Virus record (IMG/VR): IMGVR_UViG_3300010885_055964
Coordinates: 114,027-178,026 of that record
Direction: 5' to 3' (one strand)
Source of the DNA: a virus
Length of the DNA: 64,000 nucleotides
Both the position numbers and the translations under genes were made by a program. The notes under the pieces are model-generated. The model ran no database searches, was not told where the DNA came from, and saw nothing but the letters and a program-made list of their open reading frames with translations. Positions 1 through 64,000 of this stretch are shown one piece after another (position 1 is the stretch's first letter; every line of letters starts with the position of its first letter).

Positions 1-513
1 TTTCCTCCTATCGAAGTCTTCGACAAGCAGGGAAATGTAATAGGTAAAACGATAGGCTCAAAAGGCGATTATCTATACGGATTTGATAATGTAGAGATGG
101 CATCATATTTGATAATAACAGAAGCGATATTCGACCAAAACACATTGGGCATACAATGTGTAGCATCAGGCGGATGTGATCTTACAGCGAATCAAATAAA
201 TAAGATAAAAATATTGGGTCCTAAAAAAGGCGTTATCCTATCACCAGATAATGATAATGCAGGAATAAGTAGCATAATACGTAATCGTAATTTATTAGAA
301 CCATTACAGGTGCCACTATTTTACAGTATACCACCCAAGTTACCATACACGATTAATGGAGAAACGAAACATACCAAAGACTGGAATGAGATTGGAGAAA
401 AGGTGGTCGGATTCGAAAGAGTGAGAGATTTACATGATCAAGGTATTAAAAAATTAACACTGCGTGAAGTTATTAAAATAAAAAGACTGCTCCCAAGAGG
501 AAAATCCAGATGA
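1..513 (+). CDS. DNA primase, TOPRIM-containing C-terminal part (5' end outside window)
   Basis: The reading frame is already open at base 1, so only the last 170 codons are visible. An acidic residue in the segment LIITEAIFD, followed by SPDNDNAG (D.D pair), fits the TOPRIM metal-binding fold of DnaG-type primases. The later DWNEIG segment is also commonly seen in phage primases. Such enzymes make RNA primers for lagging-strand synthesis with the replicative helicase. The internal ATG at base 97 is not the true start, because conserved-looking coding sequence precedes it. The next gene starts inside its stop codon. A topoisomerase-type TOPRIM protein is less likely given the short tail. Confidence 0.7.
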   Translation, partial: FPPIEVFDKQGNVIGKTIGSKGDYLYGFDNVEMASYLIITEAIFDQNTLGIQCVASGGCDLTANQINKIKILGPKKGVILSPDNDNAGISSIIRNRNLLEPLQVPLFYSIPPKLPYTINGETKHTKDWNEIGEKVVGFERVRDLHDQGIKKLTLREVIKIKRLLPRGKSR

Positions 514-749
514 AATGGGTATTGATAGATGACGAGTCCTACAAAGGACTTGGTGGATCTGATTCCGAGCACCAAATACAGACATATGCCTTTATGATAG
601 ATGGCATCGGGTGTATCGTGTTGGTTAAGACTATGACTAGTAGCTCTACTACATTCGTCACTGGAACAAAGATAGTCGACAATAAACTAGTTATAATGGA
701 TGGATATAGATATATGCCTGAAGATGTCTGGCCCCACCCTACGGTATGA
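510..749 (+). CDS. Hypothetical protein, 79 aa
   Basis: Unrecognised small protein. Its ATG overlaps the primase stop codon (ATGA), which implies translational coupling. It has no membrane segment or cysteine motif. The sequence is mixed, with a likely beta-rich centre. It ends 17 bases before the convergent end of the minus-strand baseplate gene. Confidence 0.6.
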   Translation: MKWVLIDDESYKGLGGSDSEHQIQTYAFMIDGIGCIVLVKTMTSSSTTFVTGTKIVDNKLVIMDGYRYMPEDVWPHPTV

Positions 750-765
750 AATTAAATAGTCAGTA

Positions 766-2085
766 TTACTTGCCTACTTTGCGAGCAACTGAATCATAAT
801 CAAATCTTGCACAATATAGATCTGTGTACCAGAATGCTCTGGTTAGCCTGTGGTGGAACCCATATACTACCCAGTTGCCAGTCATCCAGTAATGAGGTTT
901 ATCTATAAACGAGGTCTTACCTTTGGTCCAGTGGATGTATACTGTGTCTACACCTAACCCATCACAGTCTGACCATTCTCCATGCCCTATTATTTGAAAT
1001 TTTGCACGCATTACTGAATTGATCATATTCAAGTACATGCCCCGAGGTCGGCCGTCGATATAATCCTGATAATCAAGTCCTAGGTCACCAGCTGACCAAA
1101 TTTCAGGTATCCCAGAAATGGAGGACCATCCTACCCTTGGTGGGCCAGCCCCAAGCTCATCAGGAGGTTTTGAAAAACTCCTGTCCATACGAGTTTTGGC
1201 TATCAGCTTATTGGGAGTTCTACTGTCTTTGACGACTATTTTTCGCTCATCAGCATCAGTTACTTTATCAAGATATTGGCCAGAAATGGCACTGATGCCT
1301 TGTGTTATCAATTTAGTCTGGGTTAGAGATAGGCCATGATCAGCTAATAAATCCCATGTTTTGATATCTGAATGATTTTTATCAGCTAATAAAGTATAAT
1401 ACCCCCTTTGTTGTGACTTAAAGTCAGCTTGTTCTTTAAGTTCTAGACGAAAATCGTTAGGATTAAACATCCAGTGTGTCTTGCCTTTTGTTATGGACGA
1501 AGACCAGTCTATCATCGAAGCTATAAATGTCTTAGGATCCTGTCTATGCAACCACCATTTATTGTTTTGATCATCAATGGTTTGGCTGATAGACAGGTCT
1601 ATGTTAGGTGCATAGTCGTTAATCACTTGCTTAATCACATCGCTGGCTCTGCCTTTATATGCCTGACCGCCTGCATCTCCCATATTAAGATAGTATGACG
1701 GTGGATCAATGGCGACGAACTCCAGAACGCCCTTGTCAGAACTATCAGAACTGCTATGTTTGAGAGTCAAAAGGCATGCCTGTTTGACTTTAGTAGCACT
1801 TTCAGGATATTTAGCCTCATTTTCAGGACCCCATCTAAGCTGGAATTTGACTTTGACACCCTTACTGGCATCTCTAGTGTTTTCGAAATAACCAGAATCG
1901 ATAAGGGAATCTAATCTATTAAAATTAGTGTCAAAGAATTTACCTCTGATAATATAGCCACCGTTCACCATGGCCTTATATTCAAATGAAGATAACAGTG
2001 GGCCTAGATCGGTAAAAGGAGAGCCGGAATCGAAATCAAATGTTAAGTAGACTTGAGGCCTAGATTGTGCTTGAGTAGTTGACAT
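766..2085 (-). CDS. Putative baseplate hub protein (gp27/VgrG-hub-like)
   Basis: A 439-residue protein on the opposite strand to the rest of the tail cluster. The central stretch (about residues 140-215) has the layout typical of gp27-like hub proteins: an RASDVIKQVINDYAP helix, then a WWLHRQDP segment and FIASMIDWSSS. This is followed by a predicted beta-rich domain and a tryptophan-rich C-terminus. In T4 the hub trimer sits between the tail tube and the spike. Its neighbours (tape measure, gp53, spike) support a tail role. The hub assignment rests on pattern only, and another baseplate component is possible. Confidence 0.55.
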   Translation of the reverse strand: MSTTQAQSRPQVYLTFDFDSGSPFTDLGPLLSSFEYKAMVNGGYIIRGKFFDTNFNRLDSLIDSGYFENTRDASKGVKVKFQLRWGPENEAKYPESATKVKQACLLTLKHSSSDSSDKGVLEFVAIDPPSYYLNMGDAGGQAYKGRASDVIKQVINDYAPNIDLSISQTIDDQNNKWWLHRQDPKTFIASMIDWSSSITKGKTHWMFNPNDFRLELKEQADFKSQQRGYYTLLADKNHSDIKTWDLLADHGLSLTQTKLITQGISAISGQYLDKVTDADERKIVVKDSRTPNKLIAKTRMDRSFSKPPDELGAGPPRVGWSSISGIPEIWSAGDLGLDYQDYIDGRPRGMYLNMINSVMRAKFQIIGHGEWSDCDGLGVDTVYIHWTKGKTSFIDKPHYWMTGNWVVYGFHHRLTRAFWYTDLYCARFDYDSVARKVGK

Positions 2086-2371
2086 GGAATTATATTACAT
2101 CCTATATAATGCTAAAGGTAAAAGTCCAAGATATTTACTAGTATTTCCACTAGGTAGTAGAAATAACAAGCTATGCATGATAGACACTACTGGCATGTCA
2201 AAGACAGAGATAAGCCGGGTCAAGTCAGCCATTCAAGACTTGGGTGCATTATCTTTGGAGGACAAGCTAGATTGGGCTAGTAAGCAGATTCCTAATGCTT
2301 TTAAGCGAGGCTACAAGGAGATATCGAATAGTAATTATAGAATTATTAGCATGCACAGTATTCACAAATAA
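2084..2371 (+). CDS. Hypothetical protein, 95 aa
   Basis: Unrecognised. The ATG overlaps the start codon of the divergent hub gene, leaving no room for a promoter of its own and no visible Shine-Dalgarno sequence. A downstream ATG inside the frame could be the real start. The protein has a beta-rich start and a lysine-rich end. Confidence 0.45.
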   Translation: MELYYILYNAKGKSPRYLLVFPLGSRNNKLCMIDTTGMSKTEISRVKSAIQDLGALSLEDKLDWASKQIPNAFKRGYKEISNSNYRIISMHSIHK

Positions 2372-2405
2372 TCCCATCGGTGTAACAAAGTGGTAGGAGG
2401 ATGAC

Positions 2406-2759
2406 ATGAGTTTTACACCATACTTTGACAGTGATATCAAAGAGACCATCGACAACCAATCCATGCACGATTGGGTAGAGATGATCCGTGTTGCAAATAT
2501 GCAGCAGTTGAATGAGTACCACCAAGATCTGGTCACTGAGAGTCAGATCGACCCGGCCTTTAAGAGGTCCAAGATCTTCCGCGTTGGCTGCAAAGCCATC
2601 GCTAGGGGTCTCCAACGTTGCCGACAACGTGGCGAATATCTGGTAGAGGATGTAGGCCAGCCGATTACTTTAGCGGGGGTGATTAGTTCTGCGATGAAGG
2701 GCTGGATCATCGGTGATGAATTCGCCAAGCGTTGGTCTGGTGAACGGTCTGGCTTCTAA
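2406..2759 (+). CDS. Hypothetical protein, 117 aa
   Basis: Unrecognised soluble helical protein. A strong ribosome binding site (AGGAGG) lies just upstream of the ATG. Codon use is richer in G and C than in its neighbours, as is also seen in the capsid gene, so it may be highly expressed. It lies immediately before the tape-measure gene and could be a tail chaperone or assembly factor, but no motif shows that. Confidence 0.6.
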   Translation: MSFTPYFDSDIKETIDNQSMHDWVEMIRVANMQQLNEYHQDLVTESQIDPAFKRSKIFRVGCKAIARGLQRCRQRGEYLVEDVGQPITLAGVISSAMKGWIIGDEFAKRWSGERSGF

Positions 2760-2827
2760 TGTCCATCGATCGTTTGGCTAGTTGAGAACTGCTAATAGTA
2801 TTATATATAGATTATAGACTGTACATA

Positions 2828-2836
2828 TCAAAAATA
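2828..2836 (+). promoter_or_regulatory. Candidate late-promoter element (TCAAAAATA)
   Basis: A variant of the TCAAATATA motif found before several other genes, placed 25 bases upstream of the tape-measure ATG. The same spacing is seen at 40264 and 43512. Function is inferred only from recurrence and position. Confidence 0.35.
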
Positions 2837-2852
2837 CTCTAAGGAGTAAGAT

Positions 2853-5800
2853 ATGGCAGTCGATCCGAATGTATATGCGCTGTCTCTACAGCTGCAATTA
2901 GATTCTGCAGAAGCATTCGCTTCTTTAGATAGTTTTGGTAAAGCTGCTAACGATATGGAGCAGCAGGTATCCAAAGCTGCGCAGGGTGTTATTAACACCA
3001 TATCTAATAATATAGATGATATGGCCATGAAATTATCTCAGGTGGCCGCGTCCGGTAATGAAGGATTTGATTCGGCCAGTACCACTTTAGATTCGTTGTC
3101 TGCCAAGTTCATAAGCATGGCCCAGAGTGGGGCGGCTAGTTTGGATGATATAAATGAGCGACTTAAAGTGCTTAGTGATATAGATCAATTATCAGATAAG
3201 ACTGAAAAACATATGAAATTGGAGAAGAAATACTCTGATGACATGCTAAAGTTTTATGCTAAATTGCAAAAGGATATAACTAATAAGAATAAGTTACATC
3301 AATCAGAAAATACATTGGTCGGCGACGAGGGCGAGTTATTACGTGAAAATGGGGATATTATCGGCAAAAACACAAGAAAAATAGATTTAGCTAATCAAGC
3401 ATACAAAGCGATTGAGCAGCAAGTAACAGCTTTGAAAGCTGCGATCGTAGCGATTGATAGTGAAGCTGAAAATTTTGTGCAGACTAATTATAGGGCCTAT
3501 GGTTCACAATATGGCTTGTTACAGAATGCGATGATGCTATCTGGTGAATATGGTGCATTGCGTAAGACCACCATCGAAGCATATAAAGCACTCGCTAATG
3601 TACGGACCCCGAAAGAAGAGATAGATGGTCTGGCAGGAATAATATCTCAGGCTAATCGTTACACAGGTGTATCAGCTGAGACAATGGCTGAGTACACTCT
3701 GCGTTTGAGACAGGCTGGTCTGAGTGGTACTCAAACTACGCAGCAGATCAAGCTAATGACGTCGGCTATGCGTGTGTACGGACTAACAACGGCTGATGTA
3801 AATGGTCTGATGAATACTAGTGCTACATCAGCATTAGCCTTAGGCGAAATGTTTGGCGGGATCGATACAGATAAAGTGGAGGAAAGCAGGTTAGTATTTG
3901 CTGGTATGGCAAAGCAAATAGGGGTCAGCACAGCAGAAGCGGCCAAATTCTTCGAAACAATGGCTACTGATGCAATGGCCATGCAGATGTTCGGCGCTTA
4001 CGCTGATATGCAGATAAACAGCGCAGAAGATCTACAGCAAGCCATGGTTAAAGCAGGCGTGAAGACTCATGAAAGTATGGCTGAATTAAAAGCTGACTTG
4101 GCTGCTGGAGATATTGGGCAGGCAGAATTTAATATTAGAAGACGACAAATGATAGATCTATATTATGCAGGCAACGAGGCTGCATTTAGAGCTTCGATGG
4201 AACTAGGAAAAGAGGCTAAACAATTAGGATTAACAGGTGAAGCTGCATCTGATTATGGTGATATAGCTAAAAAATTAAGAAAAGATGCGATAGACCCTTG
4301 GAGCGAATCGAATAGGACTTTGACAGCTCAGTTAAGATTATTATATAACACACTACATGGTTTGATCGGACCAGTTATAGTCAGCATATCCGAAGGATTA
4401 ATGTATCTAATGATGGCAGTCAATGCAGTTATTATACCTATATTAAGGTTTATCGTAGGTCTAGGTGAGCTGTGGGCCGCGATGGAGAAATGGCCTATTA
4501 TAGGATATTTATTCTCTACCATAAGAATAGGTTTCTCCATTTTGTTGGGGTTAGTAGGTGTGCTGGCTATGGCTGGCTTATCGTTAATCACATTTGCATC
4601 ATTATTCGCAGGTGCTACTAATATAGTTAGAGGAGCATTAAATATAATTCGTTATGTGGGTAGAGCCATAATAGAAGTAGCACAGGCTTTAGGGCAGGGC
4701 ATAGCTGCCATATTATCCGGCATAGGACAAGGGCTGGCAGCATTGGGAACCGCAGTACGGCCTGTAATAGTGCCGTTGTTGCAATTATGTTTTGCGGTGC
4801 TGCTGGTAGGTGCTGGCTTTTACATGATGGGCCTTGGTATGGCCGCTGCAGCCCAACATGGATGGGCAGCAGTTGGTATGCTGGCAGCTATGACTGTCGC
4901 TATAATCACACTAATGGTGGCATTCGCATTAATAGCAGCAGTTGCTGCGCCTGTCATACCTTTAATGATTAGCCTATCAATAGTGGCACTAACATTAGGT
5001 GCTGCAGTAATGCTCGCTGGTCTGGGCATGTACATGATGGGGATGGCTGTTGAGAGCATAGCTAACTATGGACTACAAGCAGCAGCAGCGATACCAGCAT
5101 TGGCACTTGGATTGCTAGCGTTAGGAGGAGTTGGTTATGTGGCTTCGTTAGGAATATTGGCACTAGCTGCGGCGATGTTGGCTTTAGCCATACCAGTCTT
5201 GTTGATTGGTGTAGGATTATCACTGCTATCAGCAGCTATAGATTCTATCCAAGTTGATAACTTGGCGCCAATGGCTGAGGCCCTGCTTGAATCAGCTTAC
5301 TATTTCATACAAGCTGGTTTATTATTGATACCTGCTGCAGTAATGTTAATAGTTGGCTCTGCAGGAATACTAATAGCATCAGCAATATTAGCAGCAGCTG
5401 GAGCTGCTGTAGCAATTGCTGTGCCAGTGGTAGCAGTGGCAGGAGCTGCTTTAGTAGTGGCTGCTGCGTTGTTGCTAGCTGGTTCGGTGATGGTGTTTAT
5501 TTCTGGATTAATGTTGTCGGTGGGTTCAACAATGTTGTTAGCTGGGGCCGCCATATTAACACCTGCTTCGTCTTTGATAATTGCCTCTGCTTTTATTATA
5601 GGCGCGGCTGGTTATGCTTTATCAGCTGCTGTTGGGCCGTTGTTAATAGGTGCCACTGCATTATTCACAGCTGCAGCATTGGTATTAGCGTCCGGAGGTT
5701 CAATACTGGTAGGGGCATCAATGCTATTGAGGGGTGCTAATATATTATCGACAGCATCTGAAGCATTGTTAAACGCATCAACACAGGCGATGTCTGCCGC

Positions 5801-7664
5801 ATCTATGCTATCAGATGCAATGATCATACTGCTACCAGCATCTTTAAAGACCGTAGTATCAGGGGCCTTGTTGTTAATAGGTGCTGGCTTGATATTGGGT
5901 GCTTCAATCGCATTATCGATATCTGCTCTAGCATTGGCAGCGGTCGGTACTTTAGTAATTATAGCTGCAGCATCAATTCTATATGCTTCTGTAGCATTGT
6001 CGATAGCGGCTGTGGCGTTAACAGTAGCAGCAGCCTTAATGATATCCGGTTCTGGTATAATGTATATGGCTGCTATTACTTATTTGATAGCTTCTGAAGC
6101 TTTACTATCAGCGGCTAATAAACTGGTTCCAGCAGCTGAACAATTATATTTAGCTGCTACTAATTTATTACCTGCTGCAGCGATGTTGTTGGTATCTGCA
6201 TTCTTGATGTTATCTTCTATCCCAGCATTCGTGACCGCATCCATCGGTTATTTAGTAGCATCTTCTATCTTGTACTTAGCATCTAGCATTTTGTCTGAAG
6301 CATCGATCATGCTTTATGCAGCTGCTGAGAATATATTGCCCGCATCAGCTATGTTAGCTGCAGCAAGCGGATTTCTGTTGGTTGGGGCAAACATTATATT
6401 CTTAGCTGCTCCAATATTATTGATTGGTTCAGGCATATTATTGATCGCATCTTTGGTGTTGCTACCAGCTTCGATAGTGCTGGGCTTAGCCTCGAGTATA
6501 CTATTACCCGCCTCCACCATGCTGTTCATTTCCAGCATATACTTGTTATTAGGGGCAACTGCACTATTAACTGGGTCGACTATACTAATAACAGGTGCTG
6601 CTATATTAGCAGTAGCCTCAGTTGCTTTACTATTCACTTTACCAATAATCATGTCGGCAGCAGTCGGCATAGTCGTAGCTGCATCAGTGTTACTAGTCGG
6701 GTCGACATTGTTAATTGCGGGTGCTATGTTATTGGCCGTTGCCTCAATAGTAATGCTGTCTGGTGCGACGACTATGTTTATGGCGAGTGCTATTCTTTTA
6801 ATAGCTAGCCCTCTTTTGATTATGGCATCTAGCGGCATGCTGATAGGTGCCTACATTTTAATCTCTTCTTCATTGGTATTGGTGAGTGGTGCAGTGGCTT
6901 TAATGGCCGCATCTTTGATCATGCTACCAGCAGCACTGATTCTTTATTTTGCATTGTCGATAGTGTCTAGTGCGACGTCTAGATTCAAGCAATCCATTTC
7001 TGACATTGGCATAATGGGTAACGGGCTTAGGATGATGGCTCAGTCATTTACTGCACTGTCAAATTTATCGTTGCGAGGATTTAGTAAGACCATAGACGAT
7101 GCACTATCGGCGATGCCAGGCATAAAAAAGCTAGCCACTGAACTATCATCCTCAGCTGATTTGTTACAGAATGCTGCTGATAAATTCACAAAACCTGTTG
7201 ATCAAATATCTGAGAGTTTACAGCGACTTGGTACCACACTGGCTAGTGTTGGTAACCAAGGTCTCACAGTGCAAGCTGACATGGATAAAGTCAGCGCTCT
7301 ATTAGATGAATACTCCACGCTATTAGAAGGCGCAGCACAACGGATAGAGATAGCTGTGGCTACAAAGGCTCAGCCTGCTATGGCTACAGCTCGAGATGAA
7401 GGTCTGGAACAGACAGTAAGATCCGAAGCGATTAATACAGTACAGGTAATGGATAAGAGAGAAGGAAGCGCAGAATCGAATGATATGTCTTACGAAACTA
7501 GTATGTCTCAAATAGAAATACTAAAAAGCATAAATGAAAAGATGGATAATATGGGCAATACAGCAGATGTAAAAGAAATAATATCCATATTGATGGGTTA
7601 TTTGCCTAATTTAGGCACAGGGTCGGAAGGTTTAACGACTGAATTTAACTCTTGGCTAAAATAA
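2853..7664 (+). CDS. Tail tape-measure protein
   Basis: A 1603-residue protein in the middle of the tail genes, with ATG behind a good AAGGAG site. Residues 1-490 are soluble, helical and alanine-rich, with long coiled-coil-like stretches. Residues 500-1370 are nearly free of charged residues and follow a seven-residue hydrophobic pattern. The last 230 residues are soluble again. Tape-measure proteins fix tail length and sit inside the tube, and hydrophobic segments in them are known. At about 1.5 angstrom per residue, this length would allow a tail of up to about 240 nm, which is an inference. The large size, position before gp53 and spike, and lack of any enzyme motif make the call fairly safe. 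Confidence 0.8.
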   Translation: MAVDPNVYALSLQLQLDSAEAFASLDSFGKAANDMEQQVSKAAQGVINTISNNIDDMAMKLSQVAASGNEGFDSASTTLDSLSAKFISMAQSGAASLDDINERLKVLSDIDQLSDKTEKHMKLEKKYSDDMLKFYAKLQKDITNKNKLHQSENTLVGDEGELLRENGDIIGKNTRKIDLANQAYKAIEQQVTALKAAIVAIDSEAENFVQTNYRAYGSQYGLLQNAMMLSGEYGALRKTTIEAYKALANVRTPKEEIDGLAGIISQANRYTGVSAETMAEYTLRLRQAGLSGTQTTQQIKLMTSAMRVYGLTTADVNGLMNTSATSALALGEMFGGIDTDKVEESRLVFAGMAKQIGVSTAEAAKFFETMATDAMAMQMFGAYADMQINSAEDLQQAMVKAGVKTHESMAELKADLAAGDIGQAEFNIRRRQMIDLYYAGNEAAFRASMELGKEAKQLGLTGEAASDYGDIAKKLRKDAIDPWSESNRTLTAQLRLLYNTLHGLIGPVIVSISEGLMYLMMAVNAVIIPILRFIVGLGELWAAMEKWPIIGYLFSTIRIGFSILLGLVGVLAMAGLSLITFASLFAGATNIVRGALNIIRYVGRAIIEVAQALGQGIAAILSGIGQGLAALGTAVRPVIVPLLQLCFAVLLVGAGFYMMGLGMAAAAQHGWAAVGMLAAMTVAIITLMVAFALIAAVAAPVIPLMISLSIVALTLGAAVMLAGLGMYMMGMAVESIANYGLQAAAAIPALALGLLALGGVGYVASLGILALAAAMLALAIPVLLIGVGLSLLSAAIDSIQVDNLAPMAEALLESAYYFIQAGLLLIPAAVMLIVGSAGILIASAILAAAGAAVAIAVPVVAVAGAALVVAAALLLAGSVMVFISGLMLSVGSTMLLAGAAILTPASSLIIASAFIIGAAGYALSAAVGPLLIGATALFTAAALVLASGGSILVGASMLLRGANILSTASEALLNASTQAMSAASMLSDAMIILLPASLKTVVSGALLLIGAGLILGASIALSISALALAAVGTLVIIAAASILYASVALSIAAVALTVAAALMISGSGIMYMAAITYLIASEALLSAANKLVPAAEQLYLAATNLLPAAAMLLVSAFLMLSSIPAFVTASIGYLVASSILYLASSILSEASIMLYAAAENILPASAMLAAASGFLLVGANIIFLAAPILLIGSGILLIASLVLLPASIVLGLASSILLPASTMLFISSIYLLLGATALLTGSTILITGAAILAVASVALLFTLPIIMSAAVGIVVAASVLLVGSTLLIAGAMLLAVASIVMLSGATTMFMASAILLIASPLLIMASSGMLIGAYILISSSLVLVSGAVALMAASLIMLPAALILYFALSIVSSATSRFKQSISDIGIMGNGLRMMAQSFTALSNLSLRGFSKTIDDALSAMPGIKKLATELSSSADLLQNAADKFTKPVDQISESLQRLGTTLASVGNQGLTVQADMDKVSALLDEYSTLLEGAAQRIEIAVATKAQPAMATARDEGLEQTVRSEAINTVQVMDKREGSAESNDMSYETSMSQIEILKSINEKMDNMGNTADVKEIISILMGYLPNLGTGSEGLTTEFNSWLK
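4353..6960 (+). repeat. Heptad-patterned hydrophobic repeat region inside the tape measure
   Basis: For about 870 residues the protein repeats a seven-residue pattern close to x-h-L-h-x-[AG]-[SA], as in the successive units ILLIASL, VLLPASI, VLGLASS and ILLPAST. Charged residues are almost absent. In the DNA this is a 21-base periodicity with strong third-position variation, so it is an old, protein-level repeat and not a recent tandem array. Confidence 0.7.
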
Positions 7665-7674
7665 GGAGTTAGTA

Positions 7675-8241
7675 ATGGGAGTATTTTATACTGGACATGA
7701 TATAGCATTAGCCGAGGAATGTGAGCTACAATTACCGGACGGACAATTCGTCAATTTTCAGTTCGCTCCAAGAATATTATCAGACAATAGAAAGGGAAAT
7801 TGGAACGAAGGGGAACAGCGGGGCAAAGAACCTGTGGCTGTTTTTCAGAATTCAGGCCAAAGAGAGATGACCATGTCTTGGTGCTATATAGTAGATGGGG
7901 CTAATTGGACTACTGAAGCAGTCGTATATGAAATAAAGAGGATAAGAGGATATTTCGCGAACGTGTTAGAGCCAAATGCTGAACAAAGGTCACTAATATG
8001 TGGGTTTAAATATGGGTTATACGGAAATCAACAAAGGTTTTCAGCAAGAATTAAATCAATAGATGTAAAGCATGGTGATACTTTGGTTATACCGAGTGTC
8101 GGAGGAATTCCAGACACTACTAAGGCTTTTCCATTAAAATCCGACATAACTATCGATTTGAGATTATGGACTAAAGGTGGTGATAGAAAAGTGCAGGATT
8201 TAAAAGGATTGATTACTAAAGAGACAGTTGACTGGTACTAG
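7675..8241 (+). CDS. Putative baseplate/tube-initiator protein (CIS tube-like)
   Basis: A 188-residue beta-rich protein behind AAGGAG, between the tape measure and gp53. The N-terminal part (a FQFAPRIL segment, then a W.EGEQRGKEP stretch and FQNSGQREMTMSW) resembles the N-terminal tube-like domain of contractile-injection-system baseplate proteins. Those proteins initiate the tube on the hub, like T4 gp48/gp54. The family call is tentative. The position strongly supports a baseplate or tail-tube role. Confidence 0.5.
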   Translation: MGVFYTGHDIALAEECELQLPDGQFVNFQFAPRILSDNRKGNWNEGEQRGKEPVAVFQNSGQREMTMSWCYIVDGANWTTEAVVYEIKRIRGYFANVLEPNAEQRSLICGFKYGLYGNQQRFSARIKSIDVKHGDTLVIPSVGGIPDTTKAFPLKSDITIDLRLWTKGGDRKVQDLKGLITKETVDWY

Positions 8242-8251
8242 GAGATAAAAA

Positions 8252-8569
8252 ATGGCGGAATTCGACGAGTTTTCCAGATATAGATCCACCGAGCCTATAT
8301 TTTATGATGATAATGAGACATTAGGCACGTGGGCCAAACCAGCTTTCTTATTAAATAGACCTAAAGAAGATCAAATCGGAGTATTTAGGGTAACATCAGC
8401 TGTTGAAGGCAGACCAGATAAAATAGCCAATCAATTGTATGGTTCTCCACTGTTGGATTGGGTGCTGATCTCCTTCAACAATGCTAGGTCTGTTCTCAAT
8501 TGGCCAAAGTCTGGTACCGCTATAGAATATCCGATTAAGTCAATCGTGATCCCGGAGATCGTTGGATGA
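8252..8569 (+). CDS. 53: Baseplate wedge protein gp53-like
   Basis: A 105-residue protein matching the T4 gp53 layout. The segment FRVTSAVEGRPDKIANQLYG is followed by LDWVLISFNN and a short beta end reaching a VIP motif, the LysM-like pattern of this wedge protein. In T4, gp53 joins wedges around the hub. Its end overlaps the next gene by four bases (ATGA), so the two are co-translated. Confidence 0.8.
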   Translation: MAEFDEFSRYRSTEPIFYDDNETLGTWAKPAFLLNRPKEDQIGVFRVTSAVEGRPDKIANQLYGSPLLDWVLISFNNARSVLNWPKSGTAIEYPIKSIVIPEIVG

Positions 8570-10698
8570 GTGATAATATCAATGTGATATGGAATAAATT
8601 CTTTTCGCATAGAACTCGTACATTATGGGACAGATTTCCAGGATATTATAGAGCGTTGGTAGTAGAGACTAATGACCCTCTAAATATGTATAGGGTTAGA
8701 TTTAAATGTCCTGATATGCATGATTTTGATCTAGAACCAGATTGGTGTCCTTGGGCAGTGTCGTGCTTTGATTTGGGCGGTAAGAAAGCTGGCAGGTGGG
8801 TAGCACCTTGTATCGGTGACTGGGTTTGGATCACGTTTGAACGGCAGCATCCATACGGACCAATATGGACTGGTTTTGCTGATCCTACCAGAAGAAGATT
8901 TTATGCTTATCCTCAGGTGTTCGGCATTACACCTCTCAGTGTAAATGAAGAGGGTAAAAAAGATCTAAGACCCAAAGATTATGACACAAAATACCTCCCT
9001 AAAGATGGGAGGCCCATGAGCCATGGGTGGGCAGATCGATATGGCAATTTAGAATTACATTCTGCTGTAGGATTCTATCCAGCAGAGCATCAAGACCCTC
9101 CTCCTCCATCTGATCATGATGCGGTATCTGGTTCTGGGTTCAAGCAGAAGAGAAAAGAACCTTTAGTTAATGATCCAGATAAGAAGTATATGGCTCGGGT
9201 CACTAAATATGGCCATATTTTTATAATGGGAGATCAGGGTTATCATTGGAAGAAGGATGAATCGCAAGATATAGGCGAATTCCATGGAGATGCGAAGAAG
9301 GATGAAAAATTCGAAACCAAGAGGTGGTTATTTTTACAACGGCTACTGAATGACAATAAGCCTAGAGCTAGTATGAACGGTGGTGATCAGCGGAAACAGT
9401 TGATGATGACTAGGTATGGTCATCGTATAGAGATGAGGGACGTAGGTTGGGCTCAACAAGGGCCAATTGCTTCACAATCTAGACAAGGTGAATTCGGCCC
9501 AGCTACTACGTTATCTCAAGAGTCTAATGTAGATCATAGATGGATCAAGATAAGAACCAAAGGCGGGATGTTATTCCAAGCTTATGACAAGGGCTTTAAC
9601 CCAGATAAAGACATATTTATCAAGCGTAAATTATTAGAAGAGTCAGGAGCCAAAAGCGAGCTAGAGGACAAATATTGGAAAGATCGTGACGCCAGATGGA
9701 TGAGAATGGTCACTCGTTATGGCTATAAATTCGTGTTGGATGATCGTGGCAGTAATGAAACAGATGCACGAAGACGTGAGCTGCCAAGAGGTATGGGTAT
9801 ATTGATCAAGGGTAGAAGATCCCCATCAGCTAAGAATTTGCCTAGACGAGGTAATAGCAGAGGCTTTCATTGGGAGATAAATGAAAGAGATGATGCAAAC
9901 CATACTACTTGGTGTACGCCACTAGGGCAAGCAGTAGAACTCAATGACAGATATCAATATGTGATTATGACATCATCGCTAGGTAAAAAGTGGGTATCTA
10001 AATGGAGGCATGTAAAAGATAATGAATTTTTAAAAAAGCCTGTGATGATACGTGATCCAGAAATGACCACGCATCATATGAAAATAGATCATGACAATGA
10101 GTATATTCGCTTCAAGACAAGAGCAAATAATGGTAGCAAACCTATTAAACCGGCTAATCCTAGTATGGTAGGAGCCGGTGAAATAAATCAAGGGGTAGAG
10201 GCTAGAGATGGACGTAAGGGTGATGGAGCTTGGGTGGAAATAGTGGACTGCCAACATAGGGGTATGTGGTTTTCAAAGAAATACAATATAGGCATTTGGA
10301 GAGCTAGAAAAAAGAGAAAAATGTATCAGTGGATGGACGAATCTGCGAGAAAGATAGTTATATTTAACGACGAGTCGAATGGCAGAATACAAATATTCGC
10401 TAATGGTGAAGTAAGCCTGACATCTAATCGTGACATTAATATTAGGGCAGATAGGAATATATTAATGAGGGCTGGTAATAATATATTCATGCAGGCGGGC
10501 GGGTCTAAATTTTCTATCTTACCGAGTGGAAGGATCAGTTCTAATACTGTTATCTTTACCAGAGGTGTTATAACCCCTGTTAATGGTGGTACGGCTGTTT
10601 CAAGAAAAGCAAGTCCCGATCCTCCACCCAAATTAGAGCCTAGTGATAGAGGTAAAACATACAATAAGCCATATGAAGCTTCGGAGGATGTCGAATGA
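8566..10698 (+). CDS. 5: Baseplate central spike protein (gp5-like OB fold plus beta-helix)
   Basis: A 710-residue protein. Residues about 20-110 form the gp5 OB-fold (YYRALVVETNDPLNMYRVR, then GDWVWITFE and GPIWTGF). The middle is long, basic and tryptophan-rich, with several similar TRYG-type beta segments. The end (about residues 605-670) has short repeats such as NGEVSLTSNRDINIRADRN, typical of the VgrG/gp5 triple-stranded beta-helix needle. I see no T4-type lysozyme domain. The protein punctures the outer envelope on contraction. The gene overlaps both neighbours by four bases. Confidence 0.82.
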   Translation: MSDNINVIWNKFFSHRTRTLWDRFPGYYRALVVETNDPLNMYRVRFKCPDMHDFDLEPDWCPWAVSCFDLGGKKAGRWVAPCIGDWVWITFERQHPYGPIWTGFADPTRRRFYAYPQVFGITPLSVNEEGKKDLRPKDYDTKYLPKDGRPMSHGWADRYGNLELHSAVGFYPAEHQDPPPPSDHDAVSGSGFKQKRKEPLVNDPDKKYMARVTKYGHIFIMGDQGYHWKKDESQDIGEFHGDAKKDEKFETKRWLFLQRLLNDNKPRASMNGGDQRKQLMMTRYGHRIEMRDVGWAQQGPIASQSRQGEFGPATTLSQESNVDHRWIKIRTKGGMLFQAYDKGFNPDKDIFIKRKLLEESGAKSELEDKYWKDRDARWMRMVTRYGYKFVLDDRGSNETDARRRELPRGMGILIKGRRSPSAKNLPRRGNSRGFHWEINERDDANHTTWCTPLGQAVELNDRYQYVIMTSSLGKKWVSKWRHVKDNEFLKKPVMIRDPEMTTHHMKIDHDNEYIRFKTRANNGSKPIKPANPSMVGAGEINQGVEARDGRKGDGAWVEIVDCQHRGMWFSKKYNIGIWRARKKRKMYQWMDESARKIVIFNDESNGRIQIFANGEVSLTSNRDINIRADRNILMRAGNNIFMQAGGSKFSILPSGRISSNTVIFTRGVITPVNGGTAVSRKASPDPPPKLEPSDRGKTYNKPYEASEDVE

Positions 10699-11420
10699 TA
10701 ATTAATTATCCTACTGGATTGTATAATACCGTAATACCTTCAGATACTGAATCTGGCAATGTTACATTCACTGTTAGTAACCAGATGCCACCTCGTACTG
10801 ATTTATTATACCCCAAGATACCCAAATCACTAGTGGGTAGAATTAAAGACCGTCGTTCGAGAGAGTTATTATCGAGACGTGCTACCATGGGTGAACTGGC
10901 ATTCACTGTCACTAAATCTACCAGGGCCGAATTAGGCAACACAGAACGTGTATACGCTACTGGGCAGATATTAGATTTCAACGATGATCCTATCAAAACG
11001 ATCGAACCAATGTTGGTGGCTGATAAGACAGAGATAGTTCATGATTCATCCCAGATCAATTATAGAGGTCTAGATATATTACAACAGGACGTTGACACTA
11101 TACAGGCTAATGCGTTGGTTATTTATGAAAAATTAAAAAAACAATTAAATGTTATAATCCGTAAGCGGAAAGGCAATGAGGAGTTGATAGTCACTAATCA
11201 GAAAATAGTCAATGATGCCGATCGAACAATTAGTGCCTTAACTATCGTTAATAAAATCGAATATAATTCAGATATAAATGGAATAATAATCAAAGCAAAG
11301 GCCAAAAAAGCAGACGCATCTAAGAAGATAGACCAAGCGATTATTATAGCGAATAACCTGGCTGTTCAAGCAACAGCGATACAAGATCAAATAAGAGAGA
11401 TATCATTGGTGATCAAATGA
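10695..11420 (+). CDS. Baseplate-associated hypothetical protein, 241 aa
   Basis: Unrecognised. Residues 1-110 are beta-rich with prolines. Residues about 120-240 are strongly helical, with lysine/isoleucine heptads that look like a coiled coil. It is tightly packed between spike and gp25 with four-base overlaps on both sides, so it very likely belongs to the baseplate. Confidence 0.65.
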   Translation: MIINYPTGLYNTVIPSDTESGNVTFTVSNQMPPRTDLLYPKIPKSLVGRIKDRRSRELLSRRATMGELAFTVTKSTRAELGNTERVYATGQILDFNDDPIKTIEPMLVADKTEIVHDSSQINYRGLDILQQDVDTIQANALVIYEKLKKQLNVIIRKRKGNEELIVTNQKIVNDADRTISALTIVNKIEYNSDINGIIIKAKAKKADASKKIDQAIIIANNLAVQATAIQDQIREISLVIK

Positions 11421-11806
11421 CAGCCACATATTATGGTTTTAATCCTCCATTTTTGGGCGGCCCTCAAAACATTATGTCTAGGCAAGAAGATGATAGATTA
11501 ATAAAGAATGATATATTACAATTATTGTTAACTGTGCCGGGTGAAAGGGTAATGAGGCCTGATTACGGTGTGAATTTAAGGAATTTTGTATTTGAGCAAT
11601 TGGTCGATCGTGATTTGAGTCAATTGAGACAAGAGATAATCAGAGGCATAACAGAATTCGAACCACGAGTAGACGTGGAAGAAGTAGTTCTTAAACGGCA
11701 AGATGATTCGAATAAGTTAACTATAAGATTGATAGTGACTTTAAAAAAAGATCCACGCAGACAATTGACCATAGAACAATTTATTAATTTATCAACACAG
11801 GCTTAA
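11417..11806 (+). CDS. 25: Baseplate wedge protein gp25-like
   Basis: A 129-residue protein with the gp25/GpW-type layout: IKNDILQLLLTVPGERVMRP, then DYGVNLRNFVFEQ, ending in beta strands. Proteins of this family start sheath polymerisation at the baseplate. The length is normal for the family. It is followed 11 bases later by the gp6-like gene, the usual order in contractile tail clusters. Confidence 0.88.
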   Translation: MTATYYGFNPPFLGGPQNIMSRQEDDRLIKNDILQLLLTVPGERVMRPDYGVNLRNFVFEQLVDRDLSQLRQEIIRGITEFEPRVDVEEVVLKRQDDSNKLTIRLIVTLKKDPRRQLTIEQFINLSTQA

Positions 11807-11817
11807 GGTTATTAAAA

Positions 11818-13407
11818 ATGGGCGACATACAGAAGACATTATTTGATCTGCCAAACGAGCCAGAGCAGTTTGGTGTTATATTAACCCCAGCTAAATTGAG
11901 AAGGATTGACTTTAGTGGGTTGGATTTCACAACAGCTAGAAGGGCGATAATAGAGTATATCAAGACATACTATCCAGATCAATTTAATGATTATGTAGCA
12001 AGTAACGGTATTATGATGATCACCGAGATTATAGCTTCGGTAGTCTCTAAGTTATCGTTACGAGCAGATATATTAGCCAATGAGGCCACACTACCGACCG
12101 CTAAAACCGAGCGGGCTATCATCAATCATTTAGCGTTGATTAACCAACGAATAAAGAGACAAACGCCAGCAATAGTAGACATAGAAATAACCGTAGATGT
12201 CCCAATAACGACAGATATTGAGATCTCACCAGGCATAGTGTTTGCTGCGAATGGTCCAGATAACCAACCTATATATTATGAGGCATTTAAAGCTCCAGGC
12301 GATTTTACTAGCAAGATAGTGATACCAGCAGGCAAGAGAGGTGTGATAATTTGGGGTGTGCAGGGGCAGTTCGCTGGTCCTGTTAGGGTCATTAGTCCAG
12401 GCGGGGGCAATCAAACATTTGAAGTCACTGACAAACAAATATTGGATGATCCTATAAGCGTATATGTAACATATGGGTCAGACAAAGTAGAGTGGACTGT
12501 CGTTAAAGAACCGATTGAAAGATATGGACCTAATGATAAAGTAGTCGAAGTTAACTTCTTTGATGATAACGCCATATTTAGATTCGGTGATGATATTACT
12601 GGTGCTGCCCCTAAATCAGGGTCACTACTCGAGTTTGTGTATAGGACAGGAGGGGGGATTAGAGGCCGTATAGGCGTCAATACGATCGACACACAAAGAC
12701 AAATTACGCCACTCCCGCCAGCTAATTCTGCCGTTTCCGTTCGTTTCCGTAACATTACAGCATCGAGTGGCGGCACAGACCGGGAGACAGTAGAACAAGC
12801 CAAGAAAAGGGCACCAAGAGACTTTTCTGTGCAAGGGAGCATAGTCACTGCAGGAGACTATGCTACGGCTGCGTCCAACTTCGCCCATCCTGTCTACGGG
12901 TCTATATCTAAATCAGTAGCTGCTTTGAGAACAGGAAAGAATGCTAATTTAGTGGAACTATACGTTCTAGCAGCAGGACCAGATGGTATTCCTACGGCTC
13001 CTAATGCTGGATTGAAGGCTGGTTTAGAAACATATATCAGTGATTTAAATGTCTTCACTGATCATGTGAATGTTTTAGATGCTAACATTTTGCCTGTGAA
13101 TATAGAGATGAATATTATTATCGATCGTAACTCTGATGCATCTGTTATTAAACAGAAGGTCGAATCAGCTATTGACAAGTTCTTCAATATCAATAATTGG
13201 GAACTAGGCCAGGGATTATATGTGTCCAACTTTATTGAGGCACTCGAGGCCGTAGATGGTGTTTCTTATGTGGATCTATTTAAGCCATCAGACAATATCG
13301 TACCTGCTAACACCACGTTCAATGATAGCAAATTGACTACAATACGATTCAACCAATTAATAGTCGAAGGCGAGAGAATAACTAATTATTATTATTCCAA
13401 GAATTGA
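11818..13407 (+). CDS. 6: Baseplate wedge protein gp6-like (J-like)
   Basis: A 529-residue protein with the baseplate J-like architecture. It has a helical N-terminus, a beta domain, and then the hallmark region RDFSVQGSIVTAGDYATAA. After that comes a C-terminal domain containing LKAGLETYISDLNVFTDHV. In T4, gp6 dimers form the continuous ring that drives the baseplate switch. It follows gp25 directly, as in other contractile systems. It is shorter than T4 gp6 (660 residues), which is common outside the close T4 relatives. Confidence 0.85.
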   Translation: MGDIQKTLFDLPNEPEQFGVILTPAKLRRIDFSGLDFTTARRAIIEYIKTYYPDQFNDYVASNGIMMITEIIASVVSKLSLRADILANEATLPTAKTERAIINHLALINQRIKRQTPAIVDIEITVDVPITTDIEISPGIVFAANGPDNQPIYYEAFKAPGDFTSKIVIPAGKRGVIIWGVQGQFAGPVRVISPGGGNQTFEVTDKQILDDPISVYVTYGSDKVEWTVVKEPIERYGPNDKVVEVNFFDDNAIFRFGDDITGAAPKSGSLLEFVYRTGGGIRGRIGVNTIDTQRQITPLPPANSAVSVRFRNITASSGGTDRETVEQAKKRAPRDFSVQGSIVTAGDYATAASNFAHPVYGSISKSVAALRTGKNANLVELYVLAAGPDGIPTAPNAGLKAGLETYISDLNVFTDHVNVLDANILPVNIEMNIIIDRNSDASVIKQKVESAIDKFFNINNWELGQGLYVSNFIEALEAVDGVSYVDLFKPSDNIVPANTTFNDSKLTTIRFNQLIVEGERITNYYYSKN

Positions 13408-13872
13408 TTACGGCCAATACTCGCCTCCTTGGTCAATGCGGACTATATCAGATAGAGTGCATTGTTCTTGAGTGCCTGTCCAGTATATTTCGACTAATTG
13501 ACCAGTAGATATTACAAAAAATCTGTGTAGCATATTAGGTGGCACAACAAAATATTGTCCTGGTCGTATATAATGTACATGGTCTGGTGTCGGGATCGTG
13601 GAATGTATTATGTTTTTATCCATAAACATATTTAATAGGCTGGTACCTTTCTTATCATCCCATATTTCGATCCCTATTGTAGCGGTAGTGCAGATAAACG
13701 CGTTGTATCTATGCCTGTGTAAATGTATCGAACTTTGCCATCCACGATTGACCTCCAATATGCTTTCATTGATTATTTTATCATCGAATCTATGCCATAC
13801 TCTGCCCCAGCATTTATGTTCCCATGTGGCAATACCTAACCAAGATAAGATTATACCTGTTAAATATTTCAT
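13408..13872 (-). CDS. Cupin-fold protein
   Basis: A 154-residue protein on the minus strand, ending next to the stop of gp6. The central region contains two cupin-like motifs: SSIHLHRHRYNAFICT (histidine pair) and later VHYIRPGQYFVVPPNMLHRF. This resembles the C-terminal domain of mannose-6-phosphate isomerase/GDP-mannose enzymes and small sugar-binding cupins. A metal-bound sugar-nucleotide role is possible, and a fucosyltransferase-like gene lies at 44173. The N-terminus is hydrophobic, with several tryptophans. Substrate unknown. Confidence 0.6.
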   Translation of the reverse strand: MKYLTGIILSWLGIATWEHKCWGRVWHRFDDKIINESILEVNRGWQSSIHLHRHRYNAFICTTATIGIEIWDDKKGTSLLNMFMDKNIIHSTIPTPDHVHYIRPGQYFVVPPNMLHRFFVISTGQLVEIYWTGTQEQCTLSDIVRIDQGGEYWP

Positions 13873-13943
13873 AAATGTGATACCTGTATTTCAAAACGAA
13901 CTGGTGCTTAGAGATATTTACCCGCATATCAAGAAGCCGACTA

Positions 13944-14360
13944 ATGGTACAAACAGTAGATGGAGCGAGTGACCAAGTGGAATTTAAAGATAAGGTAATT
14001 ACAGTATATTCTATTTGTTATGATGGCAATCCAGATCAGATTTATACGTTCGTTAACTTTGATAAGGCAGTGGCTTCAATAGAGGGGTCTTTCAGGGATT
14101 ATTACGGTAGCAGTGATGATGTAGCTATATTCGATTCATTTTGTGATGAGGTAAAAGAAAAGATATATCAATTAAAAAGTTCACCTTGTATACCTTTGAA
14201 ATTCGACAATCTACAAGTGATATTATATAGTTGGGAATTAGATCACACTAATCAGATACATCAAGTATTGTCTAAGAGCTACGATCAGGCCACTAAGACA
14301 GGAGACGCTAAGCTCGCATCGGATATAGGAAAATTATTTTCTCAATCGGTTAGAAACTAA
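13944..14360 (+). CDS. Hypothetical protein, 138 aa
   Basis: Unrecognised. Acidic, tyrosine-rich and soluble. No Shine-Dalgarno site is obvious, so a later start is possible. Its stop overlaps by four bases the convergent end of the minus-strand gene at 14357. Confidence 0.5.
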   Translation: MVQTVDGASDQVEFKDKVITVYSICYDGNPDQIYTFVNFDKAVASIEGSFRDYYGSSDDVAIFDSFCDEVKEKIYQLKSSPCIPLKFDNLQVILYSWELDHTNQIHQVLSKSYDQATKTGDAKLASDIGKLFSQSVRN

Positions 14361-14656
14361 TCATCTCCTTTGTCTATATCTAAGTCGGATAGGATATCTT
14401 TCTTTATCTGACGTAATACCTGAGCCATCAATGAAGCTGCTTCGACTATATGCGGAGCATTATAGAATACCAAGGGCTCATCAAAATCAGGGTGTTTAGC
14501 TATGGCAATAGCACATTGTAATTGCATCTTTTCACATTGTTCGCCAAATCCATTCATTAATTGATTGAATATCTGTTCAAAGATCTCTTGGCGACCAGGC
14601 TCTGGATGATCATTAGCAGCTGGCTGGTTATCGTTCTGGCGGTCAGCGGATTGCAT
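14357..14656 (-). CDS. Hypothetical protein, 99 aa
   Basis: Unrecognised. It has a proline- and asparagine-rich start and then predicted helices. A GGGAG site sits about seven bases before the ATG on the minus strand, which supports it as a real gene. One of only four minus-strand genes in the window. Confidence 0.55.
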   Translation of the reverse strand: MQSADRQNDNQPAANDHPEPGRQEIFEQIFNQLMNGFGEQCEKMQLQCAIAIAKHPDFDEPLVFYNAPHIVEAASLMAQVLRQIKKDILSDLDIDKGDD

Positions 14657-14693
14657 TCTGTGCTCCCGTTTAAGAATGTGTATTAGTTAACGT

Positions 14694-15353
14694 ATGAATA
14701 CGTTAGAAAAAGATCAAGAAAAAGTGATGATTGTGTGGAATTGGTGTTCTGATGCTTATTTACAGCATGGTATAAGACTTAAATTACCAGCTAATACTGA
14801 CCCTACTACTACATATCAATGGAGGTACGCTAGGGCTATAACTAACAAGTTCACTGAGTGGGGTTTTGATGATGCGACAGCTATCCAATTCATTAAAATC
14901 GCAGTTAAGCATTGCAAAGATGCAGGTGTTCTAAAGAAGGGCTTAGCATCTTTGCATCAATCTAATTTATTAAGCGTGTGCTATAATCGGTTAAAGACGA
15001 GGTCTGAGTCAAATTTACTGTCTGTCGAGTCAATCGCCCACATACATTCATGGCTGATGAAGAAATCAGGACACGACCTGCTTTCTAGCTTGTTGCATAG
15101 GGATGATCCTGACGAATATTGTAATTTAGTCAAATGGTATAAAGCATCACGCATTTCTCGATTGTATTTAGCCTTATCTAAAACGTGTGGTAAAGCATTA
15201 GTTCGTTTAGGTCGCGTCAATCCGGAAGAGCGATCGATAATACCACCTGCTACTTCATTATACATGCTCAGAACAGAATTCATTGAAGAAGCTAACAATT
15301 TAAAATGTGTTAAACAGATTTTGGGCAACGATTGGAGAGAACCGTGTCAGTAA
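14694..15353 (+). CDS. Hypothetical protein, 219 aa
   Basis: Unrecognised helical basic protein. Its last codons overlap the likely GTG start of the ribonucleotide reductase gene. The overlap suggests co-transcription, but no motif reveals a function. Confidence 0.6.
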   Translation: MNTLEKDQEKVMIVWNWCSDAYLQHGIRLKLPANTDPTTTYQWRYARAITNKFTEWGFDDATAIQFIKIAVKHCKDAGVLKKGLASLHQSNLLSVCYNRLKTRSESNLLSVESIAHIHSWLMKKSGHDLLSSLLHRDDPDEYCNLVKWYKASRISRLYLALSKTCGKALVRLGRVNPEERSIIPPATSLYMLRTEFIEEANNLKCVKQILGNDWREPCQ

Positions 15354-18300
15354 ACATTAAGAATGGACCATCGATGAAATCAACTAACGATGTCTCTGAA
15401 GAGTATTTTGGCCATATTTATACCAATAATGACTCCCCATTTAAATTAGACACTGATTTCATAGCAATATACGCTAACCAAAAGCCGAATTTTGGTTTTA
15501 ATGGCCTTGGGGAATTCGTCTATTATCGAACATACTCGAGACTGCTAGCAGACGATATTAAAGAGCGATTCATAGATACTTTGATTAGAGTTGTAGAAGG
15601 ATGTTATGAGATACAGCGTAGACATTGTAAAAAGATGCATATACCTTGGGATTATGATAAGGCCCAAAAGTCTGCCCAAGAGATGTTCGTAAGAATGTGG
15701 AATTTCAAGTTTCTGCCTCCTGGGCGTGGGCTTTGGATGATGGGAACAGACTTTATGTGGAAGCGAGGCAGTGGTGCATTAAATAACTGTGGATTCGTTT
15801 CTACTGACGATGCTATAGAGTCAGATCCTGCTGAGCCATTTTGCTTTTTAATGGATATGTCCATGTTGGGAGTAGGTGTAGGATTTGATACTAAAGGTGC
15901 AGGCAAGATAACTATCAAAAAGCCATGTCAATCAACTACTTATATCCATCAGATTCAAGATAGTCGTGAAGGGTGGGTCGAATCAGTAAGGTTTTTGATA
16001 TGGTCATATACAAAATATTCGGAAAATGGTGTAGTTGAGTTCGATTATAGTCTGATCAGAGGCCCTGGAAGTGATATTAAAGGCTTTGGCGGCAAAGCCA
16101 GTGGCCCAGCTATCCTACAAGAATTGCATGATTTAATTAGAGGACATTTGGCCAAACGCGTCGGTACCACGTTGTCTAGCGTGGATATAACCGATTTGAT
16201 GAATTATATCGGAAGGTGTGTTGTAGCTGGTAATGTGCGGCGGACGGCTGAGATAGCATTTGGTGAGCCAGATGATACGTCTTACTGCTCGATGAAAAAT
16301 CCTCTTGCCACATTAGAAGAATCTGATGTTGGCAAGTTCTATGAAATAACAGGAAATCTATATTCTCTAAATCGTAGTACAGCGGAATTAAACGATTTTG
16401 CAGATAATGATGGCGGTTATGTGATACCAATTGACAGATTATTACCTGCTATAGAGACTTGGAATGCACTTAATCATCATCGGTGGTCTTCTAATAACTC
16501 GATATTTGCCTATGTTGGCATGAACTACGACTTCATTGGTAAGCAAATAGCTGCTAATGGAGAGCCTGGATTGATGTGGTTAAATAATATGCGTGATTAT
16601 GGTAGATTAATCGATGGTAGGCAACCAGGGATAGACGGACGTGTTAAAGGAGGGAACCCCTGTTTTACTGGTGATATGAGATTGTTAACAGAGCAGGGTT
16701 ATGTTAAGTTATATGATTTGTGGTTGTCAGGTGGTTCACATGAATACTACGGTACTGACGATGCTATAGCTAAGTATGGATCACAAAAGATAGTTAATAA
16801 TCGCGGTGTGGTCATGGCATCCAATGTTTATCGTACTGGTACTGCAGTTCGCACCTATAGAGTGCGATTTAGTGATAACTCTTATATTAATGCTACAGCT
16901 GGTCATACTATGATAAGATTGAATAGAAAAGCTAGTAAGAATGCTGGTAAAACCAAGTACGAGGAGCAACGCGTTGCTCTTAAAGATTTAAATATAGGTG
17001 ATATGATACCTCTTAATAATAGTGTGAGCTTTGGATCATTCCATAATCCTACTTATGCTGAATTAGCAGGATGGTGCATAGGCGACGGATCATTGTCCAA
17101 AATCGTCTTCCATTCCATTCCAATTAAAGCAGATGGGCAGATAAAAACTGAATGCACTTGTTATGAGTCTGATATACACGAGGCTAGACCAAGAATAGTT
17201 GGTCTATTGCAGGAGTTATATCTTGCTTATAATCTCTCATCTAGTCAGCAGCCATCTTATGCAGGATGGAATACAAAGCAAGATCAAGATCATTTTGAGC
17301 AATGCATGCAAGGATCCAAAGTCTTAGGGAGGCTACTGAGGAGTGACGACGTAGTTACTGGCGACAAGCATAAAGTACCAGTGTCAGTCTGGGGAGGCAC
17401 TAAGGCCACAGTAGCGGCATTTATACGTGGTTTCGCTTCTACTTATGGAAGTGTTCAAACCAGCAATACTAAGCATTCTATATCTGTTAGAATTAAACAA
17501 TCGAATGAGAAAATGCTTCAAGATTGTCGTTTGTTATTAAACCAATTCGGAATCGCTTCTACCGTGCATAAAAGACACGGAGCTATGAAACAATTGCTTA
17601 ATGACGGCAAGGGAGACAAAAAACTGTATAACAGGAAACCTGGTTATGAACTAATAATATCAGGTACTAAACAGGTGGATAAATTTATACATGATATAGG
17701 TTTCATACAGCCATCTAAGTCTGCAAAGGCTATAGAATGGCTTACGCGACATAGAGGGTCGAATAACTCTAATACTGGCCAATATGTGAAGGTGGTATCC
17801 GTAGAATATATTGGTGAGCATGATACATATTGTCTAACAGAACCAGGCGATAATAGAGTAGTGATAGAAGGATTACAAGTAGGACAATGCTTGGAACAAT
17901 CGTTGGAATCATACGAGTTATGTAATTTGGTAGAGACATTCCCTGCGAATCATGAAGATGCAGATGATTACATGCGGACACTCAAATTCGCGTATCTATA
18001 TGCCAAGACGGTGACTTTGCTACCAACACATAACCCGCGTACTAATCAAGTAACTCTACGAAATAGGCGCATAGGTCTTTCACAGAGCGGTATAGTGCAA
18101 GCTTTCGCTAAATTCGGTCGCAGAGCCATTTTAAACGACTTCTGTGATGCAGGATATAATGAAATTCGTAGGTGGGATCAAGTCTATTCTGAATGGTTGT
18201 GCATTCAGAACTCGATCAAGGTCACATCAGTCAAGCCTAGCGGAACGGTATCTTTAGTGGCTGGAGCAACTCCGGGCATACATTACCCAGAAGCTAGTAC

Positions 18301-18775
18301 ATACTGGCGTAGAGCTAGGTTAGCTAAGGATAGTCCGCTAGTAAAAATTCTGTCCGATGCGGGATTCCACATAGAGCCTGATGTTAAGGATCAGGAACGT
18401 ACTGTGGTAGTTAAATTCGGCGTGAGCGACGAAAGGGTCAAGCCGGTTGATCAAGTATCTATGTGGGAACAGATGGCTAATGTTGTAGATTATCAAAGGT
18501 ACTGGGCAGATAACCAAGTATCATGCACCATCAAATTCAAACCAGGTGAGGCTGGGGAGATCCCACGTATTCTTGAAACATATGAAGACCAGCTTAAAGG
18601 CATAAGTTTTTTGCCTTTAAGTAATCATGGTTATGCTCAAGCTCCTTATGAACCATGTTCGCCGGAAGAAGTAGAAAAATATAATGCGAGATTAGGCAGC
18701 ACAGATTATTCGACATTTACCGGTCATGATGCTGAAGGCGCTAAGTTTTGCGATTCGGATAAATGTACCATATGA
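15344..18775 (+). CDS. rtpR: Adenosylcobalamin-dependent class II ribonucleotide reductase (RtpR type), intein-containing
   Basis: Reduces ribonucleoside triphosphates to deoxyribonucleotides for phage DNA synthesis using coenzyme B12. Without the intein the protein is about 734 residues, close to the 739 of the Lactobacillus monomeric enzyme. Visible features are the LPPGRGLWMMGTDFMWKRG segment, the first redox cysteine in NNCGF, the NPC-LEQ site with the radical-carrying cysteine (codon 17888), the paired cysteine 11 residues later, and the C-terminal CDSDKC pair used for re-reduction. The intein interrupts NP/C exactly at the radical cysteine. I chose GTG at 15344 because GGAGAG lies just upstream; TTG 15332 and ATG 15374 are alternatives. 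The class II enzyme works with or without oxygen. Confidence 0.92.
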   Translation: MSVNIKNGPSMKSTNDVSEEYFGHIYTNNDSPFKLDTDFIAIYANQKPNFGFNGLGEFVYYRTYSRLLADDIKERFIDTLIRVVEGCYEIQRRHCKKMHIPWDYDKAQKSAQEMFVRMWNFKFLPPGRGLWMMGTDFMWKRGSGALNNCGFVSTDDAIESDPAEPFCFLMDMSMLGVGVGFDTKGAGKITIKKPCQSTTYIHQIQDSREGWVESVRFLIWSYTKYSENGVVEFDYSLIRGPGSDIKGFGGKASGPAILQELHDLIRGHLAKRVGTTLSSVDITDLMNYIGRCVVAGNVRRTAEIAFGEPDDTSYCSMKNPLATLEESDVGKFYEITGNLYSLNRSTAELNDFADNDGGYVIPIDRLLPAIETWNALNHHRWSSNNSIFAYVGMNYDFIGKQIAANGEPGLMWLNNMRDYGRLIDGRQPGIDGRVKGGNPCFTGDMRLLTEQGYVKLYDLWLSGGSHEYYGTDDAIAKYGSQKIVNNRGVVMASNVYRTGTAVRTYRVRFSDNSYINATAGHTMIRLNRKASKNAGKTKYEEQRVALKDLNIGDMIPLNNSVSFGSFHNPTYAELAGWCIGDGSLSKIVFHSIPIKADGQIKTECTCYESDIHEARPRIVGLLQELYLAYNLSSSQQPSYAGWNTKQDQDHFEQCMQGSKVLGRLLRSDDVVTGDKHKVPVSVWGGTKATVAAFIRGFASTYGSVQTSNTKHSISVRIKQSNEKMLQDCRLLLNQFGIASTVHKRHGAMKQLLNDGKGDKKLYNRKPGYELIISGTKQVDKFIHDIGFIQPSKSAKAIEWLTRHRGSNNSNTGQYVKVVSVEYIGEHDTYCLTEPGDNRVVIEGLQVGQCLEQSLESYELCNLVETFPANHEDADDYMRTLKFAYLYAKTVTLLPTHNPRTNQVTLRNRRIGLSQSGIVQAFAKFGRRAILNDFCDAGYNEIRRWDQVYSEWLCIQNSIKVTSVKPSGTVSLVAGATPGIHYPEASTYWRRARLAKDSPLVKILSDAGFHIEPDVKDQERTVVVKFGVSDERVKPVDQVSMWEQMANVVDYQRYWADNQVSCTIKFKPGEAGEIPRILETYEDQLKGISFLPLSNHGYAQAPYEPCSPEEVEKYNARLGSTDYSTFTGHDAEGAKFCDSDKCTI
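16661..17887 (+). mobile_element. Intein in ribonucleotide reductase, with decayed LAGLIDADG endonuclease
   Basis: A 409-residue in-frame insert. It begins with CFTGDMRLLT (block A) and has TAGH in block B. It ends VVIEGLQVGQ before cysteine +1, giving a Gly-Gln C-terminus instead of His-Asn. Removing it restores the continuous reductase motif GGNPCLEQ. An endonuclease-like middle has ELAGWCIGDGSL as its first LAGLIDADG helix. The second helix reads FIRGFASTYGSV, with tyrosine where the catalytic aspartate belongs. Splicing motifs look intact; homing activity is probably lost. Confidence 0.88.
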
Positions 18776-19607
18776 CAGCGGGGCAACTATCGTGTTATGC
18801 CAAAGTAGGGGTCGTGCTAAATGGGAACCCGCTGAAATACGTTCTCTGAAGTTATTAGTACAGGGTGTACGAAGTATATCTATTCCAGGTAGATCTAAGC
18901 AAGCGATACAACGAAAAATCAAAGCTTTAGGATTAAAGAAAGATAGACGGTATGAACTATGGACAGATCAAGAAATCGCCTCGCTAAGATCAGGGGTATG
19001 CATAATAGGCAGATCTAAGGCATCTGCCCTAAACAAAAAACGTAAGTTAGGTCTATATAAAAGAGCACCCAGATTCAGATGGTCTAAGCATAACATTGAA
19101 ATATTGAGACAGGCACATGCTGCTGGCAATAGTGCAAAAGCTATTCACCATAAACAAATACTGCCAATACAATATTCTATTAGTTCGATACAGAAGAAAT
19201 TATGCAGGTTGGGTTTAGCTCGTAATTTACCAAAATATAAGAAATTTAACTCGGTCACTAAGGATATATTCGTTAAATTTATTACAGATAATTGGGTCGG
19301 CCGTTTGCCAGACGAATTGGCTCAAATGTGGAATCGATGCAATGCATCATACCCTGTTACTGCTAGAAGAGTGATTATGTATCTAACTAAATTAGGAGTA
19401 AAGGTAGCATGTTATGAGATGGGACGTATCAGGAAGTTAAGACAATATGAAAATCAGATAAGAACTAGTGGAGAATATAATCCTACAGATGTTAACGATA
19501 AAATAAGATGGAATAGGGCTGAGTTAATGGCTTGCAGATTAGCTAATAACCAAGATATATGGAGTGGTTTACAAATGGCTTCTTCTATTAATATAGAAGA
19601 GGACTAG
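18726..19607 (+). CDS. Myb/SANT-like repeat DNA-binding protein
   Basis: A basic 293-residue protein overlapping the 3' end of the reductase gene. Three similar units are visible in the first half, each with an aromatic W, a helix, and a C-terminal K.K.LGL: KWEPAEIRSLKLL..IKALGL, LWTDQEIASLRSG..RKLGL and RWSKHNIEILRQA..CRLGLA. This is the pattern of Myb/SANT-type helix-turn-helix repeats. The second half is basic and unassigned. No good ribosome binding site supports the first ATG, so the start may lie downstream near GTG 18790. Role: probably DNA binding or regulation; a degenerate homing-gene DNA-binding domain is an alternative. Confidence 0.55.
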   Translation: MMLKALSFAIRINVPYDSGATIVLCQSRGRAKWEPAEIRSLKLLVQGVRSISIPGRSKQAIQRKIKALGLKKDRRYELWTDQEIASLRSGVCIIGRSKASALNKKRKLGLYKRAPRFRWSKHNIEILRQAHAAGNSAKAIHHKQILPIQYSISSIQKKLCRLGLARNLPKYKKFNSVTKDIFVKFITDNWVGRLPDELAQMWNRCNASYPVTARRVIMYLTKLGVKVACYEMGRIRKLRQYENQIRTSGEYNPTDVNDKIRWNRAELMACRLANNQDIWSGLQMASSINIEED

Positions 19608-19653
19608 TAACTATTGAACTTGGCAAAATCGGGCGATTCCGTATTCGATTGAT

Positions 19654-21252
19654 ATGAGAGCCATAATACGTGACAATAAATGGATTTGGTTTGATAATAT
19701 AACTGATGCCGAAGAGGAGGTATTATGGGCTCAGTTCAGTGTGACTAAGCCTGGACTGTATATTGACCCTTCACAAATGGGTAATTGGGATGGAATATAT
19801 AGGAAATATAATAGAGCAAAAAGGAGGATGGCCAGGCCTCTTTTGAGCATGCTTCGTGGGGTATGTGACAAATTTAATATACCTCTAGTAATAAAAGATG
19901 AAAGACCTAAATGGCCTCACTATAAGTTAGACCCAGAAAAAATCGATGAAGATTTATTGCCCGGCATCAAACTAGACCCACATCAAATAAGGTCAATACA
20001 AGCTGCGTGTAGGATAGAATGTGGTATTATAGATATTCCTACTGGTGGCGGCAAGGGTGAGATCATCGCAGGGATATGTAAAGCTATAACATGTCCTACT
20101 GTGGTAATAGCTGACCAACGTATCGTTGTTGAGCAGTTAAAAAGCAGGTTGGAATTACGAGATGTGATTGACGAGGTGGGATTATTTTATGCAGGAGTAA
20201 AACCAGATGGTGAGCAGATAGTAGTCGGAACGATCCAATCGCTGTCTATGTCTTCTAAGCCCCCAAAAATGCCAGAACGTACTGCAAAGGACCATGATAA
20301 GACGTATGCTAAAAAGTTAGAAAGATGGGAGTCATCATATAAGGGGTATAAGACTAGAAAGCGAAATTGTAAGTTATTGCAGCAATATGTAAAAGATGCA
20401 GAGATGTTATTAGTAGATGAATGTGATAAAGCCACTTCTGATCCATTCAAGAATATGTTTAGATATTTATTTAATGGAAGGCGAAGGTATGGATTTAGTG
20501 GTACACCATTTGATGAATCAAAACCTGTAGAAGGAATGGTGATGCAGGAGCATTTAGGCTCCATCATCGCAAAAGAGTCTAGGCAAGAACTACAAAGAAT
20601 AGGAAGAATAATACCTTTTGACTACCATATGATAGCATTCGGTTTAGAAGGAGAGCTAAACAACCGAGCAGCGTATGATATAGCATATAAACAATGGCTT
20701 GTAGATAACGAGAAATTCCATCAGTTAATATACTCTATATGTAAAAAATATAGTAAAGAAAAAGAAGACGGGACATTAATTTTAGTCGACAGGGAGAGCT
20801 TAGGTTCGCATATTGAAAACATATTAATTGAGAATGGGATCACTGCCCACTTCATATATGGAAAGACTGATAAACGTCGCCGAAATGAAAGGTTGCGGGG
20901 ATTCGAAAATAGGGAATTTAACGTACTTATAGGGGGTAAAATAATCAACCGAGGTTTGGATCTCAAAGGCGGATGTGAGAATCTGATAGTTGCTACTGGC
21001 GGAAAATTAAGATCGGACTTCGTGCAAAAGGTCGGTAGAGCTGTCAGGCACAACAGACGTGGGCGAAGCAGAGTTTTTGACTTTTTCTTCAGGTGCAACA
21101 AATACTTGTATGACCATTCGCGATCAAGGCTCAAGGCCATGATAGCTGAGGGTTATACAACCACCGTTCATTTTCCAGGCGGGGGCATTGATGGTGAGCG
21201 ACTCGTCAAAAGCAGGTTCAGAGTCCCTAGAGGAATTATGTACAGGACCTGA
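19654..21252 (+). CDS. uvsW: UvsW-like superfamily 2 DNA/RNA helicase
   Basis: A 532-residue SF2 helicase. Motif I is PTGGGKGE (about residues 129-136), motif II is DECD (about 254-257), motif III is FSGTPF, and the motif VI-like GRAVRHNRRGRSRVFDFF lies near the end. In T4, UvsW unwinds R-loops and remodels replication forks, helping the switch from origin- to recombination-dependent replication. The N-terminal 100 residues would be the UvsW double-stranded-DNA-binding part. The end overlaps the sigma-factor gene by about 60 bases. Confidence 0.82.
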   Translation: MRAIIRDNKWIWFDNITDAEEEVLWAQFSVTKPGLYIDPSQMGNWDGIYRKYNRAKRRMARPLLSMLRGVCDKFNIPLVIKDERPKWPHYKLDPEKIDEDLLPGIKLDPHQIRSIQAACRIECGIIDIPTGGGKGEIIAGICKAITCPTVVIADQRIVVEQLKSRLELRDVIDEVGLFYAGVKPDGEQIVVGTIQSLSMSSKPPKMPERTAKDHDKTYAKKLERWESSYKGYKTRKRNCKLLQQYVKDAEMLLVDECDKATSDPFKNMFRYLFNGRRRYGFSGTPFDESKPVEGMVMQEHLGSIIAKESRQELQRIGRIIPFDYHMIAFGLEGELNNRAAYDIAYKQWLVDNEKFHQLIYSICKKYSKEKEDGTLILVDRESLGSHIENILIENGITAHFIYGKTDKRRRNERLRGFENREFNVLIGGKIINRGLDLKGGCENLIVATGGKLRSDFVQKVGRAVRHNRRGRSRVFDFFFRCNKYLYDHSRSRLKAMIAEGYTTTVHFPGGGIDGERLVKSRFRVPRGIMYRT

Positions 21253-22216
21253 AGATATAACCACAGAGAGTGATGATACTCCTGTAGATACCCCAAACAT
21301 AGAAGCTGTGATAGGAGAGATTAAACTACCGCAAAGGAAATTATATTTCATAAATGAGATAGTAGAATGGCAATTAACTAAATATATTTGGACTGGCTGT
21401 ACAGATATCGAGTTACGTGATCAAATAATGTCCAATGCTACTGAGTTAATCAGGCAGATAATTAGAAAACAAGGCCTTCATACGATATATCCTGGCCAGG
21501 ATGAGTCCTCTTTTGCCGATCTATTACAGACTGCTTGGGTGCAGATAGAGCGAACACTATACAAGTATCGGGCAAGACCGCATTGCCGTTGTTGTTATAA
21601 CCCAGACAACCCAGCTAAATCTCTACTATATATGCCAACTGATAGGGAATATGGCATTAAAACGCTAGACGAAGTCATCGAGATGCATAATGGCAGGAAG
21701 TGCCCACATTGTCAATCTAAGTTAACCGTGGGTCCTATATTAGAACCAGTACAGGATTTCTATGCTGGGTCTGATACTATTTTATTTCGTGGCATGTCCA
21801 AAGTGTTTAATATGTGGTCACAAATAGCAAGAACAGTAATACTTGCTTATATAAAGAAAGAAGGTCGTGATAGAAAGAATTCGACATCATATGTGACTCA
21901 TTTGGGTAATAAATCTAGACCGATGAGCGATATAATGATCAGATTTATAAGCGAGGCTAAATTAATATGCCAGTATAGCAGTGATCATTTACAGATCATC
22001 GAAGCTATAGAATGGCTAATGTACAATGATGAAAGACCACATGACGGAACTATAGGTAAATTGGTGGAAAAGACAGGATTATCTAGAGCCGTAATAACAC
22101 AATTTATGCGGCTGATCAAGTTAAGAAGCCTCGAGTTTACTGATTCTCCAATAAATAAAAATATATTAGAATTAAAAGATAGGAGAAGGATTAATATGGA
22201 CTTCGATGATGAATGA
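21191..22216 (+). CDS. 55: gp55-like late sigma factor with zinc-binding insertion
   Basis: A 341-residue protein. DLLQTAWVQIERTLYKY and FNMWSQIARTVILAYIKKEG look like the two halves of sigma region 2, as in T4 gp55. They are separated by an insertion with four cysteines arranged as CCYNP and CPHC (also HCRC), probably a zinc ribbon. The C-terminal part (IGKLVEKTGLSRAVITQFMRL) looks like a helix-turn-helix, which T4 gp55 lacks. gp55 directs host RNA polymerase to late promoters with the sliding clamp. ATG 21191 lies after a GGCGGGGG stretch; a TTG three bases earlier is also possible. It overlaps the helicase gene. Confidence 0.72.
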   Translation: MVSDSSKAGSESLEELCTGPEDITTESDDTPVDTPNIEAVIGEIKLPQRKLYFINEIVEWQLTKYIWTGCTDIELRDQIMSNATELIRQIIRKQGLHTIYPGQDESSFADLLQTAWVQIERTLYKYRARPHCRCCYNPDNPAKSLLYMPTDREYGIKTLDEVIEMHNGRKCPHCQSKLTVGPILEPVQDFYAGSDTILFRGMSKVFNMWSQIARTVILAYIKKEGRDRKNSTSYVTHLGNKSRPMSDIMIRFISEAKLICQYSSDHLQIIEAIEWLMYNDERPHDGTIGKLVEKTGLSRAVITQFMRLIKLRSLEFTDSPINKNILELKDRRRINMDFDDE

Positions 22217-22234
22217 TCCTGCAAATATATTTAT

Positions 22235-23026
22235 ATGGCTACAGATTTAGTTACGAGTTGTTGTGGCCTCCCTATCGCTGATTGTCAGGGGTGCCCAGAT
22301 AGAATGTCATTAATTACCAAGGAAGAGTATATGAGCAATATCAATGTTATAGCCAAGAAAATAGGCGTAAAATGGGAGGATGTAGAATTTACTAAAGAAC
22401 ATTTAGAATTAGGAATAATTGCGGAGATGAAGCAGTCAGAAGCTCTAGCGATTAAAACCAAAGAACAAGCAGCTGAGGCTGCTTTAGCTCATCTAAAAGC
22501 GGACCCAAAATATTATAATAAAAGCGATCAGATAGCAGAATCGACTATATTATCGTCAGTATTGTTGAAGATAGAGAATAAGACAGTCAGTATTGATGAT
22601 TTTAATCAACTAATTAAAGAAGCAACTCCTGCTTCGGTCGTCGATCGTGTACGACGTAAGATGAATCCTAATAATAAGAGAAAAAGACGTAAGCATGATG
22701 CTTCAGGGCACGCACCTGGGCTGCCTAAGTTAGCAGCCAGGATTAATCCTGCGAGAAAGCGACCTAATAGAACACAAATGCAGCATGGTGGCAAACAAGG
22801 ACATAGAAGAAGCACCAGAACGCAGAGAAGAAATAGTCAGAAATCTAAAATAGCAGAAGCGATCCTATTTTTTAGGACGCATATGGGCAAGGTAATCGAT
22901 GATCAGCAATTAGTGAAGCTAGAAAATCGACAAATGCTTAAAAAAGTAGCCACAAAACTAATGTCTAAGCCTAATGCTAATCGTGATTGGTTATGCGATT
23001 TTATGAACAAGGTGGACAATGGTTAA
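22235..23026 (+). CDS. Hypothetical protein with DUF5661-like start and basic centre, 263 aa
   Basis: The early segment (IAKKIGVKWEDVEFTKEHLELGI) is reminiscent of the DUF5661 pattern found in phage structural proteins; I have not verified this. A cysteine cluster (CC..C..C) lies in the first 20 residues. Residues about 145-205 are extremely basic (RKRRK, KRPNR, RRSTRTQRR), suggesting nucleic acid binding. The last 60 residues are helical. It overlaps the next gene by eight bases and sits two genes before terminase. Confidence 0.5.
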   Translation: MATDLVTSCCGLPIADCQGCPDRMSLITKEEYMSNINVIAKKIGVKWEDVEFTKEHLELGIIAEMKQSEALAIKTKEQAAEAALAHLKADPKYYNKSDQIAESTILSSVLLKIENKTVSIDDFNQLIKEATPASVVDRVRRKMNPNNKRKRRKHDASGHAPGLPKLAARINPARKRPNRTQMQHGGKQGHRRSTRTQRRNSQKSKIAEAILFFRTHMGKVIDDQQLVKLENRQMLKKVATKLMSKPNANRDWLCDFMNKVDNG

Positions 23027-23567
23027 TATGGATGATGATCTACAAGATCTATTCGACCAGCTAGACAATAATGATGTGCAGGCACCAGCCGATAAATCCT
23101 CGTCTGTAAAAGAGACCGGCAACGTGGGCAACGGTGCACCTACTGCATTAAAACCTATAGAAGATATCCCATCTACGTTGAATAGTCCTATAATAAGTGA
23201 GCAACCACCTACGGTGGATATAGCTAAATATTTGGATAAAATGGAGGTCGTATCTGATGAGGTATTGCAAGCATGTAGATCTGATAGAGCAGAGGCCCAA
23301 GAAGTTATAAATATGCTTCGTGGACAATGTGATGAAGCTCACAGTAAAAATCATCCGCCAGCAAGAATGTATGTGGATGGGCTAGTTAAAGCTGTAGAGG
23401 TCAAAGCTAATATTAATACTAATGCGGTAAAGGTCATGGAAGGCGTGGCTAAGATGATAGCTGCCACCAGGTCTAGCTTGAACATAAATAATAATACACT
23501 CAATGTATCTACCACAGAGTTGGATGAAATATTAAACGGGCCAGTAAGTACAGAAGAACTAGACTGA
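23019..23567 (+). CDS. Putative small terminase subunit (position-based)
   Basis: A 182-residue protein overlapping the large terminase start by one base. It has a proline-rich, acidic N-terminal 65 residues, then a helical domain (about 70-150) and a short asparagine-rich beta segment. Small terminases recognise DNA and stimulate the packaging ATPase. Here the call rests on size, helical character and position directly before gp17, not on a motif. Confidence 0.45.
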   Translation: MVNMDDDLQDLFDQLDNNDVQAPADKSSSVKETGNVGNGAPTALKPIEDIPSTLNSPIISEQPPTVDIAKYLDKMEVVSDEVLQACRSDRAEAQEVINMLRGQCDEAHSKNHPPARMYVDGLVKAVEVKANINTNAVKVMEGVAKMIAATRSSLNINNNTLNVSTTELDEILNGPVSTEELD

Positions 23568-26500
23568 TGGTCAGATTAAATACTCAACAACGTGAGATCA
23601 TAAGAAGATCACAGCAATCTGTGAGTTGGTGGTTGAGTAACTTCGGGAGGATTAAGCATTCTTCTGCTGGAATTCTCCCTTTTAGGCCTTTTAAATATCA
23701 GAAACATGCTATTCAGTGCTTTCGTAAGAATAGGTTAAATATATTTAGAAAATGTAGACAGTCTGGAATATCTAAAATATCTGGTGGATTCGCTACGTGG
23801 TTTGCAATGCTTCATTCACATAAGACAGTATTAATAGTGTCTCGTAAAAATGACGACGCTATGGGTTTTTTACGTGATCATATAGTGTTTTTATTTGAGC
23901 ATCTGCCTCCATGGATGCAAGATGTATGGGCACCCAAAAAACAGAATGAGCATGAAATAATATTTCCCAATGGATCTAGAATACAGTCATTAACATCTCA
24001 TCCAGAAGTGTTACGAAGTAATTCTGCTTCGCTGAACATCATAGACGAGGCAGCATTTATACAGGGCATGGACACGATGTGGGCAGCAGGATGGCCATGT
24101 AGTAGGGGTGACACATTAATCCAGACTAAAGATGGACTGATAAAAATAGAGGACATAGCTGCTGGTGGTGATCCATGGAAAGATATTGATCTAATGGTGG
24201 CGACAGATGATGGATTTAAGCACAGCAACAAAGGATATGTTTCAGGTAAGAAGCCTACTACTATAATAAATACATATCTGGGTTTCGAATTTGAAGGTGC
24301 TGATCACCATCAAGTAAGAATAATAAATGATAACGGTGATTATGTCTGGTCTAGACTGGATAGCATAAAACCTGGTGATACTATAGTATCAGTGCCGGGA
24401 CAATATGTGGGAGCCAGAAGAAAATTATCTAATGATATAAAACTAGATGAACAGCTAGCAGAAATAATCGGATTATATATTGCAGAATCAGGCGGCACCA
24501 CCGAAAATTTGAGACTCAATTCGGCAGAGTTCTCGCAGTTTATGGTAGCCAATGGGCTAAATAGTAAGACATGCCCTCAAGATGCCCAGATACCTAGTTT
24601 AATACTCAAATCAGATGAACCAGTATTATGTGCTTTTTTGAAAGGACTATTCGATTCAGATGGATGGTGTTATCAGAGCGCTACGAACCTCAAGTTAGGA
24701 TTTAGTACTACATCTTTAAAATTAGCAGAACAAGTTCAAATATGCCTTCACGCCCTAGGTATAATCTCACGCAGGAATTATGTAGACAATATTGAATCTA
24801 AGAATGAAGACAGATATTCAAAAGACCCATACTGGCGAGTAGAAATATGGGATGCACATAGTAAGTTAGTTTATAGACAGAAAATAGGTTTTATCACTCA
24901 AAGAAAACAGAAATGTCTTGATTCGTTTAAAGGGAGTAATGAATACTCTGATATAGCCAATGTGAATTTGGTCAGAGAGTTCGCATTAGCAGCTAAGAAA
25001 GCATTATTGAATGATGGCTCATTTAGGAATTGTAAGGATAGCAGAAAGTGGAACATTTATAAGATAGCCAGAGAAGGCAGAGTAAGATTGTCCGTGGTAA
25101 GGGAATTGAGTGAAGAGTTCGATCTGCAATGTAGATTATCTGAGTATGTTAGAAAAGGATATTATTTTGATATAGTGACTGAGATAAGAAATGGAGAAGA
25201 AGATCTTTATGATATATCAGTACCAGGTAACAATACATATTTAGCAAATGGGATAGTTAGTCATAACACGTTGCAGCATGGTGGTAACGCGATAATAATT
25301 AGCACCACTAATGGTATAGGTAATTGGTACTGGTCTACTTGGACTGATGCAGTAGCTGGTGTGAATGGCTTCAATCCTATCAATGTGGATTGGTGGGATA
25401 TGGATTGGGCTATAGAATACAAAGATGCAATATCTGCAGAGTGGAAAAGAATAGCTCCTTGTGATGATATTCGTAAATGTACTGATAGTAAAGAAATAAG
25501 TAAATATGGACCTTATTGGTCTCCTTGGTTAGAAGTACAGTACAATGCATTACAACAGCAAGGAGACGGTTGGAAATTCGAACAAGAGGTGCTAGCTTCA
25601 TTCATAGGATCAGGCAATACGGTTTTATCTAAGGATGCATTATCACATGTACAGACCACGATTAAAGAGCCCATCCAACGTGTCGCCGGTTACCAAACAT
25701 ATGTGCATCCAGTAAGTGGTGAGGTAGAGGATATCAACTTTGATTTTGATGACGCGGAACAAGGCCTATGGATTTGGAAAAAACCAGTAGCAGCTCAGCC
25801 TATTAAGAGGAAAGGCAATGAAGTCATACATCCTGGTTCATCTGCCCATTCCTATGTGATGGGAGTAGACATAGCGACAGGCAAAGGCCGAGATTTCAGC
25901 ACTATAGAAATATTCGACATAGATGAAATGGAGCAGGTCGCTGAGTTTATGGCCAGATGCCTGCCAAGGGAACTGGTGAAATATATCGACAGAATAGGCA
26001 GATTATACAATTGTGCTTTGGCGGTCGTAGAGCGTAATAATGGTGGTGACACACTAATAGACAGCTTGAGATATGATGTAATGTATCCTAGGATATGGAG
26101 GAAGAAGGATATAAATGACAAGCCAAGAATAAGTGATGGTGGTCAGAGATCTTTGAAGGTATCACAGTATGGCTTTTCTACTAGCTTAGCTAGTAAGCCG
26201 ACCTTGAATAAATATCTTATAGATTATATATCGGCTACTGAAGGAGAAGGATACAAGATCTATAGTGCAAGATTACTGAAGCAACTACAGATATATGTTA
26301 GAAAGAGGGATAGAACTGGGAGAGATACGAATAAAACAGAGGCCGAAGATGGTGCCGGTAACTTTGACGATTTGGTCATAGCTACCGCTTTGTCGCTGGT
26401 GGGTGCCTCAGACGCATTTGTGGTGGATAGTTCTAATTTATTACCTACTGGTAGTGCGAATGATTTCAGTCCTGGTATAAATGATCGGATAGCCCAGGGT

Positions 26501-26689
26501 AAAGAGAAGCATTTCATAGAGCAGGGTGGTCAGACTCTATTAATGCCAGTGATACTACCACCAGATGAAATACCAGATGTAAGCAGACAAAGATACTTAG
26601 ATGAATACACTATCCAGCTAGGCGGTATACCGGTAAATACAGGTGGGCCAATTGTTATCCCTAACAAAGAATATTTTAAAGGTAAATGA
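23567..26689 (+). CDS. 17: Large terminase subunit (gp17-like), intein-containing
   Basis: The packaging motor ATPase and nuclease. A variant Walker A reads CRQSGISK (about residues 63-70). Walker B is IIDEAAF (D160, E161), and STTNG after the intein is the coupling motif. The C-terminal RNase H-like nuclease shows YVMGVDIATGKGRDFS, then AVVERNNGGD and NFDDLVIATAL. With the 390-residue intein removed the mature protein is about 650 residues, normal for T4-type terminases. The start ATG overlaps the previous stop (TGATGG) and the end overlaps the next gene by four bases. Confidence 0.92.
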   Translation: MVRLNTQQREIIRRSQQSVSWWLSNFGRIKHSSAGILPFRPFKYQKHAIQCFRKNRLNIFRKCRQSGISKISGGFATWFAMLHSHKTVLIVSRKNDDAMGFLRDHIVFLFEHLPPWMQDVWAPKKQNEHEIIFPNGSRIQSLTSHPEVLRSNSASLNIIDEAAFIQGMDTMWAAGWPCSRGDTLIQTKDGLIKIEDIAAGGDPWKDIDLMVATDDGFKHSNKGYVSGKKPTTIINTYLGFEFEGADHHQVRIINDNGDYVWSRLDSIKPGDTIVSVPGQYVGARRKLSNDIKLDEQLAEIIGLYIAESGGTTENLRLNSAEFSQFMVANGLNSKTCPQDAQIPSLILKSDEPVLCAFLKGLFDSDGWCYQSATNLKLGFSTTSLKLAEQVQICLHALGIISRRNYVDNIESKNEDRYSKDPYWRVEIWDAHSKLVYRQKIGFITQRKQKCLDSFKGSNEYSDIANVNLVREFALAAKKALLNDGSFRNCKDSRKWNIYKIAREGRVRLSVVRELSEEFDLQCRLSEYVRKGYYFDIVTEIRNGEEDLYDISVPGNNTYLANGIVSHNTLQHGGNAIIISTTNGIGNWYWSTWTDAVAGVNGFNPINVDWWDMDWAIEYKDAISAEWKRIAPCDDIRKCTDSKEISKYGPYWSPWLEVQYNALQQQGDGWKFEQEVLASFIGSGNTVLSKDALSHVQTTIKEPIQRVAGYQTYVHPVSGEVEDINFDFDDAEQGLWIWKKPVAAQPIKRKGNEVIHPGSSAHSYVMGVDIATGKGRDFSTIEIFDIDEMEQVAEFMARCLPRELVKYIDRIGRLYNCALAVVERNNGGDTLIDSLRYDVMYPRIWRKKDINDKPRISDGGQRSLKVSQYGFSTSLASKPTLNKYLIDYISATEGEGYKIYSARLLKQLQIYVRKRDRTGRDTNKTEAEDGAGNFDDLVIATALSLVGASDAFVVDSSNLLPTGSANDFSPGINDRIAQGKEKHFIEQGGQTLLMPVILPPDEIPDVSRQRYLDEYTIQLGGIPVNTGGPIVIPNKEYFKGK
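24098..25267 (+). mobile_element. Intein in large terminase, LAGLIDADG type
   Basis: A 390-residue in-frame insert starting CSRGDTLIQT (block A) and ending LANGIVSHN before threonine +1, a standard His-Asn end. It lies between Walker B and the TTN motif, so the uncut protein cannot hydrolyse ATP correctly. Two LAGLIDADG helices are visible: EIIGLYIAESGG (Asp replaced by Glu) and AFLKGLFDSDGW (intact). Compared with the reductase intein this one looks more complete and may still home. Confidence 0.9.
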
Positions 26690-26946
26690 ACATGGATGAT
26701 GTAGGCGGTATTAAATCTACTGAGCTATGGTTGACAACTATTTCTGGAGTCGTGCAGGTGATATTGGTATCAGCAGCACCATCATATACCTCAATATCTA
26801 TATCTGTCTGCTTGACTGTGACCGCATCTGTATACTTAATATGTAGAACATGTTTTAAGATAGCAAAATTAAAATATGCTCCTGATTCAGCAGTTGAATT
26901 TTCGGCTAGCAAACTAGACAAACCCAAACAAACGATAATCGACTAA
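26686..26946 (+). CDS. Small membrane protein, 86 aa
   Basis: Two hydrophobic segments are visible (about residues 15-35 and 38-57), with a cysteine pair after the second and a charged C-terminal tail. Start ATG overlaps the terminase stop by four bases. Size and topology would fit a holin or anchor, and it precedes a papain-like protease, but there is no sequence proof of a lysis role. Confidence 0.6.
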   Translation: MNMDDVGGIKSTELWLTTISGVVQVILVSAAPSYTSISISVCLTVTASVYLICRTCFKIAKLKYAPDSAVEFSASKLDKPKQTIID

Positions 26947-26955
26947 AGGTGTGAC

Positions 26956-27693
26956 ATGAGTAGAGTATATGGCTGGAGGCCTGATAAACCTGATACTAGG
27001 GATCATAAATACGAGATAGAAGCGTTTGGCCTATTGCCCAAAAAGGTAGATTTAAGAAAGAACTGCTCACCTGTCCAAGATCAAGGTGAACTTGGTAGTT
27101 GTACTGGCAATGCGATAGCCTCAGCTCTCGAATTTTTGGATAAAAAGGCCGGAAGGAAATATTACGATTATAGTCGTCTGTTCATATATTACAATGAGAG
27201 GGTATTAGAGAATACAGTGAATAGCGATGCCGGAGCTGAAATACGTGACGGCATCAAGACTGTTAATAAAACTGGCTGCTGTTATGAATCTCTATGGCCA
27301 TATATTATAGAAAATTATACTAAAAAACCTCCGGTCACAGCGTACACGCAAGCTAAAACACACTTATATACGAAATATCAAAGGTTATGTACAGTCGACC
27401 AATATAAGAGTTGCCTCGCGTCAGGATATCCATTCGTGTTTGGATTCACCGTCTATGAAAGTTTCGAATCTGATATGGTGGCCAAGACTGGTGTAGTATC
27501 GATGCCTGCGCCGAACGAGAACATACTAGGTGGTCATGCAGTATTGGCCGTTGGATATGACGATAATACTCAAAGATTCACGGTACAGAATTCATGGGGC
27601 ACTACTTGGGGCCAGAACGGATTTTTCACTATACCATATGATTATTTGGGCAATACCGACCTAGCTGATGACTTTTGGGTGATTAAAGCATAG
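26956..27693 (+). CDS. Papain-like (C1 family) cysteine protease
   Basis: A 245-residue protein with the whole C1 catalytic set: oxyanion Gln43 in PVQDQGELGSC, nucleophile Cys49, His194 in GGHAVLAVGYD and Asn212 in QNSWGTTWG. There is no signal peptide and no long propeptide; the mature fold starts almost at once, so it is probably made active or controlled by a partner. C1 enzymes cut proteins and are found in various large phages. Here it sits between two small membrane proteins and before the portal gene. Virion maturation, host takeover or lysis are all possible. Confidence 0.85.
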   Translation: MSRVYGWRPDKPDTRDHKYEIEAFGLLPKKVDLRKNCSPVQDQGELGSCTGNAIASALEFLDKKAGRKYYDYSRLFIYYNERVLENTVNSDAGAEIRDGIKTVNKTGCCYESLWPYIIENYTKKPPVTAYTQAKTHLYTKYQRLCTVDQYKSCLASGYPFVFGFTVYESFESDMVAKTGVVSMPAPNENILGGHAVLAVGYDDNTQRFTVQNSWGTTWGQNGFFTIPYDYLGNTDLADDFWVIKA

Positions 27694-27702
27694 ATATAAG
27701 GA

Positions 27703-28118
27703 GGACGCGCGATGAGCCTGCATGACGACATGGCAGAGGTAAACGCCATGCTCGACGACCTTGAACGTAGTCGGTTCAAGCCGTTGGAGAGAGAACGCTT
27801 TAAATGGACGATCGATCATGCGTGGACGCTCTACGCGGCGTGCTGGTGGTTCAACAGCATTATGACCCATGTTGCCGGATTTGCGTCACTCTCCCACCCG
27901 TGCAATGTGGACGGACCGGCGGCGTGGTGGATGTACGCTTCGGGTTGGATCACGGGCGGCCTGATGTTTGCGCCGCTGCTGGTTCTGATGGCTGGGCTAA
28001 GGCTCCCTGGAGATTGAAATGGCGAATTGGGCGACCATTACGTTTTCTACATGAGCGAGCCTATGGACAGCGTTGACGCCGTGCTGGCCGCCACGATCCG
28101 CGGCCTGCTCGCGCGGGC
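27703..28118 (+). other. GC-rich island with foreign codon use
   Basis: About 415 bases where G and C clearly dominate (runs such as GGACCGGCGGCGTGG), flanked on both sides by typical AT-rich phage DNA. It holds one membrane-protein gene (27712-28017) and, in the same frame, a 34-codon remnant (28051-28155) whose end passes into AT-rich sequence. The edges are sharp, near GGAGGACGCGCG and GCGCGGGCAGC. It is probably acquired DNA; an assembly artefact cannot be excluded. Confidence 0.6.
27712..28017 (+). CDS. Small membrane protein with GC-rich codon use, 101 aa
   Basis: Preceded by a strong GGAGG. Residues about 30-55 (WTLYAACWWFNSIMTH) and 70-98 (AAWWMYASGWITGGLMFAPL) are hydrophobic and tryptophan-rich, giving two likely membrane spans after a charged N-terminal third. 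Third codon positions are mostly G or C, unlike all neighbours. Unrecognised. Following the C1 protease, it might act with it, for example as an anchor or holin-like protein, but this is only positional. Confidence 0.5.
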   Translation: MSLHDDMAEVNAMLDDLERSRFKPLERERFKWTIDHAWTLYAACWWFNSIMTHVAGFASLSHPCNVDGPAAWWMYASGWITGGLMFAPLLVLMAGLRLPGD

Positions 28119-28186
28119 AGCTAATAATACGATCTGCAAATTTAATATATGCTGAGCTGTTATAATTCTGTTTTAGTACATCCTCT

Positions 28187-28195
28187 GTAAATATA
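28187..28195 (+). promoter_or_regulatory. Candidate late-promoter element before portal (GTAAATATA)
   Basis: Resembles the TCAAATATA motif but lacks the C. It begins 27 bases before the portal ATG. It lies just after the GC-rich island, so the head operon may start here. Confidence 0.3.
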
Positions 28196-28213
28196 CATAA
28201 ATAAAGGACTTAT

Positions 28214-30205
28214 ATGCCTAGTAGCTGGCTCGCTTGGGATAGACTTAGAGCATTAACTCGCACGAGTAATATTTTTCAAGCTGAACGTATATTTCAAGAC
28301 CAATCCAATCTGGATACGTTGGTGGCTGGTGGTCAGTTCTTCGATCTGAATGACCAGTCTTTAATATTAGATCAGACCAATCTACAAATTAATAGGTTAG
28401 AGAGATATAAAGATTATGAGCAGATGGACCAAACGGGTGAAGTCAGTTTAGCTTTGGATTTATATGCCGATGAAGCAAGCCTGGTCGACCCAGAGAAAAA
28501 ACACACATTAATTATCAGGGCACAGACAAAGAGGATCAAGAAGGAGTTAGAAGATTTATTTTATAACACTTTACAATGGGATGCATATTGTAGGCCCACT
28601 GTGCGATATCTATGCAAGTATGGGGACATGCCATATGAAATAGTTATGAATAATGCCCGGGATGGGATATCATCTCTAAAGTTCATGAATGTATACAACT
28701 TCACTCGAATAGAAACGAGGCATGGAGACTTGGTCGGTTTTTTCTACATGGACCCGATGGTGTCTGAACCTCAGTTCTTCCATCCTTGGCAAGTGATGCA
28801 CTGCCGATTGACTAGCTTTGAGAATCTGTACCATCCATATGGTAGATCAATATTGGATGGAGGCCGCAAAGCATTCAAGCAGCTGAGACTAATGGAAGAT
28901 TCAGCTCTAATATACAGGATAACTAGGGCACCAGAAAAGAGGAAATTCACAATACCTGTTGGTATGATACCTCCCAAGGAGGTACCAGAATATATGCAAA
29001 TGATAGCTAGGACTTTTAAGCGTCAGAGATTCTATAATCCGACTAATCAATCTTTCGATGAGAGGTATTCACCGCTGACACAAGAGGATGATTTTTTCTT
29101 GCCTCGGAGGCCTGATGGTTCTGGTCCTGATATAGACACATTGCCAGGTGCAGAGAATCTAGACCAGATAAAGGACATAGAATACTTCAAGAAGAAGATG
29201 ATAGCACCGACTAAGATACCATTCGCTAGAGTAGGAATAGGCGATGGAGCCGGCGAATCTAGTGAAAAATCGTTATCAATGTCTCACTCTGAATTCGCTA
29301 AGGCGGTACAATGGATTCAGCGTGAAGTGGCTACTGGATTGACCAAAGTAGCCATAGTGCATCTAGCATTAAGAGGATATACCACCAAGGAGTTAAAAGG
29401 ATTCGAAATAGCGTTAACTGCCACTTCGGCTATGGAAGAATTATATAGGATAGAGACTTGGCAGACTAGAACTGGCGTGATGTCTGATTTAAAAGATTTG
29501 GGCTGGTTCCCTAAAGAATGGATAGTCACGCATTTTACTGACTTGTCACCAGATGAAATAGAAGAAATCAAAGAGATGGAGGATGTAGAATCCAATGGTG
29601 GTGGTGGGGGAGGCAAACCAATTGGTCTCGGTGGTGGGATGGATCTAGGCGGTGGGGATGGATTAAAAGATGGACCGCCTGATGGTCCGCCTGGCGATGA
29701 TCCGCTAGCAGACTTAGAAGGCCCTGATGAGGAGGCTGGTGCGCCAGGTATGCCACAAGCTGGTGGTCCATCGGTTGGTGCAGATGGTTCTGCATTGGAG
29801 GGGTTCGACTACGCTGCCGAAAGAAGATTGCTAGTCGAGATGAGGAAACAAGGAAGGATATCTGAGAGTCGTAATATAATTAATAAATGGGCAGAAAGGA
29901 TAGGCCGCACAGCTTATACTAATAGAGAATACCATAGTGGGTTCGATCATTTATTGGAGATGAAAGAACTCGATGGATTGACAAAGACTCAGATGGAAGA
30001 TAGTAGTGGTGCAAATATACAAAATCCGAATGACACAGACGGTCTGCTGGTAGAGTGGTCTGTGAGTGAAGATGAAAGATCAGAAGCGATCAAAGAAGTG
30101 TTGAGTGTCTTAGTTAGTGATACGGCCGATACTCTTCCGATTGATGAAAACCTCATCACTGACGAGGATATAGCCGTTTCGACTAGAACTCTGAATGAGG
30201 GATAA
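28214..30205 (+). CDS. 20: Portal protein (gp20-like)
   Basis: A 663-residue protein at the head of the capsid module. The first 400 residues carry portal-type features: SLALDLYADEASLVDP, then YGDMPYEIVM, PWQVMHCRL, YGRSILDGGRKAFKQLRLMED and PTKIPFARVGIGDG. The portal forms the dodecameric DNA channel that docks terminase and neck. A glycine/proline-rich linker (about residues 462-530) follows, and then a charged C-terminal extension containing LLVEMRKQGRISESRNIINKW. That extension is longer than usual and could lie inside the head. The candidate promoter upstream and the following core gene support a head operon. Confidence 0.85.
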   Translation: MPSSWLAWDRLRALTRTSNIFQAERIFQDQSNLDTLVAGGQFFDLNDQSLILDQTNLQINRLERYKDYEQMDQTGEVSLALDLYADEASLVDPEKKHTLIIRAQTKRIKKELEDLFYNTLQWDAYCRPTVRYLCKYGDMPYEIVMNNARDGISSLKFMNVYNFTRIETRHGDLVGFFYMDPMVSEPQFFHPWQVMHCRLTSFENLYHPYGRSILDGGRKAFKQLRLMEDSALIYRITRAPEKRKFTIPVGMIPPKEVPEYMQMIARTFKRQRFYNPTNQSFDERYSPLTQEDDFFLPRRPDGSGPDIDTLPGAENLDQIKDIEYFKKKMIAPTKIPFARVGIGDGAGESSEKSLSMSHSEFAKAVQWIQREVATGLTKVAIVHLALRGYTTKELKGFEIALTATSAMEELYRIETWQTRTGVMSDLKDLGWFPKEWIVTHFTDLSPDEIEEIKEMEDVESNGGGGGGKPIGLGGGMDLGGGDGLKDGPPDGPPGDDPLADLEGPDEEAGAPGMPQAGGPSVGADGSALEGFDYAAERRLLVEMRKQGRISESRNIINKWAERIGRTAYTNREYHSGFDHLLEMKELDGLTKTQMEDSSGANIQNPNDTDGLLVEWSVSEDERSEAIKEVLSVLVSDTADTLPIDENLITDEDIAVSTRTLNEG

Positions 30206-30235
30206 ATAACCTTATTCTTCATTCAAAGTTATAGT

Positions 30236-30248
30236 GGTCACAATATAA
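30236..30248 (+). promoter_or_regulatory. Candidate late-promoter element (GGTCACAATATAA)
   Basis: A variant of the GGTCAAATATAA motif with one inserted base, about 32 bases before the ATG of the core-protein gene, in an intergenic gap of 64 bases. Confidence 0.3.
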
Positions 30249-30269
30249 AGATTTAGTAGGAGTAAATCA

Positions 30270-33215
30270 ATGGCTCAGAATCAGAATCCAACGGCTAGCC
30301 AATCCGTAAAAATGGATAGTCGTAAATTTCTGGGAGCTTTGAACGATTCAGCTCAGGCTCGTATCACATACTTCGAGGACAAGATCGCTAGCATGGGCCA
30401 GCATGCCGGTAAGAATTACCGGCTGGTAGCTCTACATGCTAAAAACTTATACTTTGAGGATATCGACGCCAACAATTTCTATGTGGCTGACCACATAAGA
30501 GATAAGGGTAACAAGGTATCAATTTCTAATATCCGTAAGGTGGACATCGTCGAAGAAGAGAAAGCTTCTCTCTTCGGTGAGTCATGTCTCAAGTTAATCA
30601 ATGCCATCGAAGAGAATGATCAGAAGGGCATGGGAGCGGCATTCAATAGAATGAGTGCCCAACGGTTTTCTAGCCGGGTAGTTCCCTTTTCTGGTATGGT
30701 TAAAGGTAGAGACAATGTTACTCGTAAGATTACGATCTCGAGCAACACGAACTTAAGCGAAGATATTAGACATAAATTGATAAGCACCATAGTCGAGAGT
30801 CTCCGAGATAAGGTGATCGTGGAAAATGGCCAGATAGTAGCAGGCCAGTTTGTAGATGGTGAGGCATTTAAGCTGCCAGTTACCAAATGGGCATCTCGTA
30901 AGCTAGTCGCTCGCAGAATGCGTGAGACAGCCCAGAATGCATATTGGTCAGAGGGCTTTCAAAAGAGGGTCTCTCATTGCGCAAGATTGGTAGCAGAAGG
31001 TAAGATTCAGGATGCCGTAAAATCGGTAACTACTTTCTTGAGCGAGAACGAAGAGTTTACGTTACTCAGACGTGATCAAGTACAGACGTTGATAGAGAAC
31101 GCTCTCGCTACCAAAGCGGTGTTTAATGACCAATTGGCGACTGACACAGCCACGCTATTCTACAGAACCAATATGCGTTTAAGTCGCCATAAGATTATCG
31201 ACGAGTGGAGAAACATAGCAAGAAAGGCAGAGCATCCTGTCTTAGCAGAAAACGTGCACATACTCGAGTCTGCCTCGAATTTCGAGCCGGCTTACGATAA
31301 GTTCTTGACCCTTATCTTTGAGGCATTCAGCAACAAAGATGTGGCTGCTTCGGCTCTAGCGACGACTCTTACCACGTTGATGGACAAGACTCCAAAGATC
31401 AAGGAGTCAAATGAGCTTTCCAGTAAGCTCAATGGTCTTATCAGTCGTCTGTCTGGTAAGGATTGCGATGATGCAGCGATTTATGAAGCTGAGGATTTAA
31501 TAGCGACAATCCAAGAGGAATTGTCTGCTGCTGATTCGCTTAGCAATTTCGATATGATGCCTGGCGATGAGAATGATGTCTCGAGCGTACTGAACAAGGG
31601 CCAAGGCCAAGGCCAGCCAATCATTAATATCAATTCTCCACTTATCCAGATAGGTGGGCAGAGTGGTAAGAATGATCAAACTGAAGATGAAATACCGGCA
31701 CTCGATGATGATAACGACGTTGACGAGCTAAGTGCGTTATTGGGTGCAGGTGATGAAGCTCCAGCACCTGCTCCTGCCCCGGCCCCTGCCGCGAAACCAG
31801 CTGCTGCACCAGCTGCTCCTGCCGCACCAGCCGCACCAGCTGCTTCAGGTAATCCTTTCGAAAGCAAGAAGTCGCGAAAAGCCATCAATGAATCGAGACC
31901 GGTTCATTATGAGATGAGAAGAGATGGTATAGACGATGATATGCCAGAAGATGAAGACAATGTGGAAGAGAGCCGTGACCCATATGCCATAGCCAAGGGC
32001 GAATTAGACATAGCTGAAAGTGGTAGGCTGATGTCCGACTACGGGGCACCAGTTATCAATGATTCAGCAGATGTGCAGCGGATCGTAAAGATCATCAATA
32101 GACTAGCTGAAGAGCACCAGCTCGAGGGTGAGCAGTTGCAGGGTAATCTGGTGTACATGGCCGAAGCAGCAATAAAGGCTATAGGGTTGAGAATACCGGA
32201 AGGCAGAATGAACAAGGCTGTCGAGCAATGCCTAGAAATGTACGAGTCACAGTCTAAGAAGTTGCCAGACTTTATCAAGAATAAGATGAAGGATGATGAT
32301 GACTGTGATGACGAAACTGAAGAGGACATGGCTGAGGATCAGCGTAAGGGTCCCCGGATCAGGAAGAATGGTTATGCTCGTAGTGCAATAGCAGCGAGAG
32401 AACTCAAAGAATCAATCCAGTGGAATCAGACACAGTCTGACGCTTTATTGGGAGAGATGGCCGGTGTCGGGTTCATATTTGACCATGGTGGTGACTCCCA
32501 ATTGAAGCCAGTAATACTGTCTGAGGATGGGTCTGTCGAGATCCCTGTCCCAGAAGAGATTGTGGAAAGTGCTTATGCTAGTGCCGGTTTGTTAGATGGT
32601 GATGGCCGTAAGTTCGAGGGGTGGCTAAGAGGGTCATTGGAACAATTGAGGCCCATCCTTGACGATGAGGACACAGCTCTAGCCGAAGCAATGGCCACAA
32701 TCAGGACTAATCCAGACGGTTCGTTATCTGTCGAAGTCACAGACGATGTAGACGTTCAAGACGTCCCGAGTTCAGATGATCTAGACGATTCTGTCGGTAT
32801 GGCACCAGTGGATTCTGTTACCACATCGGCAGATATTGGTGATGACCTAGGCGACGATGGCGGAATGCCAGACTTTGAGAAATTTGGTGGAGATTCTGAA
32901 GACGAGTCAGAAGATGAATCTGATGAATCTGATGATATGGAATCGGATGAATCTGATGATACGGAATCAGAAGATGATTCAGAGGATGGCTCCGATGAGG
33001 ATGAAGATGAGGACGGGATGTTCGAAGACAAGGACATCACTGACCCTAAGAACTCCAAGTACGCTAAGCATGTCAAGGAAGACCCTCGAGACATGCCAAC
33101 TCCAAAGATGACCAAAGATAGCGATGATAAGTTAGATGGCATCGGACCAGACGTAAAAAAGGATGATGGCACTGGCACCAAGCCACCCACAGCTAGACCG
33201 ATGAGCAAACAGTGA
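30270..33215 (+). CDS. Large acidic prohead core/internal head protein, 981 aa
   Basis: No family recognised. Residues 1-480 are helical and soluble. Residues about 496-527 are an alanine/proline linker (repeats of AP and APAA). A second helical region follows, and residues about 870-920 are an extremely acidic Asp/Glu/Ser run. Position between portal and prohead protease is that of the T4 core proteins. Several [LIV]xE/[AGS] sites (INE/S, VEE/S, IAE/S) could be cut by the gp21-like protease. Acidic, processed, internal proteins are typical of T4-type prohead cores. High expression is suggested by its GC-richer codons. Confidence 0.6.
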   Translation: MAQNQNPTASQSVKMDSRKFLGALNDSAQARITYFEDKIASMGQHAGKNYRLVALHAKNLYFEDIDANNFYVADHIRDKGNKVSISNIRKVDIVEEEKASLFGESCLKLINAIEENDQKGMGAAFNRMSAQRFSSRVVPFSGMVKGRDNVTRKITISSNTNLSEDIRHKLISTIVESLRDKVIVENGQIVAGQFVDGEAFKLPVTKWASRKLVARRMRETAQNAYWSEGFQKRVSHCARLVAEGKIQDAVKSVTTFLSENEEFTLLRRDQVQTLIENALATKAVFNDQLATDTATLFYRTNMRLSRHKIIDEWRNIARKAEHPVLAENVHILESASNFEPAYDKFLTLIFEAFSNKDVAASALATTLTTLMDKTPKIKESNELSSKLNGLISRLSGKDCDDAAIYEAEDLIATIQEELSAADSLSNFDMMPGDENDVSSVLNKGQGQGQPIININSPLIQIGGQSGKNDQTEDEIPALDDDNDVDELSALLGAGDEAPAPAPAPAPAAKPAAAPAAPAAPAAPAASGNPFESKKSRKAINESRPVHYEMRRDGIDDDMPEDEDNVEESRDPYAIAKGELDIAESGRLMSDYGAPVINDSADVQRIVKIINRLAEEHQLEGEQLQGNLVYMAEAAIKAIGLRIPEGRMNKAVEQCLEMYESQSKKLPDFIKNKMKDDDDCDDETEEDMAEDQRKGPRIRKNGYARSAIAARELKESIQWNQTQSDALLGEMAGVGFIFDHGGDSQLKPVILSEDGSVEIPVPEEIVESAYASAGLLDGDGRKFEGWLRGSLEQLRPILDDEDTALAEAMATIRTNPDGSLSVEVTDDVDVQDVPSSDDLDDSVGMAPVDSVTTSADIGDDLGDDGGMPDFEKFGGDSEDESEDESDESDDMESDESDDTESEDDSEDGSDEDEDEDGMFEDKDITDPKNSKYAKHVKEDPRDMPTPKMTKDSDDKLDGIGPDVKKDDGTGTKPPTARPMSKQ

Positions 33216-33229
33216 TAATGGAGGCTGTG

Positions 33230-33964
33230 ATGATACCAACTAGAAAACGAGTCGCCGACATAATGCGTGCTTCTAATTTTGACAGAAGAGTGATAGCAGA
33301 GACTGGTGTTCTGCCGGTTGGCTCCAAGTTGATAAGAGACACTTTTGCATTCGATGTCATAGACAAGAAAGAAGTAGTTATTGAGGGCAAGAATGGGTCG
33401 GAGATACCTGCGATGCGGGTGTCTGGTCTGATACAGATGGGCGATCGTGAAAATGCGAATGGTAGACTATACTCTACTGCTGAGGTTTTAAGGCCAGCAG
33501 TTCAGAATATACAGGAAGATATTCAGTCCAGGGCTGTGATGGGTGAATATGATCATCCAGCAGACGCCAAAATACATCTAGATAGAGTCAGTCATTTGAT
33601 GACTAAGGTATGGATGGACGGCAGAAAGGTGTATGGCGAGGCAGAGATATTATACAACCTGCCGTGTGGTGCTTGCTTGCGTGGACTATTCGAACATAAA
33701 GTCAGAGTTGGCATATCATCACGCGGTGTAGGCGATATGGAAGTAGTTGAGAGTTCTGGTAAAGAACTATACCGCGTAATGCCAGGATACAACTTTGTCA
33801 CATGGGATGCTGTTGCCGAACCTTCAGTAAATGGGGCAATACTTAATATTCAAGAGGGATTAGCACGTAAGATAAAGCCATTGAGCAATAATAAACATAA
33901 ATTTAATCCTGAATTATATCAGGGTATATTAGTTAAAGAAATAAACAAATATTTTGGTCTGTAA
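33230..33964 (+). CDS. 21: Prohead core protease (gp21-like serine protease)
   Basis: A 244-residue protein. His109 in MGEYDHP and Ser163/Ser164 in VGISSRGVG match the catalytic histidine and serine region of the T4 gp21/herpes-assemblin-like prohead protease fold. The preceding LIQMGDRENANGRLY segment is also typical. It cleaves scaffold, core and capsid proteins during head maturation. I prefer ATG 33230 because GGAGG lies five bases upstream; GTG 33212 and ATG 33218 are also in frame and would overlap the core gene. Confidence 0.85.
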   Translation: MIPTRKRVADIMRASNFDRRVIAETGVLPVGSKLIRDTFAFDVIDKKEVVIEGKNGSEIPAMRVSGLIQMGDRENANGRLYSTAEVLRPAVQNIQEDIQSRAVMGEYDHPADAKIHLDRVSHLMTKVWMDGRKVYGEAEILYNLPCGACLRGLFEHKVRVGISSRGVGDMEVVESSGKELYRVMPGYNFVTWDAVAEPSVNGAILNIQEGLARKIKPLSNNKHKFNPELYQGILVKEINKYFGL

Positions 33965-33978
33965 CAAATAGCTTGGCT

Positions 33979-34011
33979 TAACCTCGTCTAGTATATAACC
34001 AGGCGAGGTTA
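33979..34011 (+). promoter_or_regulatory. Hairpin hiding the ribosome binding site of the nuclease-GNAT gene
   Basis: Arms TAACCTCGTCT (33979-33989) and AGGCGAGGTTA (34001-34011) pair almost completely. The second arm contains GGCGAGG, the only plausible ribosome binding site for ATG 34013. The loop holds TATATAA, close to the promoter-like motif seen elsewhere. In T4, I-TevI and some other genes have just this design: read-through mRNA hides the site, while late transcripts starting within the hairpin expose it. There is no U-run, so a plain terminator is less likely. Confidence 0.6.
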
Positions 34012-34012
34012 T

Positions 34013-35587
34013 ATGATAGACTGGACTCTTTCTAATTATAATGTGAATAATGTAAAGAATCGATGTATAGTCATAGTAGTATGTGAATCCTGTGATCGAA
34101 AACGTGAACAATCGTATCAAGTGGCTAAGAGAAAGCCTACACATATATGTATGTCTTGCGTTCAATCTAAAAATAAACATGGTAATTTTAAAACTGGCCA
34201 ATTAGTCATTCATAGATGTACTTGTGGTATAGAGAAGGAATTAAAATACAGACCAAATAGATATGAAGGATGGCAATGCCACCATTGTGCGATGGTGCAG
34301 GGTCACAAGGATGGTAAATTTAAGATAACCCGTAATGTACCATCAGAGGAAGGTAAGAAGAGATTATCTATTATAGCCAAGCAGAGATGGAATGATCCAG
34401 CGTATAGGGAAACAATGGCTGCTAAAAAAGCAGCTTCTAGGGACAAAAGATCCGCGATATCCAAACGACAGTGGTCGGATGATGATAGATTAAGGGCCTT
34501 GTCAGAGTCACTTAAAAAATTATGGCTAGATGAAGAATATAGGGCTGTAAAGACCAATCAAAGTAGGCAGCTATGGTCAAATGAACTATACATAGAAGCA
34601 CAATCCAATGGTTACAATAACGATGTAAGAAGAACCATATCTGAAAGTAGTGCAAAAAGATGGCAGGATGATAGCTATAAAGAGAAAATGGTTCACTATA
34701 GAGCTAATCAACCTAGGGTAAGTAATATACAGGTTTTACTATACAAATTGTTAGATGATTTGAATGTGACTTATTTCAAAGAAGGATCAGAAACAGTAAT
34801 AGGACCATATTCATTTGATTGTCTGATACCTGCCAAGAAGAAGTTATTAATAGAGTGTCAAGGAGACTATTGGCATACTTTGGAAAAGGCGGCGAGTAGA
34901 GATAGAGCCAAGTTTACTTATATTAATAGATATTTCCCAGAACATGAAATAATGTATATCTGGGAACACGAATTCTATGCTAAAGACAAGGTGTTAGGGC
35001 GGCTAAAACACAAACTAGGAATAGATATCTTAGTAGAGGAATATGACTTTAGTGATGTAACGATTAAAGATGATATCAAAGCTGCAGATATAAATAACTT
35101 TTTAGATGCATATCATTATATTGGTAAAGGTAGATCTGGGCATAATTTTGGAGCTTATTTAGGTGATCAACTAATTGGTTGCGTCGTATACTCTAATTTA
35201 GTTAGACAAAATATTGCACACCAATTTGATGGATCGTGTGTTGAATTGTCTAGGTTATGCATCCATCCCAAATATCAAAAGCATAATTTAGCTAGTTATT
35301 TTGTTTCGAGGACATTTAAAAACCTAAAATATAACAATGTGGTGAGTTATTGTGATACTACTGTTGGACATACAGGAGCTGTCTATAAGTCGCTTGGGTT
35401 TACATTGCACCATGAGGTAGATCCTGATTATTGGTATGTTGATATTAATGGGTGGGTAATGCATAAGAAGACATTATATGAGCGTGCTAAGAAAATGAGC
35501 ATCAAAGAGAATGATTACGCTCACCGATTTGGATATATTAGGATATATGGCGGCAAGAAATATTGCTTTGTCAAGCAATTATATTAA
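34013..35587 (+). CDS. Vsr-like nuclease fused to a GNAT-like domain (putative homing protein), copy 1
   Basis: A 524-residue protein with several parts. Two zinc ribbons (C24/C27/C46/C49 and C69/C71/C89/C92) come first. Repeated DNA-binding units with a RWND..YR-like pattern follow (about residues 105-235). A Vsr/PD-(D/E)xK-like nuclease core has D269 in FDCL and IECQGDYWH (E281, Q283, H288). A GNAT-like domain follows (about 360-480; HPKYQKHNLASYF and VYKSLGF). The tail (MHKKTLYERAKKMS) is shared with copy 2 at 38566. It sits between protease and scaffold genes, as a mobile gene would. The GNAT part recalls Mom-like DNA-modification acetyltransferases; that link is a guess. Confidence 0.65.
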   Translation: MIDWTLSNYNVNNVKNRCIVIVVCESCDRKREQSYQVAKRKPTHICMSCVQSKNKHGNFKTGQLVIHRCTCGIEKELKYRPNRYEGWQCHHCAMVQGHKDGKFKITRNVPSEEGKKRLSIIAKQRWNDPAYRETMAAKKAASRDKRSAISKRQWSDDDRLRALSESLKKLWLDEEYRAVKTNQSRQLWSNELYIEAQSNGYNNDVRRTISESSAKRWQDDSYKEKMVHYRANQPRVSNIQVLLYKLLDDLNVTYFKEGSETVIGPYSFDCLIPAKKKLLIECQGDYWHTLEKAASRDRAKFTYINRYFPEHEIMYIWEHEFYAKDKVLGRLKHKLGIDILVEEYDFSDVTIKDDIKAADINNFLDAYHYIGKGRSGHNFGAYLGDQLIGCVVYSNLVRQNIAHQFDGSCVELSRLCIHPKYQKHNLASYFVSRTFKNLKYNNVVSYCDTTVGHTGAVYKSLGFTLHHEVDPDYWYVDINGWVMHKKTLYERAKKMSIKENDYAHRFGYIRIYGGKKYCFVKQLY

Positions 35588-35596
35588 TATTATCTG

Positions 35597-35605
35597 TCAA
35601 ATATA
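35597..35605 (+). promoter_or_regulatory. Candidate late-promoter element (TCAAATATA)
   Basis: GTCAAATATAAATATAA lies 31 bases before ATG 35628 and also contains TATAAATA, the T4 late-promoter consensus. This is the best single promoter candidate in the window. Confidence 0.5.
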
Positions 35606-35627
35606 AATATAACCAAAGGAGAATTAT

Positions 35628-35975
35628 ATGAAGGTATCTAGTGAATACGGACCTTTACATGTGAATATGCTTGCTTCTAGCGTTAATAAGTCGATGAAAA
35701 CAGTATATTTTTGGATAATGAATACTTTAAATCCCAAAGAGAATATTACATTTGGGTTTGAACATGATTCGGTTTATGTGGGAGCTAGGGCTGACGTCGA
35801 GGGTTCATCTGGGGTATATGGTTGGGCATTGATAGCCCACCGAGATGGTACTGCAACACTTCAAGTAAGAGATGAAAAAGGTGGTGCAGTAACAGTAGAC
35901 TTGCTTAAGGCCGCTAGGGTTTTGAAGCGGCTTATAGATGCTGAAGATACTAATGCTAGCCAAGACGATGAATAA
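35628..35975 (+). CDS. Hypothetical protein, 115 aa
   Basis: Unrecognised. Strong AAAGGAG site and the T4-like TATAAATA element are directly upstream. Beta-rich centre, acidic C-terminus. It lies between copy 1 of the nuclease-GNAT gene and the scaffold; it could be a small head protein. Confidence 0.6.
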   Translation: MKVSSEYGPLHVNMLASSVNKSMKTVYFWIMNTLNPKENITFGFEHDSVYVGARADVEGSSGVYGWALIAHRDGTATLQVRDEKGGAVTVDLLKAARVLKRLIDAEDTNASQDDE

Positions 35976-36070
35976 TAAAATACCTGGATTTAATCAAAGA
36001 TATATAGTAAATAGGGAATGCTCGACTCAGGCAAAAATAACATTACACGTTATCAGTGAGGAGTTAAGAG

Positions 36071-36790
36071 ATGGATAAGATTAAGGCGCTTCTCGAAAAA
36101 GCTGGTGTCAAGAGTGAGTTGGCTGACCAGATATGCGAGTCGCTGGCCAATTATAAGACATCTCTACGTCAACAATTCAATCAAGAGTATGCTGCTAAGG
36201 TCGAGCAGGCCAAGAAGGTCTGCGTTGAAGAGACTGAGGCGCATAAGAGAGAACTTGCACGTCGTGTGCAGATTTGGTGTGAAACGAAGGGGACAGCGAT
36301 CGAGGCACAACTTGCTAGGCAGTCGGCCCTTAACGAATCCGATGCCATGTCCAGGCTAACCCGCATAGTAGGATTACTAGAGGGTATTGAGCCAAATGGC
36401 GGGCAAAGCGGTGAAGTTACAGCCACAATAGAGAAGCTCAAGCAACAGGTCAAAGTCGCATCTGAGGGGAAGGTTCAAGCAATCGAACTTGCTAATCGCA
36501 AGACAGCGATTGCAGAAAAGGCTCTTAAGCGTAACCGGCAATTGGCAACTGCTCTGAAGACACTCGAAGAGCGGAAGCAACAGGCCCGCCCTGCTAATAC
36601 CGTTTCGGAAGGAAGGGTACCAGCAAAGGCAGCCCGGATTGATCAGTCACGTGATTCTGGTCGTTCCAGATCAACTAGAGCTACCCTCACTGAGAATCAG
36701 GATCGTCGTCCAGTGCAGCAGCAAAGACCGTCGACTAATGGTTTCAGCATCGACAACATTGCCGCTGACATGGACAGCGATCTAGTTTAA
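36071..36790 (+). CDS. 22: Prohead scaffold/core protein (gp22-like)
   Basis: A 239-residue, almost fully helical coiled-coil protein with charged heptads from residue 20 to 180, then a disordered Arg/Ser/Gln-rich segment and a short acidic end. Position between protease and major capsid matches T4 gp22. Candidate protease sites include LNE/S, LLE/G and VSE/G. The scaffold shapes the prohead and is degraded before packaging. A GAGGAG ribosome site precedes the ATG. Confidence 0.75.
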   Translation: MDKIKALLEKAGVKSELADQICESLANYKTSLRQQFNQEYAAKVEQAKKVCVEETEAHKRELARRVQIWCETKGTAIEAQLARQSALNESDAMSRLTRIVGLLEGIEPNGGQSGEVTATIEKLKQQVKVASEGKVQAIELANRKTAIAEKALKRNRQLATALKTLEERKQQARPANTVSEGRVPAKAARIDQSRDSGRSRSTRATLTENQDRRPVQQQRPSTNGFSIDNIAADMDSDLV

Positions 36791-36840
36791 CTTGTACTTG
36801 ACCCAATAACAGAGCATTTTTTTATTTAGGAGCAACAAAG

Positions 36841-38469
36841 ATGGCACTGGCTAGAACTGGTAGAACTGGAATGAGCAGAACTGGAATGAGCAGAACTGGA
36901 ATGAGCAGAACCGGTTGGACCGGCAGACACCTACAGAACCGTATGGTTACTGAGGCTTCCGATCCCCATCGTGCATCTGTCGTGCTCGAGTCCAAGAAGA
37001 ACCAACTCGTTAAGAAGTGGTCGCCAGTTCTTAACAAGTGCCGTGAGGTTCCCAAGGCCAAGTTCGGCCTGATGGCTTCGATCCTGGAAAACCAGTACAA
37101 TGCCTGGAATCCAGGTAATCGATCGATGCTGTTAGAGGATCAGACCACCACGGCTAACATAGCAGACTTCACCCGGTTTGCTCTGCCCCTGATTCGCAAG
37201 TCGTATCCCAAGCTCATTGCTGACAATCTGGTTGGCGTTCAGCCAATGAGCCAGCCAGCAAGCTTGATCTTCTACATCAGATATCGTTATGCCCTTTCCA
37301 AGGGTCAGACGGTAGCTGGTACGCAGATCATGCGTCAGAACACCGCCCAGAGCTACTCACGCTCTAACGGTTGGGCACTCGATCCTTACTACAGCTCGCA
37401 AGAGGTTCGTGGTGAGGACGCTACGGTTGCTGGCGATTTGATGAACGTATCAGCCACCCTGGCACACCGACCAGTTCTTGCTGGTACGGTAGTGGTCGAG
37501 GTGTTTGCGAGTGAGAACGACGCAAGTCCCAACTGCGATGACGCAGTACCTTGCCTCAGAGTGGGCTTCAACAGTGCTGGCGATCCGGACGTGGTGCTAA
37601 TCGGTGACTGCACCGAGTTTACTTCGACCCTAGCAGTAAACGAGTCTGGTTCGAACTTCAATCACGCTACCGGTGCGGTTAATATCGCACTGTCGGGTGG
37701 TTCTTTCCCAGCTGGTGCTGTGGCACGGGTTAACTACGAGTACGATCTCGAGGCTAACCCTTTCCAGCCAGAAGTGACCATGAGCATCGACAGTGATAGC
37801 GTTTCGGCTATACAACGTAAGCTCAAGACCAGCTGGAGCTTGGAGGCGGCTCAGGATCTTAAGGCTGTTCACAACATCGATGCCGAGAGCACTCTCACCG
37901 ACCTTATGGCCGATGAGATGGTCGCGGAACTCGATCGTGAAATCATCAATGACTTGATCATTGCTGCAGCTATCCGTGCTGAGCACAACTTCGCGACCGC
38001 AGCCGGTGCTTCGGTTAACTTCACAGACCGCAACATCGCTCTGATGTACAAGGCTCTGGAAGTTGCCAACATCATCCACCGTACCACTCTCCGTGGTCCG
38101 GCTAACTGGATGGTGATGAGTGCTGACCTCTGCAGCAAGTTCGAGCAGTTGAACGATTTCCGTGCCAGTGATGCTTTCAGCACCGAGGGTGTTGACATCG
38201 GCATCATGAACGTCGGGACTGTTCAGGGCAAGATGAAGATCTACAAGGATCCACTCTTCCCAAGCTGCAAGATCCTTCTAGGGTTCAAGGGTAGCAGCGT
38301 CCTCGACGCTGGTTACTTCTACGCTCCCTACATTCCGTTGCTAAGCACCCCGACCGTGATGGATCCCAACAGCTTCACCCCAAGCAAGGGCATCATGACC
38401 CGCTACGGGAAGAAGCTCATAGAGGACGGTGGTCTTTACTACGGTGTGATCACTGTCAGCAACCTCTGA
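36841..38469 (+). CDS. 23: Major capsid protein (gp23-like)
   Basis: A 542-residue protein with the most GC-biased, optimised codons in the window and a strong terminator right behind it, both signs of very high expression. Position after protease and scaffold matches gp23. NIADFTRFALPLIRKSYPKL and ADNLVGVQPMSQPASLIFYI are typical of the T4-type capsid N-arm and start of the HK97 fold. The first 30 residues contain an RTGMS tandem repeat. VTE38/A39 and VLE50/S51 fit the prohead protease consensus, so the repeat-bearing tip is probably removed in the mature head. Confidence 0.87.
   Translation: MALARTGRTGMSRTGMSRTGMSRTGWTGRHLQNRMVTEASDPHRASVVLESKKNQLVKKWSPVLNKCREVPKAKFGLMASILENQYNAWNPGNRSMLLEDQTTTANIADFTRFALPLIRKSYPKLIADNLVGVQPMSQPASLIFYIRYRYALSKGQTVAGTQIMRQNTAQSYSRSNGWALDPYYSSQEVRGEDATVAGDLMNVSATLAHRPVLAGTVVVEVFASENDASPNCDDAVPCLRVGFNSAGDPDVVLIGDCTEFTSTLAVNESGSNFNHATGAVNIALSGGSFPAGAVARVNYEYDLEANPFQPEVTMSIDSDSVSAIQRKLKTSWSLEAAQDLKAVHNIDAESTLTDLMADEMVAELDREIINDLIIAAAIRAEHNFATAAGASVNFTDRNIALMYKALEVANIIHRTTLRGPANWMVMSADLCSKFEQLNDFRASDAFSTEGVDIGIMNVGTVQGKMKIYKDPLFPSCKILLGFKGSSVLDAGYFYAPYIPLLSTPTVMDPNSFTPSKGIMTRYGKKLIEDGGLYYGVITVSNL
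36862..36906 (+). repeat. Tandem 15-base repeat at the start of the capsid gene
   Basis: Three exact copies of AGAACTGGAATGAGC encode RTGMS three times, followed by a degenerate fourth unit. Copies are identical at the DNA level, so this is a recent slippage-type expansion in the predicted removable N-terminus. Confidence 0.85.
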
Positions 38470-38500
38470 GAACAAGCCCTTAATAAGGCTAATAATAAGA

Positions 38501-38529
38501 AACCCGGCCCGAAAGGGCCGGGTTTTTTT
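38501..38529 (+). terminator. Rho-independent terminator after major capsid gene
   Basis: A perfect 10-base-pair stem (AACCCGGCCC / GGGCCGGGTT) with a GAAA tetraloop followed by seven T residues. It ends the head operon just before the second nuclease-GNAT gene. Confidence 0.95.
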
Positions 38530-38565
38530 ATGTATTTAAATGTGACTCGTTATGGGAAGAACATA

Positions 38566-39993
38566 ATGCCAATACCAGTTAAAGATCAGTTTACTAATGA
38601 TCAAATACAAGATATAAAAACCTTTTTTAATCAAGGGAAAACCAGAGCAGAGATAGGAGTAATTTATAATAAACCACCTAGGACTATAGGGAAGTTATTA
38701 AATATTTTAGGAATTAAAAGATCACATTCCGAGGCTGCTAAATTAAAAATATTTTCACCAATAGACAATATGGAATCTATAACTATAATAAAGTCAATGC
38801 GTAATACTCATAAGCTAGAAGATATAGCGACGAGCTTAAACTCTTCAATTAGTGCTGTTCAGAGGATATGCAAAAAATATGCTATAGATTTACCAACAGA
38901 CTATCAAGAGCAGCAGGCGAAGAGGTTAAGGGATGCTTGGACCAATAGCATGAAAGAAGTAGCTTCTGTAAAATCAAAACAAAGATGCACCGAAGATATA
39001 AGGAATAAACTAAGCAAGGCTTCTAAACTAAGGTGGAAAGAAGATAAATATAGAGAGGTCCAAGCCGAGCATAGGTCCAAACAAGCTTTTAATATATCAT
39101 CTATTCAACAATATTTGTACGACATTTTGGATGATATAGGGGTAAAATATTATAGAGAATACAAAGACAAGCAGAATGATCCGGAGACTGTTATTGGGCC
39201 ATATAATTTCGATTGTGTGATACCAAGAAATAATAAACCCACTCTTTTGATCGAATGCCAGGGAGATTATTGGCACACAATAGATAAAACTATAAGGAAA
39301 GACAATCAGAAAAGTTCATATATATCCAACAACTTTGCGAATGAGTATGAACTGAAAACATTGTGGGAACATGAATTCAAATGCCACGATAAGATCATGG
39401 AATTATTAAAATATTGGTTGGGTATAACCAAATTGGAAGTAATAGAATATGAGTTGAATCAGGTTATTATTAAGAAAATAGACGTTAAGGAAGCTAATAC
39501 TCTACTAGACAAATATCATTACTTGTCTGGGTGTGGTAGAGGAGGAATTATCTATGGTGCGTATCTAGATGATAGATTAATAGCTGTTTGTTGTTTTTCA
39601 TCATTAATTAGACAAAATCTGCCATATGATCATATTACTAGTAGGGAATTGTCTAGGTTCTGTATACATCCTAAATATCAAATGAAAAATTTTGGTAGTT
39701 GGTTTATAGCACGATGTATAAAACTTCTTCCGGCCAGCATTAGTTTAATCATATCATACTGTGATACTACATTTAATCATGATGGGGCTTTATACAAGGC
39801 ATGTAACTTCTCATTCGATGGCATGGTGCGACCAGATTATTGGTATGTTAATCAAACAAGATGGATTATGCACAAAAAGACTTTATATAAGCATGCGAAG
39901 AAGATGTCTATGACAGAGGTAGAATTCGCAGATAAGAATGGTTATAAGCGAGTGTATGGATCTGAGAAGTTAAGATTCATATATCGAAGGTAA
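38566..39993 (+). CDS. Vsr-like nuclease fused to a GNAT-like domain (putative homing protein), copy 2
   Basis: A 475-residue relative of the protein at 34013. The N-terminus differs: helix-turn-helix-like units (TNDQIQDIKTFFNQGKTRAE, then a second HTH near residue 80) replace the zinc ribbons. Then come one RWKEDKYR-type unit, the nuclease core FDCVIP..LLIECQGDYWH, and the GNAT-like part with HPKYQMKNFGSWF and ISYCDTTFNHDGALYKA. The same C-terminal MHKKTLYKHAKKMS follows. ATG 38566 has GGGAAGA five bases upstream; the ATG at 38530 lies in the terminator's T-run and is unlikely. It lies directly behind the capsid terminator, as an inserted element would. Confidence 0.65.
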   Translation: MPIPVKDQFTNDQIQDIKTFFNQGKTRAEIGVIYNKPPRTIGKLLNILGIKRSHSEAAKLKIFSPIDNMESITIIKSMRNTHKLEDIATSLNSSISAVQRICKKYAIDLPTDYQEQQAKRLRDAWTNSMKEVASVKSKQRCTEDIRNKLSKASKLRWKEDKYREVQAEHRSKQAFNISSIQQYLYDILDDIGVKYYREYKDKQNDPETVIGPYNFDCVIPRNNKPTLLIECQGDYWHTIDKTIRKDNQKSSYISNNFANEYELKTLWEHEFKCHDKIMELLKYWLGITKLEVIEYELNQVIIKKIDVKEANTLLDKYHYLSGCGRGGIIYGAYLDDRLIAVCCFSSLIRQNLPYDHITSRELSRFCIHPKYQMKNFGSWFIARCIKLLPASISLIISYCDTTFNHDGALYKACNFSFDGMVRPDYWYVNQTRWIMHKKTLYKHAKKMSMTEVEFADKNGYKRVYGSEKLRFIYRR

Positions 39994-40044
39994 TATGGTC
40001 TGTAATGCCTTCTGTGGTAGAGAAGGATTAATGGTTAGCAGTGG

Positions 40045-40053
40045 TCAAATATA
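40045..40053 (+). promoter_or_regulatory. Candidate late-promoter element (TCAAATATA)
   Basis: GGTCAAATATAACG lies 26 bases before ATG 40071. The 31-base leader from GGTCAA to ATG is repeated with one change at 43510-43540. Confidence 0.45.
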
Positions 40054-40070
40054 ACGAAAAGGAGAATAAT

Positions 40071-40229
40071 ATGATACGGAATGGCGACCACAATGAATTC
40101 TGTAGTTTCGTATTCAACAGCACAGCTCCAAATAGATATGAAATGGTGCTGGAGTTATCTAAATATAAGAAGGTAGATTGTTATGAGGAGTATGCAAATG
40201 TCCTATGTGGTAACACATTGGCAAGGTGA
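40071..40229 (+). CDS. Hypothetical protein, 52 aa
   Basis: Unrecognised small protein with a strong AAGGAG site before ATG 40071. An in-frame ATG at 40041 overlaps the promoter-like motif and is less likely. It has its own candidate promoter, so it may be expressed in quantity. Confidence 0.5.
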   Translation: MIRNGDHNEFCSFVFNSTAPNRYEMVLELSKYKKVDCYEEYANVLCGNTLAR

Positions 40230-40263
40230 GTATAGATGGTTAACGATATGAATGTTGCAAAAA

Positions 40264-40272
40264 TCAAATATA
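40264..40272 (+). promoter_or_regulatory. Candidate late-promoter element (TCAAATATA)
   Basis: Placed 25 bases before ATG 40289 of the large EVQSD-motif protein gene, followed by TATAAAAGGA, which merges into the ribosome binding site. Confidence 0.45.
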
Positions 40273-40288
40273 TATAAAAGGATCTTCT

Positions 40289-43200
40289 ATGAGAATAGGT
40301 ATTATTGCAGAAGGCCCACGAGATGATACTAAATCATTATTATATAATAGGTTAGTCCAACGGGTGAAGTTGGCCGGATATCACTTTAAACCAATCAACT
40401 ACCGCAGCACATATAATCCCGTGGCGTGGTTTGCCAGGGTGGTACCAGACGATCCCGAGCTAGAGAAGGCGATGGGGCATGGGAACGTGATAGACATAGG
40501 TATTGTCAATGGTGAGCCAGGTCTGCGTGTGCAACAAATGGGTCATGCCACTACTTGGGAGCAATTAGAAAAGCTTATAAAACTGCGTATTGAGCGGGAA
40601 AAACGGCTATATAGTAAGGGTGCTGCATCGGTTACCAAGGCAAAGGGAATCATAGATATTCTCGATGGTTGCTGGTCTAAAAACTCTTCTACAGGCATGG
40701 TCGGTGGGTTAGTTCAGACCAAAGTTAATGATTCAGGTAGTGGGGTAATTTATCGTAATTATCTCGGTGGGTTAGTTCAGACACCAGTTAATGATTCAGG
40801 TAGTGGGGTAATTTATCGTCATTATCATTTTTCTACTCCTCAATTATCACATGCCGATTTTGAAGGGATTAGTGTATCGATAAAGGGGGCAATTATAGTA
40901 CCATTGCAAGTAGCTCGTGCAGCATCTACAGTATTTGAATACACTGCCACCGTCCGGATGTCCGTAGGGCCTATAGCCGACGGGAAATATCATGAAATAA
41001 CACTAAGCATGCATTCGAAAGTACACCCGTCTAATATAACTACATTGTTTTCCACTGAGTCTACGAAAGCGGAAGAGAGTTTACGCCAGATATCGATATC
41101 GAAGTTCAATATAAATAACAATTATCATACGTGGCCATCGGTCCGTGAGATTACTGATCTATCAAAACACATCACACAATATGGTGTGAAGATATATGTG
41201 CCGAATAATGATCTAAAAGATTATGTAAACAAAAATGTCTTGCGTGTGCTGCAAATGTTGGTTACTGGGGTGAGAATGCCAGAAATTGATATACCCCAAT
41301 CCATGGCTGAATTGAGTAGAGTGCTGCGTTCTTATCGGGCTGAGGATGAATGGTATCAACCTATAAAAGCCAAAATCGAGGATTACCTGCCAACCTACGA
41401 TCCTAATTCTGGCACGGTCAGCCGCCAAATGTCAGCTAATTCTGACGAGTTAAATTTATCGATGAACACAGATTACGGTCGCGTCAAAGTCAAGCTTGAT
41501 CGTCCTGATGATACAGGCATGCATTTGATCAAAATAGAACCTGAACAGACCGATGGTATAACTGATGACAAGCATCTTACTGCCAAGATCACATCTGAAC
41601 AAGCGTTGGATTTTTTCGATACAGTTAACTCGATGCTCGAAAAAAGCATTGTGGGAGAGAATTACAGACGAAAACTAGATATGATTTTTGAAGATGATTA
41701 TGACGATATCGGGGAAGATCTTACCGCCCAAATTAAAGAGGTCCTCAAGGACGCGATTCGGAAACACCCAGAGATTCAAGTGAAACGAAGTAACTACGTT
41801 CAGAAGGGCAATTTACACGGTCTGTTTACACTCTCTCACCCTAATGCCAAAAGATCCTTAGATATCTTGGATAATGGCAATCTGGTGGTTGGTTCTTACG
41901 GTAGCAAAAAGAGAGAGGTGAATACAGATGCGGAACTTGAGGCGGCCATCGACGACTGGGTAACTGGCAAAACAAGGAAAGCTCCTCGTGGTCCTGCGGC
42001 TCCTCCAACAGATCGGAACCTTAACCAAATTAAACAGGTAAGCAAAAGAACAGGACGCGTTGTTGAGGTGCCAATATCTTCCTTCTTCCCATACAACGTG
42101 CATCGATTGAATAAAAAGATACCGGGGGTACTAGTCTCCAAAGGCAAGCCATTCACCCTCGCTATAAGTGCCAGAGACATAGACATACCAAGTGAAATAT
42201 TTAGCAGTATGGATTTGCATCGTTTCAGCAAAGTCATCAAATCTCCTCAGGACATAGACCAAGGTCCCTCGTACAAGCACCTAGGTTGGATAGGCGGTAC
42301 CGTCGACGGTACTAGCATGCACATTGACGAGGTCCAGTCAGACCTAATGCAGCGTACTATAGAAATGACTAATCAGGAACAATTTGACATAAAGAATACT
42401 AAAACTATCGAAGATATCAAGTCTATGATTGGTCAGAAGCGGCGAGAATTAGCTACAATGAAGCGTGAGTACCAGCTAGCTCCGGTCAGTCACCGCCTCA
42501 GATTAGCTCAGGATATTAATCATGCGGTAAAAGAATTAAAGACTGCTCAAAACAACGCAGCACGGAGATATAAACTAACCGATTTTTCGCAATTCAAATC
42601 AAAGGTCGAGAATTTTTACAAGAACTGGATAGATGCCTTCTACCATGCTTGTTTTAATTATGCCCGCAAGAATGGAGTCACAGATGTTTACATTATCTCT
42701 AGTGCTATGATCAGTAAAATTTGGAGCAAGGCAAGAGGGAAAGAAGAAGAGGAAGGGAGCATATATTACCGGGCTTATGACAAGGTTGCCCAAAATCTGG
42801 GTGCTGAGAAGGTTGATGACAAATGGTGGCATATTAAATTGGATAAAATCACGCAACGTGAAGCGAAGGATCTCGAGCTGATTTCGTCGTTGCTTACCGA
42901 ACATGTGCTGTTGGAATGGGATGGGGTCGACATACGACGAATACTACAATGGTTGGAGCACGCTGGTTTTACCGTTAGCGAGATCCACGGTGCACATCAG
43001 GAAGGAGACTTTAGAAACCTCAGTATGATGGTCTCCAAGATTATCGATGGTCAGGCGATAACGACTCAAGAATATACTGATATCAATCCTGAGCAGTTAC
43101 AGAGGGCACTCAGTTTCGTGCAGTACGACGTTTCAGCAACACCGGTAGAGGAGAACGAGTACGAAGTTGAAGAATTAAAGCGTGACGCAGCGATATTAAT

Positions 43201-43447
43201 TACTGCGTACAAGATGATTGGCGATATTCCTTGTGGTATCGCAATCGCGAGTATGGAAGACCCTAACATGGAAATGTTTGTACACGAGCCAGAGAGTGCT
43301 GGTATAGGGTACGGCGGGGTGGATTTATTAAATAATCCTGGTTATGAGGAAGAGAAATATCAGGATGATCAAATGACCGATGCCGATCTGTTTGGCTTAT
43401 CACCCGAAGAAATGGACGACATATGGGATCGGCACGGTAATACTTAG
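40289..43447 (+). CDS. Large multidomain protein with EVQSD motif, 1052 aa
   Basis: No overall family recognised. A 21-residue tandem duplication lies at about residues 139-180. The middle (residues about 660-860) contains HLGWIGGTVDG, HIDEVQSDLMQR and a later helix YHACFNYARKNGVTDVYI. EVQSD/EIQSD segments of this kind recur in large polyvalent proteins of phages that are thought to be injected or virion-internal. The end is acidic. It has its own candidate promoter and sits just after the head module, so a head-internal, injected protein is my best guess. No catalytic site is certain. Confidence 0.6.
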   Translation: MRIGIIAEGPRDDTKSLLYNRLVQRVKLAGYHFKPINYRSTYNPVAWFARVVPDDPELEKAMGHGNVIDIGIVNGEPGLRVQQMGHATTWEQLEKLIKLRIEREKRLYSKGAASVTKAKGIIDILDGCWSKNSSTGMVGGLVQTKVNDSGSGVIYRNYLGGLVQTPVNDSGSGVIYRHYHFSTPQLSHADFEGISVSIKGAIIVPLQVARAASTVFEYTATVRMSVGPIADGKYHEITLSMHSKVHPSNITTLFSTESTKAEESLRQISISKFNINNNYHTWPSVREITDLSKHITQYGVKIYVPNNDLKDYVNKNVLRVLQMLVTGVRMPEIDIPQSMAELSRVLRSYRAEDEWYQPIKAKIEDYLPTYDPNSGTVSRQMSANSDELNLSMNTDYGRVKVKLDRPDDTGMHLIKIEPEQTDGITDDKHLTAKITSEQALDFFDTVNSMLEKSIVGENYRRKLDMIFEDDYDDIGEDLTAQIKEVLKDAIRKHPEIQVKRSNYVQKGNLHGLFTLSHPNAKRSLDILDNGNLVVGSYGSKKREVNTDAELEAAIDDWVTGKTRKAPRGPAAPPTDRNLNQIKQVSKRTGRVVEVPISSFFPYNVHRLNKKIPGVLVSKGKPFTLAISARDIDIPSEIFSSMDLHRFSKVIKSPQDIDQGPSYKHLGWIGGTVDGTSMHIDEVQSDLMQRTIEMTNQEQFDIKNTKTIEDIKSMIGQKRRELATMKREYQLAPVSHRLRLAQDINHAVKELKTAQNNAARRYKLTDFSQFKSKVENFYKNWIDAFYHACFNYARKNGVTDVYIISSAMISKIWSKARGKEEEEGSIYYRAYDKVAQNLGAEKVDDKWWHIKLDKITQREAKDLELISSLLTEHVLLEWDGVDIRRILQWLEHAGFTVSEIHGAHQEGDFRNLSMMVSKIIDGQAITTQEYTDINPEQLQRALSFVQYDVSATPVEENEYEVEELKRDAAILITAYKMIGDIPCGIAIASMEDPNMEMFVHEPESAGIGYGGVDLLNNPGYEEEKYQDDQMTDADLFGLSPEEMDDIWDRHGNT
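40702..40827 (+). repeat. Two-copy 63-base tandem duplication inside a gene
   Basis: Copies at 40702-40764 and 40765-40827 differ at only a few bases and keep the frame, encoding two units of GGLVQT.VNDSGSGVIYR. A recent duplication. Confidence 0.9.
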
Positions 43448-43511
43448 GATTTTGGCTAGTGAGACTAATATTCCTATGAAGCTATTATGTTCGATTCGAT
43501 AGTCGAGAAGG

Positions 43512-43520
43512 TCAAATAAA
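43512..43520 (+). promoter_or_regulatory. Candidate late-promoter element (TCAAATAAA)
   Basis: Part of a leader almost identical to the one at 40043: GGTCAAATAAAACGAAAAGG and the following ATG context. It lies 26 bases before ATG 43538. Confidence 0.45.
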
Positions 43521-43537
43521 ACGAAAAGGAGAATAAT

Positions 43538-44110
43538 ATGCCATACAAAGTGGTTAAATCAGGTAGTGGTTACAAGGTGCGGAATAGTGATACAGGCAAG
43601 ACATATAGCCGCAAGCCTCATAAAACCAAGGCTAAAGCATTAGCACAAATGCGAGCTATATATGCTAACACTAATGAGTCTAGAGTGATAAATCCGCTAG
43701 TTCGCAAATTAGAGGAAGCTATGGACATGCGTGGTATATCGCCTGTTATTCCACATTTAGATGCTTTCACTAGTGCATATATGGATACGGCACTATGGTC
43801 TAGCATTGATAATGGTCATCCTTTAGACCGTGGATATGATATTCGTGATATATCTGATGAGACTAAGGCAGAGATGATTGCTGACTGTGCCGATTTTCAG
43901 GAATCTGCTAAACCATGGCTCATGAAGTCGGATAAAAGAGATGCTGATGCCCAGGCTGGCAAAGATTTTTGGTTAACAAGAAATGGACATGGTGCTGGAT
44001 TTTGGGATGGTAGTTGGGGCAAAGAGGCTGGTGTGGCATTAACTAAATTAGCTAAGTCTTTCGGTGTTATGGATTTATATGTGGGTGATGATGGTAAGAT
44101 TTATAGTTGA
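43538..44110 (+). CDS. Hypothetical protein with two phage-type domains, 190 aa
   Basis: Residues 1-45 (YKVVKSGSGYKVRN, then KPHKTKAKALAQMRAIYA) form a short basic unit seen at the ends of several phage proteins. Residues about 85-185 contain FWLTRNGHGAGFWDGSWG, a pattern I recall from small proteins of plasmids and phages; its function is unknown. Strong AAGGAG site. The leader is a near-copy of the one in front of the 40071 gene. Confidence 0.6.
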   Translation: MPYKVVKSGSGYKVRNSDTGKTYSRKPHKTKAKALAQMRAIYANTNESRVINPLVRKLEEAMDMRGISPVIPHLDAFTSAYMDTALWSSIDNGHPLDRGYDIRDISDETKAEMIADCADFQESAKPWLMKSDKRDADAQAGKDFWLTRNGHGAGFWDGSWGKEAGVALTKLAKSFGVMDLYVGDDGKIYS

Positions 44111-44172
44111 TACGATCATATCGCTACGATTAAAAAGCCAGATCCATGTAAATTGGCCATGAGTCATATTAT

Positions 44173-44985
44173 ATGTTTATGCGTGGTAAATGTTTGGTAG
44201 TTCACCCTCTTGGTGGCTTTGGCAATAGGATGTTAGCGATATTCTCAGGTATAAGAGAATTGGCTTTATCTAGGTATGATGCTATTATTATCAAATGGGA
44301 TATTGATAGTAACTGTAATATTAATGTGTTAGATGTTTTTACTTTTAGAAACGATATTATCATAGATACTACCGACAAGTATAAGATCACTAACATAGGT
44401 GGGTATAATCAGATTATTGAAAGTGGATGGTATGATTATATCAGAACATCGACACTTTTTGACAGCCATGTACCAGTCGACGTAGAATATATTGTAGGTT
44501 GGCTTAAGGCGAATCTTCACGATCATTTAATATTTAAGTTAGTTAGACCAGACAAAGAGACAATTGGAATACATTGTAGGAGAGGTGATTGGGGCAGAGC
44601 TGATAATAATTGTAGAGAAGTAATCAACCTGGAGGATATTCAATATAATCATTTATTACTAGACTTGGCATTTTTTGAATACATAAAGAAGTATGAAGAT
44701 ACAACAATATTTATCAGCACAGATTCAGCAAGTACTTTAGCATTTTTCAGACATCAGTTCAAGGATCGATTATTTTATAATAAGAAGGTCGAATACAGTT
44801 ACACCACTACAAAGTCACCTCGATCAATGATTGAGGCTATAGAAGATTTAACATCTCTAGCGGCGTGTAAGTTAATAATTCGTGACTCTCATAGTACATT
44901 TTCATTGGTTGCTAGTATTCTAGGCTGTAAGCCTTTGGATTCATGGGATAGGCCAGTATTGATTTACTCTGGTTCAGGGCTATAA
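44173..44985 (+). CDS. Fucosyltransferase-like glycosyltransferase (GT11/NodZ type)
   Basis: A 270-residue protein with the N-terminal HPLGGFGNRMLAIFSG segment and the GIHCRRGDW motif (about residues 132-140) that binds GDP-fucose in alpha-1,2/1,6-fucosyltransferases. FISTDS and a final SHSTFSLVASILG follow, in the usual order. Phage enzymes of this sort decorate virion proteins, modified DNA bases or host surface sugars. The target is unknown here. It is followed by an exported small protein. No clear promoter. Confidence 0.65.
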   Translation: MFMRGKCLVVHPLGGFGNRMLAIFSGIRELALSRYDAIIIKWDIDSNCNINVLDVFTFRNDIIIDTTDKYKITNIGGYNQIIESGWYDYIRTSTLFDSHVPVDVEYIVGWLKANLHDHLIFKLVRPDKETIGIHCRRGDWGRADNNCREVINLEDIQYNHLLLDLAFFEYIKKYEDTTIFISTDSASTLAFFRHQFKDRLFYNKKVEYSYTTTKSPRSMIEAIEDLTSLAACKLIIRDSHSTFSLVASILGCKPLDSWDRPVLIYSGSGL

Positions 44986-45074
44986 AGTGTGGCGATACTA
45001 AGCACATGTATTTTAATGTGAGTGCTGATCGTGTGGTCAGCTGCGATTTAAAGGAACCTATCAGGGAGGATCTA

Positions 45075-45446
45075 ATGCGTGGTTTATTAGTATTGGTTTT
45101 AATCTGTGTGTGCAGTGTTGCCGAAGCTCGTCCTAGACGGGTTTATAATTCTGGGTCCACATCTGCGGGTCAGTCAGCTAATAACTTCACGTATACTTCT
45201 AACACTACTTCTAGTGCTAACATTGGAAGTAGTGACCAGGAGAGGTGCCAGGCAGAAGCTAATTACATGGCAGCTAATAATATAACTGGCCATGTTTGGG
45301 GGTGCATCGGAAGTTTTGAGGGGGTTGGTTATGGTTCTAGTCCTAACTGCAACACGTGCACACCTTCGAGTCGCATGAATAATACTGGCGATGCCTCTGC
45401 CCAAGGCCGCAATGGCATGTGGTATAGGGTCAGAAGCTGGCGGTAG
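45075..45446 (+). CDS. Secreted small protein with signal peptide, 123 aa
   Basis: ATG 45075 follows GGGAGGA, and the protein begins with a clear signal peptide (MRGLLVLVLICVCSVAEA, likely cut before RP). The mature part is Ser/Asn/Thr-rich, then has four or more cysteines including CNTC. An in-frame ATG at 45006 would bury the signal and is rejected. Probably a periplasmic or cell-surface protein made during infection; superinfection exclusion would fit but is not shown. Confidence 0.6.
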   Translation: MRGLLVLVLICVCSVAEARPRRVYNSGSTSAGQSANNFTYTSNTTSSANIGSSDQERCQAEANYMAANNITGHVWGCIGSFEGVGYGSSPNCNTCTPSSRMNNTGDASAQGRNGMWYRVRSWR

Positions 45447-45506
45447 TCAGATCGGTATATAATCGATCGGAGGCTGACGCTGAGCCAGTTGACGATTGGT
45501 ATGGTG

Positions 45507-45577
45507 TGCCTGATGGTGTAACGGTAGCACAAAGGATTTTGGTTCCTTTTGTCTAGGTTCGAATCCTAGTCAGGCAA
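45507..45577 (+). tRNA. tRNA-Gln (anticodon UUG)
   Basis: A full cloverleaf. The acceptor stem is TGCCTGA/TCAGGCA. The D arm contains TAACGGTAG. The anticodon stem AAGGA/TCCTT holds loop TTTTGGT (anticodon TTG), and the T arm is CTAGGTTCGAATCCTAG. Discriminator base A; CCA is not encoded. A lone tRNA in this window; it matches the frequent CAA codons of this AT-rich phage. A hairpin (45446-45478) lies before it. Confidence 0.95.
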
Positions 45578-45618
45578 TTGTTCAACTGTTTCTTAACTAT
45601 TACACAGGAGTTAATATA

Positions 45619-45804
45619 ATGTTAAAGATATTTAATGCATTTCAGATGGTTGCAATGTTTGCCTTTGCCCCATTTGGTATCCAATATCTGGCTAATGCGT
45701 CTTTTCCATTTCAAGCTGCAGCTCTTTGGATTGGTATAATCATATATCTTGTGTTTTTCGTGATAATGTGGGTATGCATTGTAGCCGCAATCGAAAAGCA
45801 GTAA
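45619..45804 (+). CDS. Small membrane protein, 61 aa
   Basis: Two membrane spans (about residues 6-24 and 33-57) with few charges, ending IEKQ. CAGGAG lies before the ATG. Unrecognised; it lies between the tRNA and an exonuclease gene. Confidence 0.6.
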   Translation: MLKIFNAFQMVAMFAFAPFGIQYLANASFPFQAAALWIGIIIYLVFFVIMWVCIVAAIEKQ

Positions 45805-45816
45805 CATAGGTGAAAT

Positions 45817-46398
45817 ATGTACCTGTTTATCGACACAGAAACCGGAGGTATAACTACGGATTATAGTTTATTATCTATTACGGCTATCGTAACAGATAAA
45901 CATTTTAATGTGGTACCTGTGGTCGATTATCCGAATGGCATCCAATTATTCATTAAGTCTCCAAAATATGTAGTTAATGCACAGGCGTTAGCTATTAATA
46001 ATATAAACATAGTATCGCATGATAAGTCTGCAGTCTGTGTTTCGGATGCGAGACAAGCATTGTTGTCATATCTGCAAGATGCTCTTAAATTGTCGAATTG
46101 CCACAGATTTATAATGGCAGGTCATAATGTGGTATTCGATCGTATTTTCATAGATAAACATCTATTAATAGATGGTGAATTAGAGAAATATATAACATAT
46201 CCTTTTTTTGATACTGCAGTAATAGCTAGATTATTGACAACATTGGGCTTACATGACAAGGGCTTCTCTCTGGCTATTCTGATGAGCAAATTTTGCCCAG
46301 AATACCCTACGGGCACATTGCATGATTCATATTTTGATACTATGGCTACTATTAAGTTGGCTAAAAAATTCGTAGAAATACTAGGTATTCCTAAATGA
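45817..46398 (+). CDS. DnaQ-like DEDD 3'-5' exonuclease
   Basis: A 193-residue protein with the three exonuclease motifs: FIDTETGG (D6, E8), AGHNVVFDRIF and HDSYFDTMATIKLA. The last is the DEDDh form (H four or five residues before D). No polymerase domain is attached, so it is a stand-alone exonuclease for proofreading or nucleic acid breakdown, like other single-domain phage DEDD enzymes. Start ATG follows the membrane-protein gene by 12 bases. Confidence 0.8.
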   Translation: MYLFIDTETGGITTDYSLLSITAIVTDKHFNVVPVVDYPNGIQLFIKSPKYVVNAQALAINNINIVSHDKSAVCVSDARQALLSYLQDALKLSNCHRFIMAGHNVVFDRIFIDKHLLIDGELEKYITYPFFDTAVIARLLTTLGLHDKGFSLAILMSKFCPEYPTGTLHDSYFDTMATIKLAKKFVEILGIPK

Positions 46399-46466
46399 TA
46401 ACATCAAAATTGATATGCATTGTAGCAGCAATCTAAAAGGGATAACTCCGGGTAATAATTCGCTCT

Positions 46467-47153
46467 ATGACTTCAATTTTGCGGCAGTTGGCCAAATACC
46501 AGCCACCAGCTCCCACACAATTAGCACCTGTAGAGGTGGTCGAAGTCCAGTCTTCTACTCATCCATATGCCGACATAGTAGAGAGGCTTTGCACACTCCC
46601 TCCCGGAGGCAAAAGATCCGAAGAAATCTTCCGATCGCTTAAAGCATTGAATGATTTCAGCCCGCCACCATTGGTAGGCAAATTATATCCGCTCGAGCTA
46701 GCCGTTTTGTATCATTTATTCTATCATCACAAGATAACCTTGAGTGATGAGGGTGTTGCTGACGCGATTTTGAACAATTTCGTTACGAGAGCCATTGGCC
46801 AAGACGGCATAGAAGAATATATGTCACAGTTAAAGAATGGGTTTGATGATTGTTCGATTAAGATCTTTTTATTTAGGGTGATGGTGGCAGCTTTTGGCCG
46901 TCGAGATAGATATACTAATAATCAGGATAAAATCGAACGTTCATTTGGGATTAAAGCTGCCCATGCTTTGGGGGCTGCTGCTGCGGCTAAGGACGCATGG
47001 AAAGGCTTAGAATATAATCAGTCAATAGCAAGTGTAGAACAGAGAATTATAGGAAGAATAGCTTACGTTGCATTTTGGCAGTGGTGCCAAGCAAGGCCAA
47101 ACTGGCAGTGTGGAGACTATTTGACTAATCATTCTATTAAATTATTGGAATGA
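46467..47153 (+). CDS. Hypothetical protein, 228 aa
   Basis: Unrecognised. A proline-rich start is followed by a helical, alanine-rich domain with aromatic clusters (AVLYHLFYHH, then YVAFWQWCQARPNW). No membrane span is clear. A second long frame overlaps the first 180 bases but lacks coding character. Confidence 0.55.
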   Translation: MTSILRQLAKYQPPAPTQLAPVEVVEVQSSTHPYADIVERLCTLPPGGKRSEEIFRSLKALNDFSPPPLVGKLYPLELAVLYHLFYHHKITLSDEGVADAILNNFVTRAIGQDGIEEYMSQLKNGFDDCSIKIFLFRVMVAAFGRRDRYTNNQDKIERSFGIKAAHALGAAAAAKDAWKGLEYNQSIASVEQRIIGRIAYVAFWQWCQARPNWQCGDYLTNHSIKLLE

Positions 47154-47205
47154 TCAATGTGTCAGTTGGCTCATATAGTATCCTACGAAAAGCGTTTACA
47201 TATGA

Positions 47206-47214
47206 TCAAATATA
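47206..47214 (+). promoter_or_regulatory. Candidate late-promoter element (TCAAATATA)
   Basis: ATCAAATATATTATAA lies 33 bases before ATG 47239, in an 85-base gap between genes. Confidence 0.45.
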
Positions 47215-47238
47215 TTATAACTAATAGGACAGATAACT

Positions 47239-47799
47239 ATGTGGTTTATATGGAAGTCAAATCAACTATCCGAATTATCTAAACAGATAACAGATCAAAA
47301 GAATATAATAAAGAAAATAAGATATGAACAATTGGATCTGATTACACGTATTAGATATCTTGAACGGTTAATCAAAAGTGTGTGCAAGAGCAAGTTGGGG
47401 CCTGTTGGGTTCAAAATCACTAGTGAAAGGAACGGCGAAGGCATGGCAGACATGATCAGATTCAATGTAACACTTCCACCGAAGGCTGCTCCGGACGTGG
47501 TAAGCAGAGAGTTGACGATCTCGATAGGGGATAGCCAAGAAGTCAAGATGTTGGGTGCTGATGCACTCGAGGCTGAGGGGTTTGAGGGGCCGCAAGATTC
47601 CGGCGTGGTAGTATCCCTTGTGGATATTGATGATAGTGGTAATAGGTCAGAATCGAGCAGCATCAGCTTTGTGCTTGCTGATGTGGTGCCCCCGCCGATG
47701 CCAGGCACGTTGGGGGTTGTGGTACTTGATGAGCACTTCGTAGATGATGCTGTGGTCGAGCCTGCTCCTCCGTCCGAAGAGCAGTTTCCGAACACTTGA
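47239..47799 (+). CDS. Hypothetical protein with coiled-coil start and beta-sandwich end, 186 aa
   Basis: Residues 1-60 are a basic coiled coil (an isoleucine/leucine heptad run). From about residue 68 (MADMIRFNVTLPP) the sequence becomes beta-rich, GC-richer and acidic, with VVVSLVDIDDSGNRS and SSISFVLADVVPPPMPGTLG. This looks like an Ig/fibronectin-type sandwich, as found on phage capsid decoration proteins. The shift in base use suggests either a fusion or a separate gene starting at ATG 47443. A large hairpin follows. Confidence 0.5.
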   Translation: MWFIWKSNQLSELSKQITDQKNIIKKIRYEQLDLITRIRYLERLIKSVCKSKLGPVGFKITSERNGEGMADMIRFNVTLPPKAAPDVVSRELTISIGDSQEVKMLGADALEAEGFEGPQDSGVVVSLVDIDDSGNRSESSSISFVLADVVPPPMPGTLGVVVLDEHFVDDAVVEPAPPSEEQFPNT

Positions 47800-47829
47800 T
47801 CGGATACAGACTCGCAGTATTGGTGCTTA

Positions 47830-47858
47830 GGGGGCCAAATGCATTGCATTTGGCCCCC
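47830..47858 (+). terminator. Strong hairpin, terminator-like but without T-run
   Basis: GGGGGCCAAATGCA and TGCATTTGGCCCCC are perfect inverted copies separated by one T, so about 12 to 13 base pairs can form. It lies 31 bases after the stop at 47799. The absence of a T tract leaves its role open: terminator, mRNA end protection or binding site. Confidence 0.6.
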
Positions 47859-47957
47859 GGCCTATATAATATATTGGGCGATAACGCATAGATGCTCGAA
47901 TTAGATATTGGTATGTATATAACATATTGGTTTGGTACATTAACGAAGGGAATAATT

Positions 47958-48191
47958 ATGCCGGTTACATGTCGGAGAAGCAAAGCAGCAGTTGCATCAA
48001 GCAAAAGCTGGGAAAGAGCGAGTAAACTGTGCCAGGCGGCAGGGTTGAGCAACAAGACTTTAGCACGGAGTTTTATCGCCAGTAATAAGGACGACGATAT
48101 CGTATCCATCTTAGATGGGCGGATTGATAAGCGTAACGCTAAGGTAAGGTCTATAATTCATGACTACATCACATGGCTCAAGAAACGATGA
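47958..48191 (+). CDS. Hypothetical protein, 77 aa
   Basis: Basic helical protein. ATG 47958 has GAAGGGA upstream and is preferred to ATG 47892. The end is followed by a clear terminator. Unrecognised; size and charge would fit a DNA-binding or regulatory protein. Confidence 0.5.
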   Translation: MPVTCRRSKAAVASSKSWERASKLCQAAGLSNKTLARSFIASNKDDDIVSILDGRIDKRNAKVRSIIHDYITWLKKR

Positions 48192-48223
48192 TGTTGGTCA
48201 TTTTAATATAGAATATTACTATC

Positions 48224-48253
48224 GCAAAAAGCCCGGTAATACGGGCTTTTTGC
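48224..48253 (+). terminator. Rho-independent terminator
   Basis: GCAAAAAGCCCG and CGGGCTTTTTGC pair perfectly around a six-base loop. The A-run/T-run symmetry means it could also work on the opposite strand. Confidence 0.9.
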
Positions 48254-48313
48254 ATATGCTGATTTAATGGTGGCTAATAGCTACAGAATCGGTTATATCT
48301 AATTAAATATACT

Positions 48314-48478
48314 ATGACTATGAGACTTACTGAAATAAGTGAGGGGTATTGGCAAGTGCCACCTACAAGGTACCCCAATTCATTGGTGAAGCCTACCAAA
48401 GGGCGTATGAGTTTTTTAATATGCCCATCAGACAGAAGTCGATTCTTTAAGAAGAGACGAAAACGTAGATCTAAATAA
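48314..48478 (+). CDS. Possible small basic protein, 54 aa
   Basis: An open frame filling the gap up to the next gene, whose ATG is three bases after this stop. The last 15 residues are very basic (FFKKRRKRRSK). The ribosome binding site is poor; AAATATA lies just before the ATG. Confidence 0.35.
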   Translation: MTMRLTEISEGYWQVPPTRYPNSLVKPTKGRMSFLICPSDRSRFFKKRRKRRSK

Positions 48479-48480
48479 AA

Positions 48481-49224
48481 ATGGGTGTAAAAATGAAGTC
48501 CATATTACTATGTTTAACTGGGCTTATTTGCCGTTTGGTTGGTTTATTTGGTGATAGGGCAAGAGCAGCATTTGGTTCATGGCTGGTTAAGTTTATTAAC
48601 GGTCGTAAAATAGCGACGATACCGTCATCTGCCATATTTGATCCGGCTACACAATTAAAAACGTTGCAAGACATAAAAACAGCCTTCGATGCATTAACAC
48701 CTGATGGTAAACGAGGTGGATGGGATGCAGTGCAAGAGCTAATCCTAAACCAAAGAAAACAAGCAGAGCCATTGTTGTCTTTGCCTAGAGAATTAATAGT
48801 AACGATAATGATGGGGATGGCTGGTGACTTTACGCCTAGATCTTCAGCTGCTGCTACAGCTAAGATAGAAGAGATAACTAAACAATATCACATGTCAGGG
48901 GAGCCCGATTTCCTATACAAGCAGGTCATCGCTGAAACAGTTAAATTGTTAATAGCTGCAGACACACAAAAAGGCGTAGGAACGGGATGCCTTAAGAAAC
49001 TTTTTGAGGCAAGAATGAATCCTGATCGAGAATTCGGTGAGAAAGTAAGAGAACAAGCAGTATTAATGGCAATGCAATATAATCCAGAATTGCAGAAATT
49101 TCTGGGAAAAACAGAACAAGGGCATTATACATTACCAGTTGGAAATACATATGAGTCTTTTGCTGCAAGTATGTTGTTTAATGCATATGGTGATTTTAAA
49201 CAAGGGCCAGTAAATGAGAGATAA
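48481..49224 (+). CDS. Hypothetical protein, 247 aa
   Basis: Unrecognised. A short hydrophobic N-terminus (residues 5-20) could be a signal or membrane anchor. The rest is soluble and helical. It overlaps the PhoH-like gene by 11 bases, so the two are probably co-expressed. Confidence 0.6.
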   Translation: MGVKMKSILLCLTGLICRLVGLFGDRARAAFGSWLVKFINGRKIATIPSSAIFDPATQLKTLQDIKTAFDALTPDGKRGGWDAVQELILNQRKQAEPLLSLPRELIVTIMMGMAGDFTPRSSAAATAKIEEITKQYHMSGEPDFLYKQVIAETVKLLIAADTQKGVGTGCLKKLFEARMNPDREFGEKVREQAVLMAMQYNPELQKFLGKTEQGHYTLPVGNTYESFAASMLFNAYGDFKQGPVNER

Positions 49225-49909
49225 AGACATGAAGAGACAGAAAAGACGAAGAAAGAAGCCAGAGCAAGTAGAGCAGATGCTACGGGAAGTCGCTTTATCG
49301 CCTATAAATAAACAACAAGACGCAGCTATAAAAGCGATTTCTAGAGCTTCAGTGGCTTTCTTAGTAGGACCAGCAGGTACTGGTAAGACCCACATAGCAT
49401 GTGGTTACGCTGCAAGATGCGTAGCTGACGGTAAGGTAGAGCGTATTATATTAACCAGACCAATTGTCGAAGCTGGTGAGAGTTTAGGCTTTTTACCAGG
49501 CACTCTCGAGGAAAAGTCTGCTCCATACTTGTTGCCTATTTATGACGCATTAGACACTGTAGCAGGTAAAGTAGGCCAGAGACGTGAACAACTACGTGCG
49601 TCATTACAAATATCTCCTTTAGCTTACATGAGAGGCCGTACGTTTAACCGGTCGATTATAGTAGTAGATGAATCACAGAATTGTACACTTGCACAATTGC
49701 GATTAGTAATTTCACGTCTGGGTGTTGATTCACAGATGATATTAACTGGAGATCTATCGCAGAGTGACCTAAGGAGTAACGATCAGGCACTCGGGTCAGT
49801 AATAGACAAGCTTGAAGGCACACCCGGTGTAGCAATATTCAGATTTGATGACACAGGAATAGTACGACACCCTATCCTCGCAGAAGTATTGAGAAGACTA
49901 AGTAAATAA
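49214..49909 (+). CDS. phoH: PhoH-like ATPase
   Basis: A 231-residue protein with the PhoH set: Walker A GPAGTGKT (about residues 53-60), RPIVEAGESLGFLPG, Walker B IIVVDESQN and LTGDLSQSD. These are the signature blocks of PhoH in phages and bacteria. The basic 30-residue start may bind RNA. Biochemical roles of phage PhoH are unsettled (RNA helicase/ATPase activity is proposed). The host PIN domain seen in PhoH2 is absent. Confidence 0.85.
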   Translation: MRDKDMKRQKRRRKKPEQVEQMLREVALSPINKQQDAAIKAISRASVAFLVGPAGTGKTHIACGYAARCVADGKVERIILTRPIVEAGESLGFLPGTLEEKSAPYLLPIYDALDTVAGKVGQRREQLRASLQISPLAYMRGRTFNRSIIVVDESQNCTLAQLRLVISRLGVDSQMILTGDLSQSDLRSNDQALGSVIDKLEGTPGVAIFRFDDTGIVRHPILAEVLRRLSK

Positions 49910-49925
49910 ATTAGCCAACCGGAAG

Positions 49926-49934
49926 TCAAATATA
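49926..49934 (+). promoter_or_regulatory. Candidate late-promoter element (TCAAATATA)
   Basis: AGTCAAATATAC lies 45 bases before ATG 49971 in a 61-base gap. The longest spacing of the set. Confidence 0.4.
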
Positions 49935-49970
49935 CTCGAGAAAAGTTAGACTGAACAAACGAGGGATATT

Positions 49971-50399
49971 ATGGACAAGATAGCCACGATCCAAGATAAT
50001 AAATATTACTTAAAGATGAAGAGTATCATCGAATATACCATGTCCGCATTTGACGATGGTAAGTTATCAGTATCAGAGGTGTGGGCATTCGGTTTAATAT
50101 TGGGTGACGCGGTGAGCACAGTAATAAATGATTCTATAAAGTGGGATGAGGGAGACACAGCAGCGGTAAAAGCAGCGGCTGTGGAATTATACAAACAATT
50201 TGTTGAGCCATTAGATTTGCCAGGCCCCGATTATATGGTTGACCCCTTGCTAAGGGATGTGGTCATCCCTGGCATAGTTGAGGGAGCTGTAAGATTAGCC
50301 AAGGGCAAAGAGGTCTTGATTCAGAAGCAATCTGCAGAAGCCATGGGGTCAGTAGGTGCCTCAGACTGGCCCAGCCAGCCAGTTAGCAAATTTAAATAA
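49971..50399 (+). CDS. Hypothetical protein, 142 aa
   Basis: Unrecognised helical, acidic protein with a mildly hydrophobic helix around residues 40-60 and a proline-bearing end. It may be a small structural protein, judged from its own promoter-like motif. Confidence 0.55.
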   Translation: MDKIATIQDNKYYLKMKSIIEYTMSAFDDGKLSVSEVWAFGLILGDAVSTVINDSIKWDEGDTAAVKAAAVELYKQFVEPLDLPGPDYMVDPLLRDVVIPGIVEGAVRLAKGKEVLIQKQSAEAMGSVGASDWPSQPVSKFK

Positions 50400-50443
50400 G
50401 TAGTAGACTTACGCTGAAGGCCCACACACCCAAGAGGCCAATC

Positions 50444-50797
50444 ATGTCTGTTAACCTAGCAATATCACGTGGGTTAATCACAGAAGATCCTAATGTATCG
50501 GCAGAACAACCAACAGGTGCAATAGCCCCAAATGCTTGGGGCGGAAGCTATTCATCCAAGCAGAGCAATGCTCCATATTCACCATCAGATAGACCACTTA
50601 ATAGTCATGAGAAGGCGATGATCGTTTATATGAGTTATCTGCAGGGTAAAAAATTGCCAGAAACTCGTGAATATTTTGATAGTTTTGGTGGGCGACAAGG
50701 ATTCTTACAAATGGCCACTAAGGACGAAATGTGGATCAAAACCAATCAGAAGCAGAGAGAGTATATGCTGTCGCAGATGATATCGTCAGTAACATAA
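50444..50797 (+). CDS. Hypothetical protein, 117 aa
   Basis: Unrecognised. The disordered, Pro/Ser/Asn-rich first half is followed by helices. AGAGG precedes the ATG. Confidence 0.55.
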   Translation: MSVNLAISRGLITEDPNVSAEQPTGAIAPNAWGGSYSSKQSNAPYSPSDRPLNSHEKAMIVYMSYLQGKKLPETREYFDSFGGRQGFLQMATKDEMWIKTNQKQREYMLSQMISSVT

Positions 50798-50826
50798 TAA
50801 TCTGATATTGCTGCGAATTTAATCGT

Positions 50827-51549
50827 ATGGATTTCGTTAGTAAATTAATATCGATATTCGAGTCTACTAAAAAGGGCCACCTACATCAGCAATTGTGGCC
50901 AGATGGTAAGCATATAGATGGTGATGTAAGAATCAGATTAGATAAAATAGCGAACGATTTTATCAACGATCATGAAATACCCTCAGAAGCCATAATAGAT
51001 ATAATCTTGACTGGTAGCATGGCTAACTATAATTGGACTAGTTATTCAGATATCGATTTGCATATATTAGTAGATTTTGAACAACAGGAAGAATGTGAGC
51101 ATATACTGAGTGATTATTACAACGTGGCCAAATCTTTATGGAATGATAAACATCATATTACTATATTTGATCATGAAGTAGAAATATACGTGCAGGATAG
51201 TAATGAAGCACATTACTCGACTGGCGTGTACTCACTTAAGAAAAACAAGTGGATCACCAAACCAAGTAAAGAACAGACTTCGATTAAACCAAACCAAGAG
51301 GCCGTAGAGAGGAAAGCACGTAGGCTGGCTAGTAAGGTATCATCCATAAACGCATCAGATAAAGACGCTGAAAGTCAGGCTAAAAAATTGATGCAGTATA
51401 TTAAGGATATGAGAATGGAAGGGCTTCGCAATGAGGGCGAATATTCTATTGAGAACCTAGCATTTAAATATTTGAGGAATAAAGGTTATTTAGAAAAGTT
51501 ATCATCATTGAGTATTAAATCTTATGATCATAAATTATCAGTAAAATAG
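50827..51549 (+). CDS. Nucleotidyltransferase-fold protein
   Basis: A 240-residue protein. LTGSMANYNWTSYSDIDLHI (about residues 62-80) carries the GS..N and D.D core of the polymerase-beta-like nucleotidyltransferase fold, and VEIYVQD supplies the third acid. The remainder is helical. It may transfer a nucleotide to a tRNA, protein or drug-like substrate. The family is diverse and the substrate unknown. Similar proteins occur near head genes of other T4-like phages. Confidence 0.65.
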   Translation: MDFVSKLISIFESTKKGHLHQQLWPDGKHIDGDVRIRLDKIANDFINDHEIPSEAIIDIILTGSMANYNWTSYSDIDLHILVDFEQQEECEHILSDYYNVAKSLWNDKHHITIFDHEVEIYVQDSNEAHYSTGVYSLKKNKWITKPSKEQTSIKPNQEAVERKARRLASKVSSINASDKDAESQAKKLMQYIKDMRMEGLRNEGEYSIENLAFKYLRNKGYLEKLSSLSIKSYDHKLSVK

Positions 51550-51566
51550 GCCGTATTAAAGATATT

Positions 51567-52034
51567 ATGAACAGTAATATAATCGGTGACCCATCGTATT
51601 ATGAATTAGTTAGTTGTATCAGGTTAAATAAGGTTCAATATTATCCTATAATCACTCGTGATTGCTGCCTAATTACATATAAATCTACATCGTTAAACGA
51701 CCCTAACTCAGTCCCATTGTGCAAATTCCATTATGCCGGTGTGCTAAAATTCATGTTTAAAGATAATGAATACGCAGCTTGTGATATAGATAAAAAACAG
51801 TTGGATATCAAGTCTAAACAATTAGATGATGCTGGGCTAATAGAAAATTACAATCAGATCCAGTGGTGGTTGGGTAGATTGCCATCAGAGTATATTGGTG
51901 CCGGGAATAACCAAAGAGCTGAACAATTAGTTATTCGACGCAATCCACGCTTAGCATCGGCGGTGTTATCTGCATTCTCTAAAATAGAAAATGCAGCAGA
52001 GGAATATTATAGGATATGTGTTTACGAATGCTAA
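51567..52034 (+). CDS. Hypothetical protein, 155 aa
   Basis: Unrecognised. Mixed alpha/beta with several tyrosines and cysteines. No convincing ribosome binding site. It ends 23 bases before the AAA ATPase gene. Confidence 0.5.
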   Translation: MNSNIIGDPSYYELVSCIRLNKVQYYPIITRDCCLITYKSTSLNDPNSVPLCKFHYAGVLKFMFKDNEYAACDIDKKQLDIKSKQLDDAGLIENYNQIQWWLGRLPSEYIGAGNNQRAEQLVIRRNPRLASAVLSAFSKIENAAEEYYRICVYEC

Positions 52035-52057
52035 TGTAAATATGTCGGGAGATAGAA

Positions 52058-53281
52058 ATGGCTACGATCAGAGTAATCAAGGAAGCTATAGACATATGCA
52101 GACACGCTAAAATAAGTCTATTTATATGGGGGCACCGTGGTTTAGGTAAATCAAGCATAGTTAAACAATATACTGTAGAAAATCAGATAGGGTTTATCGA
52201 CACTAGGTGTTCTCAAATAGAGGCATCAGATATCAGAGGGTTACCGAATGCAGTAGATGGAAGAACTGTGTACCTGCCACCGGTCGATATGCCAGTTGGA
52301 GGTTTAGAATATGAGCAAATAGCAGCTAAGCTAGCGAACGTCTCACCCGCAGACTATAGGAGGGAATTTAAAAGGCTTCAACCTTATCATAACAATGGAA
52401 TATTGTTTTTAGATGAAGTGAATAGGGCTCAAGACGATGTGTTGCAAGGTATCTTTGAACTTATCCATGATGGTAGTGTAGGACAATATATATTACCAGA
52501 AGGCTGGACTGTGATATCTGCCGGCAATTTTTTCGAAGGTTATATGACCAATGGATTCAATGACCCGGCGTTTCTAGATAGGTTTTGTCATATTACTTTA
52601 TCTGGTGGTGAATCTACGTTGGGAGAGTGGGTCGATTATATGGCTAATATATATGGTGAGTCAGCTGCTGATGTGATTGAATTCGCATCACATAATGTAG
52701 ATCACTTAGATGGCAAGATAAGTGGAGAACTAGGCTTTAGTATACAACCATCGCGTAGGTCATGGGAAAAGGTAAGTAAAATCAATATACTAGCACAAAA
52801 TAATAAATATAGCCAAGAAGCTATAATGGAAGTGTATGCTGGATTGGTAGGCCGGGATTTAGCCTTATCATTCACCAAATATTCATGCCCTGTTAAACCA
52901 TCTGATATATTAAGAGATGGCGTCCAAAAATACGTGGCACCATTAAATAAGCTACAACGAAATCAATTATGTGGTTTGGTCTGGGGTTTGGTAGCTTCAA
53001 GCAAGAATAAGATAGACCAAGATGCGATATCTAATGTGTGTGCCGATTTTGCCCAATATGTTATGGATCGAGAGAAAGATTTAGCAGTAGCATTTTGTAG
53101 AGCTTTGATCAATGATGTTAATATACCAGATGAGATTAAGTCCGCTACTATTTCTAATCCTAACTTGGCCAAGATTATGTCTAAATTCAATCAAAAATCG
53201 GCTGGCAATAAAACATTTGTTGATAAACTAAACCAGATGCCCATATTGCAACAGGCATTATCCAATGTATGCTGGGGATAG
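52058..53281 (+). CDS. MoxR-type AAA+ ATPase
   Basis: A 407-residue protein with Walker A GHRGLGKS (about residues 25-32), ASDIRGLPN, Walker B LFLDEVNRA (about 115-123) and a sensor segment AGNFFEGY. DEVNRA is typical of the MoxR/RavA branch. Such ATPases usually work with a VWA protein as a chaperone or metal-insertion pair. The next gene encodes exactly such a partner. An enzyme-activation or remodelling role is inferred. Confidence 0.8.
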   Translation: MATIRVIKEAIDICRHAKISLFIWGHRGLGKSSIVKQYTVENQIGFIDTRCSQIEASDIRGLPNAVDGRTVYLPPVDMPVGGLEYEQIAAKLANVSPADYRREFKRLQPYHNNGILFLDEVNRAQDDVLQGIFELIHDGSVGQYILPEGWTVISAGNFFEGYMTNGFNDPAFLDRFCHITLSGGESTLGEWVDYMANIYGESAADVIEFASHNVDHLDGKISGELGFSIQPSRRSWEKVSKINILAQNNKYSQEAIMEVYAGLVGRDLALSFTKYSCPVKPSDILRDGVQKYVAPLNKLQRNQLCGLVWGLVASSKNKIDQDAISNVCADFAQYVMDREKDLAVAFCRALINDVNIPDEIKSATISNPNLAKIMSKFNQKSAGNKTFVDKLNQMPILQQALSNVCWG

Positions 53282-53299
53282 GCAAGACGATGCTGATAT

Positions 53300-54466
53300 A
53301 TGAGTGATCATTCTGATAAGATAATGAAGGCAAGGTGTAGATTAATGATATGTGAGCCTTTCTATGGGCATATATCTATAAACATAGATTGGATACCACA
53401 CGAAATGCCATGGAAGCCTGTTCAAAAACGGTCCATGGGTGTACGCATAGTCAACGGCGGCCAGGTACAGTGCTTGTATTTTCCGCCGTTCGTCGATAGA
53501 TTAACACTTGAAGAACTGTATGGGGTCATACAGCATGAAATAGAGCATATAGTCCGGTGTCACTGTATAAGGATAGGCGATAGAGATGGTCAATTATGGA
53601 ATGTAGCGACAGATATGTCTGTCAATGGAAAACGACACAATCCAAGAATAGGATACAAGGATAACAGAGGTAATGTAACCTTACCACTCAATGGCGAGAT
53701 AATCTGGATTCCAGACGATTGGGACTCTGATTTGACGACAGAAAGTTATTATGATTTATTAGATCAGGAACAACTGTCATGTAGTGACTTTTCTAATCAG
53801 ATCGATGATCATGAAACATGGTCTCAATCTGAAGTGTCTGCTGATGAAGCTAGACAAGTCGTTAAGAATTTAATTAATGAAGCTGTCGATAAATCTTTAG
53901 GGCGTTTGCCCGATCACGTACAAAGCATAATCAAACGATTGAGCCAGCCTATCGTAAAATGGCAGCAATTGTTGAGATTAAATGTGGGTAGACATATTGG
54001 AAATAAAAGACATACTTATAGCAGGCGTGATAGAAGATCAAGGGCATTTGGTACCAAAGGTACGAGCAAGCATGCTATTGGTGAAGGCAACGTAATAGTT
54101 GACATATCTAGATCAGTAAATGAGCAAGAGCTAGAACAGTTTTTTACCGAAATAGAAGCTATAAGCTTTAAGTGCCAGATATGGATACTGTTGTGGGATG
54201 ATCAATTTAGAGGATATGCTAAATATAGAAGAGGAGATTGGCGGAAGATCCCATTAAATGGCCGAGGTGGTACAGATATGGCTGCTCCCATAGAGTGGCT
54301 TTACCAAAATCGATTGGTGAAAGATGTGCAAATAATGCTTACAGATGGATACTGTGAGTATAGTAGCCCAAAAAACATGGAATATATATGTGTGGTGACT
54401 ACCAATGATACCAACACTAAACTTCCGAGTTGGGGAAAAGTGATACAAATGCACGTCACAGGTTAG
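53300..54466 (+). CDS. VWA-like protein with putative metallopeptidase domain (DUF2201-like)
   Basis: A 388-residue protein. HEIEH (about residues 79-83) with TDMSVNG further on matches the zinc-binding layout of the DUF2201 putative metallopeptidase domain. The C-terminal part (IVDISRSVNEQELEQF, then FNGRGGTDM-like NGRGGTDMAAPIEW and MLTDGYCEY) is a VWA-like metal-binding fold. Together with the MoxR ATPase 18 bases upstream it forms a two-gene module of the RavA/ViaA or CbbQ/CbbO kind. Substrate unknown. Confidence 0.75.
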   Translation: MSDHSDKIMKARCRLMICEPFYGHISINIDWIPHEMPWKPVQKRSMGVRIVNGGQVQCLYFPPFVDRLTLEELYGVIQHEIEHIVRCHCIRIGDRDGQLWNVATDMSVNGKRHNPRIGYKDNRGNVTLPLNGEIIWIPDDWDSDLTTESYYDLLDQEQLSCSDFSNQIDDHETWSQSEVSADEARQVVKNLINEAVDKSLGRLPDHVQSIIKRLSQPIVKWQQLLRLNVGRHIGNKRHTYSRRDRRSRAFGTKGTSKHAIGEGNVIVDISRSVNEQELEQFFTEIEAISFKCQIWILLWDDQFRGYAKYRRGDWRKIPLNGRGGTDMAAPIEWLYQNRLVKDVQIMLTDGYCEYSSPKNMEYICVVTTNDTNTKLPSWGKVIQMHVTG

Positions 54467-54470
54467 TATC

Positions 54471-54572
54471 ATGATAGAGCATATACAGGATGATTATGAC
54501 CTAGTGTTTGTTGTGGTTTATTATTATGAGCATGTGTCGATAGATGATATAATGAATAATAATCAATACTGA
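54471..54572 (+). CDS. Possible tiny protein, 33 aa
   Basis: An open frame starting four bases after the VWA gene stop. Acidic, with a hydrophobic LVFVVVYYY centre. No strong ribosome binding site; may be spurious. Confidence 0.25.
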   Translation: MIEHIQDDYDLVFVVVYYYEHVSIDDIMNNNQY

Positions 54573-54611
54573 TATAATCATCAAAGTTTATATTTTTTAT
54601 AGAGGTTAGCC

Positions 54612-54812
54612 ATGGATGAAGATATAAATCAGATCACGAAAGATAAACAGAATCAACTCAACGCTGCATTCGAGATCGACCGCAGGGTCTGTTTGTATAT
54701 AGAACATGAATTAGCTGTCAGTCTTGGTAAGTTAGTCTTAGAATCTGAGACCAAGAATACAGCATTGTTGGCATTAGGACACCAATTGAGGAAATTGGCA
54801 AATGGAAGATAA
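54612..54812 (+). CDS. Hypothetical protein, 66 aa
   Basis: Small helical protein with AGAGG upstream. It overlaps the following acidic mini-gene by 11 bases. Unrecognised. Confidence 0.55.
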   Translation: MDEDINQITKDKQNQLNAAFEIDRRVCLYIEHELAVSLGKLVLESETKNTALLALGHQLRKLANGR

Positions 54813-54969
54813 CTACGACATTAATCAAGCATGGTCATCAAATGATATATATGACCAAATGGCTGTATTATCTGATATACATGATATGAATTCGGATGAT
54901 GAACATTTAGAAGAAGAAGTAGAAGAAGCTGATTATTATGATGAGCATCAAAGCCAGTATGTTGATTAG
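54802..54969 (+). CDS. Small acidic protein, 55 aa
   Basis: ATG inside the previous gene. Nearly a third of residues are Asp or Glu (LEEEVEEADYYDE). Such acidic mini-proteins in phages sometimes mimic DNA to block host nucleases or transcription, but nothing here proves it. Its stop overlaps the end of the convergent protease gene by four bases. Confidence 0.45.
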   Translation: MEDNYDINQAWSSNDIYDQMAVLSDIHDMNSDDEHLEEEVEEADYYDEHQSQYVD

Positions 54970-56450
54970 ATAATATTGAAGTTACTAATAGAGCATTCAC
55001 CACGTGGCCCAAGTATGCGATGTTGTCTGTTAGTGGCCATAATATCCGTCTTGCCTAGTTTTACCGATACTGGTGAATTATTGAATATCGTTATTGGCGT
55101 TTGAATGACCTTTATCCAGTCTCCATTATCTCTTATTTCACCAATATAAGTATTATCTTGTATTCTGATCCTTAAACCATAAGTAGTGTTTGGCTTGACT
55201 TTGCCTGCGTCTAGATTATTATCTAGATGGCTATATCCTCCAAAAGAGGACGCATACCTCAGATTAAGTTTTAAGAACCCATTGGGCCAGTGAACTGATA
55301 AACCCGGCCCCCAAATAACTCCAGTATCAGTCCCAGTATTGACTTCGCAGCTCACTTCTTTAAAATCAGATATCGGAGCCTCAATATAGCAGTAATTATT
55401 CTTTAGGGATGATATAATCATCTTTTGTGTAGATATCTTAGCACTGGCGTCCGCAGATTTGCTACATTTCCATATGGGCCCGGCGTCAGGCCGAACACTA
55501 TCCAATTGGCTGATACTCGCTGTATTACCTGTATACAGCTGTAAGCCATATGATTCACGAATGATATTAATAGGACTGGCTATGGTTACCTTGTCAGACC
55601 CTGCGAACAGCAGTGCGACAGCATTGCCGTCCATGTCCATTATTATGCTTCCTGAGTCACCAGGTTTACTCATAGCAGACAATACGATGCATTGGTTAAA
55701 CCTAGCTGGGCCGAAGTCATAATGTATGCCAAAACTAGCGTTTACCCCTAACACTCTGCCGGTGGTATACCCAGTTGTTCTACCGCATTTTTGCACACTT
55801 TGCCCTACAGTCACTTCGCCAAAACCCTTGAGCCTCTGGTTAATGTGAGGATATAAATCACTGATCTGATTGGTAGAGATTATATCTGGACTGATGTAGG
55901 CTATAGCGGAATCTTGAGTATTATTGCGGTTGTTCATTTTCACATATTTAGCCAACTTACCTATGATATTGTCTTCGGTCAGGGCTAGATCGGCTGGGCC
56001 TGGTTGGTATATTGCTTCTCCTAATTTTGCCCTGTTCTCATTAGCCAATACATGATTATTGCTCAGAATGACGAGTCGGTTAGACTTATCAATGAATATA
56101 CCACCAATAGTCCCTGCAGAGATCGACCCGTGGCCACAACTAAATCCTGGTCGGATAGGTCTGACTCTAGTGATTAGTTCTGCCTGCTTAGTAATATGGC
56201 CAACTTCTATTACATCAGTAGGTACTCCTTCTATCTGGCTAGGCACTAAGTCCTTGGCACTGTATGCAGTAAGAACGCGTTGGCTATTAATAGACTTTTC
56301 TGGATACTTCTTTTGTACGAATACTAATATCGCTTTTTCACCTGTCGGTTTACCATCTCTCCACTTCTCACCAATGGCTGTGCCTTCTACTCCTTGCTTG
56401 TCGAGTAGTGATTCTTGATAATCAGATTGTATATTTTCTATCGAAGACAT
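54966..56450 (-). CDS. Trypsin-like serine protease with lectin-like C-terminal domain
   Basis: A 494-residue protein on the minus strand. The S1-type triad is His133 (LSNNHVLA), Asp180 (NTQDSAIAY) and Ser266 (SKPGDSGSI), with CGHGSISAGTIGG at the start of the barrel. After residue 320, a separate beta-rich domain (about 330-494, with CYIEAPISDF and LRIRIQDNTYIGEIRDNG) looks like a concanavalin/LamG-type lectin fold. No signal peptide is seen, so it may leave as part of the virion. A good AAAGGA site precedes the start on its own strand. Neighbouring fibre genes suggest a tail or adhesion function. Confidence 0.75.
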   Translation of the reverse strand: MSSIENIQSDYQESLLDKQGVEGTAIGEKWRDGKPTGEKAILVFVQKKYPEKSINSQRVLTAYSAKDLVPSQIEGVPTDVIEVGHITKQAELITRVRPIRPGFSCGHGSISAGTIGGIFIDKSNRLVILSNNHVLANENRAKLGEAIYQPGPADLALTEDNIIGKLAKYVKMNNRNNTQDSAIAYISPDIISTNQISDLYPHINQRLKGFGEVTVGQSVQKCGRTTGYTTGRVLGVNASFGIHYDFGPARFNQCIVLSAMSKPGDSGSIIMDMDGNAVALLFAGSDKVTIASPINIIRESYGLQLYTGNTASISQLDSVRPDAGPIWKCSKSADASAKISTQKMIISSLKNNYCYIEAPISDFKEVSCEVNTGTDTGVIWGPGLSVHWPNGFLKLNLRYASSFGGYSHLDNNLDAGKVKPNTTYGLRIRIQDNTYIGEIRDNGDWIKVIQTPITIFNNSPVSVKLGKTDIMATNRQHRILGPRGECSISNFNII

Positions 56451-56566
56451 TAGATATCCTTTGGATGTAAACTATTTTTGTGCGACGCAAATATTTTTTA
56501 GAACGTGTATGTAATGTTAATATAGGGATACATGTAACTTACATATAATTGGTATGTAAAAACGAT

Positions 56567-58147
56567 ATGTCATCTTCATTACTACCTAACGACAACGCTT
56601 CATTTTTGCCGATCACGCCTACAGATGGGCAGAGGTTCTCAGACGCGCAGGGCGTGCAATGGATTTACTGTGCACAGAAAAGAGTATGGGAAAAGAGAGG
56701 AGTAGTCGATAGTATACCGGTAGCGACAAGCACACAACCTGGCTTATTGCCCGCACGTTTGAAAAAAGTAATAGACAGAGTTCCAGCAGTGGGTGGTGGC
56801 TTCGGGATTATAGCTGATACCAAGACCATATTAAAAAGTCCTACTAATCCTAATGGTGTAATCACTGGTGATATTAAGTTAGTAAGTGAAAGCTTACGCA
56901 TCAGATGTGTAGATGCTCAGTCCAAGAAGATAACTCCTACTTGCAGCTCTATCGAGATATTAGACTGTGGTGGTGAGAACGTCACTGGTAATAGAGCCGG
57001 TCTTGAATTCTCACTAAGCACTAAATTTCTTAATACCTTATTTATAGATGCAGCAGGAGATAATGGCAAGAAAGGCGTAGATGGAGAAAAAGGCCCGACA
57101 GGCATCCCAGGATATGACTACACTGGGCCCAAAGGCAATCGTGGGTCTAAAGGTAGAGATATATCAACATTATGTCAATTAGATGGTATATTGATCAATG
57201 ACATAGAAGGTATGGCAGACAGTGCTATAGTCGACTTACAGATTAAGGACGATAATGGGCACGGATGCAAATTAATAGTAAACAAAGCCAAGCTAAATCT
57301 AGAAGGTAATCGGCCAGTCGATAAGTTAATAGCTACTAGGCTAAGCCGGACTATAGTTTATAAACCGAGTGATTTCGAGAGCTGTACTGTAAATTCTCTA
57401 GACAAGTGGCAACTTAAAAAGGCTGCTGGTGATACCACACGGCTCAATTTACAACTAGTGCGTTTCGCTAAATCACCAGAAGGAGACGTAGAAAGCCCAG
57501 CTTCATTTAATAGCACGATATCACTGAATACTTTTATTAATGGCATTGTAGCAGAATACAAGAAGAGGTTACAAAAAGTCGATAATCAATGGGGGCAGCA
57601 AGTTAGGCAGTATATTAATGAGTTAGATAACAAAGCTAGAACTATATTATCACAATTAGCTGATGACCTGACACAATGTGAGTTTGCTCTACCAGCTATC
57701 GATTATTGCATTACATTTGAGGAGTGTGGGGGACCAAACCCGCCTCCGCCTCCGACGCCTCCGCCTCCGACGCCGCCGCCTCCGACGCCGCCGCCTCCGA
57801 CTCCGCCGCCGACTCCACCTCCGGTGCCGCCTCCGGCACCTCCGGTGCCGCCTCCTGCGCCTCCGGTGCCGCCTCCTGCGCCTCCGGTGCCGCCCCCTGC
57901 ACCGCCGGTTCCGCCCCCTGCACCTCCGGTGCCGCCCCCTGCACCGCCTGTGCCGCCCCCTGCACCGCCTGTGCCGCCCCCTGCACCGCCGGTGCCGCCC
58001 CCTGCACCGCCGGTTCCGCCGCCATCTAGTCCGCAGGCACAGGCTTCGAAACGAGCCACTGATGTTAACTTACACCAACAGAACACTAGTGTACAAAATG
58101 TGACGATAATCGGTATGGGCAAGAGAAAATGGAACATCAAACTGTGA
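56567..58147 (+). CDS. Collagen-like, polyproline tail-fibre protein
   Basis: A 526-residue protein. The N-terminal region (VQWIYCAQKRVWEKRG) resembles the start of other phage fibre proteins. Collagen-type triplets (GEKGPTGIPGYD, GPKGNRGSKG) lie near residues 170-200. A coiled-coil-like helix follows, and then a 95-residue polyproline stretch before a short beta end. Likely a trimeric fibre or whisker. I start at ATG 56567; a TTG at 56549 would only add six residues. It overlaps the next fibre gene by 19 bases. Confidence 0.72.
   Translation: MSSSLLPNDNASFLPITPTDGQRFSDAQGVQWIYCAQKRVWEKRGVVDSIPVATSTQPGLLPARLKKVIDRVPAVGGGFGIIADTKTILKSPTNPNGVITGDIKLVSESLRIRCVDAQSKKITPTCSSIEILDCGGENVTGNRAGLEFSLSTKFLNTLFIDAAGDNGKKGVDGEKGPTGIPGYDYTGPKGNRGSKGRDISTLCQLDGILINDIEGMADSAIVDLQIKDDNGHGCKLIVNKAKLNLEGNRPVDKLIATRLSRTIVYKPSDFESCTVNSLDKWQLKKAAGDTTRLNLQLVRFAKSPEGDVESPASFNSTISLNTFINGIVAEYKKRLQKVDNQWGQQVRQYINELDNKARTILSQLADDLTQCEFALPAIDYCITFEECGGPNPPPPPTPPPPTPPPPTPPPPTPPPTPPPVPPPAPPVPPPAPPVPPPAPPVPPPAPPVPPPAPPVPPPAPPVPPPAPPVPPPAPPVPPPAPPVPPPSSPQAQASKRATDVNLHQQNTSVQNVTIIGMGKRKWNIKL
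57740..58024 (+). repeat. Polyproline repeat region in fibre gene
   Basis: Codes for residues 392-486: first PPPPTPP-type units, then nine copies of VPPPAPP and a final VPPPSSP. The 21-base units are similar but not identical (GTGCCGCCCCCTGCACCG and variants), so the array can grow by unequal exchange. On the minus strand it reads as an artificial glycine-rich frame. Confidence 0.9.
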
Positions 58148-60135
58148 ACAACTTCCCTACTAATCCGAATCATGGTGACATATACGAATATAAGACTGGT
58201 TTATTATATCAATATGATGCTGGAGTTAATGGATGGATACCTGTAGTATCAAATAGTGCGAATATGGAGCTGGCTACACCTATCAAAAGCGGCGCTATGT
58301 CATCAGTAGACTTACATAAGTTAAATAGGCTAGTACTACCATTTCCACAAGCGACCATCATAGGCAATGATTGTGATTTTCCTTTCAGTAGGGGCAATAT
58401 AGCGATATCATCTGGAGACGATTACGTAGGAGTAGATGGACAAGTTAAGGTAAGAAACTTGGACGCTGTAGGTGATGATATAGCTAAATCGATAGACTTT
58501 CAGATACATCAACACACCTATGGGTTCGATTTCACCTTAAATCTACCCAATTTAGTTCAAGATTTAATCCAGTTAGGACAGATCAAAACACAAGGTGGAA
58601 CTGGTCCAAAAGGAGACAGGGGTGTTAAAGGTGATGATGGCATCAATTCATTGTTCGCTGGTCCTCCAGGTGACAAAGGCGAATCAGGTAACGCACCACC
58701 ATGCCAATTAAGCATAGAGACCGAGCCAGTATCAGTTAATCCAAGATATGGGTTAGATAAGGCTTTAGTAGATGTGCGCATTAAAGATCACCCTACTGAT
58801 AGATTAAAATATTACTTGGAATTCGATAGACAGTCGATAGGAGATGATAACAGAGCAGCTACTAGACTAAACGTCGATAAATTCAGTTCTTATTGGGTAG
58901 TGGCTGTTGCTAATCAAGCTGCTGGTAACAAACGAGTATATTATCTGGACGTAGAACCTATTATTAGTGCTATCAAAGACAAATACTTGGAACAAATAGA
59001 ATTACTAAGAGCAGGATATGAGAGCATAACCAAGCATTGGGTTCAAACTATGTCTGACTTATTTGATGAACAAAAGGCTGCATTGTGCTGTGCGTTAGAA
59101 AATTGTATATCTAAGACCAAGGGTGTCGACACTAGACAACATATGGAAACCACAGCTGCGGCTGTGATACCAGACGGAAAAATCAAGATAAATGTGTTCC
59201 CACCGAAAGGATCACCACAATCAGACGTCAGAGAAGTAAGCAATACTCGATTAACTCCTGGTAATGATTGTTATAAAAAGCCGACATCAAAACAAACTGC
59301 GATTAACCAAGTCGTTACGCTTGATGCCGCTGTCCATGTGGGATCAGCCAAGAATGCCAAAAAGGTTACATTACCCAAGGGTAGATATTCTGCAATAATT
59401 AGTAGTATGGGGGTAAAAATAGATGATCAATACGGAAGTCTAATCAGAATACAAAATGTGTGCAATGGATCCACCAAAATATCATCATTTTTGGATCAGG
59501 GTCGATATGATCATCTGCAAGATGCGAAAAGCGCATATGAAGGGTTGTCTCTAGTAGTAAACCATGATGGTGGTGACATTTATTTTTATCTGCCTTCTTA
59601 TCTTGCCAATAATATGAGTGGTGAGGCATCATTAGAGTTGATTCCCACATCAGTTGATGAGCCGACGGTAAATGCTTTAGTCGAGTCACAGAAACTAACA
59701 GCGTCCGAGGATAATATATTCTATTGTTCTATGACGAGTTCTCACCTTAATTGGTATAAAACGGGATGGGAGCAGGGCAACTGCTGTGGTTTGGTAATTA
59801 AGATAGCTGGCCAAGATTATATTATAATCAAAAGAGGACTGGGTACAGATGATGCGTGTGGCGGTGGCGAAGTCGCCACGACGCCATGCATAGAGAGTAG
59901 CAACCACGCATTTAAATCTCATCCATCATTCGCATGGCCCACGCTTAACGGACAAGATTTTGTTCCGATCCCATCTGGCAATATTACATTTAAGTATGAT
60001 GAGGAATTAAATATTGCTGTGAGGGAGAAGATAGGACTTGAACAATATCAGGAACCTCATGGAAATCCGAGCACTCATCGCCATTTGGCATTCCAGCTTG
60101 ATCTGATATTATTTCCGACTATAGACAATGGCTGA
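58129..60135 (+). CDS. Collagen-like tail-fibre protein, 668 aa
   Basis: Its N-terminus (NNFPTNPNHGDIYEYKTGLL) is the usual trigger segment of phage fibre proteins that dock to a tail. Collagen triplets (GPKGDRGVKGDDG, GPPGDKGESG) lie at about residues 160-190. A long coiled-coil helix is followed by a beta-rich tip (residues about 330-668) with many histidines and cysteines near the end, likely receptor-binding. It shares its design with the preceding gene, so the two may form alternative or co-assembled fibres. Confidence 0.72.
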   Translation: MEHQTVNNFPTNPNHGDIYEYKTGLLYQYDAGVNGWIPVVSNSANMELATPIKSGAMSSVDLHKLNRLVLPFPQATIIGNDCDFPFSRGNIAISSGDDYVGVDGQVKVRNLDAVGDDIAKSIDFQIHQHTYGFDFTLNLPNLVQDLIQLGQIKTQGGTGPKGDRGVKGDDGINSLFAGPPGDKGESGNAPPCQLSIETEPVSVNPRYGLDKALVDVRIKDHPTDRLKYYLEFDRQSIGDDNRAATRLNVDKFSSYWVVAVANQAAGNKRVYYLDVEPIISAIKDKYLEQIELLRAGYESITKHWVQTMSDLFDEQKAALCCALENCISKTKGVDTRQHMETTAAAVIPDGKIKINVFPPKGSPQSDVREVSNTRLTPGNDCYKKPTSKQTAINQVVTLDAAVHVGSAKNAKKVTLPKGRYSAIISSMGVKIDDQYGSLIRIQNVCNGSTKISSFLDQGRYDHLQDAKSAYEGLSLVVNHDGGDIYFYLPSYLANNMSGEASLELIPTSVDEPTVNALVESQKLTASEDNIFYCSMTSSHLNWYKTGWEQGNCCGLVIKIAGQDYIIIKRGLGTDDACGGGEVATTPCIESSNHAFKSHPSFAWPTLNGQDFVPIPSGNITFKYDEELNIAVREKIGLEQYQEPHGNPSTHRHLAFQLDLILFPTIDNG

Positions 60136-60646
60136 ATTAAAGATAGCTCAATTCTGTAGTCTGGCTACTTCCCCATCATGGCACACATGGCTATATAATT
60201 ATGATCGAGCAATATATGACCATTTCATGGTCTCGCTGAAAGAGTCTAAGGGTTGCACTTATAACCGTGAACTGATGACCTTGACGCTGGATAAGGTTAA
60301 AAAGTCGGGTGGGTATGAATTGTTAATCGATTTCATTAATGTTCACTTTCCATATATGGTAGTTGGTGATGGTTTAGGTAAGAGAGCCTCATCAAGAAAG
60401 GATATCATATTTCCTGAATATGTGGCTAATGTTTTAACATATCCGAGAAGGATAATCTTCGAAGGTGAACCAGACCAACTTAATATCAGGATACAAAGAT
60501 TCACCCACGATAAGATTAAACATGACTCGATAGTCATAGGTAATAAAGGGTATGTTGAATATCTGGTAGGGCAGGACTCTAAGATAGCTGATAAGATTCC
60601 ATTAAACAATTGGTTAATAGCGAGCTATCGCAAAAATAATATATGA
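60128..60646 (+). CDS. Hypothetical protein, 172 aa
   Basis: Unrecognised basic alpha/beta protein that overlaps both neighbours by a few bases. It follows the fibre gene, where chaperones for fibre folding are often found; that role is only positional. Confidence 0.55.
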   Translation: MAELKIAQFCSLATSPSWHTWLYNYDRAIYDHFMVSLKESKGCTYNRELMTLTLDKVKKSGGYELLIDFINVHFPYMVVGDGLGKRASSRKDIIFPEYVANVLTYPRRIIFEGEPDQLNIRIQRFTHDKIKHDSIVIGNKGYVEYLVGQDSKIADKIPLNNWLIASYRKNNI

Positions 60647-63600
60647 GCAAGAAAAAAGCACCTAAGATGCCGAGAGTACCTGACGAAGATGGGATAGAGC
60701 GTCACGATTCTTACACCAGGGTAAATCCTCAAGGCCACAAAGAATTCGTGACGGATGAGACCGAAGAAACCCTAAATGAATTATCAGATGATATACTACG
60801 TCTACTAGAGAGTATTAGCTTTGGTGGTATGAACCAAACTGGTGGTGGAGCAGGCTCTGCCGAGCAATTGCAAACGGATAGAAGGCATAATAGATTATTA
60901 CCATCCTCGAGGGACGAAGACGAGAACAATATGACAGCGGCTGAACCATTAGCAGCTGATGATCCAGAAACATCTAGGGCCAAATCTGATATTAAGACTA
61001 GCACTATAAGAAATGAAGAATCTCCAAACAAAAATATTATAAGATGTTCATATAGTATTCTAAATGAATCAATGACCGGGACCGGGGCGATCGCCATGGT
61101 TCCTGGTCCACTGAACATTGATGATGATCTAGATGAAGACGAAGACCAAGAAGACAATCAAACGGAGAGCGTCATGATGGCAAAGAATAATGGTCTAACC
61201 AACAGCATCCAAAAGCTGCTCAATGAGTGGGAGCCCAAATTCGTTGCCGGTGAATACTCTCCAGGTGATGGTGGTGTTGAAAGCCCTAAGGGGAAGGGAA
61301 TACAGAGCGGGTCATTAAAGAAGCCAAAGGGCGGTGGTGGTGACAATGGTCTTAAGAATCATGGTGATGCATTTGGTGCTGGGCACAATGAGACAGCAGC
61401 CATGTGCGATGTAGAGGAGAACGGAGTAGAGAATAAGCCACAGGGTGATCATGAATCATCGGTTGGTAAGCCAGATGACGGCCACCAGAGCAAGATGGGG
61501 CATGATTGGCCAGCCCAGCCCAAGAATAAGGGTGGCTCCTTTGAGCCGGTTGGTGGTAACAGATATAGCAATGGCGGCACACTGGGTAGCGTTAAAGAGG
61601 GGTGGTCCCCAGCTAAGATCGGTTCTTTAATGGATGAGGAAGTGAACATCCAGGATCTATTCAACGCATACGCCAAGAGTGTTGATGTAGTGTGCGTTGA
61701 GGACTTCCAGAATATTTGTAACTCTCACGGATTTGCCACCAGATTAACTGAAAAGAATCTAGTGTCGCTAATGTCTATAAATGAAGAGTTTCTATTTTAT
61801 CATGGCGAGGATGCCAACGGCCCATATTGGCAGGTGACTCCATTAGCTAAGAGGCCTTTATCTGAGTTTCAGGTCAGATCTCCGGAAGAGGAAATGATCG
61901 GAGCCGATCCAGATTTTGTCAACGATCATTTAGACAGTAACGATGAGATTGGTGATGATGATTTGCCAGACGATGAGCATGCAGAAGGTGAATATGATGA
62001 TGGTGAAGGCCGATTTGGTGGTGATGGCTGCCCTGAATGTGGTGCTTTCTGTGGTAACGAGATGAGCTGCCCTGAGTGTGGTTGCGAAGTGAACATGGAC
62101 TCTGGTGAGGAAGCCACATTTGGTGGATCCAAGGCATATATTAAGGATATTGGCCCGACAACTCACGATATCGGGCCTTGGGACGATTTTATGGGTGATC
62201 AACGCATAGTTGATCGTGACCCAGCCAGCGATGATGGAAGGATGATGGAGTCGAGAAAGGCGAATCGTAGAGGTGTGTTGCACTTAGAGAATTCTAATAG
62301 TGGCTCTCGAGTCGTATTTTATGTGAAGGAGAATTCTCCTTTAGCTTTAGACCATGATGGTCAACTCGGAGTTGAATTCACTAATCTTATTGAGAGAGCC
62401 GTTGGCTCCGTGGAATGGAGCAATGATGCATTATCGTTTAATCTGCCTCTAGTTAATGGAATGGTGCCGTCAGGCGAGGATGATGCATTTCTTCAGCTAG
62501 TGAACCAAATCAAGGCAGGCAGACATGGAAGAGAGATGCAGTTAGCGTTGAATTCGTTAGAGAATCCGGGTAGTGTTGAAGGTCAACGACCTGGTGATGA
62601 TGAATACTGGCTAGAATACCCTGAGCGGCACGGCCATAAACCTATGGTGGATGAACATGGTCAAGAGTGGATGGTTGGATACGGTGATCAAAATGATGAT
62701 CCAGCTCTTGAGTCTAGATTACATAGATTCTTAACCAATGCTAAGAACATCCTCGAGTCTTCTGCCTCGCGTACTCCATCTCAATTAGCAAAGAGGAAGG
62801 TAGGGCAGGCATTGGCTCGCTCTTGGAGATTGCACGCTGAGGGTGTCGATTTGAGAAATGTGCCACGTGGTGTCCGCAATGTCATTGGTGGTTTGACGCG
62901 TAGGTTTGGTGCTTTCGCGAATGCTATCTCGGAAAGTGAATTGGGTTCTGGTGGGTTTAAACCAGACAAGCTAGATGAGCAACCCACTCCAGAAGACGGC
63001 AAGGATTTGGGTGAGCCATTCGGCAAGAAGCAGACTAACAATCTAGATGGCACACCAGTTATTGCTGGCACAGCCAAAGGTTTGAGTGGCAAATCGACTG
63101 GTAAGATTTCTGCTGCTCTCAAAGAGAATATAGTTAAGCTAAATCGTCATGTTCGGCGTCATTTGCACGAATGTGTCAAAAGTCTACGTGGTAAGCACTC
63201 GTGTGAATTTCAGATTCAGGTGACTGAGGGTAAGTCAGTCAATCTCACGCCGGTCAGAAGGGCTTTGTCTGAAGCTTTGGCTGATGCTGAAGAGATCCTG
63301 CAATATCATGATTCAAAGGATGTGGACCTCAAGGCTAGCTTCAAAGATGCCCGTGGTGAAGTGGTATTAGTTCATGATGTGCCATTACTGACGATTAATC
63401 CTAGAGGGCTAGTAGCTTCTGAAGGAGCAGTGCTTTTCAGATTTAAGAGGAATGCTGAGAGATTCGCTAATAAGGTAGTCGCAGAAGGTAAGACTTGTAA
63501 GGTTGTGCCTCATAGCTGGGGTACAGCTGTGATGGAGTCAAGAAAGGCGAATCGTAGAGGTGTGTACTTAGAGAATATGGGTGGAGCACGTGCTAGCGAT

Positions 63601-64000
63601 ATCGCAAATACGCTCATGAACGCGATAGACAACGCTGACCCAATGGCCATAAGCGGCCCAAACGGTTTGCAGCTATCGTGTGGTCCTTTTGATGAGTACC
63701 CAGATCTGACTGTAGTATTACATGGCGGGCGAGGGCAGCCTCTTTACGTTTCTGTGACTAAAGAGGGTGACAGTGAGACATTCTTAGCCGACGAATCTGG
63801 GGTAAGCCAAGCCGCTGAGTTCATAGTCTCTGTGATGGAGTCAAGAAAGGCGAATCGTAGAGGTGTGTTGCACTTAGAGAATTCTAATAGTGGCTCTCGT
63901 GTCACATTCTTTGTGAAGGAGAATTCTCCTTTAGCTTTAGACCATGATGGTCAACTCGGAGTTGAATTCACTAATCTTATTGAAAGAGCTGTTGGCTCCG
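60643..64000 (+). CDS. Giant repeat-bearing putative internal head protein (3' end outside window)
   Basis: Open from ATG 60643 (overlapping the previous stop) to the window end, so at least 1119 residues. Residues 1-400 are acidic and low-complexity. A zinc ribbon (C463, C466, C470, C476, C479, C481) follows. From residue 535 the leader MESRKANRRGV occurs three times (codons 62245, 63532, 63835), each before a separate beta/alpha domain. Preceding residues (VM-E/S) fit the gp21-like protease consensus, so the protein may be cut into several parts. No enzyme motif recognised. The first frame of this gene is easy to miss because no stop falls in the window. Confidence 0.6.
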   Translation, partial: MSKKKAPKMPRVPDEDGIERHDSYTRVNPQGHKEFVTDETEETLNELSDDILRLLESISFGGMNQTGGGAGSAEQLQTDRRHNRLLPSSRDEDENNMTAAEPLAADDPETSRAKSDIKTSTIRNEESPNKNIIRCSYSILNESMTGTGAIAMVPGPLNIDDDLDEDEDQEDNQTESVMMAKNNGLTNSIQKLLNEWEPKFVAGEYSPGDGGVESPKGKGIQSGSLKKPKGGGGDNGLKNHGDAFGAGHNETAAMCDVEENGVENKPQGDHESSVGKPDDGHQSKMGHDWPAQPKNKGGSFEPVGGNRYSNGGTLGSVKEGWSPAKIGSLMDEEVNIQDLFNAYAKSVDVVCVEDFQNICNSHGFATRLTEKNLVSLMSINEEFLFYHGEDANGPYWQVTPLAKRPLSEFQVRSPEEEMIGADPDFVNDHLDSNDEIGDDDLPDDEHAEGEYDDGEGRFGGDGCPECGAFCGNEMSCPECGCEVNMDSGEEATFGGSKAYIKDIGPTTHDIGPWDDFMGDQRIVDRDPASDDGRMMESRKANRRGVLHLENSNSGSRVVFYVKENSPLALDHDGQLGVEFTNLIERAVGSVEWSNDALSFNLPLVNGMVPSGEDDAFLQLVNQIKAGRHGREMQLALNSLENPGSVEGQRPGDDEYWLEYPERHGHKPMVDEHGQEWMVGYGDQNDDPALESRLHRFLTNAKNILESSASRTPSQLAKRKVGQALARSWRLHAEGVDLRNVPRGVRNVIGGLTRRFGAFANAISESELGSGGFKPDKLDEQPTPEDGKDLGEPFGKKQTNNLDGTPVIAGTAKGLSGKSTGKISAALKENIVKLNRHVRRHLHECVKSLRGKHSCEFQIQVTEGKSVNLTPVRRALSEALADAEEILQYHDSKDVDLKASFKDARGEVVLVHDVPLLTINPRGLVASEGAVLFRFKRNAERFANKVVAEGKTCKVVPHSWGTAVMESRKANRRGVYLENMGGARASDIANTLMNAIDNADPMAISGPNGLQLSCGPFDEYPDLTVVLHGGRGQPLYVSVTKEGDSETFLADESGVSQAAEFIVSVMESRKANRRGVLHLENSNSGSRVTFFVKENSPLALDHDGQLGVEFTNLIERAVGS
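62245..62411 (+). repeat. First copy of about 166-base direct repeat
   Basis: About 94 percent identical to 63835-64000, which is cut by the window end. Codes for MESRKANRRGVLHLENSNSG and about 35 further residues. The distance between the copies is 1590 bases. Confidence 0.85.
63532..63567 (+). repeat. Partial second copy of the leader repeat
   Basis: Matches only the leader part (MESRKANRRGV), then diverges into a different domain. It shows that the leader, not the whole unit, is the common element. Confidence 0.75.
63835..64000 (+). repeat. Third copy of the direct repeat, truncated by window end
   Basis: Same frame and nearly the same DNA as 62245-62411, with mainly silent third-base changes plus one cluster (residues RVVFY against RVTFF). 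Confidence 0.85.

What the first reader, a model, noticed from the sequence alone, without database searches (positions are those of the whole stretch)
34013..39993. Two related Vsr-like nuclease plus GNAT-like fusion genes placed in and after the head module
Genes at 34013 and 38566 share the nuclease core (LIECQGDYWH), the GNAT-like region (a YCDTT..HxGA(V/L)YK pattern) and the C-terminal tail. Their N-terminal DNA-recognition parts differ: zinc ribbons plus RWND-type repeats against helix-turn-helix units. A swap of recognition parts on one shared nuclease-acetyltransferase body is what one expects of a family of free-standing homing genes, or of a modification-linked nuclease in which the GNAT part resembles Mom-type DNA modification. 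Why a homing nuclease should carry an acyltransferase-like domain is unexplained.
Basis: partly seen in the sequence, partly recalled or inferred. Interest (0 to 1): 0.78.

Follow-up and report, generated by a model that had tools for sequence, protein, structure and literature searches.

The report
Phage homing nucleases fused to DNA-modifying domains
Two genes that jump between phages each encode a DNA-cutting enzyme joined to a DNA-marking enzyme; the same spots in related phages hold unrelated cutters joined to other marking enzymes, which suggests these mobile genes carry their own protection against self-cutting.

Summary
Both genes (34013-35587; 38566-39993, open from 38530) share a nuclease plus a C-terminal GNAT body (40% identity, E 3e-98) on unrelated N-termini. 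A profile of the family matches two PDB families at credible E-values: phage Mu Mom (8bv8) and the EDxHD homing endonuclease I-Bth0305I (3r3p). Catalytic residues of both domains are nearly invariant in about 75 relatives, including Mom Ser124 (HEN2 S390).

They behave as free-standing homing genes. The protease/scaffold site is empty in 30 of 59 related phages. HEN1's ribosome-binding site lies in a hairpin with a late-promoter-like loop, as in I-TevI and mobE. The N-terminal part predicts the insertion site: 18/18 HEN2-type N-termini follow the capsid gene, on several different bodies.

The Mom-nuclease fusion itself was already reported (Iyer 2021, read as restriction-modification). What appears new is the pattern at one locus. 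After the capsid gene, nucleases of EDxHD, LAGLIDADG, HNH and PD-(D/E)XK types are each fused to Mom or to a methyltransferase. Best reading: homing endonucleases carrying their own protective DNA modification. Homing is well supported; self-protection is inferred. Twelve loci there carry HNH genes with no modification domain, so it is not obligatory.

The parts
34013..35587 (+). HEN1, 524 aa: zinc ribbons + RW.D..YR repeats + EDxHD nuclease + Mom-like domain, between prohead protease and scaffold genes
34082..34288 (+). HEN1 two zinc ribbons (C24,C27,C46,C49; C69,C71,C89,C92), presumed target-recognition part
   Evidence: read from sequence; this N-terminus (E below 1e-8) found only in nuclease-Mom genes after the protease gene
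34718..35044 (+). HEN1 EDxHD nuclease domain (E257, D269, E281, H288, D297, K300)
35072..35551 (+). HEN1 Mom domain (Y367 H368 Y369, R414, S428 = Mu Mom S124, D448)
33979..34011 (+). RNA hairpin covering the HEN1 Shine-Dalgarno sequence, with late-promoter-like GTATATAA (33991-33998) in the loop region
   Evidence: counterparts in L003, L004, L005, L007
38566..39993 (+). HEN2, about 475 aa from 38566 (ORF open from 38530): HTH units + EDxHD nuclease + Mom-like domain, directly after the major capsid gene
38569..38883 (+). HEN2 N-terminal HTH part, shared (E below 1e-20) with other post-capsid genes that have unrelated bodies
39091..39429 (+). HEN2 EDxHD nuclease domain (E210, D228, E242, H249, D258, K261; numbering from 38530)
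39442..39990 (+). HEN2 Mom domain (Y329 H330 Y331, R376, N387, S390 = Mu Mom S124, D412)
38500..38529 (+). Intrinsic-terminator-like hairpin after the capsid gene; HEN2 begins just behind it, with a TATTTAAAT box that resembles a late promoter
   Evidence: sequence printed; the box is an inference
33212..33964 (+). Prohead (head maturation) protease, left flank of the HEN1 site
   Evidence: PHROG 207; synteny
36071..36790 (+). Presumed scaffold gene, right flank of the HEN1 site
   Evidence: no PHROG hit; position and synteny
36841..38469 (+). Major capsid protein, left flank of the HEN2 site
   Evidence: PHROG 138 E 1.5e-81

Best explanation
HEN1 and HEN2 are free-standing homing endonuclease genes of a T4-like phage. 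The variable N-terminus finds a site at a conserved head-gene junction, the EDxHD domain cuts DNA lacking the element, and repair copies the element in. The fused Mom domain, guided by the same N-terminus, chemically marks adenine at or near the element's own target so that carrier genomes are not re-cut. The element is thus a homing endonuclease with restriction-modification-like self-protection in one chain. Well supported: both catalytic domains are conserved, insertion is at specific sites, the N-terminus sets the site, and HEN1 expression looks late-gated. Inferred: the exact target, that Mom is targeted by the N-terminus, and that the mark blocks the partner nuclease.
For: Homing: the protease-scaffold gap is under 110 bp in 30 of 59 distinct relatives, HEN-filled in 9 and filled with other inserts in 20. 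The post-capsid site likewise varies in occupant, and T4 segD sits at the corresponding place, next to gene 23 (PMC2988022). The nuclease profile hits I-Bth0305I. HEN1 has the RBS-hairpin with a late-promoter loop described for I-TevI, segB and mobE; a strict scan finds it in 4 of 70 family genes (all HEN1 lineage) against 1 of 1238 other genes. N-terminus sets site: 18/18 HEN2-type N-termini (E below 1e-20) follow the capsid gene, on EDxHD-Mom, PD-(D/E)XK-MTase and other bodies; among loci fetched with nuclease queries only, the test gave 8/9 versus 0/61 (p about 1e-9), the one exception being a weak match (E 0.019). Modification matters: in about 77 proteins D228, H249, D258, K261 and Mom H330, R376, N387, S/T390, D412 are nearly invariant. 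At the post-capsid site LAGLIDADG, HNH, TnsA-like and short PD-(D/E)XK nucleases are each fused to a methyltransferase with invariant DP..GWG.R and TSPP(F/Y); all 22 non-HNH nuclease genes there have a modification domain. Carriers keep the conserved capsid 3' end unchanged (98.5% match, no fixed difference), so if that is the target, sequence drift does not protect them.
Against: No activity is known for any of these proteins. The true target is unknown; if it spans the interrupted spacer, insertion alone would protect. Twelve loci have single HNH genes at the same site without a modification domain, so protection by modification is not obligatory. Several loci keep the methyltransferase but have a degraded or missing fused nuclease (L072, L074, L080, L081), so the modification domain may have a role of its own. 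Mu Mom modifies many sites, not one.
Confidence: 0.55

Rival explanations
1. Phage-borne restriction-modification weapon, as proposed by Iyer et al. 2021 for jumbo-phage Mom-REase fusions: Mom marks the whole phage genome, and the nuclease destroys host or superinfecting phage DNA. Mobility is incidental.
For: PMC7824862 section 3.4.7 describes the fusion and this reading. Mu Mom acts on many sites. Both domains are conserved.
Against: The nuclease belongs to a homing family. The N-terminus tracks one insertion junction across unrelated bodies, which a general weapon does not need. Late-gated translation is typical of homing genes. Two copies with different N-termini in one genome would need compatible marks.
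Confidence: 0.2
2. Ordinary homing endonuclease; the Mom domain is a passenger anti-restriction enzyme that helps the host phage and so helps the element persist, without protecting against its own nuclease.
For: Stand-alone Mom and stand-alone MTase genes are common in phages. MTase-only remnants persist at the site. Single HNH genes at the site lack a modification domain.
Against: Fusion recurs with four nuclease types and two unrelated modification chemistries at one site; all 22 non-HNH nucleases there are fused. A passenger benefit would not require the same chain.
Confidence: 0.2
3. The C-terminal domain is catalytically dead and serves only in DNA binding or folding.
For: GNAT folds are sometimes re-used as non-enzymatic modules (general knowledge).
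Against: Residues matching Mu Mom catalytic S124 and other Mom positions are invariant or S/T only in about 75 proteins; an unrelated methyltransferase with intact motifs takes the same place.
Confidence: 0.05

Closest known systems
Mom-REase fusions of jumbo phages (Iyer et al. 2021, PMC7824862); annotated 'Hef-like homing endonuclease' in Campylobacter phages, PA5oct, K64-1; PHROG 3339
   Same: Same nuclease-Mom order; phrog_3339 spans nearly the full length; many copies per genome in Campylobacter phages
   Different: That paper reads them as restriction-modification and, in the passages found, does not discuss homing, insertion sites or the methyltransferase counterparts
I-Bth0305I, EDxHD homing endonuclease (PDB 3r3p)
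   Same: Nuclease core and catalytic positions
   Different: I-Bth0305I is listed as a mobile-intron protein and the solved chain is the nuclease domain only; here the gene is free-standing with Mom attached
Phage Mu Mom (PDB 8bv8)
   Same: Fold and sequence, S124 equivalent conserved
   Different: Mu Mom is a separate protein without nuclease or N-terminal DNA-recognition part
T4 free-standing homing genes segD, segB, mobE
   Same: segD lies next to capsid gene 23; segB and mobE share the RBS-hairpin and late-promoter device
   Different: Different nuclease folds (GIY-YIG, HNH); no modification domain described in the review read
Type IIG restriction-modification enzymes
   Same: Nuclease and modification activity in one chain (general knowledge)
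   Different: Defence enzymes with short frequent sites; not site-specifically mobile; different domain order

Membership tests
EDxHD homing endonuclease (I-Bth0305I family) | Nuclease domain homologous to I-Bth0305I | tested here: met
   Profile E 1.2e-4 to 3r3p, one of three PDB matches; PADLOC homing-endonuclease model 2.8e-6 for HEN2
EDxHD homing endonuclease (I-Bth0305I family) | Catalytic E, D, H, D residues | tested here: met
   E210 (63/77), D228, H249, D258 nearly invariant; E210 varies to D/Q/H/K in some relatives
Free-standing homing gene | Site-specific insertion with empty sites in relatives | tested here: met
   30 empty, 9 occupied by the family, 20 other inserts at protease-scaffold
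Free-standing homing gene | Biased inheritance after cleavage of element-free genomes | not testable with these tools
   Needs mixed infection
Mom DNA-modification family | Mom/GNAT fold and sequence | tested here: met
   PF25680 1.4e-17 in both, 8bv8 best fold match
Mom DNA-modification family | Catalytic serine and other Mom positions | tested here: met
   S390/S428 align to Mu S124; S or T in 76 of 77
Mom DNA-modification family | Modified adenine in phage DNA | not testable with these tools
   Needs mass spectrometry or long-read sequencing
Restriction-modification system | Modification blocks the partner nuclease at the same sequence | not testable with these tools
   Needs biochemistry
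Vsr mismatch endonuclease | T:G mismatch repair role, close sequence match to Vsr | tested here: not met
   No Vsr family in the Pfam, PHROG or NCBIfam results; the PDB profile search returned I-Bth0305I, not Vsr. The repair role itself was not tested

The most novel reading that the evidence does not exclude
Phages carry a general class of self-protecting homing elements, in which an interchangeable homing nuclease (EDxHD, LAGLIDADG, HNH or PD-(D/E)XK) and an interchangeable DNA-modifying enzyme (Mom or an amino-methyltransferase) share one N-terminal target-recognition part. They spread by cutting unmarked genomes while marking their own, so the target need not be destroyed by insertion.
Probability: 0.45. 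Interest if true: 0.82.

Novelty: new variant of a known kind. Interest (0 to 1): 0.64.

Why it matters
Homing endonucleases are normally thought to spare their own genome because insertion, or a sequence difference, removes the target. A homing element that protects itself by chemical marking could target conserved coding sequence without disrupting it, and would link homing genes to restriction-modification systems. It also gives a concrete role for many orphan Mom and methyltransferase domains in phages, and a natural set of parts in which recognition, cutting and marking modules have been exchanged.

Tried and rejected
The weak Pfam MTES_1575 hit was superseded by the direct I-Bth0305I match. 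A strict scan for the RBS-hairpin in all family genes found it only in the HEN1 lineage, so it is not a general trait; L006 has no significant fold (z 1.0) and L003 was not picked up by the strict scan though it folds well. Weak HTH matches (E above 1e-4) in L054, L071, L089, L005, L162, L052 and L125 were dropped from the N-terminus claim. A body tree was only partly resolved; it shows the HEN1 clade (100/99) separate from the wide clade holding HEN2 and L089, so protease-site members have more than one body origin, but it does not date swaps. Long MTase proteins outside the capsid site were checked: several are LAGLIDADG_2 plus methylase, while L201, L222, L226 and L216 had no recognisable nuclease. 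NCBIfam gave nothing above cut-off for HEN1 or HEN2. Literature searches for homing endonuclease with a Mom or methyltransferase domain found no prior description beyond Iyer 2021, in an open-access library only. Sandegren 2005 on Hef was not held, so whether T4-type Hef carries Mom is unknown to me.

Full report
What is there. The window lies in a 178 kb virus record with a T4-like head module: portal, a 981-aa protein, prohead protease, presumed scaffold, major capsid protein. HEN1 (34013-35587) sits between protease and scaffold; HEN2 (38566-39993) sits directly after the capsid gene and its terminator. These are the only two copies in the record. They align at 40% identity over the nuclease and C-terminal regions, and their N-termini are unrelated.

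Domains. Both proteins hit Pfam Mom (1.4e-17), the PHROG Mom-like family and a PHROG homing endonuclease family. A profile of 18 relatives searched against the PDB returns Mu Mom (8bv8, 4.4e-6) and I-Bth0305I, an EDxHD homing endonuclease (3r3p, 1.2e-4), plus one weak hit at E 0.36. The AlphaFold model of HEN2 (pLDDT 83) has Mu Mom as its best PDB match (E 3.7e-10). 8bv8 is the inactive S124A mutant; reading the Mu gene itself shows the serine, and it aligns to HEN2 S390. In about 77 distinct family proteins the nuclease residues D228, E242, H249, D258, K261 and the Mom residues H330, Y331, R376, N387, S/T390, D412 are nearly invariant. Both activities are therefore probably under selection.

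Mobility. Of 59 distinct relatives with both flanking genes, 30 have protease and scaffold genes less than 110 bp apart, 9 have a nuclease-Mom gene there and 20 have other inserts. The left boundary in the window is right at the protease stop codon; on the right the spacer box GCAAAAATAA before the scaffold gene is preserved. HEN1's ribosome-binding site lies in the 3' arm of an 11-bp hairpin with GTATATAA in the loop region; in L004, L005 and L007 the loop holds TATAAATA, the T4 late-promoter consensus. A strict scan finds this device in 4 of 70 family genes and 1 of 1238 other genes. The T4 review PMC2988022 describes the same device for I-TevI, segB and mobE, and places segD next to capsid gene 23.

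N-terminus and site. The HEN2-type HTH part (E below 1e-20) occurs in 18 distinct proteins, all following the capsid gene, on EDxHD-Mom bodies (8), PD-(D/E)XK-methyltransferase bodies (L065, L070, L186), a TnsA-like body cut by the contig end (L094), and six others (HTH-only ORFs, one cut by the contig end). Five of the 18 were used to build the model; 13 were not. Among loci fetched only with the nuclease proteins as query, the test gave 8 of 9 against 0 of 61, p about 1e-9; the exception is a weak match. The HEN1 zinc-ribbon part (E below 1e-8) occurs only in protease-site genes, and in the body tree these do not form one clade.

The same site, other cutters, other markers. In 61 distinct post-capsid loci: 7 EDxHD-Mom; 5 LAGLIDADG-methyltransferase; 2 TnsA-like-methyltransferase; 3 EndoVII/HNH-methyltransferase; 8 short PD-(D/E)XK-methyltransferase; 5 with a double-HNH gene beside a separate methyltransferase; 12 single HNH without a modification domain (some contigs end soon after); 5 truncated; 15 without any of these (one locus holds two). 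The methyltransferase part has invariant DP..GWG.R and TSPP(F/Y) motifs in all 16 aligned, weak N6/N4-methylase Pfam hits and a class I methyltransferase fold. LAGLIDADG_2-methylase fusions also occur elsewhere (L199, L203, L205, L209, L213).

Interpretation. A DNA-marking domain fused to several unrelated homing nucleases at one site, in two unrelated chemistries, is best explained by a need tied to cutting: marking the carrier's own target. The carriers' capsid 3' ends match non-carriers at conserved positions (1374 of 1395) with no fixed difference, so if the target lies there it is still present in carriers. This step is conditional on an unknown target. The HNH genes without a modification domain, and loci in which the methyltransferase remains while its fused nuclease is lost, show that the link is neither obligatory nor one-way.

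Known and new. Iyer et al. 2021 reported Mom-REase fusions in jumbo phages and read them as restriction-modification; annotators call them Hef-like homing endonucleases. I found no paper joining these two views or reporting the methyltransferase counterparts at the same locus, within an open-access library only.

Noticed in passing
40289-43447; L003:7815-10814 (- strand): The 1052-aa gene after HEN2 has a 55% identical homolog in L003 on the opposite strand directly after HEN1, so it seems to relocate among these sites; it carries a 63-bp tandem duplication at 40701-40826. No Pfam or PHROG hit.
   Followed up: partly
36841-36911: The capsid ORF begins with a 15-bp tandem repeat (36862-36911); many homologs align only from about residue 28, so the real start is probably downstream.
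   Followed up: no
L048:8393-8896, L061:8432-8935, L063:3186-3689: 168-aa ORFs made only of the HEN2-type HTH part, near the capsid gene after an HNH gene: remnants, or free DNA-binding competitors of the homing element.
   Followed up: partly
L072, L074, L080, L081 after the capsid gene: Methyltransferase intact while its fused nuclease is missing or degraded, beside a double-HNH gene; looks like separated cutter and marker genes or immune alleles.
   Followed up: partly
L004:7517-10131, L006:7526-8266: Other genes, some methyltransferase-like by eye, inserted between HEN1 and scaffold, as if cargo accumulates at the site.
   Followed up: no
35602-35609: TATAAATA late-promoter-like box 26 bp before the 115-aa gene that follows HEN1; that gene also lies downstream of HEN1 (84% identity) in L003.
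   Followed up: no
L013:9714-11402: HTH protein with a methyltransferase-like domain whose catalytic motifs are gone.
   Followed up: no
L184:91-1785 (- strand), L143:661-2151: Diverged EDxHD proteins with DUF723-type repeats and a GNAT-like C-terminus, suggesting the nuclease-GNAT pairing is wider than this family.
   Followed up: partly
45507-45577; 57740-58020: A tRNA-Gln gene (TTG), and a long low-complexity 15- and 21-bp repeat array.
   Followed up: no
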